From: Candidatus Methylacidiphilales bacterium
Lineage (GTDB): Bacteria > Verrucomicrobiota > Verrucomicrobiia > Methylacidiphilales > CAZTYG01
NCBI GenBank assembly: GCA_033875315.1
Contig: JANRJG010000023.1
Location: forward strand, 1 to 55,460
Direction: 5' to 3'
DNA: 55,460 bases
In this document: positions 1 through 55,460 of the stretch, piece after piece
Layout of the letters: every line of letters begins with the position of its first letter
Numbering within the stretch: position 1 is the stretch's first letter
Translations under genes and position numbers: made by a program
Notes under the pieces: generated by a model
Database searches by the model: none
Seen by the model: the letters and a program-made list of their open reading frames with translations, nothing else
What the model was told of the DNA's origin: nothing

Positions 1-123
1 CTGCGCAAAGCATCGGCCAGAACTTGGAAGGAGCTGATCTCAGCCCTCAAAGAAGCCATCGAATCCTTCACCCCGGAGCACTGTGCCAACTTCTTCTCTC
101 ATGCCAACTACGAAGCTAATTAA
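1..123 (+). pseudogene. C-terminal end of an IS630-type transposase (cut by window edge)
   Basis: Forty codons are open from the first base to a TAA at 121-123. The peptide ends ESFTPEHCANFFSHANYEAN, which resembles the C-terminal tail of IS630-family DDE transposases, where a phenylalanine-rich 'FFxHAxY' segment follows the last catalytic helix. Only this tail is visible, so whether the copy is intact cannot be judged. No terminal inverted repeat could be recognised just downstream. Confidence 0.6.
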
Positions 124-250
124 GTGGAAAGTGCTCTAACTTGCTCTCATGCTCGCTCCCTCCCCTTCACAGTGCACGAGAATGAGAACGAGCGGCTGAT
201 TAACGGCAAAATGCTCTAGACTAAAGGCCGGGGGCTCATCTCCGATCGGA
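124..250. other. Intergenic gap with pyrimidine-rich imperfect repeats
   Basis: Between the transposase tail and the convergent gene ending at 251 lies non-coding DNA. It includes an imperfect dyad in which a GCTCTCATGCTCG-like stretch near 143-155 faces CGAGAATGAGAACGAGC near 178-194. The same GAGAACGAG word type recurs near 38350-38385 and 53030-53080, so this looks like dispersed low-complexity repeat DNA. Confidence 0.4.
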
Positions 251-1960
251 TCAGGCTGCCGGGGCAGAATCTTGAACTTCGGTGGGCGGCTCAACCTCCG
301 TCATCGTTTCCGACACGTCCTCAGAGCCACCACCCTCAGCCAAATCAGCCCCGGGTCGTGTTGCGACTTCCGTCACAGGTTCCTCCGGGATCACTTCCGC
401 AATTTCAGGCCCAACTGCGTCTGGATTGATGATCGGGGTTTTCTTGTCTTTCTTGGCCACCTTGGATTGTTTGGCGGGCGGCGGCACCTGCGGACGTCGA
501 GCGGCCTCAAATCCCTTGCGGGCAAAGTCTATGACATGTCCCTCGCGCAGCAGCCACATGAGGTCGGTCGCCATGGCCGATTCTGCCTCCGCATCCGTTC
601 CGCCCGAGGCGGCGAGGCGTTCGGCCACCAAGTCCTTCCACTGCTCGGCCCGGGGCGTTTGCGCATGGGCTTCCAAATACGATAGGATCCCCTTGATTCC
701 GTCCGCCACCGGCATGTTCTCACGCTCGAGGTAACGGGGACGGACCATGGAAATGTAGGTGATCTTCTGGTGGGCCTTGAAGATATGGAGGCCCTTCGAG
801 GTCAACTGCCGACCCAGCGTGTGGGCCAGGGACAACGGGAAGCGGCGTAATTCTTCCAATGTGCGACGCGCCAGCTCCACCACCAGTGCAGCCGAGCGTC
901 CCAGCGCCACCGGCCCTGGAACGATCGCCTTCTCGCGAATGGCCACAACCGAAGCTTTGAGATGATGTTCACGGAAATCCTGTTCCACATCGGCCAAGGT
1001 GGCTAACTTGCGTGCCTCCCCGCCCTCGGGAATTTCCAAAGAGTAGAATTCGTCGCGGCTGCTTTGCTCTTCTTTCCACTTCTGCACCAGGGCTTCTTCC
1101 CGTTCCACCCGGATGCGCGCCTTGAAAGTCTCGAAGGGCATGTTGGCAAACCGTTCATTGTACAAGCGGAGCATCTTGGCCTGATAATCGTGGTAATTGG
1201 GTGGACCCAACACCGTGCCGCTCATGCCACAAACGGCGACAAATGAAAAATTTCCCTTGGGCGGCTCCACCGCCACCCGTTCCCGGCGGTAAAACGTTTC
1301 CAAGTGGTGTGCCAGGACATGGGCCACCGCTTCACGCTCACCGGTCCAGAGACTGCCGTCGATTTTGACCTGATAAACGGCAGGCGATTCCGGGGACGCA
1401 CGGCGGAACTCCACCCGGTAGCGGTCGGGCTTCTCCAAGACCAGCCAGGCCAGATCAAAAAGCGGGTAAGCCTTGAGGTCCGTCTTCATCTGGCGCGCAA
1501 TCCCTTCGACTCCATGCGACTCGGGAAGAAATTGCACCGTCCAACCCTCGAGGACGGGGGCCTGCGGCGCGCGGTCACGCTCCCCACGATCAAAACGACG
1601 ATCTCCACCCCGCGGCGCTCCGGAGCGTTCCGGACGGGAACCACGGGCCCCGGAATCCCCGCGCCTCGGCCCTGCACCCTGTGGTTGAGCGCCCGGCTTG
1701 CGGGAATCATCCCGACGCGCTGGTCCGGACGTTCCCCGTCCGCTATCGGGGCGGCGCTGGGAACGAGCGCCCCGGCCATCGCGGTCGGAACGAAAGCCAT
1801 CGCGTCCGCGATCCCCTCGCCCGCGTGGCTCCTCGCGCTCGGCCAGTCTGGCCAGTCGTTCGGTGGTATCTTCTTCTTTGGCCCAGGAAGGCAGGAAACT
1901 GCGGGCCAGATCCATTTCCAGGCTGCTCAGATCGGATACGGGGGCGGATTCATCGCTCAT
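251..1960 (-). CDS. Conserved hypothetical protein with RG-rich disordered N-terminus
   Basis: This 569-residue protein begins MSDESAPV; the ATG at 1960 has a GGGGG run just upstream, and an in-frame start further out (2026) lacks support. Residues about 40-140 are a low-complexity stretch very rich in Arg, Gly and Asp (RGRGDRGRDG, RRGDSGARGSRP), typical of disordered RNA-binding tails. The remainder is folded-looking, with a conserved-looking core around KGNFSFVAVCGMSGTVLGPP and MPFETFKARI, then a Lys/Pro/Glu-rich acidic tail. There is no signal peptide or membrane segment. I do not recognise a named domain; an RNA- or ribosome-related role is only suggested by the RG tail. Confidence 0.8.
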   Translation of the reverse strand: MSDESAPVSDLSSLEMDLARSFLPSWAKEEDTTERLARLAEREEPRGRGDRGRDGFRSDRDGRGARSQRRPDSGRGTSGPARRDDSRKPGAQPQGAGPRRGDSGARGSRPERSGAPRGGDRRFDRGERDRAPQAPVLEGWTVQFLPESHGVEGIARQMKTDLKAYPLFDLAWLVLEKPDRYRVEFRRASPESPAVYQVKIDGSLWTGEREAVAHVLAHHLETFYRRERVAVEPPKGNFSFVAVCGMSGTVLGPPNYHDYQAKMLRLYNERFANMPFETFKARIRVEREEALVQKWKEEQSSRDEFYSLEIPEGGEARKLATLADVEQDFREHHLKASVVAIREKAIVPGPVALGRSAALVVELARRTLEELRRFPLSLAHTLGRQLTSKGLHIFKAHQKITYISMVRPRYLERENMPVADGIKGILSYLEAHAQTPRAEQWKDLVAERLAASGGTDAEAESAMATDLMWLLREGHVIDFARKGFEAARRPQVPPPAKQSKVAKKDKKTPIINPDAVGPEIAEVIPEEPVTEVATRPGADLAEGGGSEDVSETMTEVEPPTEVQDSAPAA

Positions 1961-2089
1961 GCCCCCTGATCCTAAAAGGTTCCGCGGGGAATGGAAGCGA
2001 TTCCGCCATTGATCGAAGCGGTCCACCCAAACGTCACATTCGTCATTTGGAAGACAATTTGATGCGCATCCAGCAGCAAACCACCTGAA

Positions 2090-4069
2090 TCATCCTCCGG
2101 ACCTGTCGGCCAGGACCTTTCGCACGATTTCTTCAAGCTGTTTGGGTAGGAACGGCTTTTGAACAAACCCCGCCAACCCTTTACCTGTGAATCGATTGAT
2201 CGCTTCCTGCTCGTTGTAACCACTCATCAGAATGACGGCCACCCCCGGGTTCAACGTCCGCATGGACCGGAACGCTTCTTCTCCGTCCATATGCGGCATG
2301 GTCAGGTCCATCAGCACCAAACGGATCGACGCGCCATGGATCCGGAACTTCTCCACCGCATCCCGACCATCGATGGCCATCAGGCAGGTAAAACCCCACC
2401 TTTCAAAAAGCCGTCCAACCATGCTCCGGATAGTCTCTTCATCATCCACCAAAAGCACCTTCCCCTCGCCACTCCAAACCGGCAACGGCTCCTGGACGCT
2501 GTTCTGCTGATCCAATTTCGGTGTACAGGTCGGGATCAACATCTTGAAGGTCGTGCCCCGCCCTGCCTCACTGTAAACCCGGATCGCGCCCTTGTGGCCT
2601 TTGATGATTCCCAAAACCGCAGCCAGTCCAAGTCCTCGGCCGGAAAACTTCGTAGTAAAAAATGGGTCAAAGATCCGCGAGAGGATATCCTGGGACATCC
2701 CACAACCCGTGTCGCTGACCTCGATAAAAACATAGTCGCCCGCTGCAAGACCGGGGGCCCCGAACGTGTTTGCCAAGTAGTCGGTGTCAACGCGGGTCAC
2801 TCCCGTGTTCAGGGTTATGAACCCGGAGCGGTCCCCAATGGCATCGGAAGCGTTGATGACCAGATTCATCACCACCTGGCGCAATTGGGAGGCGTCCCCT
2901 TCACAGGGGGGCAGATCATGTCCGAGATTGAAACGAATAACCGCTTTTTTGCTGATCGAAGACTGGATGAGGTAGGTCGTTTCCTCGATCAGTTTGCTCA
3001 TGTCGATTTGAGTGATGACGAAGCGCCCCTTGCCCGAGTAGGCCAGCATCTGGCGGCAAAGATCCGCCGCACGCAGAGAAGTCGTTTCAATCTGCTTGAG
3101 ATGGACTTGGGCAGGATGCCCCTCGGGCAGATCCATCTGGGCCATGGCCGCGCTGCCCAGCATACCGGTCAACAGGTTGTTGAAATCATGGGCAATCCCA
3201 CCTGCCAGTACACCCAGACTCTCCAGCTTCTGGGTCTCCTGGATCTGACGCTCAAGAACCAACTGCTGGTCGGCTTCCTCTTTCTGGCGTGAGATGTCAA
3301 CGGCAAATCCAACCCAACGGATGGCGCCTACTTCCACAGAAACCGCCTTGAACATGAAAGGGCGGAATTCACCTGATAGGTTCATCAGGCGGCATTCGCC
3401 CTCCATGTGGGAGCCGCCGAAATGACCTTCCCTCCACAGCCGCACCAGATGGTCCAGGTCCTCCTGGTGGATCGCCCTTCGCAGCAGGGCATCGGGTGGT
3501 GCCTGAGCCGAGTCACCAGCGAAACGGTAGAATGACTGATTCAAAAAATCCACCCGGCCCTTGGCGTCTGCGGCGAAAATGATCAATGGCAGATGATCGG
3601 CCAGAGTGCGGAAGAGCGTCTCACTCAAGCGAAGCTTTTTCTCTGTCTCCCGTTGCTCATCTACCTGCGCTTGCAACTGACGTGCCAATTCCAGCGCTCC
3701 CGGCATTTTCACCGCCTGGGGCAGGTAGCGCACCAAAGCAAAAACCGTCCCCCACGAAACCGCCGCCGTCACGGCATTGGCCAAGCCCGATAAACGATAC
3801 CATGGATGCCAGAATAAAGTCGCATTGATCAAATGCCCGACACCGCAGCTCAAAATGAAGGCGGCAAACAACCAATACAATTTTGGAAAATACAACGCCT
3901 CACGCCTGCGCCAGTAAAAAATGAAAATCGAAGCCGGTATGGCAAAATAGGCCGTGGCAATCAAGAGGTCGGCAATGATGTAGAACCACCCCATCAGCGG
4001 CGTCCAATTGCCACACTCCCATCTCGGAGGAAAACTTGAGGTATCAAAAAGGAAATCTAGAAATGGCAT
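2090..4069 (-). CDS. Hybrid histidine kinase with ethylene-receptor-like sensor domain
   Basis: The 659-residue protein has three N-terminal membrane segments (about residues 25-52, 63-85, 92-117) that closely follow plant ETR1 and cyanobacterial Etr1: ADLLIATAYFAIP matches the ETR1 ISDFFIAIAYFSIP segment, and FILSCGVGHLIN matches FIVLCGATHLIN. The copper-ligand pair corresponds to Cys75 and His79, and Asp34, Tyr41 and Pro45 are also kept. A coiled linker, a PAS domain (about 145-262), a kinase core with phospho-accepting His294 in GIAHDFNN, an ATPase domain with N-box near 402-410 and DTGCGM near 453, and a receiver with Asp588 follow. It is the last gene of a same-strand set after the SulP transporter. 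Ethylene or another small hydrophobic ligand binding via Cu(I) is inferred from homology. Confidence 0.9.
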   Translation of the reverse strand: MPFLDFLFDTSSFPPRWECGNWTPLMGWFYIIADLLIATAYFAIPASIFIFYWRRREALYFPKLYWLFAAFILSCGVGHLINATLFWHPWYRLSGLANAVTAAVSWGTVFALVRYLPQAVKMPGALELARQLQAQVDEQRETEKKLRLSETLFRTLADHLPLIIFAADAKGRVDFLNQSFYRFAGDSAQAPPDALLRRAIHQEDLDHLVRLWREGHFGGSHMEGECRLMNLSGEFRPFMFKAVSVEVGAIRWVGFAVDISRQKEEADQQLVLERQIQETQKLESLGVLAGGIAHDFNNLLTGMLGSAAMAQMDLPEGHPAQVHLKQIETTSLRAADLCRQMLAYSGKGRFVITQIDMSKLIEETTYLIQSSISKKAVIRFNLGHDLPPCEGDASQLRQVVMNLVINASDAIGDRSGFITLNTGVTRVDTDYLANTFGAPGLAAGDYVFIEVSDTGCGMSQDILSRIFDPFFTTKFSGRGLGLAAVLGIIKGHKGAIRVYSEAGRGTTFKMLIPTCTPKLDQQNSVQEPLPVWSGEGKVLLVDDEETIRSMVGRLFERWGFTCLMAIDGRDAVEKFRIHGASIRLVLMDLTMPHMDGEEAFRSMRTLNPGVAVILMSGYNEQEAINRFTGKGLAGFVQKPFLPKQLEEIVRKVLADRSGG

Positions 4070-4137
4070 AATCTAACCCAATAAGCTGACCCAATGATGG
4101 TCAATTAGCCTAACTAAAAAATATATCCCTTTTTAGT

Positions 4138-4170
4138 GGCAGGCAAGGCTTATTCTGAGGATTGCCTGCC
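4138..4170. repeat. Inverted repeat between the SulP gene and the ethylene-type kinase
   Basis: A perfect 9-base dyad, GGCAGGCAA at 4138-4146 and TTGCCTGCC at 4162-4170, encloses 15 bases. It lies in the 177-base gap after the SulP stop. No T-run follows on either strand, so a rho-independent terminator is not convincing; an operator or mRNA structure is equally possible. TCAATTAG near 4099 and CTAATTGA near 4224 form a second, more distant inverted pair. Confidence 0.4.
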
Positions 4171-4246
4171 GCCAACAGACTGAACCCTCATGAGTGCCGC
4201 TAATAAAACTTGATTAGCCGCTCTAATTGACTAGGAGGCTTCAGGA

Positions 4247-6058
4247 CTATGGATTCATCAGGTTGTTGGGGTGTTTGTCGGGATCGTAATAGATCTTCAC
4301 CTCGGCCTTGACGTCCCCCAGAAGTTCTTGCGCCCGCCGCAAAGCGTTGCGGGTGGAAACATTCGGGTTGTCGGGCGATCCCATGAAGAAATTTTCACGT
4401 CCCAACACCTCGATCAATCCCGAGCGCAGGAAGACGCGGTACACTTCCTTGCGCGCCCCGCTCACAATCAGGTGCCGGCCCTGTTCGCGCAGGTAACGGA
4501 TCAACTCCTCCAATGCACTCACACTCGTCGCATCAAGGTGGTGTGCGTTCTTGAGCCGCAGAATGATCACTTTCAGGTCCGGATCCTCGCTGACAAACCG
4601 CACCTGGTCGCGGAACAGCTCCGCCGCGCCGAAGAAAAGATCCCCTTCCACATGCACAATCGAAATGCGAGGGTGGGCGCGGGTCGACTTGTCCGCGATT
4701 TCATACAAGTTGCCCTGGTCGTTGAAACTGTATTCGACCAGTTGTGGTGAAGAGGCCTTGCGCAGAAAGAGGATGATCGAGACCGCGACTCCCAGGTAGA
4801 TGGCGAAGTCGAGGGTGAAAAACAGGGCGCTGCCCAGGGTCACGAGGAAAGTGATCCGGTCGGAGCCGGTGGAATTCAACGCGATGCGGATCTGTTTTCC
4901 ATTGATCAGGGAAACGCCCACCATGATGACCAAAACGCCCAGCACCGGACGTGGGATATGGTGCAGCCATCCACTCAACAACAGGGCCCCGGCCGCAACC
5001 AAGAGACCGCTGATCCAGCTCGAAACCGGACTGGCGGCATGACTCGACCAATTCAACACGGATCGTGTCAGGGAACCGGAAGCCGGCATGCCTCCGAGAA
5101 AAGCGCTGGCCGTGTTGGCCAAACCCAAACCCAGCATCTGCTGGTTGGCGTCCATCCGGTCGCCGGAACGGTTGGCCAGAGATTTGGCGATCGAGCTGGT
5201 TTCCACCAAACTGAGGAAGGCCACGGCCAGAGCGGCACTGGCCAGTTGGCTGAGGGTACGAAAATCCGCCCAGGGCAGGTGGATGATCCAACCGGGCCCG
5301 ACAGGCGATGCGATGAATTCCAGATTCCAGCCGATTATTTGCAGGTACGATCCCAGAACAGACATGACCAGGAGGGTCGCGGCCACAGCGGGGACTTTTT
5401 TGACCCGCTGCTGGAAAGCCAGATAAAACAGCGCGGTGGTGGCCCCCAGAAAAAGACTTTGCCATTGGGTGTCTCCGATCCGGGCGATCGTCAGTTGGAG
5501 GACGGCGAAGAAACTGGCCGCATCTCCGGTATCAAAACCCAACACCGCATGGATTTGGTTGACGATGATCAGTGCCGCTGCGCCGGTGATATAGGCGGTG
5601 ACCACGGTCTGGGAGACATACTGCACCAAACCGGCCACGCGGCAGAAAGCCCCCACCACCAGAAACAGCCCGACCAAGAGAAGGAAAACAGGCATCACGA
5701 CCATGTGATCGACCCCGGCGGGCAGCACCATCAATCCACTCAGTACCAAAACCGCAGTGGCATTGGTGGGCCCAAGCATGACATATCGCGAACTGGAGAA
5801 AAAAGGTCCAACCAGGGATGCCACAGCGCTCGTGAAGATCCCATATTGGGCGGGAAGGCCGGCAATCATCGCGTAAGCGATCCCTTGGGGGAAGTCGAGC
5901 AAAGCCACATTACATCCGGCCCGCAGGTCACGCAGGAAGAGGAGACGGTGGTAGCCCCGCAGCGACTCTCTCAATGGGAAAACCCGCAGGTTGCTCTTGG
6001 CTGCCAGCGAACGGCCCATCAGCCAAAGGCGGGCAGGCCAATCCGAAATCTTCCTCAT
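4247..6058 (-). CDS. SulP/SLC26 family anion transporter with C-terminal STAS domain
   Basis: This is a 603-residue inner-membrane protein with about 10-12 helices and the SulP signature region (YGIFTSAVASLVGPFF, YVMLGPTNATAV), followed by a cytoplasmic STAS domain over roughly the last 150 residues (VEGDLFFGAAELF, HHLDATSVSALEEL). Family members move sulfate, bicarbonate or other small anions; the substrate cannot be read from sequence. The ATG at 6058 is preceded by GGGAGA at good spacing; a GTG 21 bases further out has a GGAGG too close to be useful. It sits 54 bases after a small lipoprotein gene and upstream of the ethylene-type kinase, suggesting co-regulation. Sulfate is a possible substrate but no sulfur gene adjoins it. 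Confidence 0.92.
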   Translation of the reverse strand: MRKISDWPARLWLMGRSLAAKSNLRVFPLRESLRGYHRLLFLRDLRAGCNVALLDFPQGIAYAMIAGLPAQYGIFTSAVASLVGPFFSSSRYVMLGPTNATAVLVLSGLMVLPAGVDHMVVMPVFLLLVGLFLVVGAFCRVAGLVQYVSQTVVTAYITGAAALIIVNQIHAVLGFDTGDAASFFAVLQLTIARIGDTQWQSLFLGATTALFYLAFQQRVKKVPAVAATLLVMSVLGSYLQIIGWNLEFIASPVGPGWIIHLPWADFRTLSQLASAALAVAFLSLVETSSIAKSLANRSGDRMDANQQMLGLGLANTASAFLGGMPASGSLTRSVLNWSSHAASPVSSWISGLLVAAGALLLSGWLHHIPRPVLGVLVIMVGVSLINGKQIRIALNSTGSDRITFLVTLGSALFFTLDFAIYLGVAVSIILFLRKASSPQLVEYSFNDQGNLYEIADKSTRAHPRISIVHVEGDLFFGAAELFRDQVRFVSEDPDLKVIILRLKNAHHLDATSVSALEELIRYLREQGRHLIVSGARKEVYRVFLRSGLIEVLGRENFFMGSPDNPNVSTRNALRRAQELLGDVKAEVKIYYDPDKHPNNLMNP

Positions 6059-6112
6059 GCTTCTCCCAATATGCCCCACCCCTCCGCCCTGGAAAGGGCA
6101 AAGCCGGAAACA

Positions 6113-6406
6113 TCAGGGCTCAGTCGGTGGCTGGGCCGGCGGCTGGACCGGAGCAGCTTCGATCGCCGGGCCAACCGGCTGGAGGTGCTGGTCCAAAAAT
6201 GCCCCGATCTCCCGCGGTCCGGCCCCCGGAGACAGCCACTCGCCCGAAGGATCGGGCTTTTCGCGGAGGTTTCCGGTTCCATTTCCCTGCCCGGTAACGG
6301 TGGGCGGCGAAGCCAGCTCGGTCCGTTCAGTTTCATGTATTGAATGATCCCGACGGCACCCGCTCAGCATTTGCAGGCCGACCAGGCACCATCCGGCCAA
6401 ACCCAT
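6113..6406 (-). CDS. Small putative lipoprotein
   Basis: Ninety-seven residues start MGLAGWCLVGLQMLSGC: a short hydrophobic stretch followed by a lipobox-like LSGC, so Cys17 would be the lipidated residue. The rest is polar with a proline-rich end (PAQPPTEP). The ATG lies 4 bases after the stop of the upstream sensor kinase and the gene ends 54 bases before the SulP start, so all three are probably one transcript. No family is recognised. It could be an extracytoplasmic accessory of the kinase or transporter, but that rests on position only. Confidence 0.6.
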   Translation of the reverse strand: MGLAGWCLVGLQMLSGCRRDHSIHETERTELASPPTVTGQGNGTGNLREKPDPSGEWLSPGAGPREIGAFLDQHLQPVGPAIEAAPVQPPAQPPTEP

Positions 6407-6410
6407 CCAT

Positions 6411-8042
6411 CTAACTCGGCAGCAGCTCATCCAGCAGTTTGCGGAGGCTTTCCGCTCGGTAGGGCTTGGAAAGTGAGGCATCGAATCCATAATCACGGAA
6501 ATTCTGGATCGCGTGGTGGTTGGTGAAGCCGCTCGAGACGATCACCCGGACCTGGGGGTCCAGTTTCTTGACCCGCTCACAAATCATTTCTCCCCCAACC
6601 CCGTTCGGCACGATCAAATCGGTGATGATAACATGATAGGGCCTCTTGATCCGGCAGGAGGCGCGGAACTCCTCAACCAGTTCGTCGCCATTGCTGGTCG
6701 CCACTGCCTCATATCCCAGCTGGACCAACAGGGCCGTCGCGAATTCCCGCACGAATTTTTCGTCATCCATGATGAGGATGCGGGCGCGTTTTTCTGCCCG
6801 GGTGTCGGTGCGCGGAAGCTTTTTCGTCGGCTCTTCCGTGGTCACCACGGGCAGATGAATCACCGCCTCGGCACCGGTGCCCGGCTTGGAGTGGATGCGC
6901 AGGGTTCCGTGGTGCTCGCTGATCGCGGCCAACGCACTCGACAGACCCAGCCCCTGATGCCCTTGCTTGGTGGTGAAATAGGGCTCAAAGATGTGGCTGA
7001 TGTGTTCCTCGCGGATGCCGGTGCCCTGGTCGCGGATGCGAATCACCGCGTACTGTCCCGGTTTGAGCAAAGCGCCGCTCTTGTCCATGCGTTCGTTCAC
7101 CAGGTCGATCCGGATGATCCCGCGTTTGTCCATGGCCTCGACCGAATTGGTCAGTATTTGATCGATCGCTGCCGCCAAGACTTCCCTCGATCCGCCGACC
7201 AGCATGTCCCGCTCGGGCATGTAAATTTCTGGGCGCGCCAACCCCCCGGACGGCACGCACCGGCCCAGGCTGTCGCGCAGCAGGTCCTGCAGACACACCA
7301 TCTCTGTGGATTTCACGTTGCTGGTGCCCAGGGACATGAGCTGTCCGACGAGATTGTGTGCCTTGTCCCCTTCGTCGGTGGCATCTGCCAACAGCTTGGC
7401 CTCCGGACTTCCCGGCTTCAGCAACTGACGGGCCAGGTTCACTTTGTCCAGAATCGCATCGATCCGGGCATTGAAGTTCTCGCTCACCTTTTCGGATACA
7501 GTCGCCACCGATTGCATCCGTTGTGACTGGAGCAATTCTTCTTCCATCCGTTTGCGGTCGCCAATGTCCCGGGCCACCAAAACGATGCATTCCACCTCCC
7601 CCCCCTCGTTCCGCACGACCGTCGACCGGGATTCCAACTCGACCCAGCGGCCGTCTTGGTGCTTCATGCGGTACTCCACCTTGCGGCCGACACCGGTCTG
7701 CACGGATTCGCGGAAAATCTGTTCCACCTTTTCCCGGTCATCGGGGTGGATTTCCATGAACGAATTGGTGTTGGTCAAAGATTCTGGACGATAACCCAGC
7801 GTTTCAAAATAGGCCTTGTTGTTCCAAATCCGCTTGCCCGAGGGGTCGATCACCGCCAAAAGGTCGGCGATGTTTTCGGTGATCAGGTGGTAGAGCGCGA
7901 TGCCCTTGTCCTGCTGATCGCGATAGGCCAACAGCTCATTGTGCTGCAAACGCAGTTGGAGATACTTGGTCTTGAGCTGTTCCAGGCTGATGTCGGACAG
8001 CGAAACGCTTTCGGTATCTTCGGGCCTTGACACAGATTGCAA
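6411..8042 (-). CDS. PAS hybrid sensor kinase lacking the phospho-accepting histidine
   Basis: The 543-residue soluble protein has a short coiled N-terminus, a PAS/PAC domain (about 45-165), a dimerisation helix, an ATPase domain (about 285-400; N-box DQILTNSVEA, IRDQGTGI, GLGLSSAL) and a C-terminal receiver (about 420-540) with Asp475. In the H-box the usual AHDFNNLL reads SENFNARI, so Glu188 replaces the phospho-accepting His although the ATP site looks intact. The start appears to be TTG (8042), preceded by AAAAGG at 7 bases; a GTG at 8033 is an alternative. It heads the lipoprotein, SulP and ethylene-type kinase set. It may act as an allosteric or phosphatase-type partner rather than a classic kinase. 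Confidence 0.88.
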   Translation of the reverse strand: MQSVSRPEDTESVSLSDISLEQLKTKYLQLRLQHNELLAYRDQQDKGIALYHLITENIADLLAVIDPSGKRIWNNKAYFETLGYRPESLTNTNSFMEIHPDDREKVEQIFRESVQTGVGRKVEYRMKHQDGRWVELESRSTVVRNEGGEVECIVLVARDIGDRKRMEEELLQSQRMQSVATVSEKVSENFNARIDAILDKVNLARQLLKPGSPEAKLLADATDEGDKAHNLVGQLMSLGTSNVKSTEMVCLQDLLRDSLGRCVPSGGLARPEIYMPERDMLVGGSREVLAAAIDQILTNSVEAMDKRGIIRIDLVNERMDKSGALLKPGQYAVIRIRDQGTGIREEHISHIFEPYFTTKQGHQGLGLSSALAAISEHHGTLRIHSKPGTGAEAVIHLPVVTTEEPTKKLPRTDTRAEKRARILIMDDEKFVREFATALLVQLGYEAVATSNGDELVEEFRASCRIKRPYHVIITDLIVPNGVGGEMICERVKKLDPQVRVIVSSGFTNHHAIQNFRDYGFDASLSKPYRAESLRKLLDELLPS

Positions 8043-8146
8043 TTAAACGCCTTTTCCGTGCCAATTACCAGTGGAATGCGTCAAGGAATTTGACACACAG
8101 GTGCTCCCGGGCTTGATCTTCCTCCGGAAGCTGCCAGAAATCCACC

Positions 8147-8608
8147 ATGCAAATCATCAAGGAATTCAAGGAGTTCATCACGAAGGGCAATGCCTTTGAT
8201 CTCGCCATCGGCGTCATTGTCGGCGGTGCCTTCGGCCCGGTCGTCGATTCCATGGTCAAGGACCTGATCATGCCACTCGCCTCACTTGGCGTTGGGAGGG
8301 TCAATTTCGAGAATCTCTATCTACCACTCACGCCCAAGGGCGTGGAAGCGGTGAAGTTGGCCGTCGACCAGGGCACCGCCCTGCCCACACTTGCCCAGGC
8401 CCGCGACCTTGGCGCCGTGCTGCCCTACGGCAATTTCCTCAATAGTCTTGTGACTTTCTTCTTCCTCATGCTCGGGGTCTTCGTCTTGATCAAGTCGGTC
8501 AACACCCTGCGCCGTCCGGCACCCACCTCCGCACCGGATCCCGCTCCCCCGGCGCCCCCTCGCCAAGAGCTTCTCTTGGAGGAAATCCGCGATCTATTGA
8601 AAAAGTAA
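8147..8608 (+). CDS. mscL: Large-conductance mechanosensitive channel MscL
   Basis: At 153 residues it is slightly longer than E. coli MscL (136). The N-terminal amphipathic helix and first pore helix are well kept (IIKEFKEFITKGNAFDLAIG, VIVGGAFGPVVDSMVKDLIMP), the second helix is FFFLMLGVFVLIKSVN, and the C-terminal bundle ends LLEEIRDLLKK. A somewhat longer periplasmic loop explains the extra length. It forms a homopentameric inner-membrane pore that opens on sudden osmotic down-shift. The gene is monocistronic, divergent from the sensor kinase and convergent with the inositol monophosphatase; GGCCGA and TCGGCC words form a small dyad in the 40-base gap after it. Confidence 0.97.
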   Translation: MQIIKEFKEFITKGNAFDLAIGVIVGGAFGPVVDSMVKDLIMPLASLGVGRVNFENLYLPLTPKGVEAVKLAVDQGTALPTLAQARDLGAVLPYGNFLNSLVTFFFLMLGVFVLIKSVNTLRRPAPTSAPDPAPPAPPRQELLLEEIRDLLKK

Positions 8609-8648
8609 CGCTGGGCCGAGTACTGCCATTCGGCCGTCGATCATCGGT

Positions 8649-9404
8649 TCAGGTCATGGGCAGATCCATGACCCCGTTCCAAGCCTTGATGTGGTAATGA
8701 TGCGGTTCGTCCCGCGGGGTCAGAACGACCCTGCCGCCGGCCTCCTCCAGCAATAACTGCCCGGCTGCGATGTCCCAAATCTTGATTCCCTGCTCTATGT
8801 AGGCATCCATCCGCCCTGCGGCTATGTAGGCCATATCGAGCGCCGCGGACCCCATCGCACGCAGCTTGCGTGCCCGGCGGCCATAAAACTGGTACAACTC
8901 CAGGCATTTCTCCACGCTCTCCGCACTCTTGGAAAAACCCAGGGCCAGAATCCCCTCGTCCAGCCTCTCCCTCCGGCTGGCCCGGATTGCCCGCCCATTG
9001 CACATCGCCCCGCCACCCTTGGTGGCCGAAAAACATTCGTCCCGCATCGGATCATACACAACCCCCACCTGCGTCACCCCCTCCTGTCGGAAGGCTATGG
9101 ACACACAGAAATGGGGCAATCCGTAGGCCAGATTCACCGTGCCATCGATCGGATCGAGAATCCATTCCGCACCTGATCCCCCGCTGCCGGATCCACCCTC
9201 TTCCCCCAAAATCGCATGATTAGGAAATGCCTCCAGAATGCGCTTTTCCAAAAGCTGCTGCGTTTCCACATCCAATTGGATCTTCAAATCATGATGATGG
9301 GATTCATTCACCACGACATCACTTCCGCACTGGCTCCGAATCAACTGCCCGGCTTCTCGGGCCGCCGATTCCGCCACTCCAAACATCCGTCTGAAATCAC
9401 TCAT
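8649..9404 (-). CDS. Inositol monophosphatase family protein (SuhB-like)
   Basis: The 251-residue protein carries the metal-binding family signatures: GEEGG, WILDPIDGTVN and WDIAAGQLLLEEAGG. Members hydrolyse inositol-1-phosphate or related small phosphates with Mg2+, and some act as SuhB-type rRNA-processing factors. The ATG at 9404 (MSDFRRMF) matches the usual family start; the open frame continues upstream but that extension overlaps nothing conserved. It is convergent with mscL and divergent from the symporter. The exact substrate cannot be assigned. Confidence 0.93.
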   Translation of the reverse strand: MSDFRRMFGVAESAAREAGQLIRSQCGSDVVVNESHHHDLKIQLDVETQQLLEKRILEAFPNHAILGEEGGSGSGGSGAEWILDPIDGTVNLAYGLPHFCVSIAFRQEGVTQVGVVYDPMRDECFSATKGGGAMCNGRAIRASRRERLDEGILALGFSKSAESVEKCLELYQFYGRRARKLRAMGSAALDMAYIAAGRMDAYIEQGIKIWDIAAGQLLLEEAGGRVVLTPRDEPHHYHIKAWNGVMDLPMT

Positions 9405-9509
9405 CGCGCAACGATGCCGTCCCGCGCGTGAATCCCAAGCCGAAAAGCCCGTTCCTCGCCATCTTTTCCAACCCATGCTTGACCGCTTGGACCATCGCCC
9501 TAAACCCAA

Positions 9510-11258
9510 ATGATGGCTTTGACATCTTCCGCCGCTAGCACGGCTTCCGCGATCGAACTTCACTTAAGCCCCATCGACTATTCCATCCTCTCGATCTACT
9601 TCCTTTTCGTCCTCGGAATCGGCTTTGCCCTCAAACGCGGAATGAAGGGCGGAGCCGCCTTCCTCACCTCGGGCAAATCCATCCCCGCCTGGGTCACCGG
9701 CCTGGCCTTCCTCTCCGCCAACCTCGGGGCCCAGGAGGTCATCGGCATGGCGGCGTCCGGGGCCAAGTACGGCATCATGACCAGCCATTTCTACTGGGTC
9801 GGGGCCATCCCTGCCATGGTCTTCCTCGCCATCTTCATGATGCCCTTTTACTACGGTTCCAAGGCCCGCTCTGTTCCGGAATACCTCAAACTCCGCTTCG
9901 ACGAAAAAACCCGGGGCTTCAATGCCATTTCCTTTGCCTTGATGACCATCTTTTCCTCAGGCATCTCGCTGCACGCTCTGGCCAAGCTCCTCGAAGTGCT
10001 GGTCCACTGGAACTATTGGACCTGCGTGGCCGTTGCGGCCTCCATTGTCCTCGTCTACATCTTCCTCGGCGGCCTCACCTCGGCCATCTACAACGAGGTA
10101 CTTCAATTCTTCATGATTGTCATCGGCTTCACGCCACTCGTCTTCCTCGGCCTCAAGGACATTGGCGGTTGGACCGCCTTGAAAGAAAAACTCGTCCCGG
10201 TCGCTGTGGAAAAAGGCTTCGAAGCCGGAACCTGGACGCACTCATGGATCCACCTCAGCGGGCCCGCGGAAAATCCCATGGGCATCGGCTGGTTCGGTCT
10301 CGTCATGGGCCTCGGATTCGTGCTCTCCTTTGGCTACTGGTGCACGGACTTCCTCGTCGTGCAACGCGCCATGGCCGCCGACTCCATGGCCGCCGCCCGC
10401 CGCACCCCACTCATTGCCGCACTGCCGAAAATGCTCTTCCCCGCCCTCGTCATCCTCCCCGGCATAATCGCCATCGCCCTCCATCACCAAACCGGGGGCA
10501 CGTTCCTCCCCACCGGAGCCGACGGCACCCCCGACTACAACATGGTCATTCCCGCCATGCTCGCCCAGTATTTCCCCACCGGCTTGTTGGGGATCGGGTT
10601 CACCGCCCTCATGGCCTCCTTCATGGCCGGTATGGCCGGAAACGTCACCGCTTTCAATACCGTCTGGACCTACGACATCTACCAAAGCTACATCGCCCCC
10701 AACCAATCCGACACCCACTATCTCTGGATGGGACGCTGGGCCACGGTCTTCGGCATCCTCGCCAGCATCGGAGCCGCCTTTCTGGCCTCCCAGTTCAACA
10801 ACATCATGGACATGCTCCAGCTGGTTTTTGCCTTCGTCAACGCCCCCCTCTTCGCCACTTTCCTCCTCGGCATGTTCTGGAAGCGCACCACCGGCCACGG
10901 CGCCTTCTTCGGCCTTGTCGGCGGCACCGCCGCCGCCGCGATCTTCCACGGCCTTTCCCTCGCCGCCCATGGATCCCCCGGCATCAAGGGCGCCTGGATC
11001 GCCCCGAAAATCCTCTTCGCCAGCGAAATGGGCCAAAACTTTTGGATGGCCACCACCGCCTGGACTGCCTGCTTCCTCCTCACGCTCGCCGTTTCCTTCG
11101 TCACCCCCCGCACCAAATCCGACGCCGAACTCGCCGGGCTCGTCTACTCCCTCACCCCCAAACCAGACGCCGCGGCCGAACCTTGGTACAAACGGCCGGT
11201 TGTTCTCGGATTGGCCATCCTTGCCCTCACCCTTCTCCTCAACATCCTCTTTGCCTGA
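9510..11258 (+). CDS. Sodium:solute symporter family (SSS) transporter
   Basis: The 582-residue protein has about 13-14 hydrophobic helices starting at IDYSILSIYFLFVLGIGFAL, and SSS features such as FLTSGKSIPAWVTGLAFLSA, SVPEYLKLRF and the Na+-site helix region near GFTALMASFMAGMAGNVTAF. Members use the sodium gradient to import sugars, amino acids or other organic solutes; the sequence looks SGLT-like but the substrate is open. Two consecutive ATGs (9510, 9513) are possible. A 64-residue two-helix membrane protein begins 15 bases downstream and is likely co-transcribed. Confidence 0.93.
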   Translation: MMALTSSAASTASAIELHLSPIDYSILSIYFLFVLGIGFALKRGMKGGAAFLTSGKSIPAWVTGLAFLSANLGAQEVIGMAASGAKYGIMTSHFYWVGAIPAMVFLAIFMMPFYYGSKARSVPEYLKLRFDEKTRGFNAISFALMTIFSSGISLHALAKLLEVLVHWNYWTCVAVAASIVLVYIFLGGLTSAIYNEVLQFFMIVIGFTPLVFLGLKDIGGWTALKEKLVPVAVEKGFEAGTWTHSWIHLSGPAENPMGIGWFGLVMGLGFVLSFGYWCTDFLVVQRAMAADSMAAARRTPLIAALPKMLFPALVILPGIIAIALHHQTGGTFLPTGADGTPDYNMVIPAMLAQYFPTGLLGIGFTALMASFMAGMAGNVTAFNTVWTYDIYQSYIAPNQSDTHYLWMGRWATVFGILASIGAAFLASQFNNIMDMLQLVFAFVNAPLFATFLLGMFWKRTTGHGAFFGLVGGTAAAAIFHGLSLAAHGSPGIKGAWIAPKILFASEMGQNFWMATTAWTACFLLTLAVSFVTPRTKSDAELAGLVYSLTPKPDAAAEPWYKRPVVLGLAILALTLLLNILFA

Positions 11259-11273
11259 CAAACTCCATACGCC

Positions 11274-11468
11274 ATGAACTTCGACCTCCGCATACCCCTG
11301 GGCCTCATGTTCCTCATTTTCGGTCTCATCCTCACCGGAGCCGGATTGTGGGGTGACCCGGCCTGGACCACCAAATCCCTCGGGCTCAACCTCAATCTGG
11401 GTTGGGGTCTCTTCCAGATTGTCTTCGGCCTCGCCATGGCCCTCCCCGCCCTGCGCCGCAAAGAGTGA
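11274..11468 (+). CDS. Small two-helix membrane protein linked to the SSS symporter
   Basis: Sixty-four residues form two hydrophobic helices (IPLGLMFLIFGLILTGAGLW and LGWGLFQIVFGLAMALPAL) separated by a short polar loop and ending in a basic RRKE tail. It begins 15 bases after the symporter stop, so an operon is likely. No named family is recognised; it could be an accessory subunit or assembly factor for the transporter, by position only. Confidence 0.75.
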   Translation: MNFDLRIPLGLMFLIFGLILTGAGLWGDPAWTTKSLGLNLNLGWGLFQIVFGLAMALPALRRKE

Positions 11469-11527
11469 TCACATCCCCCGGTTTTGTCATTTTCCTCTCC
11501 CCTCCATCTGCGGTAGCTTCGCCCCCC

Positions 11528-12463
11528 ATGTTCCCAGTCCTCGGTCTCTTCATACTGCTGGCCACCACCAGCCCCGCACCCCCCACAGCTCCCTCTCCGT
11601 CGCCCCCCTCTGTTCAACCCGAATTCGCGCCCCATTCCCAACCCGCGCTCCCCTTCGAAACCGTCTTCGTCGGACTCTCCCGTTTCGAGGGCCTCCTGAA
11701 ACGCGCCCAAGACGAAAAATGGGAGACTCTTCCGATTGGCGAACGCACCGCCACCATCGGCCGCGCCCTCACCGGCACCCCCTATCTCAGCCACACTCTG
11801 GAAATCGACGATAAAATCGAGGCGGCCTCGGTCAATTTCAGCGGCCTCGACTGCTGGACCTTCTTCGAAACTGCGCTCGCCTTGGCCCGCCTTCTCGACC
11901 TCCCGGAGAAAAGCCGCACCCCTGACAATCTCCTCCACTTCATCGAACTTGACCGTTACCGCGATGGCCGATGCACCGGGGCCTACCTCTCCCGCCTCCA
12001 TTACCTCGAGGATTGGGGCGCGGACAACCACCGCCGCGGTCTCGTCCAGGACATCACCGGTGATCTCGGCGGGGTGGAATATGAGAACGTCTGCCGGGAG
12101 ATGACCATCCTCTGGCGTGGCTACCGCTACCTGCGCGCCACCCCCTCGCTCGTCCCCGCCATCACACGCGAGGAAAGCCGCATCCAAAAACTCAAAACCC
12201 TCTACATCTCCAAGGGCAAAGTCGCGGCCATGGAGTCCAAACTCCAGAACGGCGACATCATTGGCATCGTCAGCCGCGATGGCGGACGCCTCTCCACCTC
12301 GCACGTCGGCCTGGCTTTGCGTGACAAAAAAGGCGTCCTCCGCTTCATGCACGCCAGCTCGACCCGCGAGAAGCGCAAAGTCCTCATTGATGACCGCCTT
12401 TCCGACTATCTGGCCGGCAACTATGGCCAGGCCGGCATCACCGTCTGGCGTCCTCTGAAATAG
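11528..12463 (+). CDS. DUF1460 / amidase-like cysteine peptidase, exported
   Basis: The 311-residue protein starts MFPVLGLFILLATTS, a short signal-like hydrophobic segment, followed by a Pro/Ser-rich linker. The core matches DUF1460 (N-acetylmuramoyl-L-alanine amidase-like, NlpC/P60-related): the probable nucleophile is in SGLDCWTFFETALALARL and the histidine in STSHVGLALR, with LQNGDIIGIVS in front. Such proteins act on cell-wall peptides in the periplasm. It lies 59 bases after the small membrane protein and 57 before yhbY. Confidence 0.85.
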   Translation: MFPVLGLFILLATTSPAPPTAPSPSPPSVQPEFAPHSQPALPFETVFVGLSRFEGLLKRAQDEKWETLPIGERTATIGRALTGTPYLSHTLEIDDKIEAASVNFSGLDCWTFFETALALARLLDLPEKSRTPDNLLHFIELDRYRDGRCTGAYLSRLHYLEDWGADNHRRGLVQDITGDLGGVEYENVCREMTILWRGYRYLRATPSLVPAITREESRIQKLKTLYISKGKVAAMESKLQNGDIIGIVSRDGGRLSTSHVGLALRDKKGVLRFMHASSTREKRKVLIDDRLSDYLAGNYGQAGITVWRPLK

Positions 12464-12520
12464 ATCCACCCCAATAATTCCTTTGGATTCGCCCCCGTTT
12501 CGCGATAGGTTCAGTCATCT

Positions 12521-12787
12521 GTGACCCAATACACCCAGACCGGTCTTGAACGCCGAGGCCTCCGCAGTCGTGCCCAGACTCTTGCGGCCAGTGTGCGAGT
12601 CGGTCAGCACGGCATCGATCCCGTCCTGGCCAACGTCGAGACCGCACTTCAACACCATCACTTGGTCAAAGTCCGCTTCGACGGCCTCAAGGAACAAAAA
12701 CAAGAACTTGCCCTATCATTAGCCGAGAAACTCAACGCCGAACTCATCCAAGTCATCGGCCACAACGCCGTCCTCTACCGTCCTTGA
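12521..12787 (+). CDS. yhbY: CRS1/YhbY-type RNA-binding protein
   Basis: This 88-residue protein matches YhbY in size and pattern: an N-terminal RSRAQTLAASVRVGQHGID helix-loop, the VETALQHHHLVKVRF strand-helix, and the ending VQVIGHNAVLYRP-type motif (IQVIGHNAVLYRP). The start is GTG at 12521. YhbY binds pre-50S ribosomal particles and helps assembly; the fold is related to IF3-C. It is a single gene between the DUF1460 peptidase and sulfite reductase. Confidence 0.9.
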   Translation: MTQYTQTGLERRGLRSRAQTLAASVRVGQHGIDPVLANVETALQHHHLVKVRFDGLKEQKQELALSLAEKLNAELIQVIGHNAVLYRP

Positions 12788-12830
12788 AACCCCATTTCGA
12801 ACCCCTTTTCCATTGACCCAAAGCGAATCT

Positions 12831-12853
12831 CTACTAAGTTTATCTACTTAATC
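12831..12853. promoter_or_regulatory. Candidate operator upstream of sulfite reductase
   Basis: An imperfect dyad, TACTAAGT (12832-12839) facing ACTTAATC (12846-12853), lies about 27 bases before the sulfite reductase ATG; CTACT also repeats directly 13 bases apart. It sits in an AT-rich stretch that contrasts with the GC-rich neighbourhood. Position and symmetry suggest a repressor site for sulfur control (for example an Rrf2-type regulator), but the family is a guess. Confidence 0.3.
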
Positions 12854-12879
12854 GGATTAAAAAAGGAAAGCTCACCACC

Positions 12880-14616
12880 ATGTCCAACGCCAGTGTCGAA
12901 ACCATCAAAGATCAGAGCCGCTCGCTTCGTGGCACCATCGTCCAGACCCTCCAGAGCGAAGCCACCCACTTTTCCGATGAGGAATATCAACTGCTCAAGT
13001 TCCATGGCACCTATCAGCAGGATGACCGCGACCTGCGCAACCCGCGCAAGGCCCAGGGTCTCGACAAAGCCTGGAGCTTCATGGTCCGAAGCAAGATCCC
13101 CGGCGGCGCCATCAACGCCGAACAATATTTGATGCATGACCGGATGGCCGACGACCTCGGCAACGGCACCATCCGCATCACCAACCGCCAAGGCTTCCAG
13201 ATGCACGGCGTCCTCAAGGGATCCCTCAAGGACTGCATCGCCCGCATCGTCCGCGCCAAACTCACCACTTGGGGTGCCTGTGGCGATGTCGTCCGCAACA
13301 CCATGGCCGCCGCCGCCCCCTTCAAGACCCCGGTCTACGACGATGTCCAACAACTCGGTCGAGATCTCAGCGAAACGTTCATGCCCGCCAGCACCGCCTT
13401 CAGCGAAATCTGGCTCGACGGACAGAAGCTTGAACTCAACCAGGAGGACAAAGCCGAACCCATCTACGGCAAGCACTACCTCCCGCGCAAATTCAAGATC
13501 GGCATCGCCGTCCCCCCTGTGAATGACGCCGACGTCTTCACCCAGGACATCGGATACATCGCCCATGTCGTGGATGGCCGCGTCACCGGCTACAATCTCA
13601 CCGTCGGAGGCGGCTTCGGTATGTCGCACGGCCAAACCCAAACCTACCCCGTCCTCGGAAAGCCCCTCTTTTACGTGGCCAAGGAACACGCCGTCGCCGC
13701 CGCCATTGCCATCGTCACCGTGCAACGGGACAATGGCAACCGCGAGGACCGCAAACAGGCCCGTCTCAAATACCTCATCGAAAAACGCGGCCTCGACTGG
13801 TTCAAAGCCGAAGTCCTCGCCCGCCTCCCCGGCATCCCGACCGAGCCTTTCAAGCCCTACACCTTCACCACCGTCGGCGACTTCCTTGGCTGGCACGAAC
13901 AGGGCGACGGCAAATGGTTTGTCGGCATCTGGGTTGAACAGGGCCGGATCAAGGACACCGACCAGATCCAATACCGCTCGGCATTCCGTGAAATTGCCCA
14001 AACCTACCATCTGCCTGTCCGCCTGACCCCCAACGCCAACCTCCTCTTCCACGACATCGCCCCCGACCAAAAAGCCGGCGTCGATGCCATCCTGCGCAAA
14101 TTCCACATCCCCGTTCCTGATACCCTGACCGAAGCCCGCAAGACGTCCCACGCCTGCGTCTCCCTTCCGACGTGCGGCCTCGGCCTGGCCGAAAGCGAAC
14201 GCGTTCTGGGCGGCATCATGGACAAGATCGATGCCATCCTGCGCGAACTTGGCCTGGAAAAGGAACCAATCCTCATCCGCATGACCGGTTGCCCGAACGG
14301 CTGTGGACGCCCCTACAATGCCGACTTCGGCTTCGTCGGCCGTGCCCCGAAGAAATACGCCTTCTACCTCGGCGGCTCCAGCCGCGGCGACCGATTGGCC
14401 GGACTTGAAGCCAAGAGCATCACCGAGGACCAGATCCCGGAAATCCTCCGCACCCACCTCAAGGACTATAAAGACGGCCGGAAGAAGGGTGAAAGTTTCA
14501 CCGACTACCTCGGACGCACCCATACCCTGGGCGCCGCACCCCACCCCGACCAATTCCACGTCGAATTCGCCGAGCGGGCCGCCAAAGCTGTCTCCGCCGC
14601 CCCCCTCGAAACCTGA
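12880..14616 (+). CDS. cysI: Assimilatory sulfite reductase hemoprotein (CysI-type)
   Basis: The 578-residue protein has the duplicated sulfite/nitrite reductase architecture: two ferredoxin-like half-domains and two siroheme/4Fe-4S domains. The cluster-siroheme cysteines are Cys426 and Cys432 (CVSLPTCGLGLAESER) and Cys471 and Cys475 (MTGCPNGCGRPYNADFGFVG), as in E. coli CysI. IRITNRQGFQMHGV and GGGFGMSHG are further family blocks. It reduces sulfite to sulfide with six electrons. No flavoprotein CysJ lies beside it, so electrons may come from ferredoxin or an unlinked CysJ. A GGAAAG lies a little far (about 12 bases) from the ATG. Confidence 0.95.
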   Translation: MSNASVETIKDQSRSLRGTIVQTLQSEATHFSDEEYQLLKFHGTYQQDDRDLRNPRKAQGLDKAWSFMVRSKIPGGAINAEQYLMHDRMADDLGNGTIRITNRQGFQMHGVLKGSLKDCIARIVRAKLTTWGACGDVVRNTMAAAAPFKTPVYDDVQQLGRDLSETFMPASTAFSEIWLDGQKLELNQEDKAEPIYGKHYLPRKFKIGIAVPPVNDADVFTQDIGYIAHVVDGRVTGYNLTVGGGFGMSHGQTQTYPVLGKPLFYVAKEHAVAAAIAIVTVQRDNGNREDRKQARLKYLIEKRGLDWFKAEVLARLPGIPTEPFKPYTFTTVGDFLGWHEQGDGKWFVGIWVEQGRIKDTDQIQYRSAFREIAQTYHLPVRLTPNANLLFHDIAPDQKAGVDAILRKFHIPVPDTLTEARKTSHACVSLPTCGLGLAESERVLGGIMDKIDAILRELGLEKEPILIRMTGCPNGCGRPYNADFGFVGRAPKKYAFYLGGSSRGDRLAGLEAKSITEDQIPEILRTHLKDYKDGRKKGESFTDYLGRTHTLGAAPHPDQFHVEFAERAAKAVSAAPLET

Positions 14617-14686
14617 AGAGTCTTCTTGTAGACGGGGAATCCCTTCCTCGTTGCTTGAACGCTTCGATAGACGCCGCTCTGTTCTG

Positions 14687-15703
14687 CTAAGGCAAAGAAC
14701 TGCTTGTTTGGGCAGATGCCGCCGGTCTCTGCTCCAGGACGAGGAAGGCCCCGCCCGCATCCACCGGGTCGGCCAGCCGTCCGCCCTGGCCCGGGACCCA
14801 TCGTTGCAGCCAATCCGCCTGCGGTCGCAAGTCGGTCGTGACCCAACCAAGCGCTGCACCCCAACGCGCCAGGTCGCTGAAATTCACATCCGCCGTCAGG
14901 TCTTGCCGGCCCTTGCGGCGCAACATTTCCTCGCCCTCCAAGCGCATCTGCCGGAAATAGGCACGGAGTGTCCCCGAGAGCGGCAGCCGGGGTGGAGGCT
15001 CCACAGTGTAACCGTAGTCCACGGTCAACATCGCCCCCTTGAGCCAAAGGCTCGCCCACTCTGCCAGCCAGCGCTGGTAAGCCTGGTGGATCTCGATCCG
15101 CTGGCCCTCACGCAATCCGGACAGCCAGGCCCCACCCCCACAGGGCACATCGGAGCCCGGGCCGCTTTCGCATTCCCGGATGTTGCCGGACGGTGATTCC
15201 GCCACTGCGATTTCCAACCAAGTTCCCGCACGCAGGATGAAAGACCGGCAGGGGAAGGCATCCACGAGTTCATTGCTGTAAATCAGGGCCCTGCCTCCTG
15301 TTTGGGCCAGAGCATCGGCCATGTTGGTATGCCAACGGACCCTTCGACCGCGCAGGGTTGTTTGCTGCACCTTCCGCAGCGAATCCGACGTTTCCACCAA
15401 ATGGAGGTCGACCCGCCAGCGGAACCACCAGGGAAGCGCGCGCAAAATCCCCCTGGCCAATGCGCCATCCCCGGGTCCGACCTCAATCACCGCAATCCTT
15501 CCTTGGGGCTTGAGCAGCGCGGCACGCGCCCGCAACCAGCAGGCAATCCCCCGGGCCAGTGTCCGATCAAGCGTGGCCGAGGTGGAAAAATCCCCGCGTT
15601 CTCCCACCGAGCCTATGTGCCGAGCATAGTAGCCTGCCCCGGGGGCATGGAGGGCTTCGTTCATCCATTCTTCCCACGTCACGACCCGGCCGGTGTCCTC
15701 CAT
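14687..15703 (-). CDS. MidA/NDUFAF7-type SAM-dependent methyltransferase
   Basis: The 338-residue protein shows the MidA (DUF185) blocks: GYYARHIGSVGERGDFSTSA near the N-terminus, IAVIEVGPGDGALARGIL (SAM motif I), LIYSNELVDAFPC, MLTVDYGYT and GRQDLTADVNFSDL. Mitochondrial NDUFAF7 methylates an arginine of a complex I subunit; the bacterial role is a protein arginine methylation by analogy. The ATG at 15703 shares bases with the opposite-strand start of a small cysteine-containing membrane protein. Confidence 0.9.
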   Translation of the reverse strand: MEDTGRVVTWEEWMNEALHAPGAGYYARHIGSVGERGDFSTSATLDRTLARGIACWLRARAALLKPQGRIAVIEVGPGDGALARGILRALPWWFRWRVDLHLVETSDSLRKVQQTTLRGRRVRWHTNMADALAQTGGRALIYSNELVDAFPCRSFILRAGTWLEIAVAESPSGNIRECESGPGSDVPCGGGAWLSGLREGQRIEIHQAYQRWLAEWASLWLKGAMLTVDYGYTVEPPPRLPLSGTLRAYFRQMRLEGEEMLRRKGRQDLTADVNFSDLARWGAALGWVTTDLRPQADWLQRWVPGQGGRLADPVDAGGAFLVLEQRPAASAQTSSSLP

Positions 15704-15887
15704 GGCAAAAAACTACCCCTGCCCGCGCGCTTGCCAAGAACCGGTGCGCTGCTATCTCGAGGATATGTCCCATCAAGAAGAATCCTGCGATTGCCAGAAG
15801 ATGAAGTTCGAGGCCCTCCTCGGTATCGGCACCGCGTTCATTGCCGTCCTGATCATCGCAACCATCGTCTTGGTCTGTAATCAGTAA
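15702..15887 (+). CDS. Small cysteine-rich single-helix membrane protein
   Basis: Sixty-one residues start MAKNYPCPRACQEP, with six cysteines in the first half and a C-terminal hydrophobic helix (ALLGIGTAFIAVLIIATIVL) ending VCNQ. The palindromic CCATGG at 15700-15705 supplies the ATG of this gene and of the divergent midA gene. A later ATG at 15765 would leave 40 residues with the helix. It ends 20 bases before the mutarotase gene. No family is recognised. Confidence 0.45.
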   Translation: MAKNYPCPRACQEPVRCYLEDMSHQEESCDCQKMKFEALLGIGTAFIAVLIIATIVLVCNQ

Positions 15888-15907
15888 AGCGCATCCGGGC
15901 TGTTCAC

Positions 15908-16837
15908 ATGCCTGCCACCCGAGCGGTATTCCAAGGGCAACCAGTCTGGGAATTGCGCAACGGCAATGCTCGGGCGGTCATTGCCCCACAGGCCGGGGGT
16001 CGGCTCCTCTTCTGGGAAATCGGTGGTCGCCGCCTCCTCCACTGGCCGGATCAAGCCGACTGGTCCAATCCAGCGAAGATCCGCGGCGGCAATCCCCTCC
16101 TCTTTCCCTTCATCGCCCGGCATTTCGTGGATGGGGTGGTCGGACGCTGGCGTGACGGATCAGGCACGGTCCGCGACATGCCCATGCATGGTTTCGCCCG
16201 GAACGCCGTCTTCACCGCAGTCGTACCCCGGACACCCACTTCCCCCAACGATGAGGAGGGCCCGGTGGAACTGGCCATGGAGATAGCTCCGACCGACCAG
16301 ACCCGTGCCTGGTATCCCTTCGACTTCCGCTTTCGTGTCGTGCATGTGCTTGATAGGAACAGTCTGACCGTGCGCTTCGAGACCGAAAACCGCAGCCAAG
16401 CGCCGATGCCCTACCAGGCGGGCCATCATTTTTACTTCGCCCTCCCCGCTGAAGAGCGGAGCCAATGGTCGCTTCTCCTGCCCCCGGCCCATCAAGCCCG
16501 CCAAGCCTCGGATGGAAGCATTGCATCCAATGGCACCAGCCTGAGCCGCTTCTCCTTGGATGACGCATCCCTACTGGATTGCTTCCACATCCTCGATGCC
16601 CCGGGCCGCTTGCAACTCCAACATCCCGACGGCCGGACGATTGATTTCCTTTTCCCACCTGATGGCGTGCCCTGGCACACCGTGACCACCTGGACCGAGA
16701 AACCGGAATCGCCCTTTTATTGCGTCGAACCCTGGCTGGGCCTGCCCAACGCCATCCATCACGGGCAGGGCCTGCGCTTGCTCGTACCCGGCGCGACTGA
16801 ATCCGCCACCTGCACCCTCCGGGCCTCCGGATGGTGA
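15908..16837 (+). CDS. Aldose 1-epimerase / hexose mutarotase family protein
   Basis: The 309-residue beta-sandwich protein matches the galactose mutarotase superfamily: a conserved ARAVIAPQAGGRLLFWEIGG start, RGGNPLLFPFIAR, MPMHGFAR with a candidate catalytic His, QAGHHFYFALP, and FYCVEPWLGLPNA with the probable catalytic Glu. Such enzymes interconvert sugar anomers; D-hexose-6-phosphate mutarotase is an alternative. The neighbour downstream makes GDP-mannose, so a sugar-related role fits. Cytoplasmic; no signal peptide. Confidence 0.88.
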   Translation: MPATRAVFQGQPVWELRNGNARAVIAPQAGGRLLFWEIGGRRLLHWPDQADWSNPAKIRGGNPLLFPFIARHFVDGVVGRWRDGSGTVRDMPMHGFARNAVFTAVVPRTPTSPNDEEGPVELAMEIAPTDQTRAWYPFDFRFRVVHVLDRNSLTVRFETENRSQAPMPYQAGHHFYFALPAEERSQWSLLLPPAHQARQASDGSIASNGTSLSRFSLDDASLLDCFHILDAPGRLQLQHPDGRTIDFLFPPDGVPWHTVTTWTEKPESPFYCVEPWLGLPNAIHHGQGLRLLVPGATESATCTLRASGW

Positions 16838-16895
16838 CCCTGGACCTTACCGCAAATCTCTGGCTTACGGTCGCGCGCTGATTTAGGCTCTCTCT

Positions 16896-17951
16896 GTGAA
16901 CCCGGCCCATTTTTTCATCATGGCGGGAGGCAGCGGCGAACGATTCTGGCCGCTCAGCCGCCAACTCCGCCCGAAGCAAATCCTCCCCCTGCTGGACCAG
17001 GGCACCCTGCTTGAACTGGCCATCCAACGCACCCTGCCCCTGGCCGGACCGGGGCAGCTCACCCTCCTGGCCAACACCCAGCTTGGCGACACCCTCCGCA
17101 CCTCGCTCCCCCAGGACGCCACGGTCAATCTGGTGCTGGAGCCGGCCAAGCGCGACACCGCCCCCGCCGCCGCTTTGGCCACCGCCATCGCCTATCACTC
17201 CGGTCCCGAATCCGTGGCCGTGCTCCTGCCCGCCGACCCTTGGATCGGTGACGACGCCCTCTACCGCGCCGACCTGGAACTGGCGGTGCGCTTGGCCCGC
17301 GATCACGACGCGCTTGTCACCCTGGGCATTCCCCCGACTTTTGCCGCCACCGGTTTCGGTTACCTGGAGTTGGGCGATTTCCTTCCGGAAACCGGTGACC
17401 GGGCGCGCCGGGTGGTGCGATTCGTGGAAAAGCCCGACACGGCCCGGGCCCAAAGCTACCTCACGTCCGGCCGCCACGCCTGGAACGCAGGGATCTTCGC
17501 CTGGCGGGCCTCGGTTTTTCTGCGGGAGGCGGAACGCCTGGTTCCGGAACTGGCCGCCTTCATCAAAGCCTATCCGGGTCCCGCGGGCTCCGAGGCCTAC
17601 TTGGCGGAGCATTTCAGCGGCCTGCCCAAGATCTCGGTCGATTACGCCATCATGGAAAAGGCCGCCTCGGTCCTCTCCGTGGCCGCCTCCTTCCCTTGGG
17701 ACGACATCGGTTCCTGGCCCGCCTTGGCCGGTCATTTCCCCGTCGACGCCGCCGGCAATGCCCACCGGGGTGTCCTCGCCGCCCATGCCGCGCGCAACAA
17801 CCTTGTCTATTCTCCCCACAAGCCTGTGGCGCTTTGCGGCGTGGAGGATCTGGTGGTGGTGGACACACCCGACGCCCTGCTCGTCTGCCATCGCAGCCAG
17901 GCCCAGGAAATCAAGAAGCTCCTGCCCCTCCTCCCGCCCGGACTCCATTGA
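16896..17951 (+). CDS. manC: Mannose-1-phosphate guanylyltransferase
   Basis: The 351-residue nucleotidyltransferase starts at GTG (16896) and has the signature MAGGSGERFWPLSRQLRPKQ, followed by EPAKRDTAPAAALA, VLLPADPWI and FVEKPDTARA. It joins mannose-1-phosphate and GTP to GDP-mannose for surface polysaccharides or lipopolysaccharide. It has the short GMP form without the C-terminal phosphomannose isomerase cupin found in longer ManC/AlgA proteins. The gene lies 58 bases after the mutarotase and 43 before OsmC. Confidence 0.93.
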   Translation: MNPAHFFIMAGGSGERFWPLSRQLRPKQILPLLDQGTLLELAIQRTLPLAGPGQLTLLANTQLGDTLRTSLPQDATVNLVLEPAKRDTAPAAALATAIAYHSGPESVAVLLPADPWIGDDALYRADLELAVRLARDHDALVTLGIPPTFAATGFGYLELGDFLPETGDRARRVVRFVEKPDTARAQSYLTSGRHAWNAGIFAWRASVFLREAERLVPELAAFIKAYPGPAGSEAYLAEHFSGLPKISVDYAIMEKAASVLSVAASFPWDDIGSWPALAGHFPVDAAGNAHRGVLAAHAARNNLVYSPHKPVALCGVEDLVVVDTPDALLVCHRSQAQEIKKLLPLLPPGLH

Positions 17952-17994
17952 CGCCTGTCCTTGCCCTTCCAGGGCTTCCTGCTTGGATGGAATC

Positions 17995-18459
17995 ATGTCC
18001 GAACACCGCGCCACCATCCTCTGGGTCCGAAAGGACGAGGGCTTCCTCCAATCCAAGTATTCCCGCAACCACACCTGGGCCTTCGACGGGGGCGCGCACG
18101 TCGAGGCCACGGCGGCCCCAAGCGTCATCCCCCCGCCCTGGACCGACCCCGCTTTCATCGACCCTGAGGAAGCCTACATCGCCGCCCTATCCAGCTGCCA
18201 CATGCTCACTTTCCTCCACGTCGCCGCCAAGGCCGGCTTCGTGGTCGACCGTTATGAGGATGAAGCGGTGGGCGCGATGGCCAAAAACGAGAAGGGCATC
18301 CCCTGGCTGAAGACGGTGACCCTAAGACCCCGCATCGCTTACGGTGGCGACAAGGCCCCCACTCCGGAGGAGAGCGGGCAGCTCCACCACAAGGCGCACG
18401 ACTTCTGCTTCATCGCCAACTCGGTCAAAACGGAAATCCTCATCGAACCTGTGGCGTGA
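17995..18459 (+). CDS. OsmC family peroxide-reducing protein
   Basis: The 154-residue protein has the OsmC/Ohr fold pattern: PEEAYIAALSSCHMLTFLHVAAKAG supplies one of the two redox cysteines (in SSCHML), and AHDFCFIANSVKTEI the second (in DFCFIA). OsmC-like proteins reduce organic hydroperoxides with dithiol partners. The start ATG at 17995 begins MSEHRATI. Its stop (TGA 18457-18459) is 11 bases before the DUF192 lipoprotein, so the two are probably co-transcribed. Confidence 0.9.
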   Translation: MSEHRATILWVRKDEGFLQSKYSRNHTWAFDGGAHVEATAAPSVIPPPWTDPAFIDPEEAYIAALSSCHMLTFLHVAAKAGFVVDRYEDEAVGAMAKNEKGIPWLKTVTLRPRIAYGGDKAPTPEESGQLHHKAHDFCFIANSVKTEILIEPVA

Positions 18460-18470
18460 GGAAAGTCCCC

Positions 18471-18980
18471 ATGGTTGCCTCATCGTCGTACAAGTGGCCC
18501 TCCGCACTTCGGCAAGCGGTCCTGGCGGTCATTCTTGTTCTGGGCCTGGCCGCCTGCGGCTCTCCGTCCCAACCTTCATCCCAGGCTGCGACCACGCCCC
18601 TGCGCACCATCGACTTGACCATCGTCGACCAAACCCTGAAAACCGAATTGGCTCTCACGCCCCCCGAGCAAGAACATGGCCTGATGGACCGCGACTCCCT
18701 TCCCGGCGACCATGCCATGCTGTTCGTCTTTGACAGACCGCGCCGGGCCTCGTTCTGGATGCGCAACACCCGCATCCCCTTGAGCATCGCCTACCTCGAC
18801 GCCCGGGGAGCCATCGTGGAAATCTATGACATGCAACCTTTCGACGAAACCCCGATCCCCAGTCTGAGTGCCGAGATTTGTTACGCCCTTGAGGTCAACC
18901 AGGGCTGGTTCCGCCGTCACCGCATCACGCCGGGCGATATCGTCAAGGGGCTGGAAAAAATACCCTCCTCCCCCCAATAA
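18471..18980 (+). CDS. DUF192 family lipoprotein
   Basis: This 169-residue protein begins with a basic region and a hydrophobic stretch ending in the lipobox LAAC, so it should be anchored in a membrane. The DUF192 core follows: LALTPPEQEHGLMDRDSLP, MLFVFDRPRRASFWMRNTRIPLSIAYLD and CYALEVNQGWF. The ATG at 18471 is preceded by GAGGAA at 7 bases, better than the overlapping GTG at 18456. Function of DUF192 is unknown. It lies between OsmC and the photolyase. Confidence 0.88.
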   Translation: MVASSSYKWPSALRQAVLAVILVLGLAACGSPSQPSSQAATTPLRTIDLTIVDQTLKTELALTPPEQEHGLMDRDSLPGDHAMLFVFDRPRRASFWMRNTRIPLSIAYLDARGAIVEIYDMQPFDETPIPSLSAEICYALEVNQGWFRRHRITPGDIVKGLEKIPSSPQ

Positions 18981-19019
18981 TCAGCCAAGCAAACTGGCCA
19001 ATTGCCCATAGGATGTCGT

Positions 19020-20609
19020 ATGGACGCCTATTGGATACTCGGAGACCAACTCCAGCACGACCACCCGGCCCTGAAACTGGCCCGGCCGGACGACCTCTTC
19101 GTCTTCATTGAATCCAAGGCCCGCGGCGGCCACCTGCGCTACCACACGCACAAGCTGGTTCTGATCTACAGTGCCATGCGCCATTTGGCCGCTGAATGGA
19201 AGAAAAGTGGACGAAAGGTCTGCTACCATGCGTTGGGTGAAGGCCCTTCATCGGATTATCTCGGGGCATGGAAAGAAATCCTGGCCCGCCACCACCTGCA
19301 GGCCATCCACGTCATGGAGCCATCTGAATGGACCATGGACCAAGCCTTGGCCCCCCTGGCTCGCAAGCTCGGCCTCCCCATCCACCGCATCCCGACCAAC
19401 CAATTCCTGACCAAAAGGTCGGATTTTGCCGCCTGGGCTGGTGGCAGGAAACACCTGCTCATGGCCGACCACTATCGCCGACAACGCGAACGCCTCGGCA
19501 TTCTGCTGGACCAGGATGGCGGCCCGGAGGGCGGCAGCTGGAGCTTCGATGCCGACAACCGCGAAACCTTTGGCGCCTTTGACAAATCCGCCCCGCCCGT
19601 GCCGCCACTTCCCGCGATACGACCCGACGCCGTCACCCGGACTGTCATGGAACAAGTGGCGGCGCATTTTCCCGGCCACCCCGGCGACCCCGCCACGTTC
19701 TGGCTGCCGGTCACGCGCCGGGAATCATTGGCCTGGCTGGATGATTTCATCCAACGACGCCTGTCATCATTCGGTCCTTTCGAGGACACCATGGCCTCGG
19801 GACAACCGCATCTCTTCCATTCCGTGCTTACCCCCATGCTCAACACTGGATTGTTAAGGCCAATGGAATGCATCGAACGCGCCGTGGCGGCCTGGCGGAG
19901 CGGAAAGGCACCCATCGCTTCGGTGGAGGGCTTTGTCCGTCAAATCGTCGGCTGGCGCGAATTCATCAACGGCGTCTACTGGCTCCACATGCCCGGCTAC
20001 GCATCCAACAACGCCCTCGAGGCCAGCCGACCCCTGCCCGACTGGCTCGAAAAAGGCCAATCACCCATGAACTGCGTCGGAGAGTGCGTCAACCAGGCCC
20101 GGGCAACCGGCTACAACCACCATATCCAGCGCCTGATGGTCCTGGGGAATTTTTTTCTTCTCGGAGGCTACGACCCCCAGGCGGTACTCCGTTGGTACAT
20201 GGAAATGTATGTCGATGCGTACGACTGGGTCATGCAACCCAACGTCCTCGGGATGGTGCTTTACGCCGACGGCGGCCGCTTCGCGACCAAGCCCTACGCC
20301 GCCGGATCCGGTTACATCCAGCGCATGAGTGATTATTGCCGGAATTGTCGTTTCGATCCCAAGCTGCGCAGCGGACCCAAGGCCTGTCCTTTCAATATCC
20401 TGTATTGGAACTTTTTCGACCGTCACGAGACCCGTTTCGCCAGCAACCCAAGGGTGGCCATGATCGTGAACACCCTCCGTAAAAAATCCGCCGCAGAACG
20501 GAAAGCCATCCGCACCGAAGCCGCCAGCATTCTCAATGGTTGGAACATCACCGAATCAACGCCCGCCGACAGGCTCCAGAAGCTGGACAGGAATCGGAAG
20601 AGAACCTAA
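19020..20609 (+). CDS. Iron-sulfur bacterial cryptochrome / (6-4) photolyase (FeS-BCP, PhrB-type)
   Basis: The 529-residue protein (MDAYWILGDQLQHDHPAL) matches the FeS-BCP group typified by Agrobacterium PhrB, which repairs (6-4) photoproducts with FAD, a lumazine-type antenna and a [4Fe-4S] cluster. The cluster ligands correspond to Cys352, Cys440, Cys443 and Cys456, each two residues after PhrB Cys350, 438, 441 and 454 as I recall them. The FAD-domain run GFVRQIVGWREFINGVYW and the C-terminal CRNC and KACPFNILYW blocks are kept. The ATG at 19020 has AGGA at 6 bases. It lies downstream of OsmC and DUF192 genes and likely serves light-driven DNA repair. Confidence 0.92.
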   Translation: MDAYWILGDQLQHDHPALKLARPDDLFVFIESKARGGHLRYHTHKLVLIYSAMRHLAAEWKKSGRKVCYHALGEGPSSDYLGAWKEILARHHLQAIHVMEPSEWTMDQALAPLARKLGLPIHRIPTNQFLTKRSDFAAWAGGRKHLLMADHYRRQRERLGILLDQDGGPEGGSWSFDADNRETFGAFDKSAPPVPPLPAIRPDAVTRTVMEQVAAHFPGHPGDPATFWLPVTRRESLAWLDDFIQRRLSSFGPFEDTMASGQPHLFHSVLTPMLNTGLLRPMECIERAVAAWRSGKAPIASVEGFVRQIVGWREFINGVYWLHMPGYASNNALEASRPLPDWLEKGQSPMNCVGECVNQARATGYNHHIQRLMVLGNFFLLGGYDPQAVLRWYMEMYVDAYDWVMQPNVLGMVLYADGGRFATKPYAAGSGYIQRMSDYCRNCRFDPKLRSGPKACPFNILYWNFFDRHETRFASNPRVAMIVNTLRKKSAAERKAIRTEAASILNGWNITESTPADRLQKLDRNRKRT

Positions 20610-20622
20610 TCTATGATGCAAC

Positions 20623-21351
20623 ATGATGAACGCCCTTGTGCGCATCTCTCTTCTGATGTTGGCCGGCTTGGCGACGGCCACGCTCACGGCGCGGGCCATT
20701 CCCCTCCAGGCGGAAGACTACCTTTATTGCCCCGGTGCCTCTCCTTCCGCCGAGGCCAGCCTGGCCCTGAACAAGATCATTGCGGAGCGCCGGGAACTCG
20801 CGGGAGGCATCACCCTCGAGGATTTTCCCGGGACCCTGACCTTTTTCGGCGTCCGCATCGATGAACCCGAAGTGTTGATGAATTGGCGCACGCAGGAGGA
20901 TGCCCGCGTCCGCGCCCTGATTCCGCAGGGCCACTTGGAGCAGGTCACAAAATTCGCAGATAAAGTCAGGAGCCTCACTGGACAAGTGGAACAAAAATTC
21001 CCCATCAGGCAGGGCTTTGACCTGGGCATGGCCCAATCGGTCGAACGCACCGGAGACGGCGAATCCGTGCGCGTGGACCTGTCCGTGCCCACGAATAGTG
21101 CGGACTACCGGGTACTGAGCGAATCCGAAGTCAATGAGGACGGCGTTTTGGTGATCCGGGTGACCCTGATCCGTCCTTCTTCGTATCTTCTCCTCGACAA
21201 AGAACCGGTACCAACGGAACTCAAAGCCACCATCACCCGCAAGGGCCCCCTGCCCAAATCGGTTGAACTATGGACGCGCACCATCAACGACGATCTGCCC
21301 TTGGGGCTGAAATTCAAGCGCATGGGCGAGGCCAAACTGGCCGGAACCTGA
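20623..21351 (+). CDS. Secreted hypothetical protein
   Basis: The 242-residue protein has a signal peptide (LVRISLLMLAGLATATLTARA) and a soluble, mostly beta/alpha body with YCPGASPSAEASLALNK and VLVIRVTLIRPSSYLLLD. It begins 14 bases after the photolyase gene. I recognise no domain. It ends 72 bases before tRNA-Pro. Confidence 0.75.
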   Translation: MMNALVRISLLMLAGLATATLTARAIPLQAEDYLYCPGASPSAEASLALNKIIAERRELAGGITLEDFPGTLTFFGVRIDEPEVLMNWRTQEDARVRALIPQGHLEQVTKFADKVRSLTGQVEQKFPIRQGFDLGMAQSVERTGDGESVRVDLSVPTNSADYRVLSESEVNEDGVLVIRVTLIRPSSYLLLDKEPVPTELKATITRKGPLPKSVELWTRTINDDLPLGLKFKRMGEAKLAGT

Positions 21352-21423
21352 TCTTTGGCATGGGGGCATGCCGGTGGATTAGCTTGCCGCCATGGGTATT
21401 CGCAGCATAGTGATTTTCTGCGA

Positions 21424-21497
21424 CGGAGCGTAGCGCAGTTTGGTAGCGCGCTTGGTTTGGGACCAAGAGGCCCCGGGTTCAAATCCCGGCGCTCCGA
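21424..21497 (+). tRNA. tRNA-Pro (anticodon TGG)
   Basis: A 74-base cloverleaf: acceptor CGGAGCG (21424-21430) pairs with CGCTCCG (21490-21496), discriminator A at 21497; anticodon stem CTTGG/CCAAG encloses the loop TTTGGGA, giving anticodon TGG; the T arm is CCGGG-TTCAAAT-CCCGG. CCA is not encoded. The 3' end is copied in the two direct-repeat units that follow. Confidence 0.97.
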
Positions 21498-21815
21498 TAA
21501 AGAGTATTTCGCGAGGCGAACGTTGTCCATCGATTAGAACCTTCAGGTTCAGCGCTGCGTCCGTAAGGACTTTATTCCATCGCCCGAAGGGCCATCTCGC
21601 ACAGCCCCGCGTTCCTCACGGGGATCAATTCCGGCGCTCCGATAAGGAGCATTTCGCGAGGCGAACGTTGTCCATCGATTTGAACCCTTGGGTTCAGCGC
21701 CATTCACGAAGTGACCGTTTCTCATTGCCCAAAGGGCCATCCTGCACAGCCCCGCGTTCCTCGCGGGGATCAATCCCGGCGCTGATAAGGAAATCTTCTC
21801 TAAGCGAACATTCCC
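21487..21815 (+). repeat. Tandem 145-base repeats copying the 3' end of tRNA-Pro
   Basis: Anchored on CGGCGCTCCGATAA, copies begin at 21487 (inside the tRNA), 21632 and 21777 (partial, decayed; CC lost before GATAA), a period of exactly 145. Each full unit holds a chain of short hairpins: TTCGC-GAG-GCGAA (21508, 21653), GAACC/GGTTC, a 4-bp hairpin that differs in sequence between copies, GCCC/GGGC, and a 7-bp CCCCGCG/CGCGGGG stem. No convincing reading frame lies inside. The layout recalls the rtT repeats behind E. coli tyrT. Whether it is transcribed with the tRNA is not known. Confidence 0.8.
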
Positions 21816-21911
21816 CATTCCCTATTTCGAATCCATCATCTGCACTCAGAAAAATAAAACTTGCCGCCCCCCTCCTTCACCGGCATTCTGGAAAGCTTTC
21901 CCATTCCCATT

Positions 21912-22130
21912 ATGAAGCAGCAATTGGTCACCGACGCCCTCTCCAAAATCGAAAACCCGCAGATCCTCATCAACATGGTCTCCAAGCGGGTCCGCCAATT
22001 GGGCCAGGGCTTCCGCCCACTCATCCCCGTCAGCCCCCGCATGACCTTCATGGATGTCGCCCTGAAGGAAATCGCCGACGGCAAGCTCAGCTACCGCCCC
22101 CTCGACGAGGAACCGGCCGCGGCGGATTGA
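21912..22130 (+). CDS. rpoZ: RNA polymerase omega subunit
   Basis: The 72-residue protein MKQQLVTDAL... has the omega pattern INMVSKRVRQLGQGFRPL followed by MTFMDVALKEIADGKLSYR, matching the verrucomicrobial form of RpoZ, which helps assemble core RNA polymerase. It sits 37 bases before smpB. An alternative upstream TTG would add 17 residues without homology. No ribosome-binding site is obvious. Confidence 0.8.
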   Translation: MKQQLVTDALSKIENPQILINMVSKRVRQLGQGFRPLIPVSPRMTFMDVALKEIADGKLSYRPLDEEPAAAD

Positions 22131-22167
22131 ACCCCGCCTTTACGCCGTTCCCCCGTAAAGGCCTGCC

Positions 22168-22620
22168 ATGAGCGGCCTGGAAGTCCAAAACCGCAAGGCC
22201 GGGCGCGATTACGCCGTCCTGGAAACCCTCGAGGCTGGCATCGAACTCCAGGGCACCGAGGTCAAATCCCTCCGCACCAGCCAGGCCAGTCTCGACGAAG
22301 CCTTCGCCCGCATCGAAAACGGCCAGATGTGGCTGCACCAGTTCCACATCGCTCCCTACGAAAAGGGCAACCGGGAAAACCACGAGCCCAAGCGCCTGCG
22401 CCGACTCCTCGTCCACAAATCGGAAATCCGCCGCCTGCATGAGGAAGTCGCCACCGCCGGAAAAACCCTGATCCCGCTCAAGGGCTATTTCAACGACAAG
22501 CAGCGTTTCAAGATCCTCCTCGGCCTCTGCAAGGGCAAGAACGCCCGCGACAAGCGCCAGGACGTCAAGAAGCGCGACACCGACCGGGAAATCCGTCAAA
22601 CCCTCCAGAGACGGCGGTGA
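22168..22620 (+). CDS. smpB: SsrA-binding protein SmpB
   Basis: The 150-residue protein has the SmpB core: NRKAGRDYAVLETLEAGIEL, GTEVKSLRTSQASLDEAFAR, HIAPYEKGNRENHEPKRLRRLL, and a basic tail with KGKNARDKRQDVKKRD. It binds tmRNA and delivers it to stalled ribosomes for trans-translation. It follows rpoZ closely; the tmRNA gene itself is not seen in this window. Confidence 0.97.
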   Translation: MSGLEVQNRKAGRDYAVLETLEAGIELQGTEVKSLRTSQASLDEAFARIENGQMWLHQFHIAPYEKGNRENHEPKRLRRLLVHKSEIRRLHEEVATAGKTLIPLKGYFNDKQRFKILLGLCKGKNARDKRQDVKKRDTDREIRQTLQRRR

Positions 22621-22734
22621 TCTTCTTCATCCCACTGGTCTTCTGCCTTTCGTCTATTCCTACAGGAATGCGCCCGTCCAGAGATGGGAAAAGATTGTTT
22701 TAAAACTTTTGCCCCGGCCCGCTCCTGAGCCAAA

Positions 22735-24108
22735 ATGGCTTCCTTGAAAACACCTTGGCTTCCCAAACTCCGGAAACTCTTCGGCCGGCGCATCCTCCAG
22801 ACCGACCCGGAGACGTTGGCCGCCCATGCGGGTGATGCCTGGCACGCCAGCCACCCCCCGGAGGCTGTGGCCCTTCCCTCCACCACCGCCGAAGTTTCAC
22901 GCCTCCTCACCTTCTGCCACCGCCATCGCATACCCGTCACCGCACGCGGTGCCGGCCGCGGCTATGTCGGCAGCTGCGTCCCGGTGCGTGGCGGCGTCGC
23001 CCTTTCGCTCGCCCGGATGAACCGCATCCGGGAAATCTCCCGTGAGGATTTCGTTGCCGTGGTCGAACCCGGTGTCATCACCGGCGAACTCCAACGCAGG
23101 GTGGAAGCGCGCGGTCTCTTCTATCCACCCGATCCGGCCAGCCTCAACGAGAGCACGATCGGCGGCAACATCGCCACCAACGCAGGTGGGCCCCGTTGCG
23201 TCAAATACGGCGTCACCCGCAACTACGTGATGGGCCTGGAAATCGTCCTCGCCGACGGGACGGTCGTCACCACCGGCGGGCGCACCCATAAGAACAAACT
23301 CGGCTTCAATCTCACCGACCTCTTCACCGGGTCGGAAGGCATGCTCGGCATCACCACCCTCGCCACCCTTCGCCTCATCCCCCTGCCCCCGGCCCGTGCC
23401 GTCGTCGTGGGCACCTTCCCCCATGCCAGAGCCGCCGCCGCCGCCGTGCAGGCCGTCCTGGCCCGCGGCTTCCTCCCTTCGGCCATGGAGGTCGCCGATG
23501 CCTTCACCCTCGCGTCCGCGCGGAAATACAGCCCCGGCACCCCGCCCGGTAATGCCTTCCTCCTGCTGGAGGTCGACGGCCAATCTGCTTCGGTCCGCGG
23601 TGAATCCCGCGACCTGGCGGTGATTCTGGAATCCTGCGGGGCGCTCCGTGTTTTCCGCGCCACCACCACCGCAGCCCAGGACCGTCTCTGGGGTATGCGA
23701 CGTGATTTCTCCTACAGCCTCAAAGCCACCGGGCTGCACAAGATCAACCAGGACATCGTTGTCCCCCGGGGCAAACTCGTCCAAGTCTTCAAACTCTCCG
23801 AACAATTGAAAAAGAAGTACCGGGTCGAGACTTCGGCCTTTGGTCATGCCGGTGACGGCAACATCCACGTCAACCTCATGTTCGCCAAGGGGGAGGAACA
23901 TGCCCCCCGGGTGCGACTGGCCCAGGATGAATTGTTCCGACGTGTGCTGGAGATGGGTGGAACCATCACCGGCGAACATGGTACCGGATTGGCCCGCAAA
24001 CCTTGGTGGAACCTGGCCACCACCGCTGGAAGCCGGAAACTCCACCAATTGGTCAAACAGGCCCTCGACCCGCTGAACATCCTCAATCCCGGCAAGTTTC
24101 TCGGCTGA
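22735..24108 (+). CDS. FAD-linked oxidase, GlcD / D-lactate dehydrogenase-like
   Basis: The 457-residue protein has an FAD-binding PCMH domain (about residues 40-220; PVTARGAGRGYVGSC, IGGNIATNAGGPRCVKYG) and a C-terminal FAD-oxidase domain with HAGDGNIHVN and GEHGTGLARK. These enzymes oxidise 2-hydroxy acids such as glycolate or D-lactate. The usual partners GlcE and GlcF are absent nearby, so it may work alone or with unlinked subunits. Cytoplasmic or peripheral to the membrane. Confidence 0.93.
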   Translation: MASLKTPWLPKLRKLFGRRILQTDPETLAAHAGDAWHASHPPEAVALPSTTAEVSRLLTFCHRHRIPVTARGAGRGYVGSCVPVRGGVALSLARMNRIREISREDFVAVVEPGVITGELQRRVEARGLFYPPDPASLNESTIGGNIATNAGGPRCVKYGVTRNYVMGLEIVLADGTVVTTGGRTHKNKLGFNLTDLFTGSEGMLGITTLATLRLIPLPPARAVVVGTFPHARAAAAAVQAVLARGFLPSAMEVADAFTLASARKYSPGTPPGNAFLLLEVDGQSASVRGESRDLAVILESCGALRVFRATTTAAQDRLWGMRRDFSYSLKATGLHKINQDIVVPRGKLVQVFKLSEQLKKKYRVETSAFGHAGDGNIHVNLMFAKGEEHAPRVRLAQDELFRRVLEMGGTITGEHGTGLARKPWWNLATTAGSRKLHQLVKQALDPLNILNPGKFLG

Positions 24109-24159
24109 ATCCACGCCCGCCAGGCACTCCCCAGAACGGGGACTGGAACCAGAAAACTT

Positions 24160-24894
24160 TTAGCGGTAGGGCTGGTTGAGTTCCACCGGCCGGGATTTGG
24201 CCCGCAACCTCAAGTTCAACATTTCCACGCCAACGGAAAACGCCATGGCAAAGTAAATGTAACCCTTGGGAATATGTTGGTGCATGCCCTCGGCCACCAG
24301 CATGACACCAATCAGCAGAAGAAAGCTAAGCGCCAGCATTTTGATGGTTGGGTGACGATGGACAAAATCACCGATGGAACCGGCGCAAAGCAGCATCACC
24401 CCCATGGCCAGGATGACCGCGACGATCATCACAGGCAGGTTGTTGGTCATCCCGACCGCCGTGATGACGGAATCGAGCGAAAAAACAATATCCAGCAGGA
24501 TGATTTGCACGATCACCCCGGCAAACGACGAAGCCACCCGGGCGCTTTTCTCTCCATCCACCCCCTCCAGCTTGTCGTGGATCTCATGGGTGCTCTTGGC
24601 CATCAAAAAAAGTCCTCCACCGAGCAGGATCAGGTCTCGTCCCGAAAAATCATGCCCCATGACCGCAAAGAGCGGTGAAACCAGCCTCGCCATCCAGGAA
24701 ATCCCGCAAAGCAGGAGTATCCGTGTGACCAGGGCCAGGGCCAGGCCAAGCTGGCGGGCCTTTGCTTGCTGCTCAGGCGGCAACTTCCCGGCCAAAATAC
24801 TGATGAAAATGATGTTGTCCACCCCGAGGACGATTTCCATCACGGTAAGTGTCGTCAAACTGATCCAAATCTGCGGGTCCGAGAGCCATTCCAT
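24160..24894 (-). CDS. TerC family membrane protein (YkoY/Alx-like)
   Basis: This 244-residue protein has seven hydrophobic helices and the TerC acidic motifs EIVLGVDNIIFISI and DIVFSLDSVITAVG. Members export manganese or act in tellurite resistance and metal loading of exported proteins. It lies 55 bases downstream of the gene for the thioredoxin-like protein on the same strand, and convergent with the GlcD-type oxidase. Confidence 0.92.
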   Translation of the reverse strand: MEWLSDPQIWISLTTLTVMEIVLGVDNIIFISILAGKLPPEQQAKARQLGLALALVTRILLLCGISWMARLVSPLFAVMGHDFSGRDLILLGGGLFLMAKSTHEIHDKLEGVDGEKSARVASSFAGVIVQIILLDIVFSLDSVITAVGMTNNLPVMIVAVILAMGVMLLCAGSIGDFVHRHPTIKMLALSFLLLIGVMLVAEGMHQHIPKGYIYFAMAFSVGVEMLNLRLRAKSRPVELNQPYR

Positions 24895-24948
24895 GCCGCC
24901 TTCCTATCGTCCAAAGGGTGCGACGGCAATCGAAAACAAGCACTGGCT

Positions 24949-25947
24949 TCATTTGATGGGAAGATAGGCAGCAGCCCGTGCCGGATCGCTGCGGATGAAG
25001 GCATTGACCTTGGTCGCCTGATCGGCTGTGAGAACCCTCCCCTCCGCAGACGTTCCCTGGATTTGTTTTTTTTGGTCGCTCTCCGGAGCGCGCAGGTAAC
25101 TGGCATCGAGAAGTCCCACTGACCGCCCTTCCGCAGCTTCCAGGGCCGCTTTTTTTTGCGACTCCGATGCCACAAAGATGCTTTCGGCACACTGGCGTGC
25201 CAAGGCCTCACGAACCAAATCGCCCAAGGAAATCGCATCCGGCTGGTACTCAACCAGGGTCACTTCCCGTCCCTGGAAAAAACCCGCTTCGGTGCGCACC
25301 ACTCCTTCAATCTGTCCCAGGCGCATCTCTCCGGTCCAGAAACAGGCTTGGGCGAAGGCCACGCGTTCCCTACCGCGATCTGGGGTCGCTTTTTCTGTTT
25401 TTCCTGCTTTCCCAGACAAACGCAGCCCGGCCAGGCGTCGCAGCCCGTCATCCGCATCCCGGCCCGCTTTTTCCAGGCTGGCCACCATCCGCGTCGCCAG
25501 TTCGGGCGTGGTCCAGACCCGGTCCTTGCGCGGGATGAGATCGCGGCCCTCCGCGTCGATGAACCTCACCACTTGGTAGTTCCACGAAGGCTCGTCGTAT
25601 CGGCGCAACACCTCGGCATCCCCTCCCGGTTGGTTGTTGGGGATGAGCAGGGGGACAAAATGCTGCTCCACCGCCCGCACCACTTCGGGGTCGGACAACA
25701 CATCGCGTCCGAATTGCCGGCAACCGGCGCAACCCGGCACTTCCTGGAAAAGCAAGAAAACCGGTTTGCCCGTTTTTTTCGACAATGCCAGCGCCCGGGG
25801 CAGATCACGCAACCAGGCCACTTTGCCCACGGCCTCCGGCCGGGCCGCTTCCTCGGCGGACACGCCGCCCAGGCAAAGGACATACCCAAGCGATCCCAGA
25901 ATCATCATCAGGCTTTTCACCCTCTTGTTCATCATGTTCATGCGCAT
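24949..25947 (-). CDS. Exported thioredoxin-like / MsrA-like two-domain protein (VPGCxxC form)
   Basis: The 332-residue protein has a signal peptide after a short basic start (ATGs at 25947 and 25932 possible). The first domain is thioredoxin-like with KPVFLLFQEVPGCAGCRQFG; the motif VPGCAGC corresponds to the VPGUxxT-type family in which some members carry selenocysteine, here Cys. The second domain has VAFAQACFWTGEMRLGQ and EVTLVEYQPDAISLGDL, resembling the peptide methionine-S-oxide reductase A core, with Cys in ACFW. A periplasmic redox or repair role is inferred. No in-frame TGA lies at the cysteine codons (both TGC). Confidence 0.8.
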   Translation of the reverse strand: MRMNMMNKRVKSLMMILGSLGYVLCLGGVSAEEAARPEAVGKVAWLRDLPRALALSKKTGKPVFLLFQEVPGCAGCRQFGRDVLSDPEVVRAVEQHFVPLLIPNNQPGGDAEVLRRYDEPSWNYQVVRFIDAEGRDLIPRKDRVWTTPELATRMVASLEKAGRDADDGLRRLAGLRLSGKAGKTEKATPDRGRERVAFAQACFWTGEMRLGQIEGVVRTEAGFFQGREVTLVEYQPDAISLGDLVREALARQCAESIFVASESQKKAALEAAEGRSVGLLDASYLRAPESDQKKQIQGTSAEGRVLTADQATKVNAFIRSDPARAAAYLPIK

Positions 25948-26238
25948 GGGAGTCTGGCGAGATGTGCCCTATTCCCGCCCCTCTGTTTCAAAAGAACCTG
26001 CCGGCAAAGGCAGGGCTCCGGTTGATCTGCAAATCCCTACGGCTGTTGACTTACGCCTTCCCCTACGGGCCGACGACAACAGCGGCTCTATATGGCCACT
26101 CGGCATCTTGATCGTGTATCTGGATGTTCTTCCCCTCACTTCTAGGGTGATCAACTGACGCGGGCTCTTCAAGAGCAGTAAAGTCGTCCAATGAATCAGG
26201 TCAAGGAACCAGCCGTCATACTTGATGAAACCACCCCT

Positions 26239-27939
26239 ATGCCCAACACCCATCGCCGGCCCTGTGCCGGTTTTTTCTTGTCTCGAACCCTGCCCCTTGC
26301 CCTGTTTCTCAGCTTCGCGGCATCCGCCCTGGCCGATGAAGATCCGGAAGTCCTCGCCAAAGGACCACTCCACGAGGCATTTGCCGAAACCGTCCAGCTC
26401 AATCCCGAGGCCGGCCCGGTCATCCCCACCGCCCCCCCGGAGCCCGTGGAAGAAATCCCCCCGGAGGTCAAACCTGAAGGTAATAATGTCCTCTGGATTC
26501 CCGGCTACTGGGCTTGGGACGACGAAAACAACCGCTACCTCTGGGTCAGTGGAGTCTGGCGTGACACCCCGCCCGGCCGCCACTGGGTTCCCGGCCAATG
26601 GCACCCGGTTAGCGGTGGCCATCAATGGATTTCCGGGTACTGGGCCGCCGACACCGTGGCGGTCGAGGAACGCCGCGCTCTGCCACCCCCCCCCTCAAAC
26701 CTCGATTACGGACCACAGGTTTCCGCACCCTCGGAGGATCATGTCAGGATACCCGGTAGCTGGATCTGGCAGTCCCGCTACGTCTGGCGCCCGGGCTACT
26801 GGTCCCTCGGCCGTGCCGATTACTGCTGGATTCCCGCCTCCTACGCCTGGACACCCGGTGGCTATGTTTTCGTTGACGGCTATTGGGACTATCCGTTGGT
26901 AAGACGCGGCATCGTCTTTGCTCCGGTCTACTGGAGTCCCGCCCCCATCATCGTCTACAACCAGCCTGTTCGGCGCTACAGCCCTTCGGTAGTCATCCAG
27001 CTTTCTTTTCTCTCCGACTGCCTTTTCATCCGCCCCCGTTACCACCACTACTATTTTGGGAACTACTACGATGTCTCCTTCCGCAGCGGGGGCTACTACA
27101 CGTCCTTCGCCTGGTTCAACACCCACCGCAGCTGCGAACCCATCTTCGCGCATCGACGTTGGGAAAACAGGCGCGACTCCCGTTGGGAACAGCGCGAACG
27201 CGACCGTGACGAACAACGTCGCAACAACCCTTCCCAGCGCCCTCCGGACCGTTACATCGCCGGCCAAGAAAACGTCTTCATTGCCGAGCCCGGTAAAAAA
27301 GACCGAAAGGCCATGCTCATGGCCGCCCCGGTCAGCCAGATGCAGACCCAACCGGCCTCCCTCAATGACCAAGGCCAGAAGGAAAATCCAAAGTGGATCA
27401 AACTCGATGACTCCCAGCGCGATTCCCTAAAACGTCAAGCCAAGGAACAAGCCAAGGAACAAAAGAAGATGCGCGAGGAAAATGCCGAACGTTCCGCGGA
27501 GAATGTTCCGGTCAAGCCCGCCAAAGTGAAGAAAATCCAACTGGAAGAAGCCCCCATTCTGTCAAACGGAGAACCTGTCAAAAAAGAAAAAGGCAGGAAT
27601 CCCTCGCCAGCAAATTCGTCGAATCCATCGAATAACGCCACCACCGGATACGAGCCGAAGGCCAATCGTGAAAAGGACAAGTCGAATCAGAAAAGCGAAA
27701 AAAAGCGCGCGATGGACCCGATTGCCCCACAGACCCTCCAGCCTGTTGAATCTTCAGGAAAAGAACGCCGTTCCTCCAAAACCCAATCGCCGTTCGAGTC
27801 CTCTTCCTCGCCGCCGGCCCAGATCCAACCCCAGCCCCAAATCCAGACCCCTGTTCCGGTGCAGCCCTCTCAGTTTTCCGAAGGCTCCCCGGCCAAACAC
27901 AAAAACAAGAAAAAGAACCATAAAGCCGAAGATCTCTGA
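26239..27939 (+). CDS. Exported YXWGXW-repeat-type protein
   Basis: About 566 residues with signal peptide LPLALFLSFAASALA. Residues about 80-250 hold repeated aromatic motifs of the W-x-P-G-x-W type: LWIPGYWAWDDENN, HWVPGQWHPVSGG, WISGYWAADT, VRIPGSWIWQSR, WRPGYWSLGRAD, YVFVDGYWDYP, typical of YXWGXW proteins. The C-terminal part is charged, low-complexity and Lys/Pro/Gln-rich, likely disordered or envelope-associated. An in-frame ATG at 26191 would add 16 residues before the signal. Function unknown; an envelope role is inferred. Confidence 0.82.
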   Translation: MPNTHRRPCAGFFLSRTLPLALFLSFAASALADEDPEVLAKGPLHEAFAETVQLNPEAGPVIPTAPPEPVEEIPPEVKPEGNNVLWIPGYWAWDDENNRYLWVSGVWRDTPPGRHWVPGQWHPVSGGHQWISGYWAADTVAVEERRALPPPPSNLDYGPQVSAPSEDHVRIPGSWIWQSRYVWRPGYWSLGRADYCWIPASYAWTPGGYVFVDGYWDYPLVRRGIVFAPVYWSPAPIIVYNQPVRRYSPSVVIQLSFLSDCLFIRPRYHHYYFGNYYDVSFRSGGYYTSFAWFNTHRSCEPIFAHRRWENRRDSRWEQRERDRDEQRRNNPSQRPPDRYIAGQENVFIAEPGKKDRKAMLMAAPVSQMQTQPASLNDQGQKENPKWIKLDDSQRDSLKRQAKEQAKEQKKMREENAERSAENVPVKPAKVKKIQLEEAPILSNGEPVKKEKGRNPSPANSSNPSNNATTGYEPKANREKDKSNQKSEKKRAMDPIAPQTLQPVESSGKERRSSKTQSPFESSSSPPAQIQPQPQIQTPVPVQPSQFSEGSPAKHKNKKKNHKAEDL

Positions 27940-27996
27940 ACGACGCTCCGTGCCCTAGAGCCATTCTAGCTTTGGTGGAAACCGTGCGATTTTCCA

Positions 27997-28076
27997 GGGT
28001 GGAGGGGGACCTCCGGGCACGCTTGCCTTTTTTCTCTCCACGAAGAAGCAGCAGGTCCGGAGGTCCCGCTCCACCC
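27997..28076. repeat. Long palindromic repeat element
   Basis: Two 20-base arms, 27997-28016 and 28057-28076, are reverse complements with a single mismatch (19/20), separated by 40 bases containing AAGCAGCAGG. It lies just after the YXWGXW gene. It may be a dispersed palindromic element common in this phylum, or a transcription-stopping hairpin; the interior T-run is on the loop, not after the stem, so a simple terminator is unlikely. Confidence 0.6.
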
Positions 28077-28130
28077 CCGCACAACAGAATGCCTCCAGTT
28101 AAACCGGAAGTACTCTAGTCTCTGACCTCC

Positions 28131-28201
28131 CGGCCTTCCGCTCGGAAGGCCGCTACCCTCCTCTCCATACGCCACGCCGGGATTCACGCTGTCACAGCGT
28201 G
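28131..28201. repeat. Two short perfect hairpins upstream of the YHS gene
   Basis: CGGCCTTCC-GCTC-GGAAGGCCG (28131-28152, 9 bp) and CACGCTG-TCA-CAGCGTG (28185-28201, 7 bp). The second lies about 130 bases before the YHS start and could be an operator. Neither is followed by a T-run. Confidence 0.4.
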
Positions 28202-28331
28202 TGGCCGCGCTTTGGCAAAAAATCCGTTGGTCCGGGGTAAGAAAGCGCCCGCTCACCGCATCAGAATGATAACCGGACGAACCGGCCCAAACCAAAAAAA
28301 CAAAACAACAATACCAAAAAACCATACTCAA

Positions 28332-28784
28332 ATGAAAACCAAACTCCAGTCCCTCGCGGCGTTCCTGCTGCTCGCCTCCTCCGCCATTGCTGGCAACGCC
28401 GTCAACGTCTCCGGTGCCAGCCACATCGCCGTCAATGGCTATGACACGGTCGCCTTCTTCACCGACGCCAAGGCGGTGAATGGGTCGCCCTTTATCTCGG
28501 CTGAATACCAGGGGGCCACCTGGTTCTTTGCCAGTGAAGAACACAAGAATCTCTTCAACGCCAACCCGGCCAAGTACGCCCCCCAGCACGGCGGCTATTG
28601 TTCCTTCGGTGTCGGTCTTGGACGCCTCTTCCCGGTCGACATCAGCACCTGGCAGGTGCGTGAGGGAAAGTTGTACCTGAACCTGAACCAGGAAATCCTC
28701 AAAAAATTCAACGCCGACTTTGCCGGCAATGTCGCCAAAGCCGACAAGAACTGGCCCGAACTCGCCGCCAAGAACAGCAATTAA
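28332..28784 (+). CDS. Exported YHS-domain protein
   Basis: This 150-residue protein starts MKTKLQSLAAFLLLASSAIA, a cleavable signal peptide. The YHS-like core runs from AVNGYDTVAFFTDAKAVNGSP to the NANPAKYAPQHGGYCSFGV segment, with Tyr, His and Cys in place. YHS domains are thought to bind metal. It is the first of a same-strand run (alpha/beta hydrolase, NTF2-like, sigma factor, anti-sigma), probably one regulon. Confidence 0.85.
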   Translation: MKTKLQSLAAFLLLASSAIAGNAVNVSGASHIAVNGYDTVAFFTDAKAVNGSPFISAEYQGATWFFASEEHKNLFNANPAKYAPQHGGYCSFGVGLGRLFPVDISTWQVREGKLYLNLNQEILKKFNADFAGNVAKADKNWPELAAKNSN

Positions 28785-28855
28785 CGACCCCATCCAATTG
28801 GTGAGCGTCCGGAAGTTCCATCCCCCGCACGCGAACCCAAACAACGAGAAATATC

Positions 28856-29797
28856 ATGAACAAAAATCCCTTTATCCTGGTCCTGGCCCTGCTGGGCATC
28901 ATCCTCGCCCAACCCTCCGGACTTTCAGCCTTGCCTGTGGTCAAGTATCACACGGCCAAGGTCGACAACCTCAACCTGTTCTACCGCGAGGCGGGTGATC
29001 CCTCCCGCCCCACCGTGGTGCTCTTGCACGGGTTCCCCTCCTCCTCGCATATGTACCGCAATCTCATTCCGCTGCTGGCGGAAAAATACCACGTCATCGC
29101 CCCGGATTACCCGGGCTTTGGCCAGTCCGACCAGCCCTCCGTGGATGCGTTTGCCTACACCTTCGACCATTTGGCCGAAGTGACCGACCACCTCCTCGAT
29201 TCGCTGAAGATCGCCCGCTACAGCATCTACATCCAGGACTACGGCTCTCCAGTCGGCTTCCGCTTGTTCACCAAACATCCGGAACGCATCACGGCCATCA
29301 TCAGCCAGAATGGCAACGCCTACAGCGAAGGCCTGAGTCCCTTTTGGGCGGAGAATCTGGAACCCTATTGGAAAGACCGCAATGCCACCACCGAGGCCAA
29401 GGTCAGGGGCCTGCTCACAGCGGCCACCACGCGGTTCCAATACAGCGCCGGTTACCGCGACGCCAAGCACATCAGCCCCGATGCCTGGACCCATGACCAG
29501 TCGATCCTAGATCGTCCGGGAAACGCCGAAATCCAACTCGCATTGTTCTACGACTACCGGAACAACCTGAAGCAATACGAAAAGTGGCATGCGGCTCTCC
29601 GGAAAGCCCAACCCCCGGTGCTCGCGGTCTGGGGCAAAAACGACCCCATCTTCGCCCCGGCGGGAGCCCTGGCCTTCAAACGGGATGTGCCCGACGCCGA
29701 AATCCACCTCCTCGACACCGGCCACTTCGCCCTCGAGGAAGATGGCGCAGTAATCGCGGACCACATCCTGGGTTTTCTCCAGCGAAAAGTACAATAA
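28856..29797 (+). CDS. Exported alpha/beta hydrolase (epoxide hydrolase/dehalogenase-like)
   Basis: The 313-residue protein has a signal peptide (FILVLALLGIILAQPSGLSA). The alpha/beta fold shows the oxyanion HGFPSSSHMYR, APDYPGFGQSDQP, the nucleophile in YIQDYGSPVGFRLF (Asp in place of Ser, as in epoxide hydrolases and haloalkane dehalogenases), LAVWGKNDPIFAP with an acidic residue and the catalytic His in LLDTGHFALEE. It lies 71 bases after the YHS gene and follows the same orientation. Substrate unknown. Confidence 0.88.
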   Translation: MNKNPFILVLALLGIILAQPSGLSALPVVKYHTAKVDNLNLFYREAGDPSRPTVVLLHGFPSSSHMYRNLIPLLAEKYHVIAPDYPGFGQSDQPSVDAFAYTFDHLAEVTDHLLDSLKIARYSIYIQDYGSPVGFRLFTKHPERITAIISQNGNAYSEGLSPFWAENLEPYWKDRNATTEAKVRGLLTAATTRFQYSAGYRDAKHISPDAWTHDQSILDRPGNAEIQLALFYDYRNNLKQYEKWHAALRKAQPPVLAVWGKNDPIFAPAGALAFKRDVPDAEIHLLDTGHFALEEDGAVIADHILGFLQRKVQ

Positions 29798-29878
29798 TCC
29801 CGACCACGAAGCCCCCGGTGTCGTTTGACCATACGCACCGGGGCCCGCTTCAAAAAGGAACACCCGAACCGAATCACG

Positions 29879-30310
29879 ATGATGAGCCCACGCCCTCCTC
29901 TCCCCCCGTTCACCGAAGAAACGGCACGACTCAAGGTCCAGGCTGCCGAGGATGCCTGGAACTCCCGCGATCCCCGGAGGGTCTCCCTGGCCTACACCGA
30001 GGACACGGAATGGCGCAACCGCGACCAATTCCTCAACGGCCGAGCCGCCGTGGTGGCATTCCTCCGAGTAAAATGGGAACGGGAACTCGACTACCGGCTC
30101 AAAAAAGAACTCTGGGCCTTCCACGGCCACCGCATTGCCGTGCGATTTGAATACGAATTCCATGACGCGACCGGCCAATGGTTCCGGTCTTACGGAAACG
30201 AAAACTGGGAGTTCGACGATCTCGGCTACATGAAGCGCCGCTTCGCCAGCATCAACGATCTCCGCATAGATGAAGGCGAACGGAAATTCCGCTGGGAACG
30301 TGCCCTGTGA
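29879..30310 (+). CDS. NTF2-like (DUF1348) protein
   Basis: The 143-residue protein has the SnoaL/NTF2-like pattern: [47 protein letters not shown], and [21 protein letters not shown] at the C-terminus, fitting DUF1348. Start ATG at 29879 or 29882. Family members often act as small enzymes or binding proteins and are commonly found beside ECF sigma factors. It precedes the sigma factor by 55 bases. Confidence 0.85.
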
Positions 30311-30365
30311 AAACGCCGGGACTATTCTGCTGGCCAATCATTGCCGGGTGGTTAACTTGCCGCAC

Positions 30366-30977
30366 ATGGTCGAAAACGAGACCCACTGGGTGGAGGCCCT
30401 CGACCCCTCCTCGGCAAGCCACCCCGACGCTGTGGCCGAACTCAGAAGTATCGTACTCCAAGGGCTTCGCATCGCATTGCGTGACCGGAAGGATGTCAGC
30501 GAGGCCCAATTGGAAGACTTCACCCAGGAAGCTCTGCTGCGCATCCTCGACCGCAGGCTCCAGTTTTCCGGCCGGAGCAAATTCACCACCTGGGCCCACA
30601 CCATCGCCATCAACACGGCCTTCACCGAACTCCGCCGGAAACGCTGGCAGGATGTCTCCCTGGATTCCCTCACAGAGGAGGGCCGTCAGATGCACGAACC
30701 CGCCGTCATGCCCGACCACCTCCTCGGCTTGGAGGACGAAAAAATCCGCTTGCTGCGTGTTCTCCGTCAGGCGGTCGAGCACAAGCTCTCGCCAAAACAA
30801 CGGGCGGCAATCATGGGTGAATTGCAGGGCCTGCCCTTCGACCAGATCGTTAGTCTCCTGGGCACGAACCGCAACGCCGCCTACAAAATGCTTCACGATG
30901 CCAGGCGCGCATTGAAACTGCACTTGGAGAATGAAGGACTGTCCTCCGAACTCATCCGAACCGTCTTCGCCACATGA
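30366..30977 (+). CDS. ECF-type sigma-70 factor
   Basis: The 203-residue protein begins MVENETHWVEAL and has a region 2 (QLEDFTQEALLRILDRRLQF, FTTWAHTIAINTAFTELRRKRW) and region 4 (LSPKQRAAIMGELQGLPFDQIVSLLGTNRNAAYKMLHDARRALK). The upstream ATG-containing extension is not conserved. Its TGA overlaps the ATG of the anti-sigma gene by 4 bases. It probably directs transcription of the upstream YHS-hydrolase-NTF2 genes, an inference from order. Confidence 0.9.
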   Translation: MVENETHWVEALDPSSASHPDAVAELRSIVLQGLRIALRDRKDVSEAQLEDFTQEALLRILDRRLQFSGRSKFTTWAHTIAINTAFTELRRKRWQDVSLDSLTEEGRQMHEPAVMPDHLLGLEDEKIRLLRVLRQAVEHKLSPKQRAAIMGELQGLPFDQIVSLLGTNRNAAYKMLHDARRALKLHLENEGLSSELIRTVFAT

Positions 30978-31210
30978 AACCACTGACCACCGACCAGATC
31001 AAGGGCTTCGTCCGCATGATTGCCGACACCCGCGAGCTCGAATTCAACTGCAGTGAATGCAGGCACCACATCGGCGAATTCGCCGAGAAACAGCTGGCCG
31101 GGCAACCCACTGGAGAAGCCCTCGAAAAGGTGCGCCATCATCTGACCCTGTGCCCCGAATGCCGCGAGGAGCTGGAAGCGTTGGAGAAAATTCTGCGGGC
31201 TGATGCTTGA
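30974..31210 (+). CDS. Zinc-binding anti-sigma factor (zf-HC2 type)
   Basis: This 78-residue soluble protein carries a His/Cys zinc pattern: NCSECRHHIGEFAEKQ and VRHHLTLCPECREELEAL, typical of ZAS-type anti-sigma factors. It overlaps the sigma gene by 4 bases (ATGA), indicating translational coupling. It likely holds the sigma factor inactive until a redox or envelope signal; no membrane anchor is present, so it is cytoplasmic. Confidence 0.85.
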   Translation: MKPLTTDQIKGFVRMIADTRELEFNCSECRHHIGEFAEKQLAGQPTGEALEKVRHHLTLCPECREELEALEKILRADA

Positions 31211-31229
31211 TGGCTGGAAGCATGTCCTT

Positions 31230-31613
31230 TCAGCTGGGATGCGCTTGCAGTGCGACCCGGGTGCCCTTCTCCCACTTCAAACCCCAGTCCTTCAAGCCCT
31301 GCAACAGGGGCGCCAGGGACTTTCCCTTGCGGGTCAGACGGTAGGCCAGACGCTTGGTTCCATCTGCTGCCGGAATCTGCTCCACCACCCCGTGCTCAAG
31401 CAACCGCGCCAGCCGGTCGCTGAGGATGTTGGTCGGTATCCCTTCGGGCGAAACCAGAAAATCCTTGAAGCGGGAACGTCCCAGAAAGAGATCGCGGACC
31501 ACCAAAAGCGTCCAGCGGTCCCCCAGCAGATCCAGCGCACAAGCCACCGGACAGGGTGAACGGCGGATCTTCTCCTGTTTTCTTCTCCTCCCAATATCTT
31601 TTGTCCCAGGCAT
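31230..31613 (-). CDS. HxlR family transcriptional regulator
   Basis: The 127-residue winged-helix regulator has the HxlR pattern: CPVACALDLLGDRWTLLVVRDLFLGRSRFKDF, GIPTNILSDRLARLLEHGVVEQI, and AYRLTRKGKSLAPLL. The start MPGTKDIG at 31613 excludes a poor upstream extension. It is divergent from the DinB-like gene, with a palindrome between them, and probably regulates it and the MATE pump downstream. Confidence 0.9.
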   Translation of the reverse strand: MPGTKDIGRRRKQEKIRRSPCPVACALDLLGDRWTLLVVRDLFLGRSRFKDFLVSPEGIPTNILSDRLARLLEHGVVEQIPAADGTKRLAYRLTRKGKSLAPLLQGLKDWGLKWEKGTRVALQAHPS

Positions 31614-31636
31614 AGATCCGACTTTAGCGCCCTGAT

Positions 31637-31655
31637 TACTTGTTATCCACAAGTA
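31637..31655. promoter_or_regulatory. Palindromic operator candidate between HxlR and DinB-like genes
   Basis: TACTTGT (31637-31643) and ACAAGTA (31649-31655) form a perfect 7-base dyad with a 5-base spacer. It lies in the 82-base divergent intergenic region, which is AT-rich and has AAGTATTT repeated nearby. HxlR regulators typically bind dyads of this kind in the divergent promoter, so this is a plausible site. Confidence 0.5.
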
Positions 31656-31695
31656 TTTTGCTTGCATTATAAAAGTATTTAGACAGCTTTCGTCC

Positions 31696-32295
31696 ATGGA
31701 AACAACCCAAACCCCCAGCTTGGCCGCCCCGGGCGCCGGCTTGCCGCCCCTTGAACTCCTCTTTGGCCGCATGTTGTTCAAGTCCCGCACGCTCGCCGGA
31801 AACCCCGAGTCCTTCAAACGCACATTTCAAATTGAACGCGCTAGAATCCACCAACACCTCGACACCTGTCCGCCCATCGCCCGAGGCCGGAAGGTGCTGA
31901 TCACACGCGCCTTTGGCATGGAGGACAGCAGCCGCCACTGGTCTCTCTGGATGACCCTCGACCACTTGCGGATAGTCAACGGATCCATTGCCCGCATCAT
32001 CAGCTCCCTGGGCAGTGGAAGCATCCCGGAGGGCAGGGCCAGCACCGCCGATGTCAAACCCAGTCCCGCTGCTGATTCATCGGTCGAGGCCCCGTACGAG
32101 GCCTCTTGTGAGGCGGTCCTTGAAGCCGCGGATTTCGTTGCCGATTTGAAGACCCCCTTGCGTTTTGCCCATCCGTGGTTTGGACCGATGGATGCTTTCG
32201 AATGGTATGCCCTGGCAGGAGGTCACATGGGGATACACCGGGTGCAGATCGAACGGATCATCGCAGGACTTGCCGCAAAAGCCGGTCCCCGATGA
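31696..32295 (+). CDS. DinB-like protein
   Basis: The 199-residue helical protein has histidines arranged as in the DinB fold: one in WMTLDHLRIV and two in GHMGIHRVQIER, expected to bind one metal. Members include thiol-dependent transferases. Its TGA overlaps the MATE ATG by 4 bases. Together with the divergent HxlR gene it suggests a detoxification or antibiotic-response unit, an inference. Confidence 0.7.
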   Translation: METTQTPSLAAPGAGLPPLELLFGRMLFKSRTLAGNPESFKRTFQIERARIHQHLDTCPPIARGRKVLITRAFGMEDSSRHWSLWMTLDHLRIVNGSIARIISSLGSGSIPEGRASTADVKPSPAADSSVEAPYEASCEAVLEAADFVADLKTPLRFAHPWFGPMDAFEWYALAGGHMGIHRVQIERIIAGLAAKAGPR

Positions 32296-33671
32296 AAAAC
32301 CATCCCAGGACGGGCGCCCTTTCTCTGACCTCGGATCCGATTCTGTATCTGACCTGGAGGATCGCCCTACCTGCAAGCGTCGGGATGCTCTTCAACACCC
32401 TGTTCAATGTTACCGACACCTACTGTGCAGGCCTATTGGGAACGGAAGCCCTGGCCGCCCTGTCACTTTCCTTTCCTCTTTTTTTCCTGCTGATTGCAGT
32501 GGGCAGCGGTCTCGGCCAGGGATCGACGGCACTCCTGGCCCATGAGCTCGGTGCGGGCAACCCTCCAGCCGCCCGCCGGATATTTGCCCAGTCCCTGCTC
32601 GTTGCCTTCGCGGCAGGCGGGCTGCTCACTGTGGTGGGACTGCTCAGTGCTCCGTGGATCTTCCAGTTGTTGGGTGCTCACGACACCTATCTCGATACAA
32701 CGCTCAGCTACATGAATGGAATCCTCGCCGGATCCGTCTTCTTCATCCTCACCATGGCATTCAACAGTGCCCTTTCGGCCCAAGGCGATACACGATCTTA
32801 TCGCAACTTCCTCATCACGGGTTTTCTGGCCAATGCCGCGCTCAACCCGGTGTTCATGTGGGGTCTATTTGGATTCCCCGCCCTTGGTGCCAGGGGTATC
32901 GCCCTGGCAACGGTCATCGTCCAGATGGCAGGATGCGCCTACCTCTGGACCAGGGTGGTTCACACCGAAGTCTTTTCCAACATGACCCTTGGCCTCTTCC
33001 AGCCCCGGGCCGATACCCTCCGACAAATTGCCGCCCAATCCATACCCGCGGCTCTCAATATGATGACCATCGCCTTGGGCGTTTTTGTCATCACATGGTT
33101 CGTGAAGCAATTCGGCCGGGAAGCCGTGGCCGCCACCGGCATCGCCACCCGTATCGAACAACTTATCCTCATGCCGGTGATTGGAATCAGCACCGCCATG
33201 CTCAGCATCACCGCCCAGAACCGCGGGGCAGGCCTGCCTCGCCGGGTGCGTGAAGCATGGAACCTGCACATTCTGCTCGGAGTCGTCCTGATGACGGGGG
33301 GCGGCCTGCTGCTTGGATTCTACGGCAGAACAGTCATGCGACTCTTCACAGACGACGCCATCGTCGTCGCCCATGGTGCCGACTACTTGTGGGCCGCCGC
33401 ATTCACCCTCGCCGCCTACCCCATTCTTTTTGTCACGGTCTTTATGATGCAGGGTTTGAAACGACCTGGTTATGGTCTCTGGCTGGGTCTTTGCCGGCAG
33501 GTCATCGGACCCATTGTGATCATGAATCTCCTCGTCTTCACTTTGGGGTGGGGATTGAACGGTGTCTGGTGGGGTTTTTGCTTCGTGACCTGGAGCGCCG
33601 CCCTCTCCGCCCTCTTCTGGGGATGGCGCACTGTCCGGCTCCTCACCGACCCTCCCCAACGATCGGATTGA
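32292..33671 (+). CDS. MATE family efflux transporter
   Basis: The 459-residue protein has about 12 helices and the MATE pattern (LPASVGMLFNTLFNVTDTY, ALAALSLSFPLFFLL, TALLAHELGAGN, ALSAQGDTR, AATGIATRIEQLILMPVIG). Such pumps expel cationic drugs or metabolites using sodium or proton gradients. The start ATG at 32292 overlaps the DinB-like stop (ATGA), indicating one transcript. Confidence 0.93.
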   Translation: MKNHPRTGALSLTSDPILYLTWRIALPASVGMLFNTLFNVTDTYCAGLLGTEALAALSLSFPLFFLLIAVGSGLGQGSTALLAHELGAGNPPAARRIFAQSLLVAFAAGGLLTVVGLLSAPWIFQLLGAHDTYLDTTLSYMNGILAGSVFFILTMAFNSALSAQGDTRSYRNFLITGFLANAALNPVFMWGLFGFPALGARGIALATVIVQMAGCAYLWTRVVHTEVFSNMTLGLFQPRADTLRQIAAQSIPAALNMMTIALGVFVITWFVKQFGREAVAATGIATRIEQLILMPVIGISTAMLSITAQNRGAGLPRRVREAWNLHILLGVVLMTGGGLLLGFYGRTVMRLFTDDAIVVAHGADYLWAAAFTLAAYPILFVTVFMMQGLKRPGYGLWLGLCRQVIGPIVIMNLLVFTLGWGLNGVWWGFCFVTWSAALSALFWGWRTVRLLTDPPQRSD

Positions 33672-33703
33672 TCATATCTCCTTTCGTCCCTTGACTGGCA
33701 GCG

Positions 33704-34618
33704 ATGAACAAATGGATTTCTGCAGAACTCTTAGAAGAATTCCAATCGGCCGGAACCAACTCCCACCGGCTCTTTTCTTCCCGTGATGCTTGGATTGAGC
33801 GGCTCGGCCGGGACATACTGATTTCGCACAAAACGCAGGAGTCCCTCGAACTTTGCCTGTCCGGCCTCAAGGACTGGCCCGGCAAATCACTTTTTCAGCC
33901 GGACCGGATCTTCGCCCGCTTCCTGCCCAAACAGAACGCCGATCGACAATCCCCCGTTTTGCTGGAAGGCGATGCCGCGCTCTCCCCGGAAACGGTGGTC
34001 ATGGAAAACGGGGTTCGCTATGGCATCGATTTCACTGCGGGCTACGCGGCGGGCCTTTTCCTCGACCAGCGTGCCAACCGGGCCTTCGTGCGCCAACTCG
34101 GCATCAAAGGCAAAAAAACCCTGAATACATTCGCTTACACTTGTTCCTTCTCCGTAGTGGCAGCCGTGGCCGGAGCGGAAACCCTCAGCCTCGACCTGTC
34201 AAAAAAATCCCTCGACCGGGGAAAAGGCAATTTCGAGCTGAACGGCCTATCCCTCGACGGCCACCGATTCATCGCCGACGATGTCCTGGACGTACTGCCC
34301 CGGCTGGACAAGCGGGGGGAAAAATTCGACCTCATCATCCTCGATCCCCCGACCTTCTCCCTTGGAAACCGGGGCCGCAAATGGAAAGTCGAAGACCAGA
34401 TGGAGGACCTCATCGCGAGTGCACTCGAATTGGCTGCCCCCGGGGCCTGGCTCCTCGTCTCGACCAATTGCACCAAAATCGACCGATTCTCCTTGGAACG
34501 CATGGCCAAATTCGCCCTCAAGCGGGCCAGAACCCATGCCACCACCCATCACGAACCTGCCCTGCCTGATTTCCCCCAAAATGAGGGTGCTGTGACGCTG
34601 TGGCTGAAGCTCCACTGA
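33704..34618 (+). CDS. Class I SAM-dependent rRNA methyltransferase (RlmI-like)
   Basis: The 304-residue protein has the SAM-binding blocks LNTFAYTCSFSVVAAVAGAE, LDLSKKSLDRGKGNFELN and LIILDPPTFSLGNRGRKW, followed by SALELAAPGAWLLVSTN, as in 23S rRNA cytosine-C5 methyltransferases. The N-terminal PUA-type region of RlmI is not clear. It begins 32 bases after the MATE gene and may be transcribed with it. Confidence 0.85.
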   Translation: MNKWISAELLEEFQSAGTNSHRLFSSRDAWIERLGRDILISHKTQESLELCLSGLKDWPGKSLFQPDRIFARFLPKQNADRQSPVLLEGDAALSPETVVMENGVRYGIDFTAGYAAGLFLDQRANRAFVRQLGIKGKKTLNTFAYTCSFSVVAAVAGAETLSLDLSKKSLDRGKGNFELNGLSLDGHRFIADDVLDVLPRLDKRGEKFDLIILDPPTFSLGNRGRKWKVEDQMEDLIASALELAAPGAWLLVSTNCTKIDRFSLERMAKFALKRARTHATTHHEPALPDFPQNEGAVTLWLKLH

Positions 34619-34644
34619 CGAGAAAACTCGGACATCCCTGGCGG

Positions 34645-35205
34645 TCAAACCCTCAGCACGCTCCGAAACCCCCGTATGGCGTAGTAGGACTGCGCTCCGT
34701 TGTGGCCGACGAAAATCCGGTCATAGCGGCGTTCGGCATAGAGCGCTCCGCCCTGCCTCCGCATCTCCGGCGGGGTTGCGATCCAGCTCGATGTCTTGCG
34801 ATCGAATTCACCCAGCGTTTGCAAATGCGAATACTGTTCTTCCGTCAAAAGTTCGATCCCCATTTCCCCGGCCATATCGATGGCAGTGGTCTTGGGTTTG
34901 TGTTCTTTCCGCGATTCCAACCCCTCCCGGTCATAACACACACTGACCCGGCCCTTGGGAGTCTCAGCGGAACAATCGTAGAAAAGGATTTCGCCCGTCT
35001 TCTTGTCCTGGCCGACGACATCCGGCTCCCCGCCCGTGCGTTCCATCTCCAAAAGTGAGCGAAGTTTTTCCGGATTTGCATCCAATTTGGATAACACCTT
35101 GGTCCAACAAAGGCCCCGGTGACGGACCGGATTCTGCTCGAACCTTTTCTTCAGAACGGCGAGGCCTTCTTCTCGTTGCTGGGGGGACAAATGTTTTTTC
35201 GTCAT
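34645..35205 (-). CDS. DUF4256 protein
   Basis: The 186-residue protein matches DUF4256: MAGEMGIELLTEEQYSHLQTL, GEFDRKTSSWIATPPEMRR, GGALYAERRYDRIF and FVGHNGAQSYYAIRGFRSVLRV at the C-terminus. Function unknown; cytoplasmic. Start ATG at 35205. It is convergent with the methyltransferase. The open frame continues upstream but without homology. Confidence 0.85.
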   Translation of the reverse strand: MTKKHLSPQQREEGLAVLKKRFEQNPVRHRGLCWTKVLSKLDANPEKLRSLLEMERTGGEPDVVGQDKKTGEILFYDCSAETPKGRVSVCYDREGLESRKEHKPKTTAIDMAGEMGIELLTEEQYSHLQTLGEFDRKTSSWIATPPEMRRQGGALYAERRYDRIFVGHNGAQSYYAIRGFRSVLRV

Positions 35206-35451
35206 GATTCTGGTTAAGGGAATACTTTTACCCCCTTTTTCAGGGGCTGTCGACCCATCGTCGCCATCCCCCTCCCCTCCCGCAGATGAACCATGGGGTG
35301 AACGGCTGATAGCCAGATAATCAACGCAGGACGAGAGTGAGGGCCCTCCACTAGAAACCCACACCATGTTCCGAGCCAACCCGCAGCCTTGTTGCATTTT
35401 TTCAGCCTGCGCATAAAGTCACCCATCGGCCAACCACCACATCGTAAAGCC

Positions 35452-35916
35452 ATGGATTTTCGCGAACCCACCCCGGAAATGAAGCAGAAGGTCTTCAACG
35501 AGATCTTGTACGAGATCGAGATGCTCGTTTCACTGCCCATGGACAGCCCGCAAAGCCTCCTGCACAACGTACTGACCGAGGCTTATTTCCTCCATACCCG
35601 CGTGCTGGTGGAGTTTTTCCAAACGGAGCAACGGATTGACAACCAGGTGCTGTGCAGCGACTACGGCTTCCCCCCCGAACCCATCGACCCCTTGAAGGAA
35701 ATCGAGGCCAGGCACCACCAATACATCACCCACCTCACCTACGGGCGTCTGAAACCCGGTGGCACATCGCGTTCGTGGATCCAGAAAAATTTCGACCCCA
35801 AGCTCCGCAAGCGCATCACCGGATTCCTCCTTCACATCATCAAGTCGCGCCCCGTCACACTCGACGAGGATCAAACCGGGCGCGCCATGGCTTTGGTACG
35901 ACAATTGGCCAAGTAA
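35452..35916 (+). CDS. Conserved hypothetical helical protein
   Basis: The 154-residue protein starts MDFREPTPEMKQK. It looks all-helical (EILYEIEMLVSL, LHNVLTEAYFLHTRVLVEFFQ, ITGFLLHIIKSRP), with no signal or membrane segment; a HEPN-like helical arrangement is possible but not proven. It is convergent with the radical SAM gene. No function can be given. Confidence 0.7.
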   Translation: MDFREPTPEMKQKVFNEILYEIEMLVSLPMDSPQSLLHNVLTEAYFLHTRVLVEFFQTEQRIDNQVLCSDYGFPPEPIDPLKEIEARHHQYITHLTYGRLKPGGTSRSWIQKNFDPKLRKRITGFLLHIIKSRPVTLDEDQTGRAMALVRQLAK

Positions 35917-35951
35917 GTGCCGACAGGGTTGCCGGCATTTCCGGCCTCCGC

Positions 35952-37571
35952 TCAAACCTTCGCCACATCCCCGACTGCGGCGACATTCCTGGCCGAATAA
36001 TTCGAGGCCTGCATCCGGTCGCGGGTGCAATCGCGGGCGTAGAGGATGAGGTGGTGGGCGACCATGCCCACCTGGATGATTGTCTCGATGTTCCCCAGCC
36101 TAAGTTGGCGCCAGAACATGGCCCAGAAATGCTCGCGGTAATCGCTGCCGCCGACGATCCAAAGCATCCGCCAGGAAACCCCGATGAAGCGCTTGAGGTT
36201 GGCCCAGGTCAGCTGGTCGGCCACCGGGGGCACGTAACGGTTGCGGTAGGTGATCTCGGCCTGGGCCTCATATCGGCGGTAGAGTTCCCCCGGCTCGTAG
36301 ATGTGACGGATGACCCGTCTCCAGTCCTCCACCACCCGCTCATAGGGCCGCAGAAATGCGATGTTGGAATCGCGGCCCTCGTCCGACACCAACCGGCCCG
36401 CCCGGGCCAGACGCGCGTGCAGGGCCGTCTTGGGCAGGGCGTACAGGATGTTGACCGTGAGGATGGGGATGCCGGTGCGGCTGACAAAGTCGATGATGGC
36501 CTGGGCCGTTTCGTCGGTATCGGTGTCCAGGCCCATGATGATCCCGGAGGCCACCTCGATCCCGTAGCGGTTGAAGGTCTCCACGGTCTCATCAATGGGC
36601 GATCTCAAATTCTGTGCTTTCTTCATCGCCTTGAGTGCGGCCGGATCGGGGGTTTCGATGCCGAAAAAGACATTGGTGAAAAAAGCCTCCCGCATCTGCG
36701 ACAGGATGTCGGGATAGCGGGACATGTTGAGGGTGGCTTCGCAGGACAGACGCACCTGGTATCTCCGGCGCTTCTGCCAGGCCACCAAGTGGGGCATCAG
36801 TTCCTCCGTGGCCTTGGGGTTGCCGATGAAATTGTCGTCGACGAAATACACCGAGACCACGCCGCCGTCGGCCAACTGGTCCAGTTCGGCGATGATCTGT
36901 TCGGGTCGCTTCAGTCGCGGGTTGCGTCCGTAGAGCGCCGGGATGTCGCAAAACTCGCAGGTGAAGGGACAACCACTGGAGAATTGAACGCTGCCGAGGA
37001 GGTATTGCGGGAGGTTGGCCAGGTGGTAGGCGGGCGAAGGCATCTCGGCCATGGCCAACTTGTGGACGGTTTGATAGACTTCCTGGGATTCCGGGCGCGA
37101 CACCCCGGCGTCCAGTCGGCGGAATAGCCGGATCGTGCCGTCACCGGCCTCCCCGCAGTGGATCAGATCGATGTCTGGGTAATACTCCGGGGCTGAGGAT
37201 ACCGAGGGGCCTCCCAAAACGGTCAACTTGTCGTGGGCGTGGGCCCGTTGGTTGAGGTCGTCGATGTGCGGGCGCTGGATGTGCATCCCGGAGAGAAAAA
37301 CCGCGTCGCACCAGCGGAACTCCTCCCCGGTCACAGGGCGGATGTTTTCATCAACGAACCTCACCTCCCATGACTTGGGCAGCAAGGCGGCCATGAGGAG
37401 CAATCCTTGGGGCGGCATGAAGGCACGAACACCGGGGATGAGAGGAAAGGCATGTTGGAACGTCCCGAATGACGCGCTATACTTGGGGAAGACGCAGAGA
37501 ATTTTTCTTCGCGCATGTGTCGGGAAATCAAAATCTGCCCGTTTCAGCCCCTGTTCGGCCATTTCATGCAT
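35952..37571 (-). CDS. B12-binding-type radical SAM protein (DUF4070 group)
   Basis: This 539-residue protein has an N-terminal cobalamin-binding-like Rossmann domain (about 20-150; PPQGLLLMAALLPKSWEVRFVD), then the radical SAM cluster motif GCPFTCEFCDIPALYG with the CxxxCxxC cysteines, SVYFVDDNFIGNPKATEE, FFGIETPDPAALKAM and a DUF4070-like C-terminus. Hopanoid 2-methylase HpnP belongs to the same broad group, but this protein's substrate is open. ATGs at 37571 and 37562 are possible. It is divergent from the amidotransferase. Confidence 0.85.
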   Translation of the reverse strand: MHEMAEQGLKRADFDFPTHARRKILCVFPKYSASFGTFQHAFPLIPGVRAFMPPQGLLLMAALLPKSWEVRFVDENIRPVTGEEFRWCDAVFLSGMHIQRPHIDDLNQRAHAHDKLTVLGGPSVSSAPEYYPDIDLIHCGEAGDGTIRLFRRLDAGVSRPESQEVYQTVHKLAMAEMPSPAYHLANLPQYLLGSVQFSSGCPFTCEFCDIPALYGRNPRLKRPEQIIAELDQLADGGVVSVYFVDDNFIGNPKATEELMPHLVAWQKRRRYQVRLSCEATLNMSRYPDILSQMREAFFTNVFFGIETPDPAALKAMKKAQNLRSPIDETVETFNRYGIEVASGIIMGLDTDTDETAQAIIDFVSRTGIPILTVNILYALPKTALHARLARAGRLVSDEGRDSNIAFLRPYERVVEDWRRVIRHIYEPGELYRRYEAQAEITYRNRYVPPVADQLTWANLKRFIGVSWRMLWIVGGSDYREHFWAMFWRQLRLGNIETIIQVGMVAHHLILYARDCTRDRMQASNYSARNVAAVGDVAKV

Positions 37572-37616
37572 GCCGCATTCTAGACGGGAGTGGGCCGTTT
37601 GGGTAGACTGAATGAG

Positions 37617-38318
37617 ATGAAAAATGCCCTGATCCTCCAACACGCCCCCTTTGAAGGTCCGGGCGCCCTCCTGCCCTTCCTCCAACGTCAGGGTTACGCC
37701 TGCCAGATTTGCCACGTTTATCTCGAATCAGCACTCCCCCCTGCCCACTGGGATCTTGTCGCGGTCCTGGGCGGACCGATGAACGTCGACGAAGAAGTCC
37801 GCCTGCCCTGGCTGGCCCCGGAAAAAGCCTTCCTCCGCCAATGTGTCGACAGCGGAGTTCCTCTGCTGGGTATCTGCCTGGGTGGGCAATTGATCGCCAG
37901 GGTGCTGGGCGCCCGCGTGGTGCGCAATGCCCACAAGGAAATCGGCTGGTTCGACATCACACGCGCCCCCGGAGCAGAGAAACACCCGCTCGGCAGGCAT
38001 TGGCCGGAACGTTTGGAACTGTTCCACTGGCACGGCGACACCTTCGAACTCCCGGAAGGCGCGGTGCGGCTGGCCTCTTCGGCGGCCTGCCAGAACCAAG
38101 CCTTCGCCTGGGGCGGACGTGTCCTGGCCCTGCAGTTCCACTGCGAATTCACCGGGGAGAACGCCGAAGGCCTGGCCTGCGGAGATGACTCCGAGGACTG
38201 GCAGCCCGGGCCTTACATCCAATTGCCCGAACATTTCGCCGCCAATCCCGAACGTTTCCACGCCCTCAACCGGACGATGGATATGCTGATCAAACCCTGG
38301 CTGGAGGGATTGAGCTGA
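37617..38318 (+). CDS. Class I glutamine amidotransferase-like protein
   Basis: The 233-residue protein has the triad of GATase class I: the nucleophile in LLGICLGGQLIAR, and His with Glu in LQFHCEF. VLGGPMNVDEE and WHGDTFELP are further family blocks. GMP-synthase-like stand-alone amidotransferases of this kind may hydrolyse glutamine or gamma-glutamyl compounds. Start ATG at 37617. It is divergent from the radical SAM gene. Confidence 0.92.
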   Translation: MKNALILQHAPFEGPGALLPFLQRQGYACQICHVYLESALPPAHWDLVAVLGGPMNVDEEVRLPWLAPEKAFLRQCVDSGVPLLGICLGGQLIARVLGARVVRNAHKEIGWFDITRAPGAEKHPLGRHWPERLELFHWHGDTFELPEGAVRLASSAACQNQAFAWGGRVLALQFHCEFTGENAEGLACGDDSEDWQPGPYIQLPEHFAANPERFHALNRTMDMLIKPWLEGLS

Positions 38319-38413
38319 GTATTGGAGTGATTGATGATTGTTTGATCAATCGCTCGTTCTCGTAATCGTTCTCATTCTCTCTAGTGCGTTTCCGGTATAA
38401 ATAGACTCCTACC

Positions 38414-38475
38414 TGTAGGGCGGCAGTCCCTTGCCGCCGACCACAACCATCACGGCAGGGGAGTGCCACCCTACA
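38414..38475. repeat. Palindromic intergenic repeat (TGTAGGG-type)
   Basis: Two 23-base arms, 38414-38436 and 38453-38475, are inverted copies with 20 of 23 positions matching, separated by 16 bases. The ends read TGTAGGG and CCCTACA. Upstream (38340-38390) are short CTCGTTCTC/GTTCTCATTC words like those at 143-194 and 53030-53080. This type of palindromic repeat fits known dispersed elements. It adjoins the truncated PEP-CTERM gene. Confidence 0.65.
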
Positions 38476-38571
38476 AAAAAAGGCTGATACCAAATCGCAT
38501 TGACTGAGCGATACGGTCAGCGGGAGGGCTAGGCGTCTGGCTCCCCCGTAGGCGTTCGGGGCCGGGCCGGT

Positions 38572-39558
38572 TTGAGGTCCTTCTTCCAAGGCGACACATT
38601 GATCTCGGCTGGAACCCTCGCCTTGGGCAGTAATCTCGCGATTCGAAACAGTGCAATCGACACCTCAGGAAGCGGCAATATCACACTGGCGGCTGGCGTC
38701 ACGACCCCCACCTTCGGTGGCCTGAGCGGCAGCAAGAATCTCTCCTCGGTGATCACCGGAAACTACAGCCTCGTGACCGGCCTTACACTCAACACCGTCG
38801 CGGGCTCGACCAAGACCTACTCCGGAAACATCACCAACGGTGCCACCGGCATGACGCTGACCAAAACTGGTAATGGCACCCAGATCCTCTCGGGTAACAA
38901 CACCTATACCGGCGCGACCGCTGTGAATGGAGGAACCTTGCTGATCAATGGCAGTCTCTCGGGAACCAGCGGTGTGACCGTGGCCACCGGCGCCACCCTG
39001 GGCGGTTCGGGCACGATCAACGCTTTGGTCACTGTGGGCAGCGGAGGCAATCTTTCGCCCGGCAACAGCCCCGGCCTGGCCAGCTACGCCGCAGGCCTGA
39101 CCCAAAGCACGGGATCCAGCTTCACCTGGGAACTGAATACCAACGACAATTCGCTGGGCATACGCGGCATTAGCTTCGATGGCGTGGATGTCAGCGGTGG
39201 CACACTCACCATCCAAAGCGGGGCGACATCCGCGCTGGTCTTCAACGGATCAGGCTCCTCGGTTCTCTGGTCGGACACGTTCTGGGATAGCAGCCGCCAG
39301 TGGCTGGTTTATGATAATGCCAATGCCCCGACGTTGGCGTCATCGGGCATTTTTGACACCATCACCCTCACGTTGGACAGTGGCAGCAATTCCTTGGCCA
39401 GTATCCGCGCCGGGTCCAGCTTCTCCTGGAGCCAGAGCGGGAACGACATTTACCTGAACTACACCGCCGTCCCCGAGCCTTCGACGTATGCGATGGTTCT
39501 CGGCGGTCTGGCGGCCTTGCTCTGTCTCCGTCGCCGGGCAAAAAAATTGGATTCCTGA
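38572..39558 (+). pseudogene. 5'-truncated PEP-CTERM protein with autotransporter-type beta repeats
   Basis: The open frame gives about 328 residues of repeated beta structure (FQGDTLISAGTLALGSNL, NGTQILSGNNTYTGATAVNG, GGTLLINGSLSGTSG), and ends with VPEPSTYAMVLGGLAALLCL-RRR, a PEP-CTERM sorting signal. There is no signal peptide: repeats begin at once, near a junction around 38585 that follows a palindromic repeat. Such proteins are normally longer and exported by exosortase processing. I read it as the 3' part of a gene whose 5' end was lost. Confidence 0.75.
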
Positions 39559-39585
39559 GCACACGTTGACTTCCTAAACTCCTGA

Positions 39586-39614
39586 GGCCCCGCCACCCGG
39601 CGGGCTTCTTTTTT
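39586..39614 (+). terminator. Rho-independent terminator after the PEP-CTERM gene
   Basis: A 6-bp GC stem CCCGCC-ACCC-GGCGGG (39589-39604) is followed by CTTCTTTTTT (39605-39614). It lies 28 bases after the PEP-CTERM stop and fits a factor-independent terminator on the plus strand. Confidence 0.8.
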
Positions 39615-40156
39615 GTGGAGAGGGGTCTCTCTGACTATCCAGATCCAGGGTGCGCCAACGCCCGGCGAAACGTTCGGTTCCAAAAAAAGCTCGGGAGGAG
39701 TGCTGACGAATTCATCGATCCTCTTGACGGCGAATACCGGAGCGGCTTCTGTCTAGAAGCGAGTGACACGTTAACAGGCGGTTACCGGGCGGACAAGGAT
39801 CGGCTGACAGACACCGCAATGGCACGGACAAACCTGATGGGTCTGCCGGTCGGAAGCCGCACCGCCGGGACACTTCGCTGAACCAAACCCCGGAGCCAGC
39901 CCTTGTCGAATCGATCCTGAATCAAGTCAGGCTTCTCGACTCTCTGGCGTCATTTCAAAAGTGCCCTCGGGAGGATGCCGCACGCGTATCTCACTGGTCT
40001 GCGCATAGCCGCGGCAAAGCATCCCCTGCCCCTCCGCATCCCGACCCGCCCATCCAGGATTCCCATGGGCGGCATGAGGGTGGCCCCTATAGTGCGACGC
40101 TCTGTCCGGATCAATTGGTATTGCCTGCCTACAGGCTCGGCCATAAACCGGACTCC
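39615..40156. other. Long intergenic gap without a clear gene
   Basis: About 540 bases between the terminator and the DUF5703 gene. Frames exist but none shows codon bias, homology or a start with a ribosome-binding site. It probably holds the promoter of the downstream glycosidase; no strong promoter was found. Decayed upstream coding of that gene is possible, since no ATG begins it. Confidence 0.4.
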
Positions 40157-42475
40157 GTGGATCCGTTTCCGCTCACCTCCCCCCGTGGCGCATTCGCGCG
40201 CCACTGCGGACGAACCCCAGTCTGGCGCGCCCTCTGCCTTGGTTTGCTCGCGGCCAGCGCCTTGGTGGCGGTCCCCAAGGCACAATCCGCTGACATCGGA
40301 CCCGCCGATCTGGCCCCATACAACGTGGTTTGGGAATCTCCCAGCGCCGATTCCGCGGGATCGATGCCGCTGGGCAATGGTGAGACCGGCATCAACCTGT
40401 GGGTCGAGAAATCCACCGGCGATGTCCTGCTCTATATCGCCCGTGGGGACGCATGGACGGAGAATGTCGTGCTTTATCGCGGCGACTACGGCCTGGCCAA
40501 GGTGGGAAGGATCAGGATCAAACTGGGCAACGGGGCTTTCCGCAATCCACAGCACTTCCGCCAGGAATACGACCTCGCCACCGCTTCCGTCACGGTCCAG
40601 GCCGATGGAACCACACTCAGGGCATGGGTCGATGCCCATTCCTCCCTGATCCGCCTGGAATTCAACGCCGCCAAACCGTTCTCCCTGCAGGCCGGAATCG
40701 ACACTTACCGCAAAGAGGAGCTGCGTGGCACACTCAAGTTCCAGAAAGTTCTGTGGAGCGACACGCTCCAGCCGGCCGAGGGGGACGACTGCCTGATTCT
40801 CTCGAAAGACACCCTGCTCGAACCCGGGCCTTCCCAGATCGGCTGGTGTTACCAAAACCGGAATCCTTACCGGATTCCGGAACTCCAGGATTGGACATTC
40901 GGCGCGCTGGTGTTCGGGCAGAACATGCGCACAAACGGACCTTCGCTTCTCGAGTCCGCAGAACCATCGTCCGTTCAGCGTTTGATGATCGCCACGGCGG
41001 CGTTCCCGGCCGAATCGGTTCCCGCATGGCAGCACTTGGCCGCCGGACGCGCCGCGCTCTCCCGCCCGCGTGATTGGGCCACGGACTGGGCCGCCCACGT
41101 GGCATGGTGGCACCAGTTCTGGAACCGGAGCTACATCTTGGTCGAGGGAAACGAGGCGGCCCGTCGTCTGACGCAGGGCTATCTGCTCGCGCGCCAGATC
41201 CAGGCCTTCCAGGGACGCGGGCGCTATCCCATCAAGTTCAACGGCGGGTTGTTCAACTTCGACAACACCACCAAGGTGCGGAATTTGAAGTCGGGGGAAT
41301 TCGAGGAACGCGGGGTCAACGGCGACTTCCGCCAATGGGGCGGACATTACTGGTTTCAGAACACCCGGCCGATGTACTGGCCGATGATGGCGGCGGGGGA
41401 TTTCGACCTCATGCAACCCTTCTTCCGCATGTACCGCGACATTCTCTTCCGCAACGAGAAGGACTGCCGCGCCCACTACGGCCATGCCGGGGCTTACCTG
41501 GCCGAAACCTCCCCCTTCACCGGAGGACTCCCCAGAGTGCTGCCGGAACAGGAAGGCAACCACACACGCCACTACTACACACCGGTCCTCGAACTCGGTG
41601 CGCTCATGCTCGATTATTTCGACCACACCCAGGACGAAAAATTCGCACGCGAATACCTCGTGCCGATGATGGATCTGGGGCTGGCCTTTTTCCGCGAGCA
41701 TTTCCCCCGCGATGGGGAGGGACGCCTCCGCATCGAACCTGCGAATTCGGCGGAAATGTTCTGGAAAACCCGCAACCCCGTAACCGACGTGGCCGGGCTC
41801 CACTACCTGCTGCCCCGCCTTATCGCCCTGCCCACGACCTGTCTGCCGGAAAAAACCAGAAGCCAGTGGCGCAGCATGCGGGATGCCCTACCCCCGATCC
41901 CCATGCGGAAGGAAGGCGCGAACACGCGCATACTGCCCTACGAGTCCGCCATCGATCCGAAGGAACACAACCAGGAGAATCCGGAACTCTACGCCATCTA
42001 CCCTTTCCGCCTGTTCACTCTGGGACAGGGCGCGGAGAAAGAGGCGGTCGGCCGTTACAACTTCGGCCTCCGCCGCTTCAAAAGGGCCGGTTGTTGGTAC
42101 CAAGACCCCGTCCAGGCCGCCCTCGTCGGGGACACGGCGTCGGCCGCTGAAGGGGCCCTTTTCGCTTTGACGAACAAAGACCCGCGTTGCCGCTTTCCGG
42201 CATTCTGGAACATCGGCAACGACTACGCGCCCGACTTCGACAACGGAGGTCATGGCATGCATGCCCTCCAGCTCATGCTGTTGCAATCCTCCGGCAGTTC
42301 GGTCTATGTCGCCCCGGCCTGGCCTAGCCAATGGAACGCCCGCTTCCGTCTGCATGCCGCGGGCAAAACCACCGTCGAGGGCCGGATCAAGGACGGCCGA
42401 CCGGTGGACTTGGTGTTCTCGCCCGCGATCAGGCGCGTCAACGCCGTCCTCCCTATTGGGAAGAACACCCCGTGA
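40157..42475 (+). CDS. Exported DUF5703 / GH95-like glycosidase
   Basis: About 772 residues in a six-hairpin glycosidase-type fold. A signal peptide (RALCLGLLAASALVAVPKAQSA) precedes LAPYNVVWESPSADSAGSMPLGNGETGINLWVEK, typical of DUF5703, and the (alpha/alpha)6-like domain has NGGLFNFDNT, YWFQNTRPMYWPMMAAGDF, HYGHAGAYLAETSPF and EPANSAEMFW. No ATG opens the frame; GTG at 40157 or TTG at 40115 are the only starts. It is convergent with the GH95 gene, suggesting joint plant/algal glycan use (fucose-linked polysaccharide), an inference. Confidence 0.85.
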   Translation: MDPFPLTSPRGAFARHCGRTPVWRALCLGLLAASALVAVPKAQSADIGPADLAPYNVVWESPSADSAGSMPLGNGETGINLWVEKSTGDVLLYIARGDAWTENVVLYRGDYGLAKVGRIRIKLGNGAFRNPQHFRQEYDLATASVTVQADGTTLRAWVDAHSSLIRLEFNAAKPFSLQAGIDTYRKEELRGTLKFQKVLWSDTLQPAEGDDCLILSKDTLLEPGPSQIGWCYQNRNPYRIPELQDWTFGALVFGQNMRTNGPSLLESAEPSSVQRLMIATAAFPAESVPAWQHLAAGRAALSRPRDWATDWAAHVAWWHQFWNRSYILVEGNEAARRLTQGYLLARQIQAFQGRGRYPIKFNGGLFNFDNTTKVRNLKSGEFEERGVNGDFRQWGGHYWFQNTRPMYWPMMAAGDFDLMQPFFRMYRDILFRNEKDCRAHYGHAGAYLAETSPFTGGLPRVLPEQEGNHTRHYYTPVLELGALMLDYFDHTQDEKFAREYLVPMMDLGLAFFREHFPRDGEGRLRIEPANSAEMFWKTRNPVTDVAGLHYLLPRLIALPTTCLPEKTRSQWRSMRDALPPIPMRKEGANTRILPYESAIDPKEHNQENPELYAIYPFRLFTLGQGAEKEAVGRYNFGLRRFKRAGCWYQDPVQAALVGDTASAAEGALFALTNKDPRCRFPAFWNIGNDYAPDFDNGGHGMHALQLMLLQSSGSSVYVAPAWPSQWNARFRLHAAGKTTVEGRIKDGRPVDLVFSPAIRRVNAVLPIGKNTP

Positions 42476-42775
42476 CCCGCCCGGCATCACTCGCTAACCA
42501 CATTTCCGCCGGGTCGACGACCACCCGCACGCCGGAGCATTCTCGATCCTGATCCGCTTGGTTTTTGGCCCTGGTTTTCGCAGTTCGCATAATGGGACTG
42601 CCTCTGTTGTCACTGCCCCGCGTGTCCGATGGTGGTTCGGCCTGTATCTGCCAGGCAGAACTCACCAAGGTCGGGATGGATGTGCACCCACGGGTTTAAA
42701 CGCGGTAACGGCATGGTCAAACGGGGGCGTCGAGATCTCCGCACTCTGATTCAGGTCGAAGGTTACTCCGTTTAG
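42476..42775. other. Convergent intergenic gap
   Basis: About 300 bases between the ends of the two glycosidase genes. No terminator with a T-run, repeat or frame with support was found. Confidence 0.4.
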
Positions 42776-45415
42776 TCAGTTTCCGGATGGCACCCAGTCG
42801 AACTGCTTGTCCGGTTCAAGCACCACTTCAGCGGTGACCCGGCCGGACCGGACCTTGAAACGACCGCCACGAGGGCAAAGAAGTCGGGCCTTGGTCAACT
42901 GGCCGTCCTTCCACTCGAGATCCACGGTGACCCCGCCCCTCGCCCGGAGACCGGCAACCGACCCGGTCGGCCAGCCCTTCGGCAGCGCCGGCAGGAAATC
43001 AATCACGCCGGCATGTGACTGCAGCAGCATTTCCGAGATTCCGGCGGTGATGCCGAAGTTCCCATCGATTTGCATCGGCGGATGGTAGCCAAAGAGGTTG
43101 GGACAGGTGCTGCGCATGAAGCCGGCGATTTGGCGGCGGGCACTGTCACCATCCCGCAGACGGGCGTAGAGGTTGGTGCGCCAGGCGAAGGCCCATTCGT
43201 TGACGTTGCCACTGTCGCTGCGGCCGATGAGCGAGATTCGGGCCGCTTCCGCCAGTACGGGGGTCTGCTCCGGGCTGATTTGGCGTCCGGGATAAACAGC
43301 GAACAGATGGGACGTGTGCCGGTGGGTGTTGAGCGGGGTGTCCTCGGTGGACACGAGGCCGCCCAAACCGAGGGCGCGGGTCAGCAGGCTCCAATTCAGC
43401 CACGATTGCATGCCGGGGATTTTGTCGGCGCGGTTCTGGAGTTCGAGCAGGGAGGGGGTGGCGATTGGGACGAAAGCCGGTTCCGTGATCAGCGCGGGGC
43501 CGGTGACGAGGGCGTTGAGTCCATCGGTCAAGCTGGCGAAGTCCCGGGGATTGGCCGTCAGCCGTCCGGTGCGGTCTTTGCCGAGTCGCTCCCAAACGAG
43601 TCCTTGGGCGGAAGCGGGATTTTTCCGGGCATCCTCGATGAAGCGCGTGACCAGGGGTTCGGCGGACTTTTCCCAGCGGGCATCGACGGAGAAGACGGGC
43701 CTGGCTTTTTCCGTGCTCCATTCCAAAAGCTGGCCCCACGTGCCGACCGCCGGGGGCAGCAGGCGGCCCCGGGCGTCGGCGAGGCGCTGGCGGAGGTCCT
43801 CCTCTCCGCCAAGGATGGCGAGGGCGTCGAGGCAATTGGTGAAGTGGTTCCAGATTTTCTGCTGGCTGTAGGAAACGCCATCCTCGGTGGGGCCCTGTTC
43901 GGGGGACCACCCATCGGGCACCACGAGGGTGCCGTCGGGGAGGGCCTTGAGGCGTGCCAGCCAGAACTCGGCGAGGTCGCGCATCACGGGCCAACCAACG
44001 CGGCGCAGCCACTCCTTGTCCTGATTGAACGCGTAATGCTCCCAGAAGTGGTGGGCATACCAGACATTGGCGGTTTTGTCCCATTTCCAGCCGCCGCCGC
44101 CGAAGATGTTGTGGGAAGTGCGGACAGCCCATCCGGCGTTAGGTGTGTTGGGGGCGACCGGCTTGAAATCAGGGGAGAGGGCCGTGGCCTTGCGCCACGG
44201 TTCGATCTGGCTGAGAACGAGGTCGAGGAGCGGCGTGTGGATTTCCGGGAGATGGGTGGCTTCCGCCGGCCAGTAGTTCATCTGCACGTTGATGTTCGTG
44301 TGGTAATCGCTGTACCATGGGGCAACCCGCACATCATTCCACATTCCCTGGAGATTGGCCGGCAACGACCCGGGGCGGGAACAACTGATCAGCAGATAAC
44401 GGCCATAGTTGAACAGGAGCGCCTCCATCTCCGGATCGGCCTGTGCCGGTTGTCGGCGGCGTTTGTCCGTCGGAATCGTATTCTGGGCCCCATTGGCGCT
44501 ACCCAGATCCAGCCGCACCCGGTTGAAAAAGGCCTGATGATCCCGGGCCTGGGCCGCCCGCACCTTATCCCATCCTTCTCCGACGGCGGCCTTCAGTGTG
44601 TTCCTCACCGAGAGGGCGGGATCGTTTCCGCTCCGGTAGCCTTTGCTCACATCCATGGCGTAGTCCGTCGCCGCCGTGATATAGACCACGAGGCTGTCGC
44701 AGTTCCGGAAAGAAAGCCCTTGGTCCCCCGACTCCACAGTCCCGCCCTCGGGCGCGATTTCCAGTCCGGTCGCGAACCGCAGTCCGTTGGGCAGTTGCCC
44801 GGTCGCCATGATCCGCCGGTCTTGGATCGAGGATTCCACCGGGGTGGCGGACTGCCAGGTGAGGTTTCCCGTGAGTTTTCCCGGTTGGTCGGCGGTCAAT
44901 CGCCACGCCAAGACATGAGCCGGGGCGCTCGCGATCAATTCCCGGGTGTAGCGCACCCCGTTCGCCCGGTAACTCACCCTCGCCATCGCTTCCTTCAGGT
45001 CCAGATCCCTGCGGTATTCGCCGGCTCCCTCATGTCCGGGCTGTGTCAGCCACAGATTCCCCAGGGGCTGATAAGCACCCATGGTCTCATAAACCCCGCT
45101 CGGATTCTCATCGCCGGTCCACAAACTGATTTCGTTGACCATCAGGCGTTCCAGCGCGGTGCCGCCGAAAACCATGGCTCCGACCCGGCCATTGCCGACC
45201 GGCAAAGCCTCGGTCATGTAGGGAGATCCGCCCGCCCAATTCTTCGGGTTGGGTTGCTCAAAAATAGGCCAGGTGCGTTTGCCATCGCTCCCCCCATCCG
45301 GGGTTCCGGTCGGTGCCGGCTGGTCATACCAGAGGATGGTGGAGCCGGTGGTTGCTGCGGCGAGCCAAGGGGCAAGTAAAAAGGGCAAGGCAACAACCAG
45401 ACGCAGGGTGGGCAT
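42776..45415 (-). CDS. GH95 family glycosidase (alpha-L-fucosidase type), exported
   Basis: The 879-residue protein has a signal peptide (LVVALPFLLAPWLAAA) and the GH95 layout: N-terminal beta domain (LPVGNGRVGAMVFGGT, ISLWTGDENPSG), then the catalytic alpha-barrel with WNDVRVAPWYSDYHTNINVQ and MNYWPAE, SPEQGPTEDG, THRHTSHLFAVYPGR and MQIDGNFGITAG, containing the Asn pair, Glu and Asp used in AfcA-type inverting enzymes. It is most likely a 1,2-alpha-L-fucosidase or alpha-L-galactosidase. Start ATG at 45415. It is convergent with the DUF5703 glycosidase. Confidence 0.93.
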   Translation of the reverse strand: MPTLRLVVALPFLLAPWLAAATTGSTILWYDQPAPTGTPDGGSDGKRTWPIFEQPNPKNWAGGSPYMTEALPVGNGRVGAMVFGGTALERLMVNEISLWTGDENPSGVYETMGAYQPLGNLWLTQPGHEGAGEYRRDLDLKEAMARVSYRANGVRYTRELIASAPAHVLAWRLTADQPGKLTGNLTWQSATPVESSIQDRRIMATGQLPNGLRFATGLEIAPEGGTVESGDQGLSFRNCDSLVVYITAATDYAMDVSKGYRSGNDPALSVRNTLKAAVGEGWDKVRAAQARDHQAFFNRVRLDLGSANGAQNTIPTDKRRRQPAQADPEMEALLFNYGRYLLISCSRPGSLPANLQGMWNDVRVAPWYSDYHTNINVQMNYWPAEATHLPEIHTPLLDLVLSQIEPWRKATALSPDFKPVAPNTPNAGWAVRTSHNIFGGGGWKWDKTANVWYAHHFWEHYAFNQDKEWLRRVGWPVMRDLAEFWLARLKALPDGTLVVPDGWSPEQGPTEDGVSYSQQKIWNHFTNCLDALAILGGEEDLRQRLADARGRLLPPAVGTWGQLLEWSTEKARPVFSVDARWEKSAEPLVTRFIEDARKNPASAQGLVWERLGKDRTGRLTANPRDFASLTDGLNALVTGPALITEPAFVPIATPSLLELQNRADKIPGMQSWLNWSLLTRALGLGGLVSTEDTPLNTHRHTSHLFAVYPGRQISPEQTPVLAEAARISLIGRSDSGNVNEWAFAWRTNLYARLRDGDSARRQIAGFMRSTCPNLFGYHPPMQIDGNFGITAGISEMLLQSHAGVIDFLPALPKGWPTGSVAGLRARGGVTVDLEWKDGQLTKARLLCPRGGRFKVRSGRVTAEVVLEPDKQFDWVPSGN

Positions 45416-45690
45416 GCCGACGTATCATGACAAAACACGCGCCGCCCGCAAGTAGCGTAAGTTCATGCCCCGGGGTCCCGGGTCCGAGGACCCGACGGGA
45501 CCATCGTATCAGTCGGCGCGCCTGAAGCACCACTATGTCAACTACATACCTATCATTTCTGTAGCGTTAAGTCCAAATCCGTCGGCACCTGGGTCCACTG
45601 CGATTTGACGCTGATCGAACGCTTGAAGATGGTGGCGGTTGCGTGGGAAACGGGCGTCCCCAGCCCGTAGTTCACCCAAGGCATCAACCC

Positions 45691-46818
45691 TCAGCGAATC
45701 AGGCCCCACCTTTGGGTGAAGGGCCAATAGACGATGAAACCGGTGCCAACCAGGTTCTCCCGCGGCACATGGCCCCATCGACGGCTGTCCGAGCTGTTGT
45801 AGCTGTTGTCGCCCATGGCCCAATACTGGTCCGGTCCCAGGTGCACGGTCTGTCCCTTTTCCGCCATGTGCGGTTCCATCAAACCATAGCCCCGGTAGCC
45901 GTCCTTCAGGCTGTAGATCCGGTCGAAGACGGGATTGGCGCGCATAATCTCGCCGTTGCGGATCAGATGCGGTGGGTCGACCTGGAGACGGTCACCGGGG
46001 GCGCCGACACACCGCTTGATGTAGAACTGGTCGAAATCCATCCCGGAAGCGCGGTTGCCTTGGCTGATGTAATCGATGTCGTGCGTGGTGAAGACGAAGA
46101 CCTCCCCGGCCCTGGCTTTGCGGAAATGGTAGATGAACTTGTTGACGAAAACATGGTCGCCGGTGGCTACGCTGAAACGGGCGATCACCTCGCCCGGTTC
46201 AAAGGTCAGGCGGCCCTCTTGGCGCCGGGTGAGCAGTTCGGGGGCGCCTTTGAGTACTTGATCATAGGTGGCCCATACCAGATGACTACCCCGGTCCGTG
46301 ACAAAGCGGGTCACGGTGATGAAGGGGATGCCGAACAGCTTTTCTTCATTCAAGCCCTGCAGCGTCTCCCGCTCGCTCGCGACCACCGTGTGCCAGGTCC
46401 GCCCGCGGATGAAAAAGTCGGCCACCTGAACCAAGGGATTGGGCGCCGGAGCCGCCTCGGGCTGGGTGTAAATGCCCCACAGCGTCGGCTTCATCGAATC
46501 AGTCGGGATCTTGAACGGCTGGAGGAAATACGTCCGCAAGGCCAGGGCCAGGACCACCGCCACGAACACCACCTCGACATTCTCGGCCCAGCCGTCCCAG
46601 CCGGGACGCGAGGGGAAGATGCCTTCGATTTCTCGGGAGATTTTGCCCAGGCGGGTCTGCTCCGCCTGCGAGGGCCGCGAAACTCCCGCCAGATCCTTGA
46701 GTTCTTTCAGCAGGGCCTCCGCCTGCTCCAACTTGTTGGGCTTCAACAGGTCGCGCTTGTAGGCCACCTTTTTACTGAGAAAGTGTAAAAGCTCTTTGGC
46801 TTGTTTCTTGAAACTCAT
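45691..46818 (-). CDS. lepB: Signal peptidase I
   Basis: The 375-residue protein has an N-terminal charged cytoplasmic segment of about 80 residues, a membrane helix (VVFVAVVLALALRTYFLQPF), the catalytic Ser in IPTDSMKPTLWG and the Lys in YIKRCVGAPGD, and MGDNSYNSSDSRRWG-HVP. It cleaves signal peptides of exported proteins. The insertions between the boxes make it longer than E. coli LepB (324). ATG at 46818; the upstream frame overlaps the lepA end. It follows lepA by 38 bases. Confidence 0.95.
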   Translation of the reverse strand: MSFKKQAKELLHFLSKKVAYKRDLLKPNKLEQAEALLKELKDLAGVSRPSQAEQTRLGKISREIEGIFPSRPGWDGWAENVEVVFVAVVLALALRTYFLQPFKIPTDSMKPTLWGIYTQPEAAPAPNPLVQVADFFIRGRTWHTVVASERETLQGLNEEKLFGIPFITVTRFVTDRGSHLVWATYDQVLKGAPELLTRRQEGRLTFEPGEVIARFSVATGDHVFVNKFIYHFRKARAGEVFVFTTHDIDYISQGNRASGMDFDQFYIKRCVGAPGDRLQVDPPHLIRNGEIMRANPVFDRIYSLKDGYRGYGLMEPHMAEKGQTVHLGPDQYWAMGDNSYNSSDSRRWGHVPRENLVGTGFIVYWPFTQRWGLIR

Positions 46819-46856
46819 AATAACGGGTCCAATCAGCTCGGGGTGAAGCGCTTCGA

Positions 46857-48653
46857 TCAGGACGACTTGAGCACATTCAGGAAGGCTTCCTGCGGGATGT
46901 TGACCTTGCCGAACTGCTTCATCTTCTTCTTCCCTTCCTTCTGTTTCTCCAAAAGCTTGCGCTTGCGGGTGATGTCGCCGCCATAGCACTTGGCGATGAC
47001 GTTCTTGCCCACCACTTTGACGTCCTCACGGGCGACGATCTTCCCGCCGATCGCCGCTTGCAGGGCCACCTTGAAGAGCTGGGCTGGGATCACTTCCTTC
47101 AACTTGGCCGTGAGGACCCGACCGCGGTAGGCCGCCTTGTCCCGGTGGACGATGGTGGAAAAGGCGTCCATGGGCTCGCCGTTGACCAGGATGTCCAATT
47201 TGACCAGATCGTCGGCCTTATAGGGCGAAAACTCGTAGTCCATCGAGCCGTAACCCCGGGTGATGGTTTTGATCTTGTCGTTGAAATCCACCAGGATCTC
47301 GTTCAGCGGGATCGGGATGGTCAGCATGACCCGGCGCGAATCCAGGGTTTCGGTGTGTTCGACATCCCCCCGCTTTTCCCGCACCAATTGGAGGATGTCG
47401 CCGATGCACTCGGTCGGGCAAAGCAGGAAGACCTTGACCATGGGCTCGCGGATTTCCTCGATGACCGAGGGATCGGGGAGCTGCGAGGGGTTGTCCACTT
47501 CGATCATCTCGCCGTTGGTCTTCAACACGTGGTAGACCACGCTCGGGTAGGTCGAGATGATGTCCATGTCGTACTCCCGGCGCAGGCGTTCCATGACGAT
47601 TTCCATGTGCAGGAGGCCGAGGAATCCGCAGCGGAAGCCGAAGCCAAGGGCGACCGAGCTTTCGCTGGTGTAAATGAGGGCCGAATCGTTGAGCTGGAGC
47701 TTGGCCAGGGCGTATTTGAGTTTTTCGAAGTCGGCGGTATTGATCGGATAGACCCCGGAATAGACCATGGGGTGGACTTCCTTGAATCCGGGCAGGGGTT
47801 TTTCCACCGGGTGGGCCGAACCGGTGATGGTGTCGCCGATCTTCAATTCGGCCGTGGTCTTGATGTTGGCCACCACATAGCCGGAATCGCCCGCGCGCAG
47901 GACGTCGGTCACGACGGGCTTGGGATTGAAGAGACCCACTTCCTTGACGTCATACCGCTGGTTGGTGTGCATCAGCGTGATGTTGGTCCCGGCACGGAGT
48001 TCGCCCGAGAAGACCCGGATGTAGGCGATGACCCCGCGGTAGCCATCAAAGACCGAATCGACCACCAGTACGCGCAGGCGGTCGTCTTCCATGGCCGGGG
48101 GCGGAGGGACGCGCTGGATGATGGCCTCCAGGATGTCCTCGATGCCGATCCCCTGCTTGGCGCTGGCCAGGATGGCCTCGTCCGCCGGGATGGCCAGGAT
48201 GTCCTCGATCTGCTTCTTGACCGTGGGGATGTCGGAATTCGGCAGGTCGATTTTGTTGATGACCGGGATGATGGTCAGCTTCTGCTGGTTGGCCAGGTGG
48301 AGGTTGGCCACGGTTTGGGCCTCGACACCCTGGGCGGCATCGACGATCAACACCGCCCCCTCGCAGGCGGCCAGGCTGCGCGAGACCTCGTAGGAAAAGT
48401 CGACGTGGCCGGGGGTATCTATGAGATTGAGGCGGTAGGTGTTTCCGTCCTTCGACTTGTAGGACATGGTCACCGGGTGGGCCTTGATGGTGATGCCCCG
48501 CTCCCGTTCCAGGTCCATCGAATCCAGATGCTGGTCCTGGATCTCCCGGGTGGAGATGGTGTTGGTGTGCAGCAGGAGTCGGTCGGACAGCGAGGTCTTG
48601 CCGTGGTCGATGTGGGCGATGATGCAAAAATTACGGGTCAGGGGGGGATTCAT
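46857..48653 (-). CDS. lepA: Elongation factor 4 (LepA)
   Basis: The 598-residue GTPase has IAHIDHGKTSLSDRLL (G1), DTPGHVDF (G3), NKIDLPN (G4), the LepA signature CGFLGLLHMEIVMERL, and the C-terminal LepA-specific domain with RKRKLLEKQKEGKKKMKQ. LepA back-translocates ribosomes and aids assembly. ATG at 48653 (MNPPLTRNFC) is the family start. It lies 50 bases after rpe and upstream of lepB, a common order. Confidence 0.97.
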   Translation of the reverse strand: MNPPLTRNFCIIAHIDHGKTSLSDRLLLHTNTISTREIQDQHLDSMDLERERGITIKAHPVTMSYKSKDGNTYRLNLIDTPGHVDFSYEVSRSLAACEGAVLIVDAAQGVEAQTVANLHLANQQKLTIIPVINKIDLPNSDIPTVKKQIEDILAIPADEAILASAKQGIGIEDILEAIIQRVPPPPAMEDDRLRVLVVDSVFDGYRGVIAYIRVFSGELRAGTNITLMHTNQRYDVKEVGLFNPKPVVTDVLRAGDSGYVVANIKTTAELKIGDTITGSAHPVEKPLPGFKEVHPMVYSGVYPINTADFEKLKYALAKLQLNDSALIYTSESSVALGFGFRCGFLGLLHMEIVMERLRREYDMDIISTYPSVVYHVLKTNGEMIEVDNPSQLPDPSVIEEIREPMVKVFLLCPTECIGDILQLVREKRGDVEHTETLDSRRVMLTIPIPLNEILVDFNDKIKTITRGYGSMDYEFSPYKADDLVKLDILVNGEPMDAFSTIVHRDKAAYRGRVLTAKLKEVIPAQLFKVALQAAIGGKIVAREDVKVVGKNVIAKCYGGDITRKRKLLEKQKEGKKKMKQFGKVNIPQEAFLNVLKSS

Positions 48654-48703
48654 GTCGGGAGATTCGGGAAGTTGAACAAATGGAGAAAAGATCGAAGTGG
48701 ATT

Positions 48704-49387
48704 TCAACCGGCCGAGCCGGCCTCGGTGGCCCGGAAGCGGAACTCACGGATGGCCGCGCCCATGTCCTCGTGCTTGAAGAGCGCGGTGCCCGCCACCAAA
48801 ACATTGGCGCCAGCCGTGACGGAGGGACCCGCCGTGATGAGGTTGACCCCGCCGTCGACCTCGATGTCGACATTGAGGTTGCGGTCCAGAATGTATTTGC
48901 GCGCCGAGCGCACTTTTTCCAGAACCTCGATGATGAACGTCTGTCCACCGAAACCCGGGTTGACCGTCATGCAAAGCAACAGATCGATGTAGGGCAGCAG
49001 GGGGTACGTGTGTTCCACCAAAGTCAGGGGATTGATGGCCAGTCCCGCCTTGCAGCCCATGTCGCGGATCATTTTCAGGGTCTTGGTCACGTTGTGGTCG
49101 GATTCCAGGTGCACGGTCAACACATCCGCCCCGGCCTCGATGAAGGCGCGGGCGTAACGGTCCGGCTGCGAGATCATGAGGTGCACATCCAACGGCACTT
49201 CCGGACTGTAGCGCCGGAGCATGGGGAGCATGTCCACGCCGAACGATATGTTCGGCACGAAATGCCCGTCCATGATGTCGACATGCAGCCAATCCGCCCC
49301 GCCCTCGACGGCACGGCGTGCTTCCGGGCCCATCGCACCGAGGTCGGCGGCGAGCATCGAAGGGGCGACGATCAAGGGGCGTTGCAT
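48704..49387 (-). CDS. rpe: Ribulose-phosphate 3-epimerase
   Basis: The 227-residue TIM-barrel protein has IVAPSMLAADLGAM, GADWLHVDIMDGHFVPNISFG, PLDVHLMISQPDRY, MTVNPGFGGQTFI and VDIEVDGGVN, the canonical Rpe metal and phosphate residues. It interconverts ribulose-5-phosphate and xylulose-5-phosphate in the pentose phosphate pathway. It lies 6 bases after the gloA-like gene and may share its transcript. Confidence 0.97.
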   Translation of the reverse strand: MQRPLIVAPSMLAADLGAMGPEARRAVEGGADWLHVDIMDGHFVPNISFGVDMLPMLRRYSPEVPLDVHLMISQPDRYARAFIEAGADVLTVHLESDHNVTKTLKMIRDMGCKAGLAINPLTLVEHTYPLLPYIDLLLCMTVNPGFGGQTFIIEVLEKVRSARKYILDRNLNVDIEVDGGVNLITAGPSVTAGANVLVAGTALFKHEDMGAAIREFRFRATEAGSAG

Positions 49388-49393
49388 GGGGAT

Positions 49394-49777
49394 TCAGGAC
49401 TTGCGACGTTCGATCAATTCGATTTCGTAACCCTCGGGCGCATCGATGAAGGCAATGGTGCTGCCGGAGCTTGTCCGGGTCGGACCATCGGAGAGCGGGT
49501 AGCCCTTGGCGGTGGCGTGCCGGGCGAAGGCTTCCAAGTCCTCGACCTCGAAGGCCAGATGCGTCAGGTCGGCCTGGACCTGCACCGGTCCGCTGGAGGG
49601 AAAACTACAGATTTCGATTTCTTCCTCGCTCCCGGGGGCCTTGAAGAAGGCCAGTTCCGAGCCCCGGGGCGATTTGTGGCGTCGAAGTTCCTGCAAACCA
49701 AGCACATCCTTGTAGAATGAGGCGGTTTTTTCCAGGTCGTTGACGCGATAGCGCGTGTGCAGAAGCCGGGTGATCAT
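49394..49777 (-). CDS. gloA: Lactoylglutathione lyase-like (VOC family)
   Basis: The 127-residue VOC protein begins MITRLLHTRYRVNDLEKTASFYKDVLG and has LTHLAFEVEDLEAF and GYEIELIERR, supplying metal ligands His7, a mid Glu, His near residue 73 and Glu near 121 as in glyoxalase I. It likely isomerises the hemithioacetal of methylglyoxal and glutathione. It follows gpsA by 61 bases and precedes rpe by 6. The single-VOC glyoxalase assignment is good but other VOC activities exist. Confidence 0.85.
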   Translation of the reverse strand: MITRLLHTRYRVNDLEKTASFYKDVLGLQELRRHKSPRGSELAFFKAPGSEEEIEICSFPSSGPVQVQADLTHLAFEVEDLEAFARHATAKGYPLSDGPTRTSSGSTIAFIDAPEGYEIELIERRKS

Positions 49778-49838
49778 CGTGGAAAACTACCGCAACGCCC
49801 GGTTCTGAAAAGCGGGATTTTTGGTCCCCTGCCCGCGG

Positions 49839-50729
49839 TCATTCTTCGTCGACCGAACGGGTCAGCAGGGAACGCATGCCCTCGGCCACACGTTTGCCCC
49901 CGTACAAGACCTGATAGATCTCGGTCGCGATCGGGGCCTTGATCCGGTGTTCGGTCACAATTTCATAAAGGGCCTTGGAAGTGGGCACCCCTTCCGCCGT
50001 GCCGCCCAAGTGGTCGAGAATCTCGCCCAATTCGCGGCCGCGTCCCAGGGCGACTCCCACCTGGTGATTGCGGCTTTGTCCGCTGTAGGCGGTGAGGATC
50101 AGGTCACCCATGCCCCCGAGGCCGAACACCGTCTCCATCCGGCCCCCGGAAACCCCGACCACCCGCACCATTTCGGCCAGGCTCCGGGTCATGAGACCGG
50201 CCAGGCCGTTTTCGCCAATGCCCAAACCCTCACACATCCCTCCCGCCAATGCGTAGACATTCTTCAGGGCCCCGCCGAGCTCCACCCCGACCAGATCGTT
50301 GCTGCGGTAGAGGCGGAAGGTGGTCTGGTGGGCCATTTCCTGCACCCGCGCGGCCAGTGCCGGGTCGAGCGAGGCCACCACCGCCGCGGTCGGAGCCCCG
50401 GTTTGGACTTCCGAAGCAAAACTCGGTCCCGAAACCGAGGCCAAAGGCGAGCCCGGCCAGACTTGCTCCACGATCTGGCTCACGCGCAGCCGGGTGGCAA
50501 TTTCCAGTCCTTTGATCAGGCTGATGACCGGCACACCGGGATGCTGCAGGGAACCCAAGCGCGCGCGCAGGCTCTGGCAAGGCAACGCCAGAACCACCAG
50601 ATCGCCCGGACCAGCCGGAGGCCAACTGGTGTGTTCCCGCTCGAGAAAGCCCACCTCATGCCCGTTACGCTCCAGCAGTTTCCCGAAGGCACTTCCCCAG
50701 GCCCCTTTGCCGATGATCGTGACCCTCAT
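49839..50729 (-). CDS. gpsA: Glycerol-3-phosphate dehydrogenase [NAD(P)+]
   Basis: The 296-residue protein has a Rossmann start (VTIIGKGAWGSAFGKLLERNGHEV), SVSGPSFASEVQTGAPTAAV, the catalytic Lys in ELGGALKNVYALAGGM, and GLGGMGDLILTAYSGQSRNHQVG. It makes sn-glycerol-3-phosphate for phospholipids. Its ATG overlaps the plsY stop by 4 bases, and the two enzymes act in sequence. Confidence 0.97.
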   Translation of the reverse strand: MRVTIIGKGAWGSAFGKLLERNGHEVGFLEREHTSWPPAGPGDLVVLALPCQSLRARLGSLQHPGVPVISLIKGLEIATRLRVSQIVEQVWPGSPLASVSGPSFASEVQTGAPTAAVVASLDPALAARVQEMAHQTTFRLYRSNDLVGVELGGALKNVYALAGGMCEGLGIGENGLAGLMTRSLAEMVRVVGVSGGRMETVFGLGGMGDLILTAYSGQSRNHQVGVALGRGRELGEILDHLGGTAEGVPTSKALYEIVTEHRIKAPIATEIYQVLYGGKRVAEGMRSLLTRSVDEE

Positions 50730-51376
50730 GGTGCCGGCTCCGCCGTTTCTTTCTTCTGCCCGAAGCGCAATTCCGTCCCGTTTCGCAGGCGCTGGATATT
50801 CGACCGGTGCCGCCAAACCGCCATCACTCCCAAAATCAGGGCCATGGCACAGAACCAACCCTTGTGCGGATAAAAGAGAAAGGCCGAGATGGGCAGGGTC
50901 ACCGAGGCCGCGATCGAGGCCACTGAAACGTACCGCGTCAGACCGAAAAAAATCCAGAACATGATGAAACAGGCCAGACAACTCCACGGAAGCAAGGCCA
51001 GCAACACGCCCGCCGAAGTCGCCATCCCCTTCCCGCCTTTGAAACCCAGATAGGGACAAAAATTGTGTCCCAGCACCGCACCCATCGCCACGATGATCAA
51101 CACAACCTGCGCCTCCAGCGGGTAAAGGTCGGGATGGTTCCCGGCCCAATGCTGTACCAGCACCAGCGGCACGAAGGCCTTGAGCACATCCAGGAGAAAC
51201 ACCGGAATGCCCCAGGCCTTGCCCAGCACCCGGATGGCGTTGGTCGCGCCGATGTTGCCACTTCCGGCCACCCGCAAATCAATCCCCCGCATCCTCCCCG
51301 CCAGATAGCCGAATGGAATGCCTCCCACCAGGAACGAAGCGATCCCCGTTCCCAACAACGTCAGCCAAGCGTTCAT
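50726..51376 (-). CDS. plsY: Glycerol-3-phosphate acyltransferase PlsY
   Basis: The 216-residue membrane protein has five hydrophobic segments and the PlsY motifs SFLVGGIPFGYLAGR, DLRVAGSGNIGATNAIRVLG, and GHNFCPYLGFKGGKGMATSAGV. It transfers acyl groups from acyl-phosphate to glycerol-3-phosphate. ATG at 51376; the upstream frame has no homology. It overlaps gpsA by 4 bases (translational coupling). Confidence 0.97.
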   Translation of the reverse strand: MNAWLTLLGTGIASFLVGGIPFGYLAGRMRGIDLRVAGSGNIGATNAIRVLGKAWGIPVFLLDVLKAFVPLVLVQHWAGNHPDLYPLEAQVVLIIVAMGAVLGHNFCPYLGFKGGKGMATSAGVLLALLPWSCLACFIMFWIFFGLTRYVSVASIAASVTLPISAFLFYPHKGWFCAMALILGVMAVWRHRSNIQRLRNGTELRFGQKKETAEPAP

Positions 51377-51515
51377 GACGACCCGGTTTAAGGAGCCCCC
51401 CCGGCCCGGGCAAGCACTTTCGTTCCACAGATCGGTCTTTCCTGTTCTTTCTCGCTCCTTGCCTCCCACAAAAATGTACTTTGCACCTTCCCGGCCCTCT
51501 TTATCCTTCCCCTCC

Positions 51516-52922
51516 ATGTCTTCCGGAACGGCCCAGACTCTTTCTCCCGAACAGCGCTCCCTTTTCCTCAAGGCCAAGGAGGCCTCCGATCGCAACAACC
51601 ACGACTACGCCATTTCCCTCCTTGGCCAGCTCGTCCATGACGTCCCCGGCAACCTCGAGGTCCGCCGCCTGCTCCGCGCCAACACCTTGGTCAAGTTCCG
51701 CGGCGCCTCTTCCCTCGCCCGCGGCATGAGCGCGGTCAAGATGCAACCCCTGCTCATCAAGGGCCGCAACGCCCTGAAAAAAAATCCCCTCGAGGCCCTC
51801 GAAGTGGCCGAGGAAGCCCTCGCCATCGAACCCACCAACGGCCAGGCCAACCAGCTGCTGGCCGAAGCCGGCGATGCCGCGGGCTTCCCGGGCATCGCCA
51901 TCCTGGCCTTCGAAACCCTGCGCGACGCCAAGCCCGACGACGTGGCCGCCCTGAAACAACTCGGCCAGGCCTACATCCGCGCCGGCATGATCGACCGCGC
52001 CCTCGTGACCTATCAAAAGGCCAACGAAATCGCCCCCACCGACGGCGAGGCCCTCAAAGGCCTCAAGGATTGCAGCGCCATGCAGGCCTCCTCCAAGGGC
52101 GGATGGGACCAGGAAAGCGATTTCCGCAACCAACTCAAGGATGCCGACCAGGCCAAACTTCTCGAACAACAATCCCGCGTGGTCAAGTCGGACGAGGCCA
52201 TCGACGCCCAACTGGCCGAGCTCATTCCCCAATACAACGAGAACCCCAACAACCTGAACATCGTCAAACAGATTGGCGATCTCTATGACCGGCGCGAGGA
52301 CCTGGCCAACGCCCTCACCTTCTTCGAGTGGGCCTTCCACCTTTCCAACCAGGCCGACCCCGAACTGGAAAAACGCATCCACAAGATCCGGGTCCGCCAG
52401 CAGGAAGTCGTCGTCAAGGAACTGGAAGCCCGTCTGCTCACCGCCGAGGAGGAAGAGAAACCCGCCATCCAGGCCGAATTGGACGCCCTCCGGCAACAAC
52501 GTGCCGGCTTCGAGTTGGAAAGCGCCCAGGAACGGGTCAAGCGCTACCCCAACGACCTCAACCTCCGCTTCGAACTCGGCCGGGCCCTCGTCCACGCCGG
52601 GCAATACAAAGAGGCCCAGCCCGAACTCCAACTCGCGCTCAAACAACCCAACGTCCGCCACCAGGCCTACAACCTCCTCGGTATCTCCTTCTGGAAGCGC
52701 AAAATGCTCGACTTCGCCGTCCGCCAGTTCCAGACCGCCAAGTCGGAAATCCTCGGCATGGACGGGCTCAAGAAAGAAATCGTCTACAACCTCGGGTGCG
52801 TGCTGGAGGAATCCGGCAAGAAGGACGAGGGCCTGGAGCAGTTCAAGGAAATCTACGAAGTCGACTCCCAGTTCAAAGACGTCGCCGAACGCGTCGAGCG
52901 TTCCTACGGGCAAGAAGAGTAA
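51516..52922 (+). CDS. Tetratricopeptide repeat protein
   Basis: The 468-residue cytoplasmic-looking protein is built of TPR-type helix pairs: AISLLGQLVHDVPGNLEVRRLL, ALEVAEEALAIEPTNGQANQLL, LKQLGQAYIRAGMIDRALVTYQ, LALKQPNVRHQAYNLLG, with a coiled stretch about 285-335 (ELEARLLTAEEEEKPAIQ). ATG at 51516, divergent from plsY. No other domain is seen; it is a scaffold or partner-binding protein. Confidence 0.88.
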   Translation: MSSGTAQTLSPEQRSLFLKAKEASDRNNHDYAISLLGQLVHDVPGNLEVRRLLRANTLVKFRGASSLARGMSAVKMQPLLIKGRNALKKNPLEALEVAEEALAIEPTNGQANQLLAEAGDAAGFPGIAILAFETLRDAKPDDVAALKQLGQAYIRAGMIDRALVTYQKANEIAPTDGEALKGLKDCSAMQASSKGGWDQESDFRNQLKDADQAKLLEQQSRVVKSDEAIDAQLAELIPQYNENPNNLNIVKQIGDLYDRREDLANALTFFEWAFHLSNQADPELEKRIHKIRVRQQEVVVKELEARLLTAEEEEKPAIQAELDALRQQRAGFELESAQERVKRYPNDLNLRFELGRALVHAGQYKEAQPELQLALKQPNVRHQAYNLLGISFWKRKMLDFAVRQFQTAKSEILGMDGLKKEIVYNLGCVLEESGKKDEGLEQFKEIYEVDSQFKDVAERVERSYGQEE

Positions 52923-53568
52923 GAGCCCTCTCGTGTCATCAACGGTCGGTTTTAGCTATCAGCTATCGGCCGTCAGCTTTCAGCTTTTCGGCCACCGTAA
53001 TCAGTCGTCCGTCCACCGCCTCCCCCATTTCCTCTCGTCCTCTTACTCGCTCTCGTGCTCGTTCTCTCCATCCCCGTTCAAGTTTCCCGAAGGCCCCGTC
53101 GGGCAACGCCCTCACGGGGAGGTTTGAAATTACAGCTTTCCACTTTCCTCCATATTAGACAGAGAAATCCTTCTTCCTTGCTGTCGGCCATCAGCTGTCC
53201 GCTTTCAGTTTATCCTTACACGCCCCGGCCCGATCAATCACCGGTCGATAAAACTATGAGAGGACAACCCTCCAAGCGGCACCCAGCGCTCCGCTGCTGG
53301 AACTCAACTATTGAACTACTATTCCATGCCTTGATTGTATTACACGCAATTGTTTTTTTTGATTACCTTTTTGTCGATCAATCACTTGAGAATATCACTG
53401 AAAATGCAAAAATATGCAGAAGCAAATGGGCGACTAAACAAATACGGCTTGAAGATTGGATCCCGAGAATTTTTGTATTCAGATATGAACATATTCCGCA
53501 TGAAGATTTTTCTAACACCTCCACCTGTTTCAACTTGAAAATCCGGGAAGCTTCTGCAACGTCGGTCC
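52923..53568. repeat. Repeat-rich non-coding stretch
   Basis: Contains CAGCTATCGGCCGTCAGC and TCAGCTTTTCGG-type words (52955-52990), a second TCGGCCATCAGCTGTCCGC copy (53184-53202), CTCGTTCTCT and TACTCGCTCTCG words (53043-53070), and a CCCCGT/ACGGGG dyad (53095-53121). From about 53250 the sequence turns AT-richer. Frames here show no homology. These look like dispersed intergenic repeats between an ordinary gene and a possibly acquired one. Confidence 0.55.
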
Positions 53569-54759
53569 ATGAGGCCAACAATCCTGTGTGCTTTACTCGT
53601 CCTGCCTTTGTTCCATGCATTAGCTTCTTACGGCACCTTGCTTAAAACTTACAACTTTGCCGCCGGCGATATGGTCCGGGATCCGATTCGAGACATTATG
53701 TATTGCACGGTTCCCGAAACTAACAGTGTGGCAGCAATTGACACAAATACACTTGAAGTAATCGCCACCATTTATTGCGGAAGCAATCCAGCTGCCCTGG
53801 ATGTCACCCAAGATGGAAATTTGCTCTTTGTAGCCAATTCAGGATCCACCACCCAAGGCATCGCCAAAATTGATCTACAGACATTCACACTACTCGGTTA
53901 CATCGCAACCACCCAAAATTGTTATGATGTGGCAGCCGGCTCAGATAAAATAGTTTATACACGCGAAAATCAAATCAGGGCATACAACACTGAAACGGGA
54001 GCGGTCCTCAGTGGGGCACCATCCGGAGTATTTATCTACTCAGGTAAAATTGCCCTCAGTCCTGACCGAAAAACACTTTTCTATTACCAAAGCGGCCTCA
54101 GTCCCTCCACTTGGTACAAACTGGACGTCACCCAATGGCCCGCAACGGTTTCAAGTTCTGGCACCTATGGTTCCAACGGCTCCGATTTTGCACTCAGCGC
54201 CGACGGCCAATTCATCACATTTGCCTCGGGCGCGCCTTATAGCGTAGACAAACTTAGCTCCACAAATCCAACCTCCAGCTTCGGCACATTCAATACAGGA
54301 GCCTATCCGAGATCTGTTACGTATAGCGCCGACGGCTCCACTCTTTTTGCCACCCACACATCCGGCCATATTGATGCTTGGGATGCGGCAACTTATGTCC
54401 TCAAAGCCAACATCATACTGACGGGTGAAGCATACAGTCTCTTAACCGATCGGAAAAGCCGTGTTCTTTTTGCAGGCGACATCAGGTTCCAATCGCCGAA
54501 TTTGCTTCGCGCATTTTTTATTGGTCAGTCCGAAAATGATGTGCCACTCAACACAGAAATACTCAGGGCCGTTGAAATCACTTGGGATTCGGAGGTCGGC
54601 CAGCTTTATCAAGTTCAGTGGAGACAATTGGCTAACGACACGCTTAGTTGGCAGGACTTGGGCTCTCCCATCCTCGGCAATGGATTGCGCATGAGCGTCT
54701 TTGACAAGCCTCGCGATTTCCGCGCCAAATTCTACCGCGTGACCAAGGTCAGTCCCTGA
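53569..54759 (+). CDS. Secreted YncE-like beta-propeller protein
   Basis: The 396-residue protein has a signal peptide (ILCALLVLPLFHALA) and repeated WD/YVTN-type blades: NSVAAIDTNTLEVIATIYCGSNPAALDVTQDG, GIAKIDLQTFTLLGYI, NQIRAYNTETGAVLSG, and SVTYSADGSTLFATHTSGHIDAWDAATYVLKA. A C-terminal beta domain (ITWDSEVGQLYQVQW, FRAKFYRVT) resembles the small trailing module common in exported verrucomicrobial proteins. The gene is visibly AT-richer than its neighbours. Function unknown; envelope or substrate-binding role possible. Confidence 0.8.
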   Translation: MRPTILCALLVLPLFHALASYGTLLKTYNFAAGDMVRDPIRDIMYCTVPETNSVAAIDTNTLEVIATIYCGSNPAALDVTQDGNLLFVANSGSTTQGIAKIDLQTFTLLGYIATTQNCYDVAAGSDKIVYTRENQIRAYNTETGAVLSGAPSGVFIYSGKIALSPDRKTLFYYQSGLSPSTWYKLDVTQWPATVSSSGTYGSNGSDFALSADGQFITFASGAPYSVDKLSSTNPTSSFGTFNTGAYPRSVTYSADGSTLFATHTSGHIDAWDAATYVLKANIILTGEAYSLLTDRKSRVLFAGDIRFQSPNLLRAFFIGQSENDVPLNTEILRAVEITWDSEVGQLYQVQWRQLANDTLSWQDLGSPILGNGLRMSVFDKPRDFRAKFYRVTKVSP

Positions 54760-54844
54760 CCTATTTCTATTAATTAAGCCTAGCCGAACCCTAAATTAAA
54801 GTCCTTTTGATCGGGAAGAGGATATCCCCCCGTTCCCAAACGGA

Positions 54845-54874
54845 GAAGGGCGGCCCGTTTCCGGGCCGCCCTTC
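54845..54874 (-). terminator. Terminator hairpin after the RNase P RNA gene
   Basis: A perfect 13-bp hairpin GAAGGGCGGCCCG-TTTC-CGGGCCGCCCTTC (54845-54874) lies just after the 3' end of the RNase P RNA on the minus strand. The following T content is poor (CTCCGTTTGGG), so termination efficiency is uncertain, but position and stem fit. Confidence 0.65.
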
Positions 54875-54879
54875 GTGGA

Positions 54880-55280
54880 CTGAGGCGATAAGCCGAATTT
54901 TGTTCCCCGCGGTTTCACACGCGGTTCGATGATCATTTCTCTCCCCGCCGGTTGCCCGGCGGGACCCCGCCTGCGCGGGGTGCAGCCTACCCGGGGGGAT
55001 TCCGCTTGCGCGGAAGGTCAGGCAACCTCCCCCCTGTTCGGCCTTGCACCATCCAGGGTTTTTCGTGCCCCCCCGGTCTCCCGGAGGGCGGTGGGCTCTT
55101 ACCCCGCCTTTTCACCCTTACCCATCCTTGTGGGATGGGCGGTTTGTTTTCTGTGACACTCTCCGTCCACCACCGGTTACCCGATGGCGTCCCGTGTGTT
55201 CTCCACGGTGGACTGCCTGAGGGTGTTCGGACTTTCCTCTCCGGCTTCCTTGCGGTCGCCGCAGCGATCATCTGCCTCAA
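54880..55280 (-). ncRNA. rnpB: RNase P RNA (class A)
   Basis: Read on the minus strand, the P1 arms TTGAGGC (near 55280) and GCCTCA (near 54880) enclose conserved blocks: GAGGAAAGTCCG (55239-55228), GGTAAGGGTGAAAAGGC (55122-55106), GGTAAGAGCCCACCG, the GGGTAGGCTGC stretch, AGAGAAATGATC (54942-54931) and the 3' CAAAATTCGGCTTATCG. These match the catalytic core of class A RNase P RNA, which trims tRNA 5' ends. The exact ends are approximate. Confidence 0.95.
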
Positions 55281-55353
55281 GGTTGACGCTATCACATCCC
55301 TGCCCCGGGACAAGCTCTTAGAGCCTATCCGGATAACCCGCGTGACCCGCGCT

Positions 55354-55450
55354 GGGGATCAAAAAGCCGTCCGGCGAGGCGCGAGGAGGGAGCAGGTATG
55401 AAATATACCCGTGACCGACGAGCAACAAAGCGGGGCGGCTTTTTGGCCCC
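55354..55450. repeat. Palindromic repeat upstream of the RNase P RNA gene
   Basis: Arms GGGGATCAAAAAGCCG (55354-55369) and CGGCTTTTTGGCCCC (55436-55450) are inverted copies with one inserted base. Between them are GGCGAGGCGCGAGGAGG and an inner GGTAT-GAAAT-ATACC hairpin (55395-55409), then CGACGAGCAACAAAG. The layout is of a dispersed palindromic element inserted just upstream of rnpB. Its effect on rnpB transcription is unknown. Confidence 0.6.
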
Positions 55451-55460
55451 AGCCCAGAGG

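Follow-up and report, generated by a model that had tools for sequence, protein, structure and literature searches.

Tandem hairpin-chain units behind tRNA-Pro(UGG) that copy the tRNA 3' end and carry segments antisense to the host T-loop

The tRNA-Pro(UGG) gene of this Candidatus Methylacidiphilales bacterium is followed by an array of hairpin-rich units, which are, on balance, probably tandem small non-coding insertion elements of the kind known as rtT in Escherichia coli, targeted at the tRNA T-arm and 3' end. Short units that copy the tRNA end sit behind this gene and roughly twelve more tRNA genes in the genome. Outside this genome, similar tRNA-tail units occur in other families of its order, in two more families of the class and in one archaeal MAG. 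That an rtT-like anatomy, set at the same 57|58 nucleotide, recurs at many tRNAs, in an archaeon as well as in several lineages of bacteria, suggests a widespread kind of tRNA-targeting element rather than a local oddity. It also poses a testable question, namely how non-coding elements of such small size locate essential RNA genes and persist in them, and it offers a plausible role for the small GIY-YIG nucleases linked to tRNAs.

Anatomy of the array behind tRNA-Pro(UGG)

The features of the array are listed below by their positions in the window, the whole 55,460-nt stretch of DNA that was analysed. R1 is a covariance model built on the first half of the unit.

21424..21497, + strand: tRNA-Pro, anticodon TGG (ARAGORN and Rfam)
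21477-21485, + strand: T-loop of tRNA-Pro(UGG), GTTCAAATC; position 58 is 21482 and position 73 is 21497
21482..21498, + strand: original copy of the duplicated segment, A58-N74, AATCCCGGCGCTCCGAT (repeat search; boundary from 20 host/unit pairs)
21499..21626, + strand: body of unit 1, a non-coding chain of hairpins H1-H5 (R1 match at 21506-21555, a training unit)
21508..21520, + strand: H1 of unit 1, TTCGC GAG GCGAA
21532..21540, + strand: anti-T-loop of unit 1, GATTAGAAC, 8/9 complementary to the host T-loop
21537..21550, + strand: H2 of unit 1
21559..21570, + strand: H3 of unit 1, GTCC GTAA GGAC
21582..21592, + strand: H4 of unit 1, GCCC GAA GGGC
21605..21623, + strand: H5 of unit 1
21627..21643, + strand: first downstream copy of tRNA A58-N74, one mismatch
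21644..21771, + strand: body of unit 2, H1-H5, non-coding (R1 match at 21651-21700, a training unit)
21677..21687, + strand: anti-T-loop of unit 2, GATTTGAACCC, a perfect 11-nt complement of tRNA positions 21475-21485
21704..21714, + strand: H3 of unit 2, TCAC GAA GTGA
21727..21737, + strand: H4 of unit 2, GCCC AAA GGGC
21750..21768, + strand: H5 of unit 2
21772..21786, + strand: tRNA 3' end, second downstream copy, lacking 2 nt
21787..21822, + strand: decayed third unit, start only, with an approximate end; a stable fold is no longer present (fold z +0.63)

A repeat search resolved the array into two ungapped 145-nt copies that are 82% identical (21482-21626 and 21627-21771) and the start of a third at 21772. 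The tandem 145-base, hairpin-rich repeats that a first-pass annotation of this DNA had described behind tRNA-Pro are therefore real, and the description understated them. The same annotation had each unit begin with the 3' end of the tRNA. Copies of this end are indeed present (CGGCGCTCCGATAA at 21487-21500 and 21632-21645, and the decayed form CGGCGCTGATAA at 21777-21788), but the true register is A58 (21482), 5 nt before the start then given. The pair of hairpins with different stem bases (GTCC/GGAC versus TCAC/GTGA) also exists and corresponds to H3 of the two units. In both units the anti-T-loop runs into the second hairpin: the last 4 nt of the segment in unit 1 are also the start of H2, and the segment in unit 2 overlaps H2 (21681-21696).

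In the array Rfam matched the tRNA and nothing else, at thresholds up to E=1. The folding energies of single sequences are weak support for structured units, with fold z values of -0.86 and -1.69 for the window units and -3.25 for the unit behind tRNA-Pro(GGG). The genes downstream of tRNA-Pro(UGG) are an omega/Rpb6-like gene and smpB. In three relatives the tRNA-Pro(UGG) gene beside smpB is free of units, and in G017 it has a GIY-YIG remnant. The tRNA is divergent from smpB in those relatives, so the locus has also been rearranged. Elsewhere in the window, a gene for a bacterial class A RNase P RNA lies at 54875-55283 on the minus strand.

Units behind other tRNA genes and in other genomes

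A census of all tRNA genes in the genome placed hairpin units behind nine of them (two Pro, one Ala, three Ser, one Tyr and two Leu). Most of the tRNA-tail units of this genome are chains of hairpins with a stretch complementary to the host tRNA. For example, a BLAST search of the array against its own genome found a match ~50 nt behind a second tRNA-Pro (anticodon GGG), which is followed by one full unit whose last part repeats the 3' end of this tRNA (AAATCCCGGCAGCCCGACCA). The remaining hosts are Ala-GGC, Ser-GGA and Ser-CGA (two units each), Ser-TGA, Tyr and the two Leu tRNAs. A copy of the host's own 3' end is clear at 7/9 loci and degraded or absent in both Leu cases. The third tRNA-Pro (CGG) has no unit in this census. 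Scanned over the whole genome, R1 gave 13 strong matches, all behind tRNAs, and the next best was at chance level. Because the model had been trained on these 13 units, what counts is that it matched nowhere else in the genome.

Two other features were seen near tRNAs of this genome. The minus strand of locus L033 has a decayed 5' half of a tRNA-Pro (GGCTGTAGCACAGCTTGGTAGTGCG...) ~100 nt upstream of the intact tRNA-Pro(GGG). Furthermore, a dispersed palindromic repeat (GGGAGGGCGAAGCTCC...GGAGCCTCGCCCTCCC) recurs near tRNAs at L037, L050 and L033.

The first-pass annotation had proposed a search of related genomes for the unit behind other tRNA genes, and with R1 this search recovered units in other families of the order. 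All seven R1 matches in genome G001 lie behind tRNAs (two of them recognised by inspection only, with no ARAGORN call), and none was used in training. The Ser-GCT gene of this genome is followed by a three-unit array with a 141-nt period. At the level of the class and under strict filters, R1 matched in the order only. A looser pattern, consisting of a T-loop and a downstream anti-T-loop with the variable positions free to differ, detected units in two more families of the class (a Ser-CGA array in G168 and Asn-GTT in G113). This indicates that the order-only result of R1 reflects its limited sensitivity and not an absence of units. A stricter fixed pattern, run over named genomes, identified Verrucomicrobial MAGs and a Thermoplasmatota archaeon (G647), in which a tRNA-Val carries the full set of an inverted 3' end, a 13-nt antisense and a 3' copy at +129.

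Some matches were rejected. Three R1 matches (L107, L109 and L110) were judged false because their sequence looks like coding sequence. Carriage by phages was likewise discarded: the two viral pattern matches have no tRNA and look like chance matches in coding sequence. Identical coordinates indicate that G650 appears to be G002 and that G646 appears to be G029. Two contigs labelled Blastochloris sp. (JAAUTS010000134.1) and Akkermansia muciniphila (CAMCYL010000036.1) have the coordinates of G029 and G002, from the window's own order, and the labels look wrong. As for variant layouts, the tRNA-His array of G001 (L221) has a 97-nt period, copies the T-arm in full and includes a segment, CGAACCCGC, antisense to its own T-arm, and the Leu-GAG unit of the same genome (L238) looks like a recombinant of two unit types.

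Host-matched antisense, duplication boundary and hairpin loops

A 9-nt segment, 28-45 nt downstream of the tRNA, reads as the reverse complement of the T-loop of its host. Host T-loops differ (GTTCAAATC, GTTCGAATC, GTTCGAGTC, GTTCGACTC, GTTCGATTC) and the unit segments track them in 194 of 198 letters. The 22 segments were chosen by eye at the GAAC before hairpin 2 and follow their host with a permutation p=5e-6 (p=3e-4 for the window's own genome alone), and an independent measure, the longest antisense to the own host versus other hosts, gave p=5e-5; all of these values are optimistic because related sequences are non-independent events. The match is not always complete. Unit 1 of the window has 8/9 antisense letters and no long antisense match, and the second unit behind Ser-GGA, like that behind Ser-CGA, mismatches its host at one letter. 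The T-loop is fixed by tRNA function, which makes the unit the adapting partner. This adaptation to the host is good evidence for the importance of pairing with the tRNA or with the gene that encodes it.

The units stand as tandem arrays directly behind tRNA genes, and ~17 nt of the host tRNA, from A58 to N74, are duplicated at the far end of each unit. The limits of this duplication were read from 20 host/unit pairs. On the left, the boundary falls at 57|58, with the unit matching its host in 14/20 pairs at position 58 versus 4/20 at position 57. The right end lies at 74, since the match is 20/20 at positions 73 and 74 and 15/20 at position 75.

The units are also rich in short hairpins. In 25 units from several genomes we counted 102 of them, versus 39.7 +/- 5.2 in dinucleotide shuffles, and about half have GNA or GNNA loops. 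Among triloops, 31/56 are GNA (0.8 expected), and among tetraloops 19/33 are GNNA (0.6 expected), only 7 of which are GNRA. When closed by G-C pairs, GNA and GNNA loops form extraordinarily stable DNA mini-hairpins (PMC4686876). Such DNA-type loops are compatible with folding as RNA too. In most units the 5' arm of the first hairpin is the tRNA's own 3' end (e.g., CACCGC GTCA GCGGTG), a feature absent from the window units, so the first hairpin is also matched to the host. Furthermore, H1 has compensatory changes on both sides. Selection on unit structure is thus supported by the compensatory changes, by the presence of the same hairpin chain behind other tRNAs and by its conservation in relatives. 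The first-pass annotation had suspected selection at the level of the RNA; the structural part of this proposal holds, but the frequent DNA-stable loops and the small share of GNNA loops that fit GNRA (7/19) do not favour the RNA level. We also considered an RNA conformational switch and rejected it. In model folds the acceptor stem is formed with the distal 3' copy, and equally so when the interiors are shuffled, which makes this a property of the duplication alone and not of an interior tuned for switching.

Relation to known elements and alternative explanations

The closest likeness is to rtT of the E. coli tyrT-tyrV locus (rttR, tpr; RF00391), which also consists of tandem units (178 nt) behind a tRNA. 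At the end of the tyrV/tyrT repeats, TAAT precedes the tRNA sequence from position 61 onwards, meaning that the rtT duplication also starts at A58. Like the units described here, rtT has C(GCA)G and C(GAA)G hairpins, although their number is not above shuffles, and it has a 10-nt segment, GGGGAAGGAT, antisense to its own tRNA-Tyr (p=0.005; <=7 nt with the other hosts tested). However, the rtT antisense pairs with the T-stem and acceptor, whereas the units here pair with the T-loop. Furthermore, rtT occupies one tRNA locus (tyrT) in the records inspected, in contrast to the nine tRNAs of the window's genome, and we identified no counterpart of tpr. The first-pass annotation had pointed to the rtT layout and regarded the sequences as unrelated. 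Indeed, no match was found either way, neither between the units and Rfam RF00391 nor between R1 and the rtT loci L309 and L310, but the likeness goes further than was noted and extends to the 57|58 boundary, the host-antisense segment and the GNA-loop hairpins. rtT and the units are built alike, a likeness that falls short of showing common descent.

Of 5,426 E. coli genomes covered by a near-identity search (L309 is the K-12 locus), 4,680 have rtT, each at 1-9 places, and 746 gave no match. In the records inspected, the restriction of rtT to tyrT looks like vertical inheritance with changes in unit number, which counts against a mobile element. Candidate rtT copies on 'plasmids' of E. coli, Klebsiella and Salmonella were dismissed, as each of the four inspected regions proved to be the tyrT locus of the chromosome (purU-narI). 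To our knowledge, the rtT repeats of tyrT have so far been treated as a local curiosity. A literature search in a library with few subscription journals found no description of tRNA-tail repeats or of tRNA-linked GIY-YIG elements.

In IS200/IS605 (Y1 HUH) and REP elements the cleavage site is recognised by short hairpins and by guide segments that base-pair, and in this general description these elements resemble the units. They differ in that they are not known to make a target duplication. A Y1/HUH transposase was rejected as mobiliser for lack of correlation, because the archaeon G647 has none and unit-free genomes have many.

Genes for small GIY-YIG nucleases share the location of the units. 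They resemble the units in their position behind tRNAs and in the duplicated 3' part of the tRNA, whereas the window units are non-coding. Eight of the nine small GIY-YIG ORFs of the genome lie directly behind tRNAs (Gly, two Met, Ser-TGA and Ser-GGA; binomial chance 2e-17), and tRNA-linked GIY-YIG genes were found in this genome as well as in G001, G010, G168, G002/G650 and G029. ORFs of 79-112 aa in this position include those of L047, L050, L063, L070 and L072 in the window's own genome and of L229, L274 and L180. In pairs from the same tRNA across families and orders, GIY-YIG identity is 69% for elongator Met and 58% for initiator Met; in other pairs it is mostly 25-40%. Judged by these identities, GIY-YIG lineages go with particular tRNA isotypes, a pattern expected for homing endonucleases.

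The tRNA-Met array of G168 (L274, 1090-1660) contains, in order, a 134-bp non-coding unit, a 357-bp GIY-YIG unit and a further non-coding start. The 134-bp and 357-bp units have both ends in common; most simply, the shorter one is an internal-deletion form of the GIY-YIG unit. In the window's own genome the tRNA copies of the GIY-YIG units begin at a more 5' position, a hairpin replaces part of the anticodon arm, and the GIY-YIG units have no ends in common with window-type units or with the Ser-TGA array. Furthermore, the GIY-YIG search gave no match in the unit-bearing archaeon G647 or in G648. The lack of common ends with hairpin-chain units and the two GIY-YIG-free genomes make the nuclease a candidate rather than a demonstrated mobiliser. 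In L274 the copied part of the tRNA starts in the anticodon loop and a hairpin, TCCCGCTCAGCGGGA, replaces part of the anticodon arm. L050 and L063 contain tRNA-Met tail copies with a hairpin at the place of the anticodon arm, a design that recurs in other tRNAs and genomes.

We propose that insertion would enter the tRNA gene at T-loop position 57|58 and duplicate A58 to ~N74 (~17 nt), leaving the tRNA intact. The duplication would regenerate the site, so that further units could join in tandem. The anti-T-loop segment and the arm of the first hairpin may act as base-paired address or recognition structures in a single-stranded, probably DNA, form, with the antisense segment directing or licensing insertion. 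The units would then be mobile, their folding would matter in DNA rather than RNA, and the tRNA-linked small GIY-YIG nucleases, which are of the homing-endonuclease type, could cut in trans in at least some genomes. A more specific version, which is conceivable but doubtful, treats the units as guide-addressed mini-elements (~130 nt). The anti-T-loop and the 3'-end-complementary arm would serve as programmable tags for re-entering a particular tRNA gene as folded ssDNA or RNA with a trans-acting nuclease, and E. coli rtT would be a relic.

The units could instead encode a functional trailer RNA, co-transcribed with the tRNA and processed off to act in trans, as an rtT-like RNA or an sRNA sponge, or tuning tRNA maturation by pairing with the T-loop, with the 3'-end duplication as a by-product of tandem amplification. 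The 3' external transcribed spacer of E. coli leuZ, a sponge, is a functional RNA from a tRNA trailer, and we know of no repeat or copied tRNA end in it. The position of the units on the same strand directly behind tRNA genes, their conserved structure with two-sided changes, the T-loop antisense matched to the host and the annotated small RNA of E. coli rtT, RttR, are all consistent with such a role. However, the loops are often GNA or GNNA with few of the latter being GNRA, the interiors steer the pre-tRNA fold no further than the duplication itself, and a trailer RNA leaves the fixed 57|58 boundary and the ends in common with GIY-YIG units unexplained. We therefore consider it a rather unlikely explanation.

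Repeated integration and loss of larger elements could also leave direct repeats and small leftovers behind if a tyrosine recombinase or a casposase-like integrase used the tRNA 3' end as its core site. The T-loop and 3' end are typical locations for integrases, and a duplication of ~17 nt fits in length. Casposons, for example, make target duplications, most of family 2 lie in tRNA genes, and the casposase of A. boonei targets the 3' end of tRNA-Pro (PMC6614799). The units lie behind the same 3' end, and their 17-nt duplication (A58-N74) may be of this kind. In contrast, casposons are flanked by terminal inverted repeats and encode Cas1 among other proteins, whereas the units are ~130 nt and non-coding. 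Moreover, the interiors of the units are homologous structured sequences of similar length rather than random leftovers, they carry host-matched antisense, and no integrase gene was present in the loci read, all of which makes attachment-site remnants an improbable source. Least probable is plain tandem duplication of the tRNA 3' end and spacer by replication slippage, with neither mobility nor function, the simple case that the first-pass annotation had set against its own reading: the tandem layout and variable unit number (1-9 places for rtT, three units at 141 nt behind Ser-GCT in G001) agree with it, but homologous interiors behind non-homologous tRNAs (Pro, Ala, Ser, Leu and Tyr), within and between genomes, the sharp common 57|58 boundary, the host-matched antisense and the excess of hairpins with a preferred loop type contradict it, so that it stays plausible for array growth only.

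We also identified GIY-YIG ORFs that are flanked not by tRNAs but by a palindromic repeat, TCATCCTGAGCTTGTCGAAGGATG, in G014 and G015 (L080 and L082). Hairpin repeats and nuclease may be combined here in a sister arrangement.
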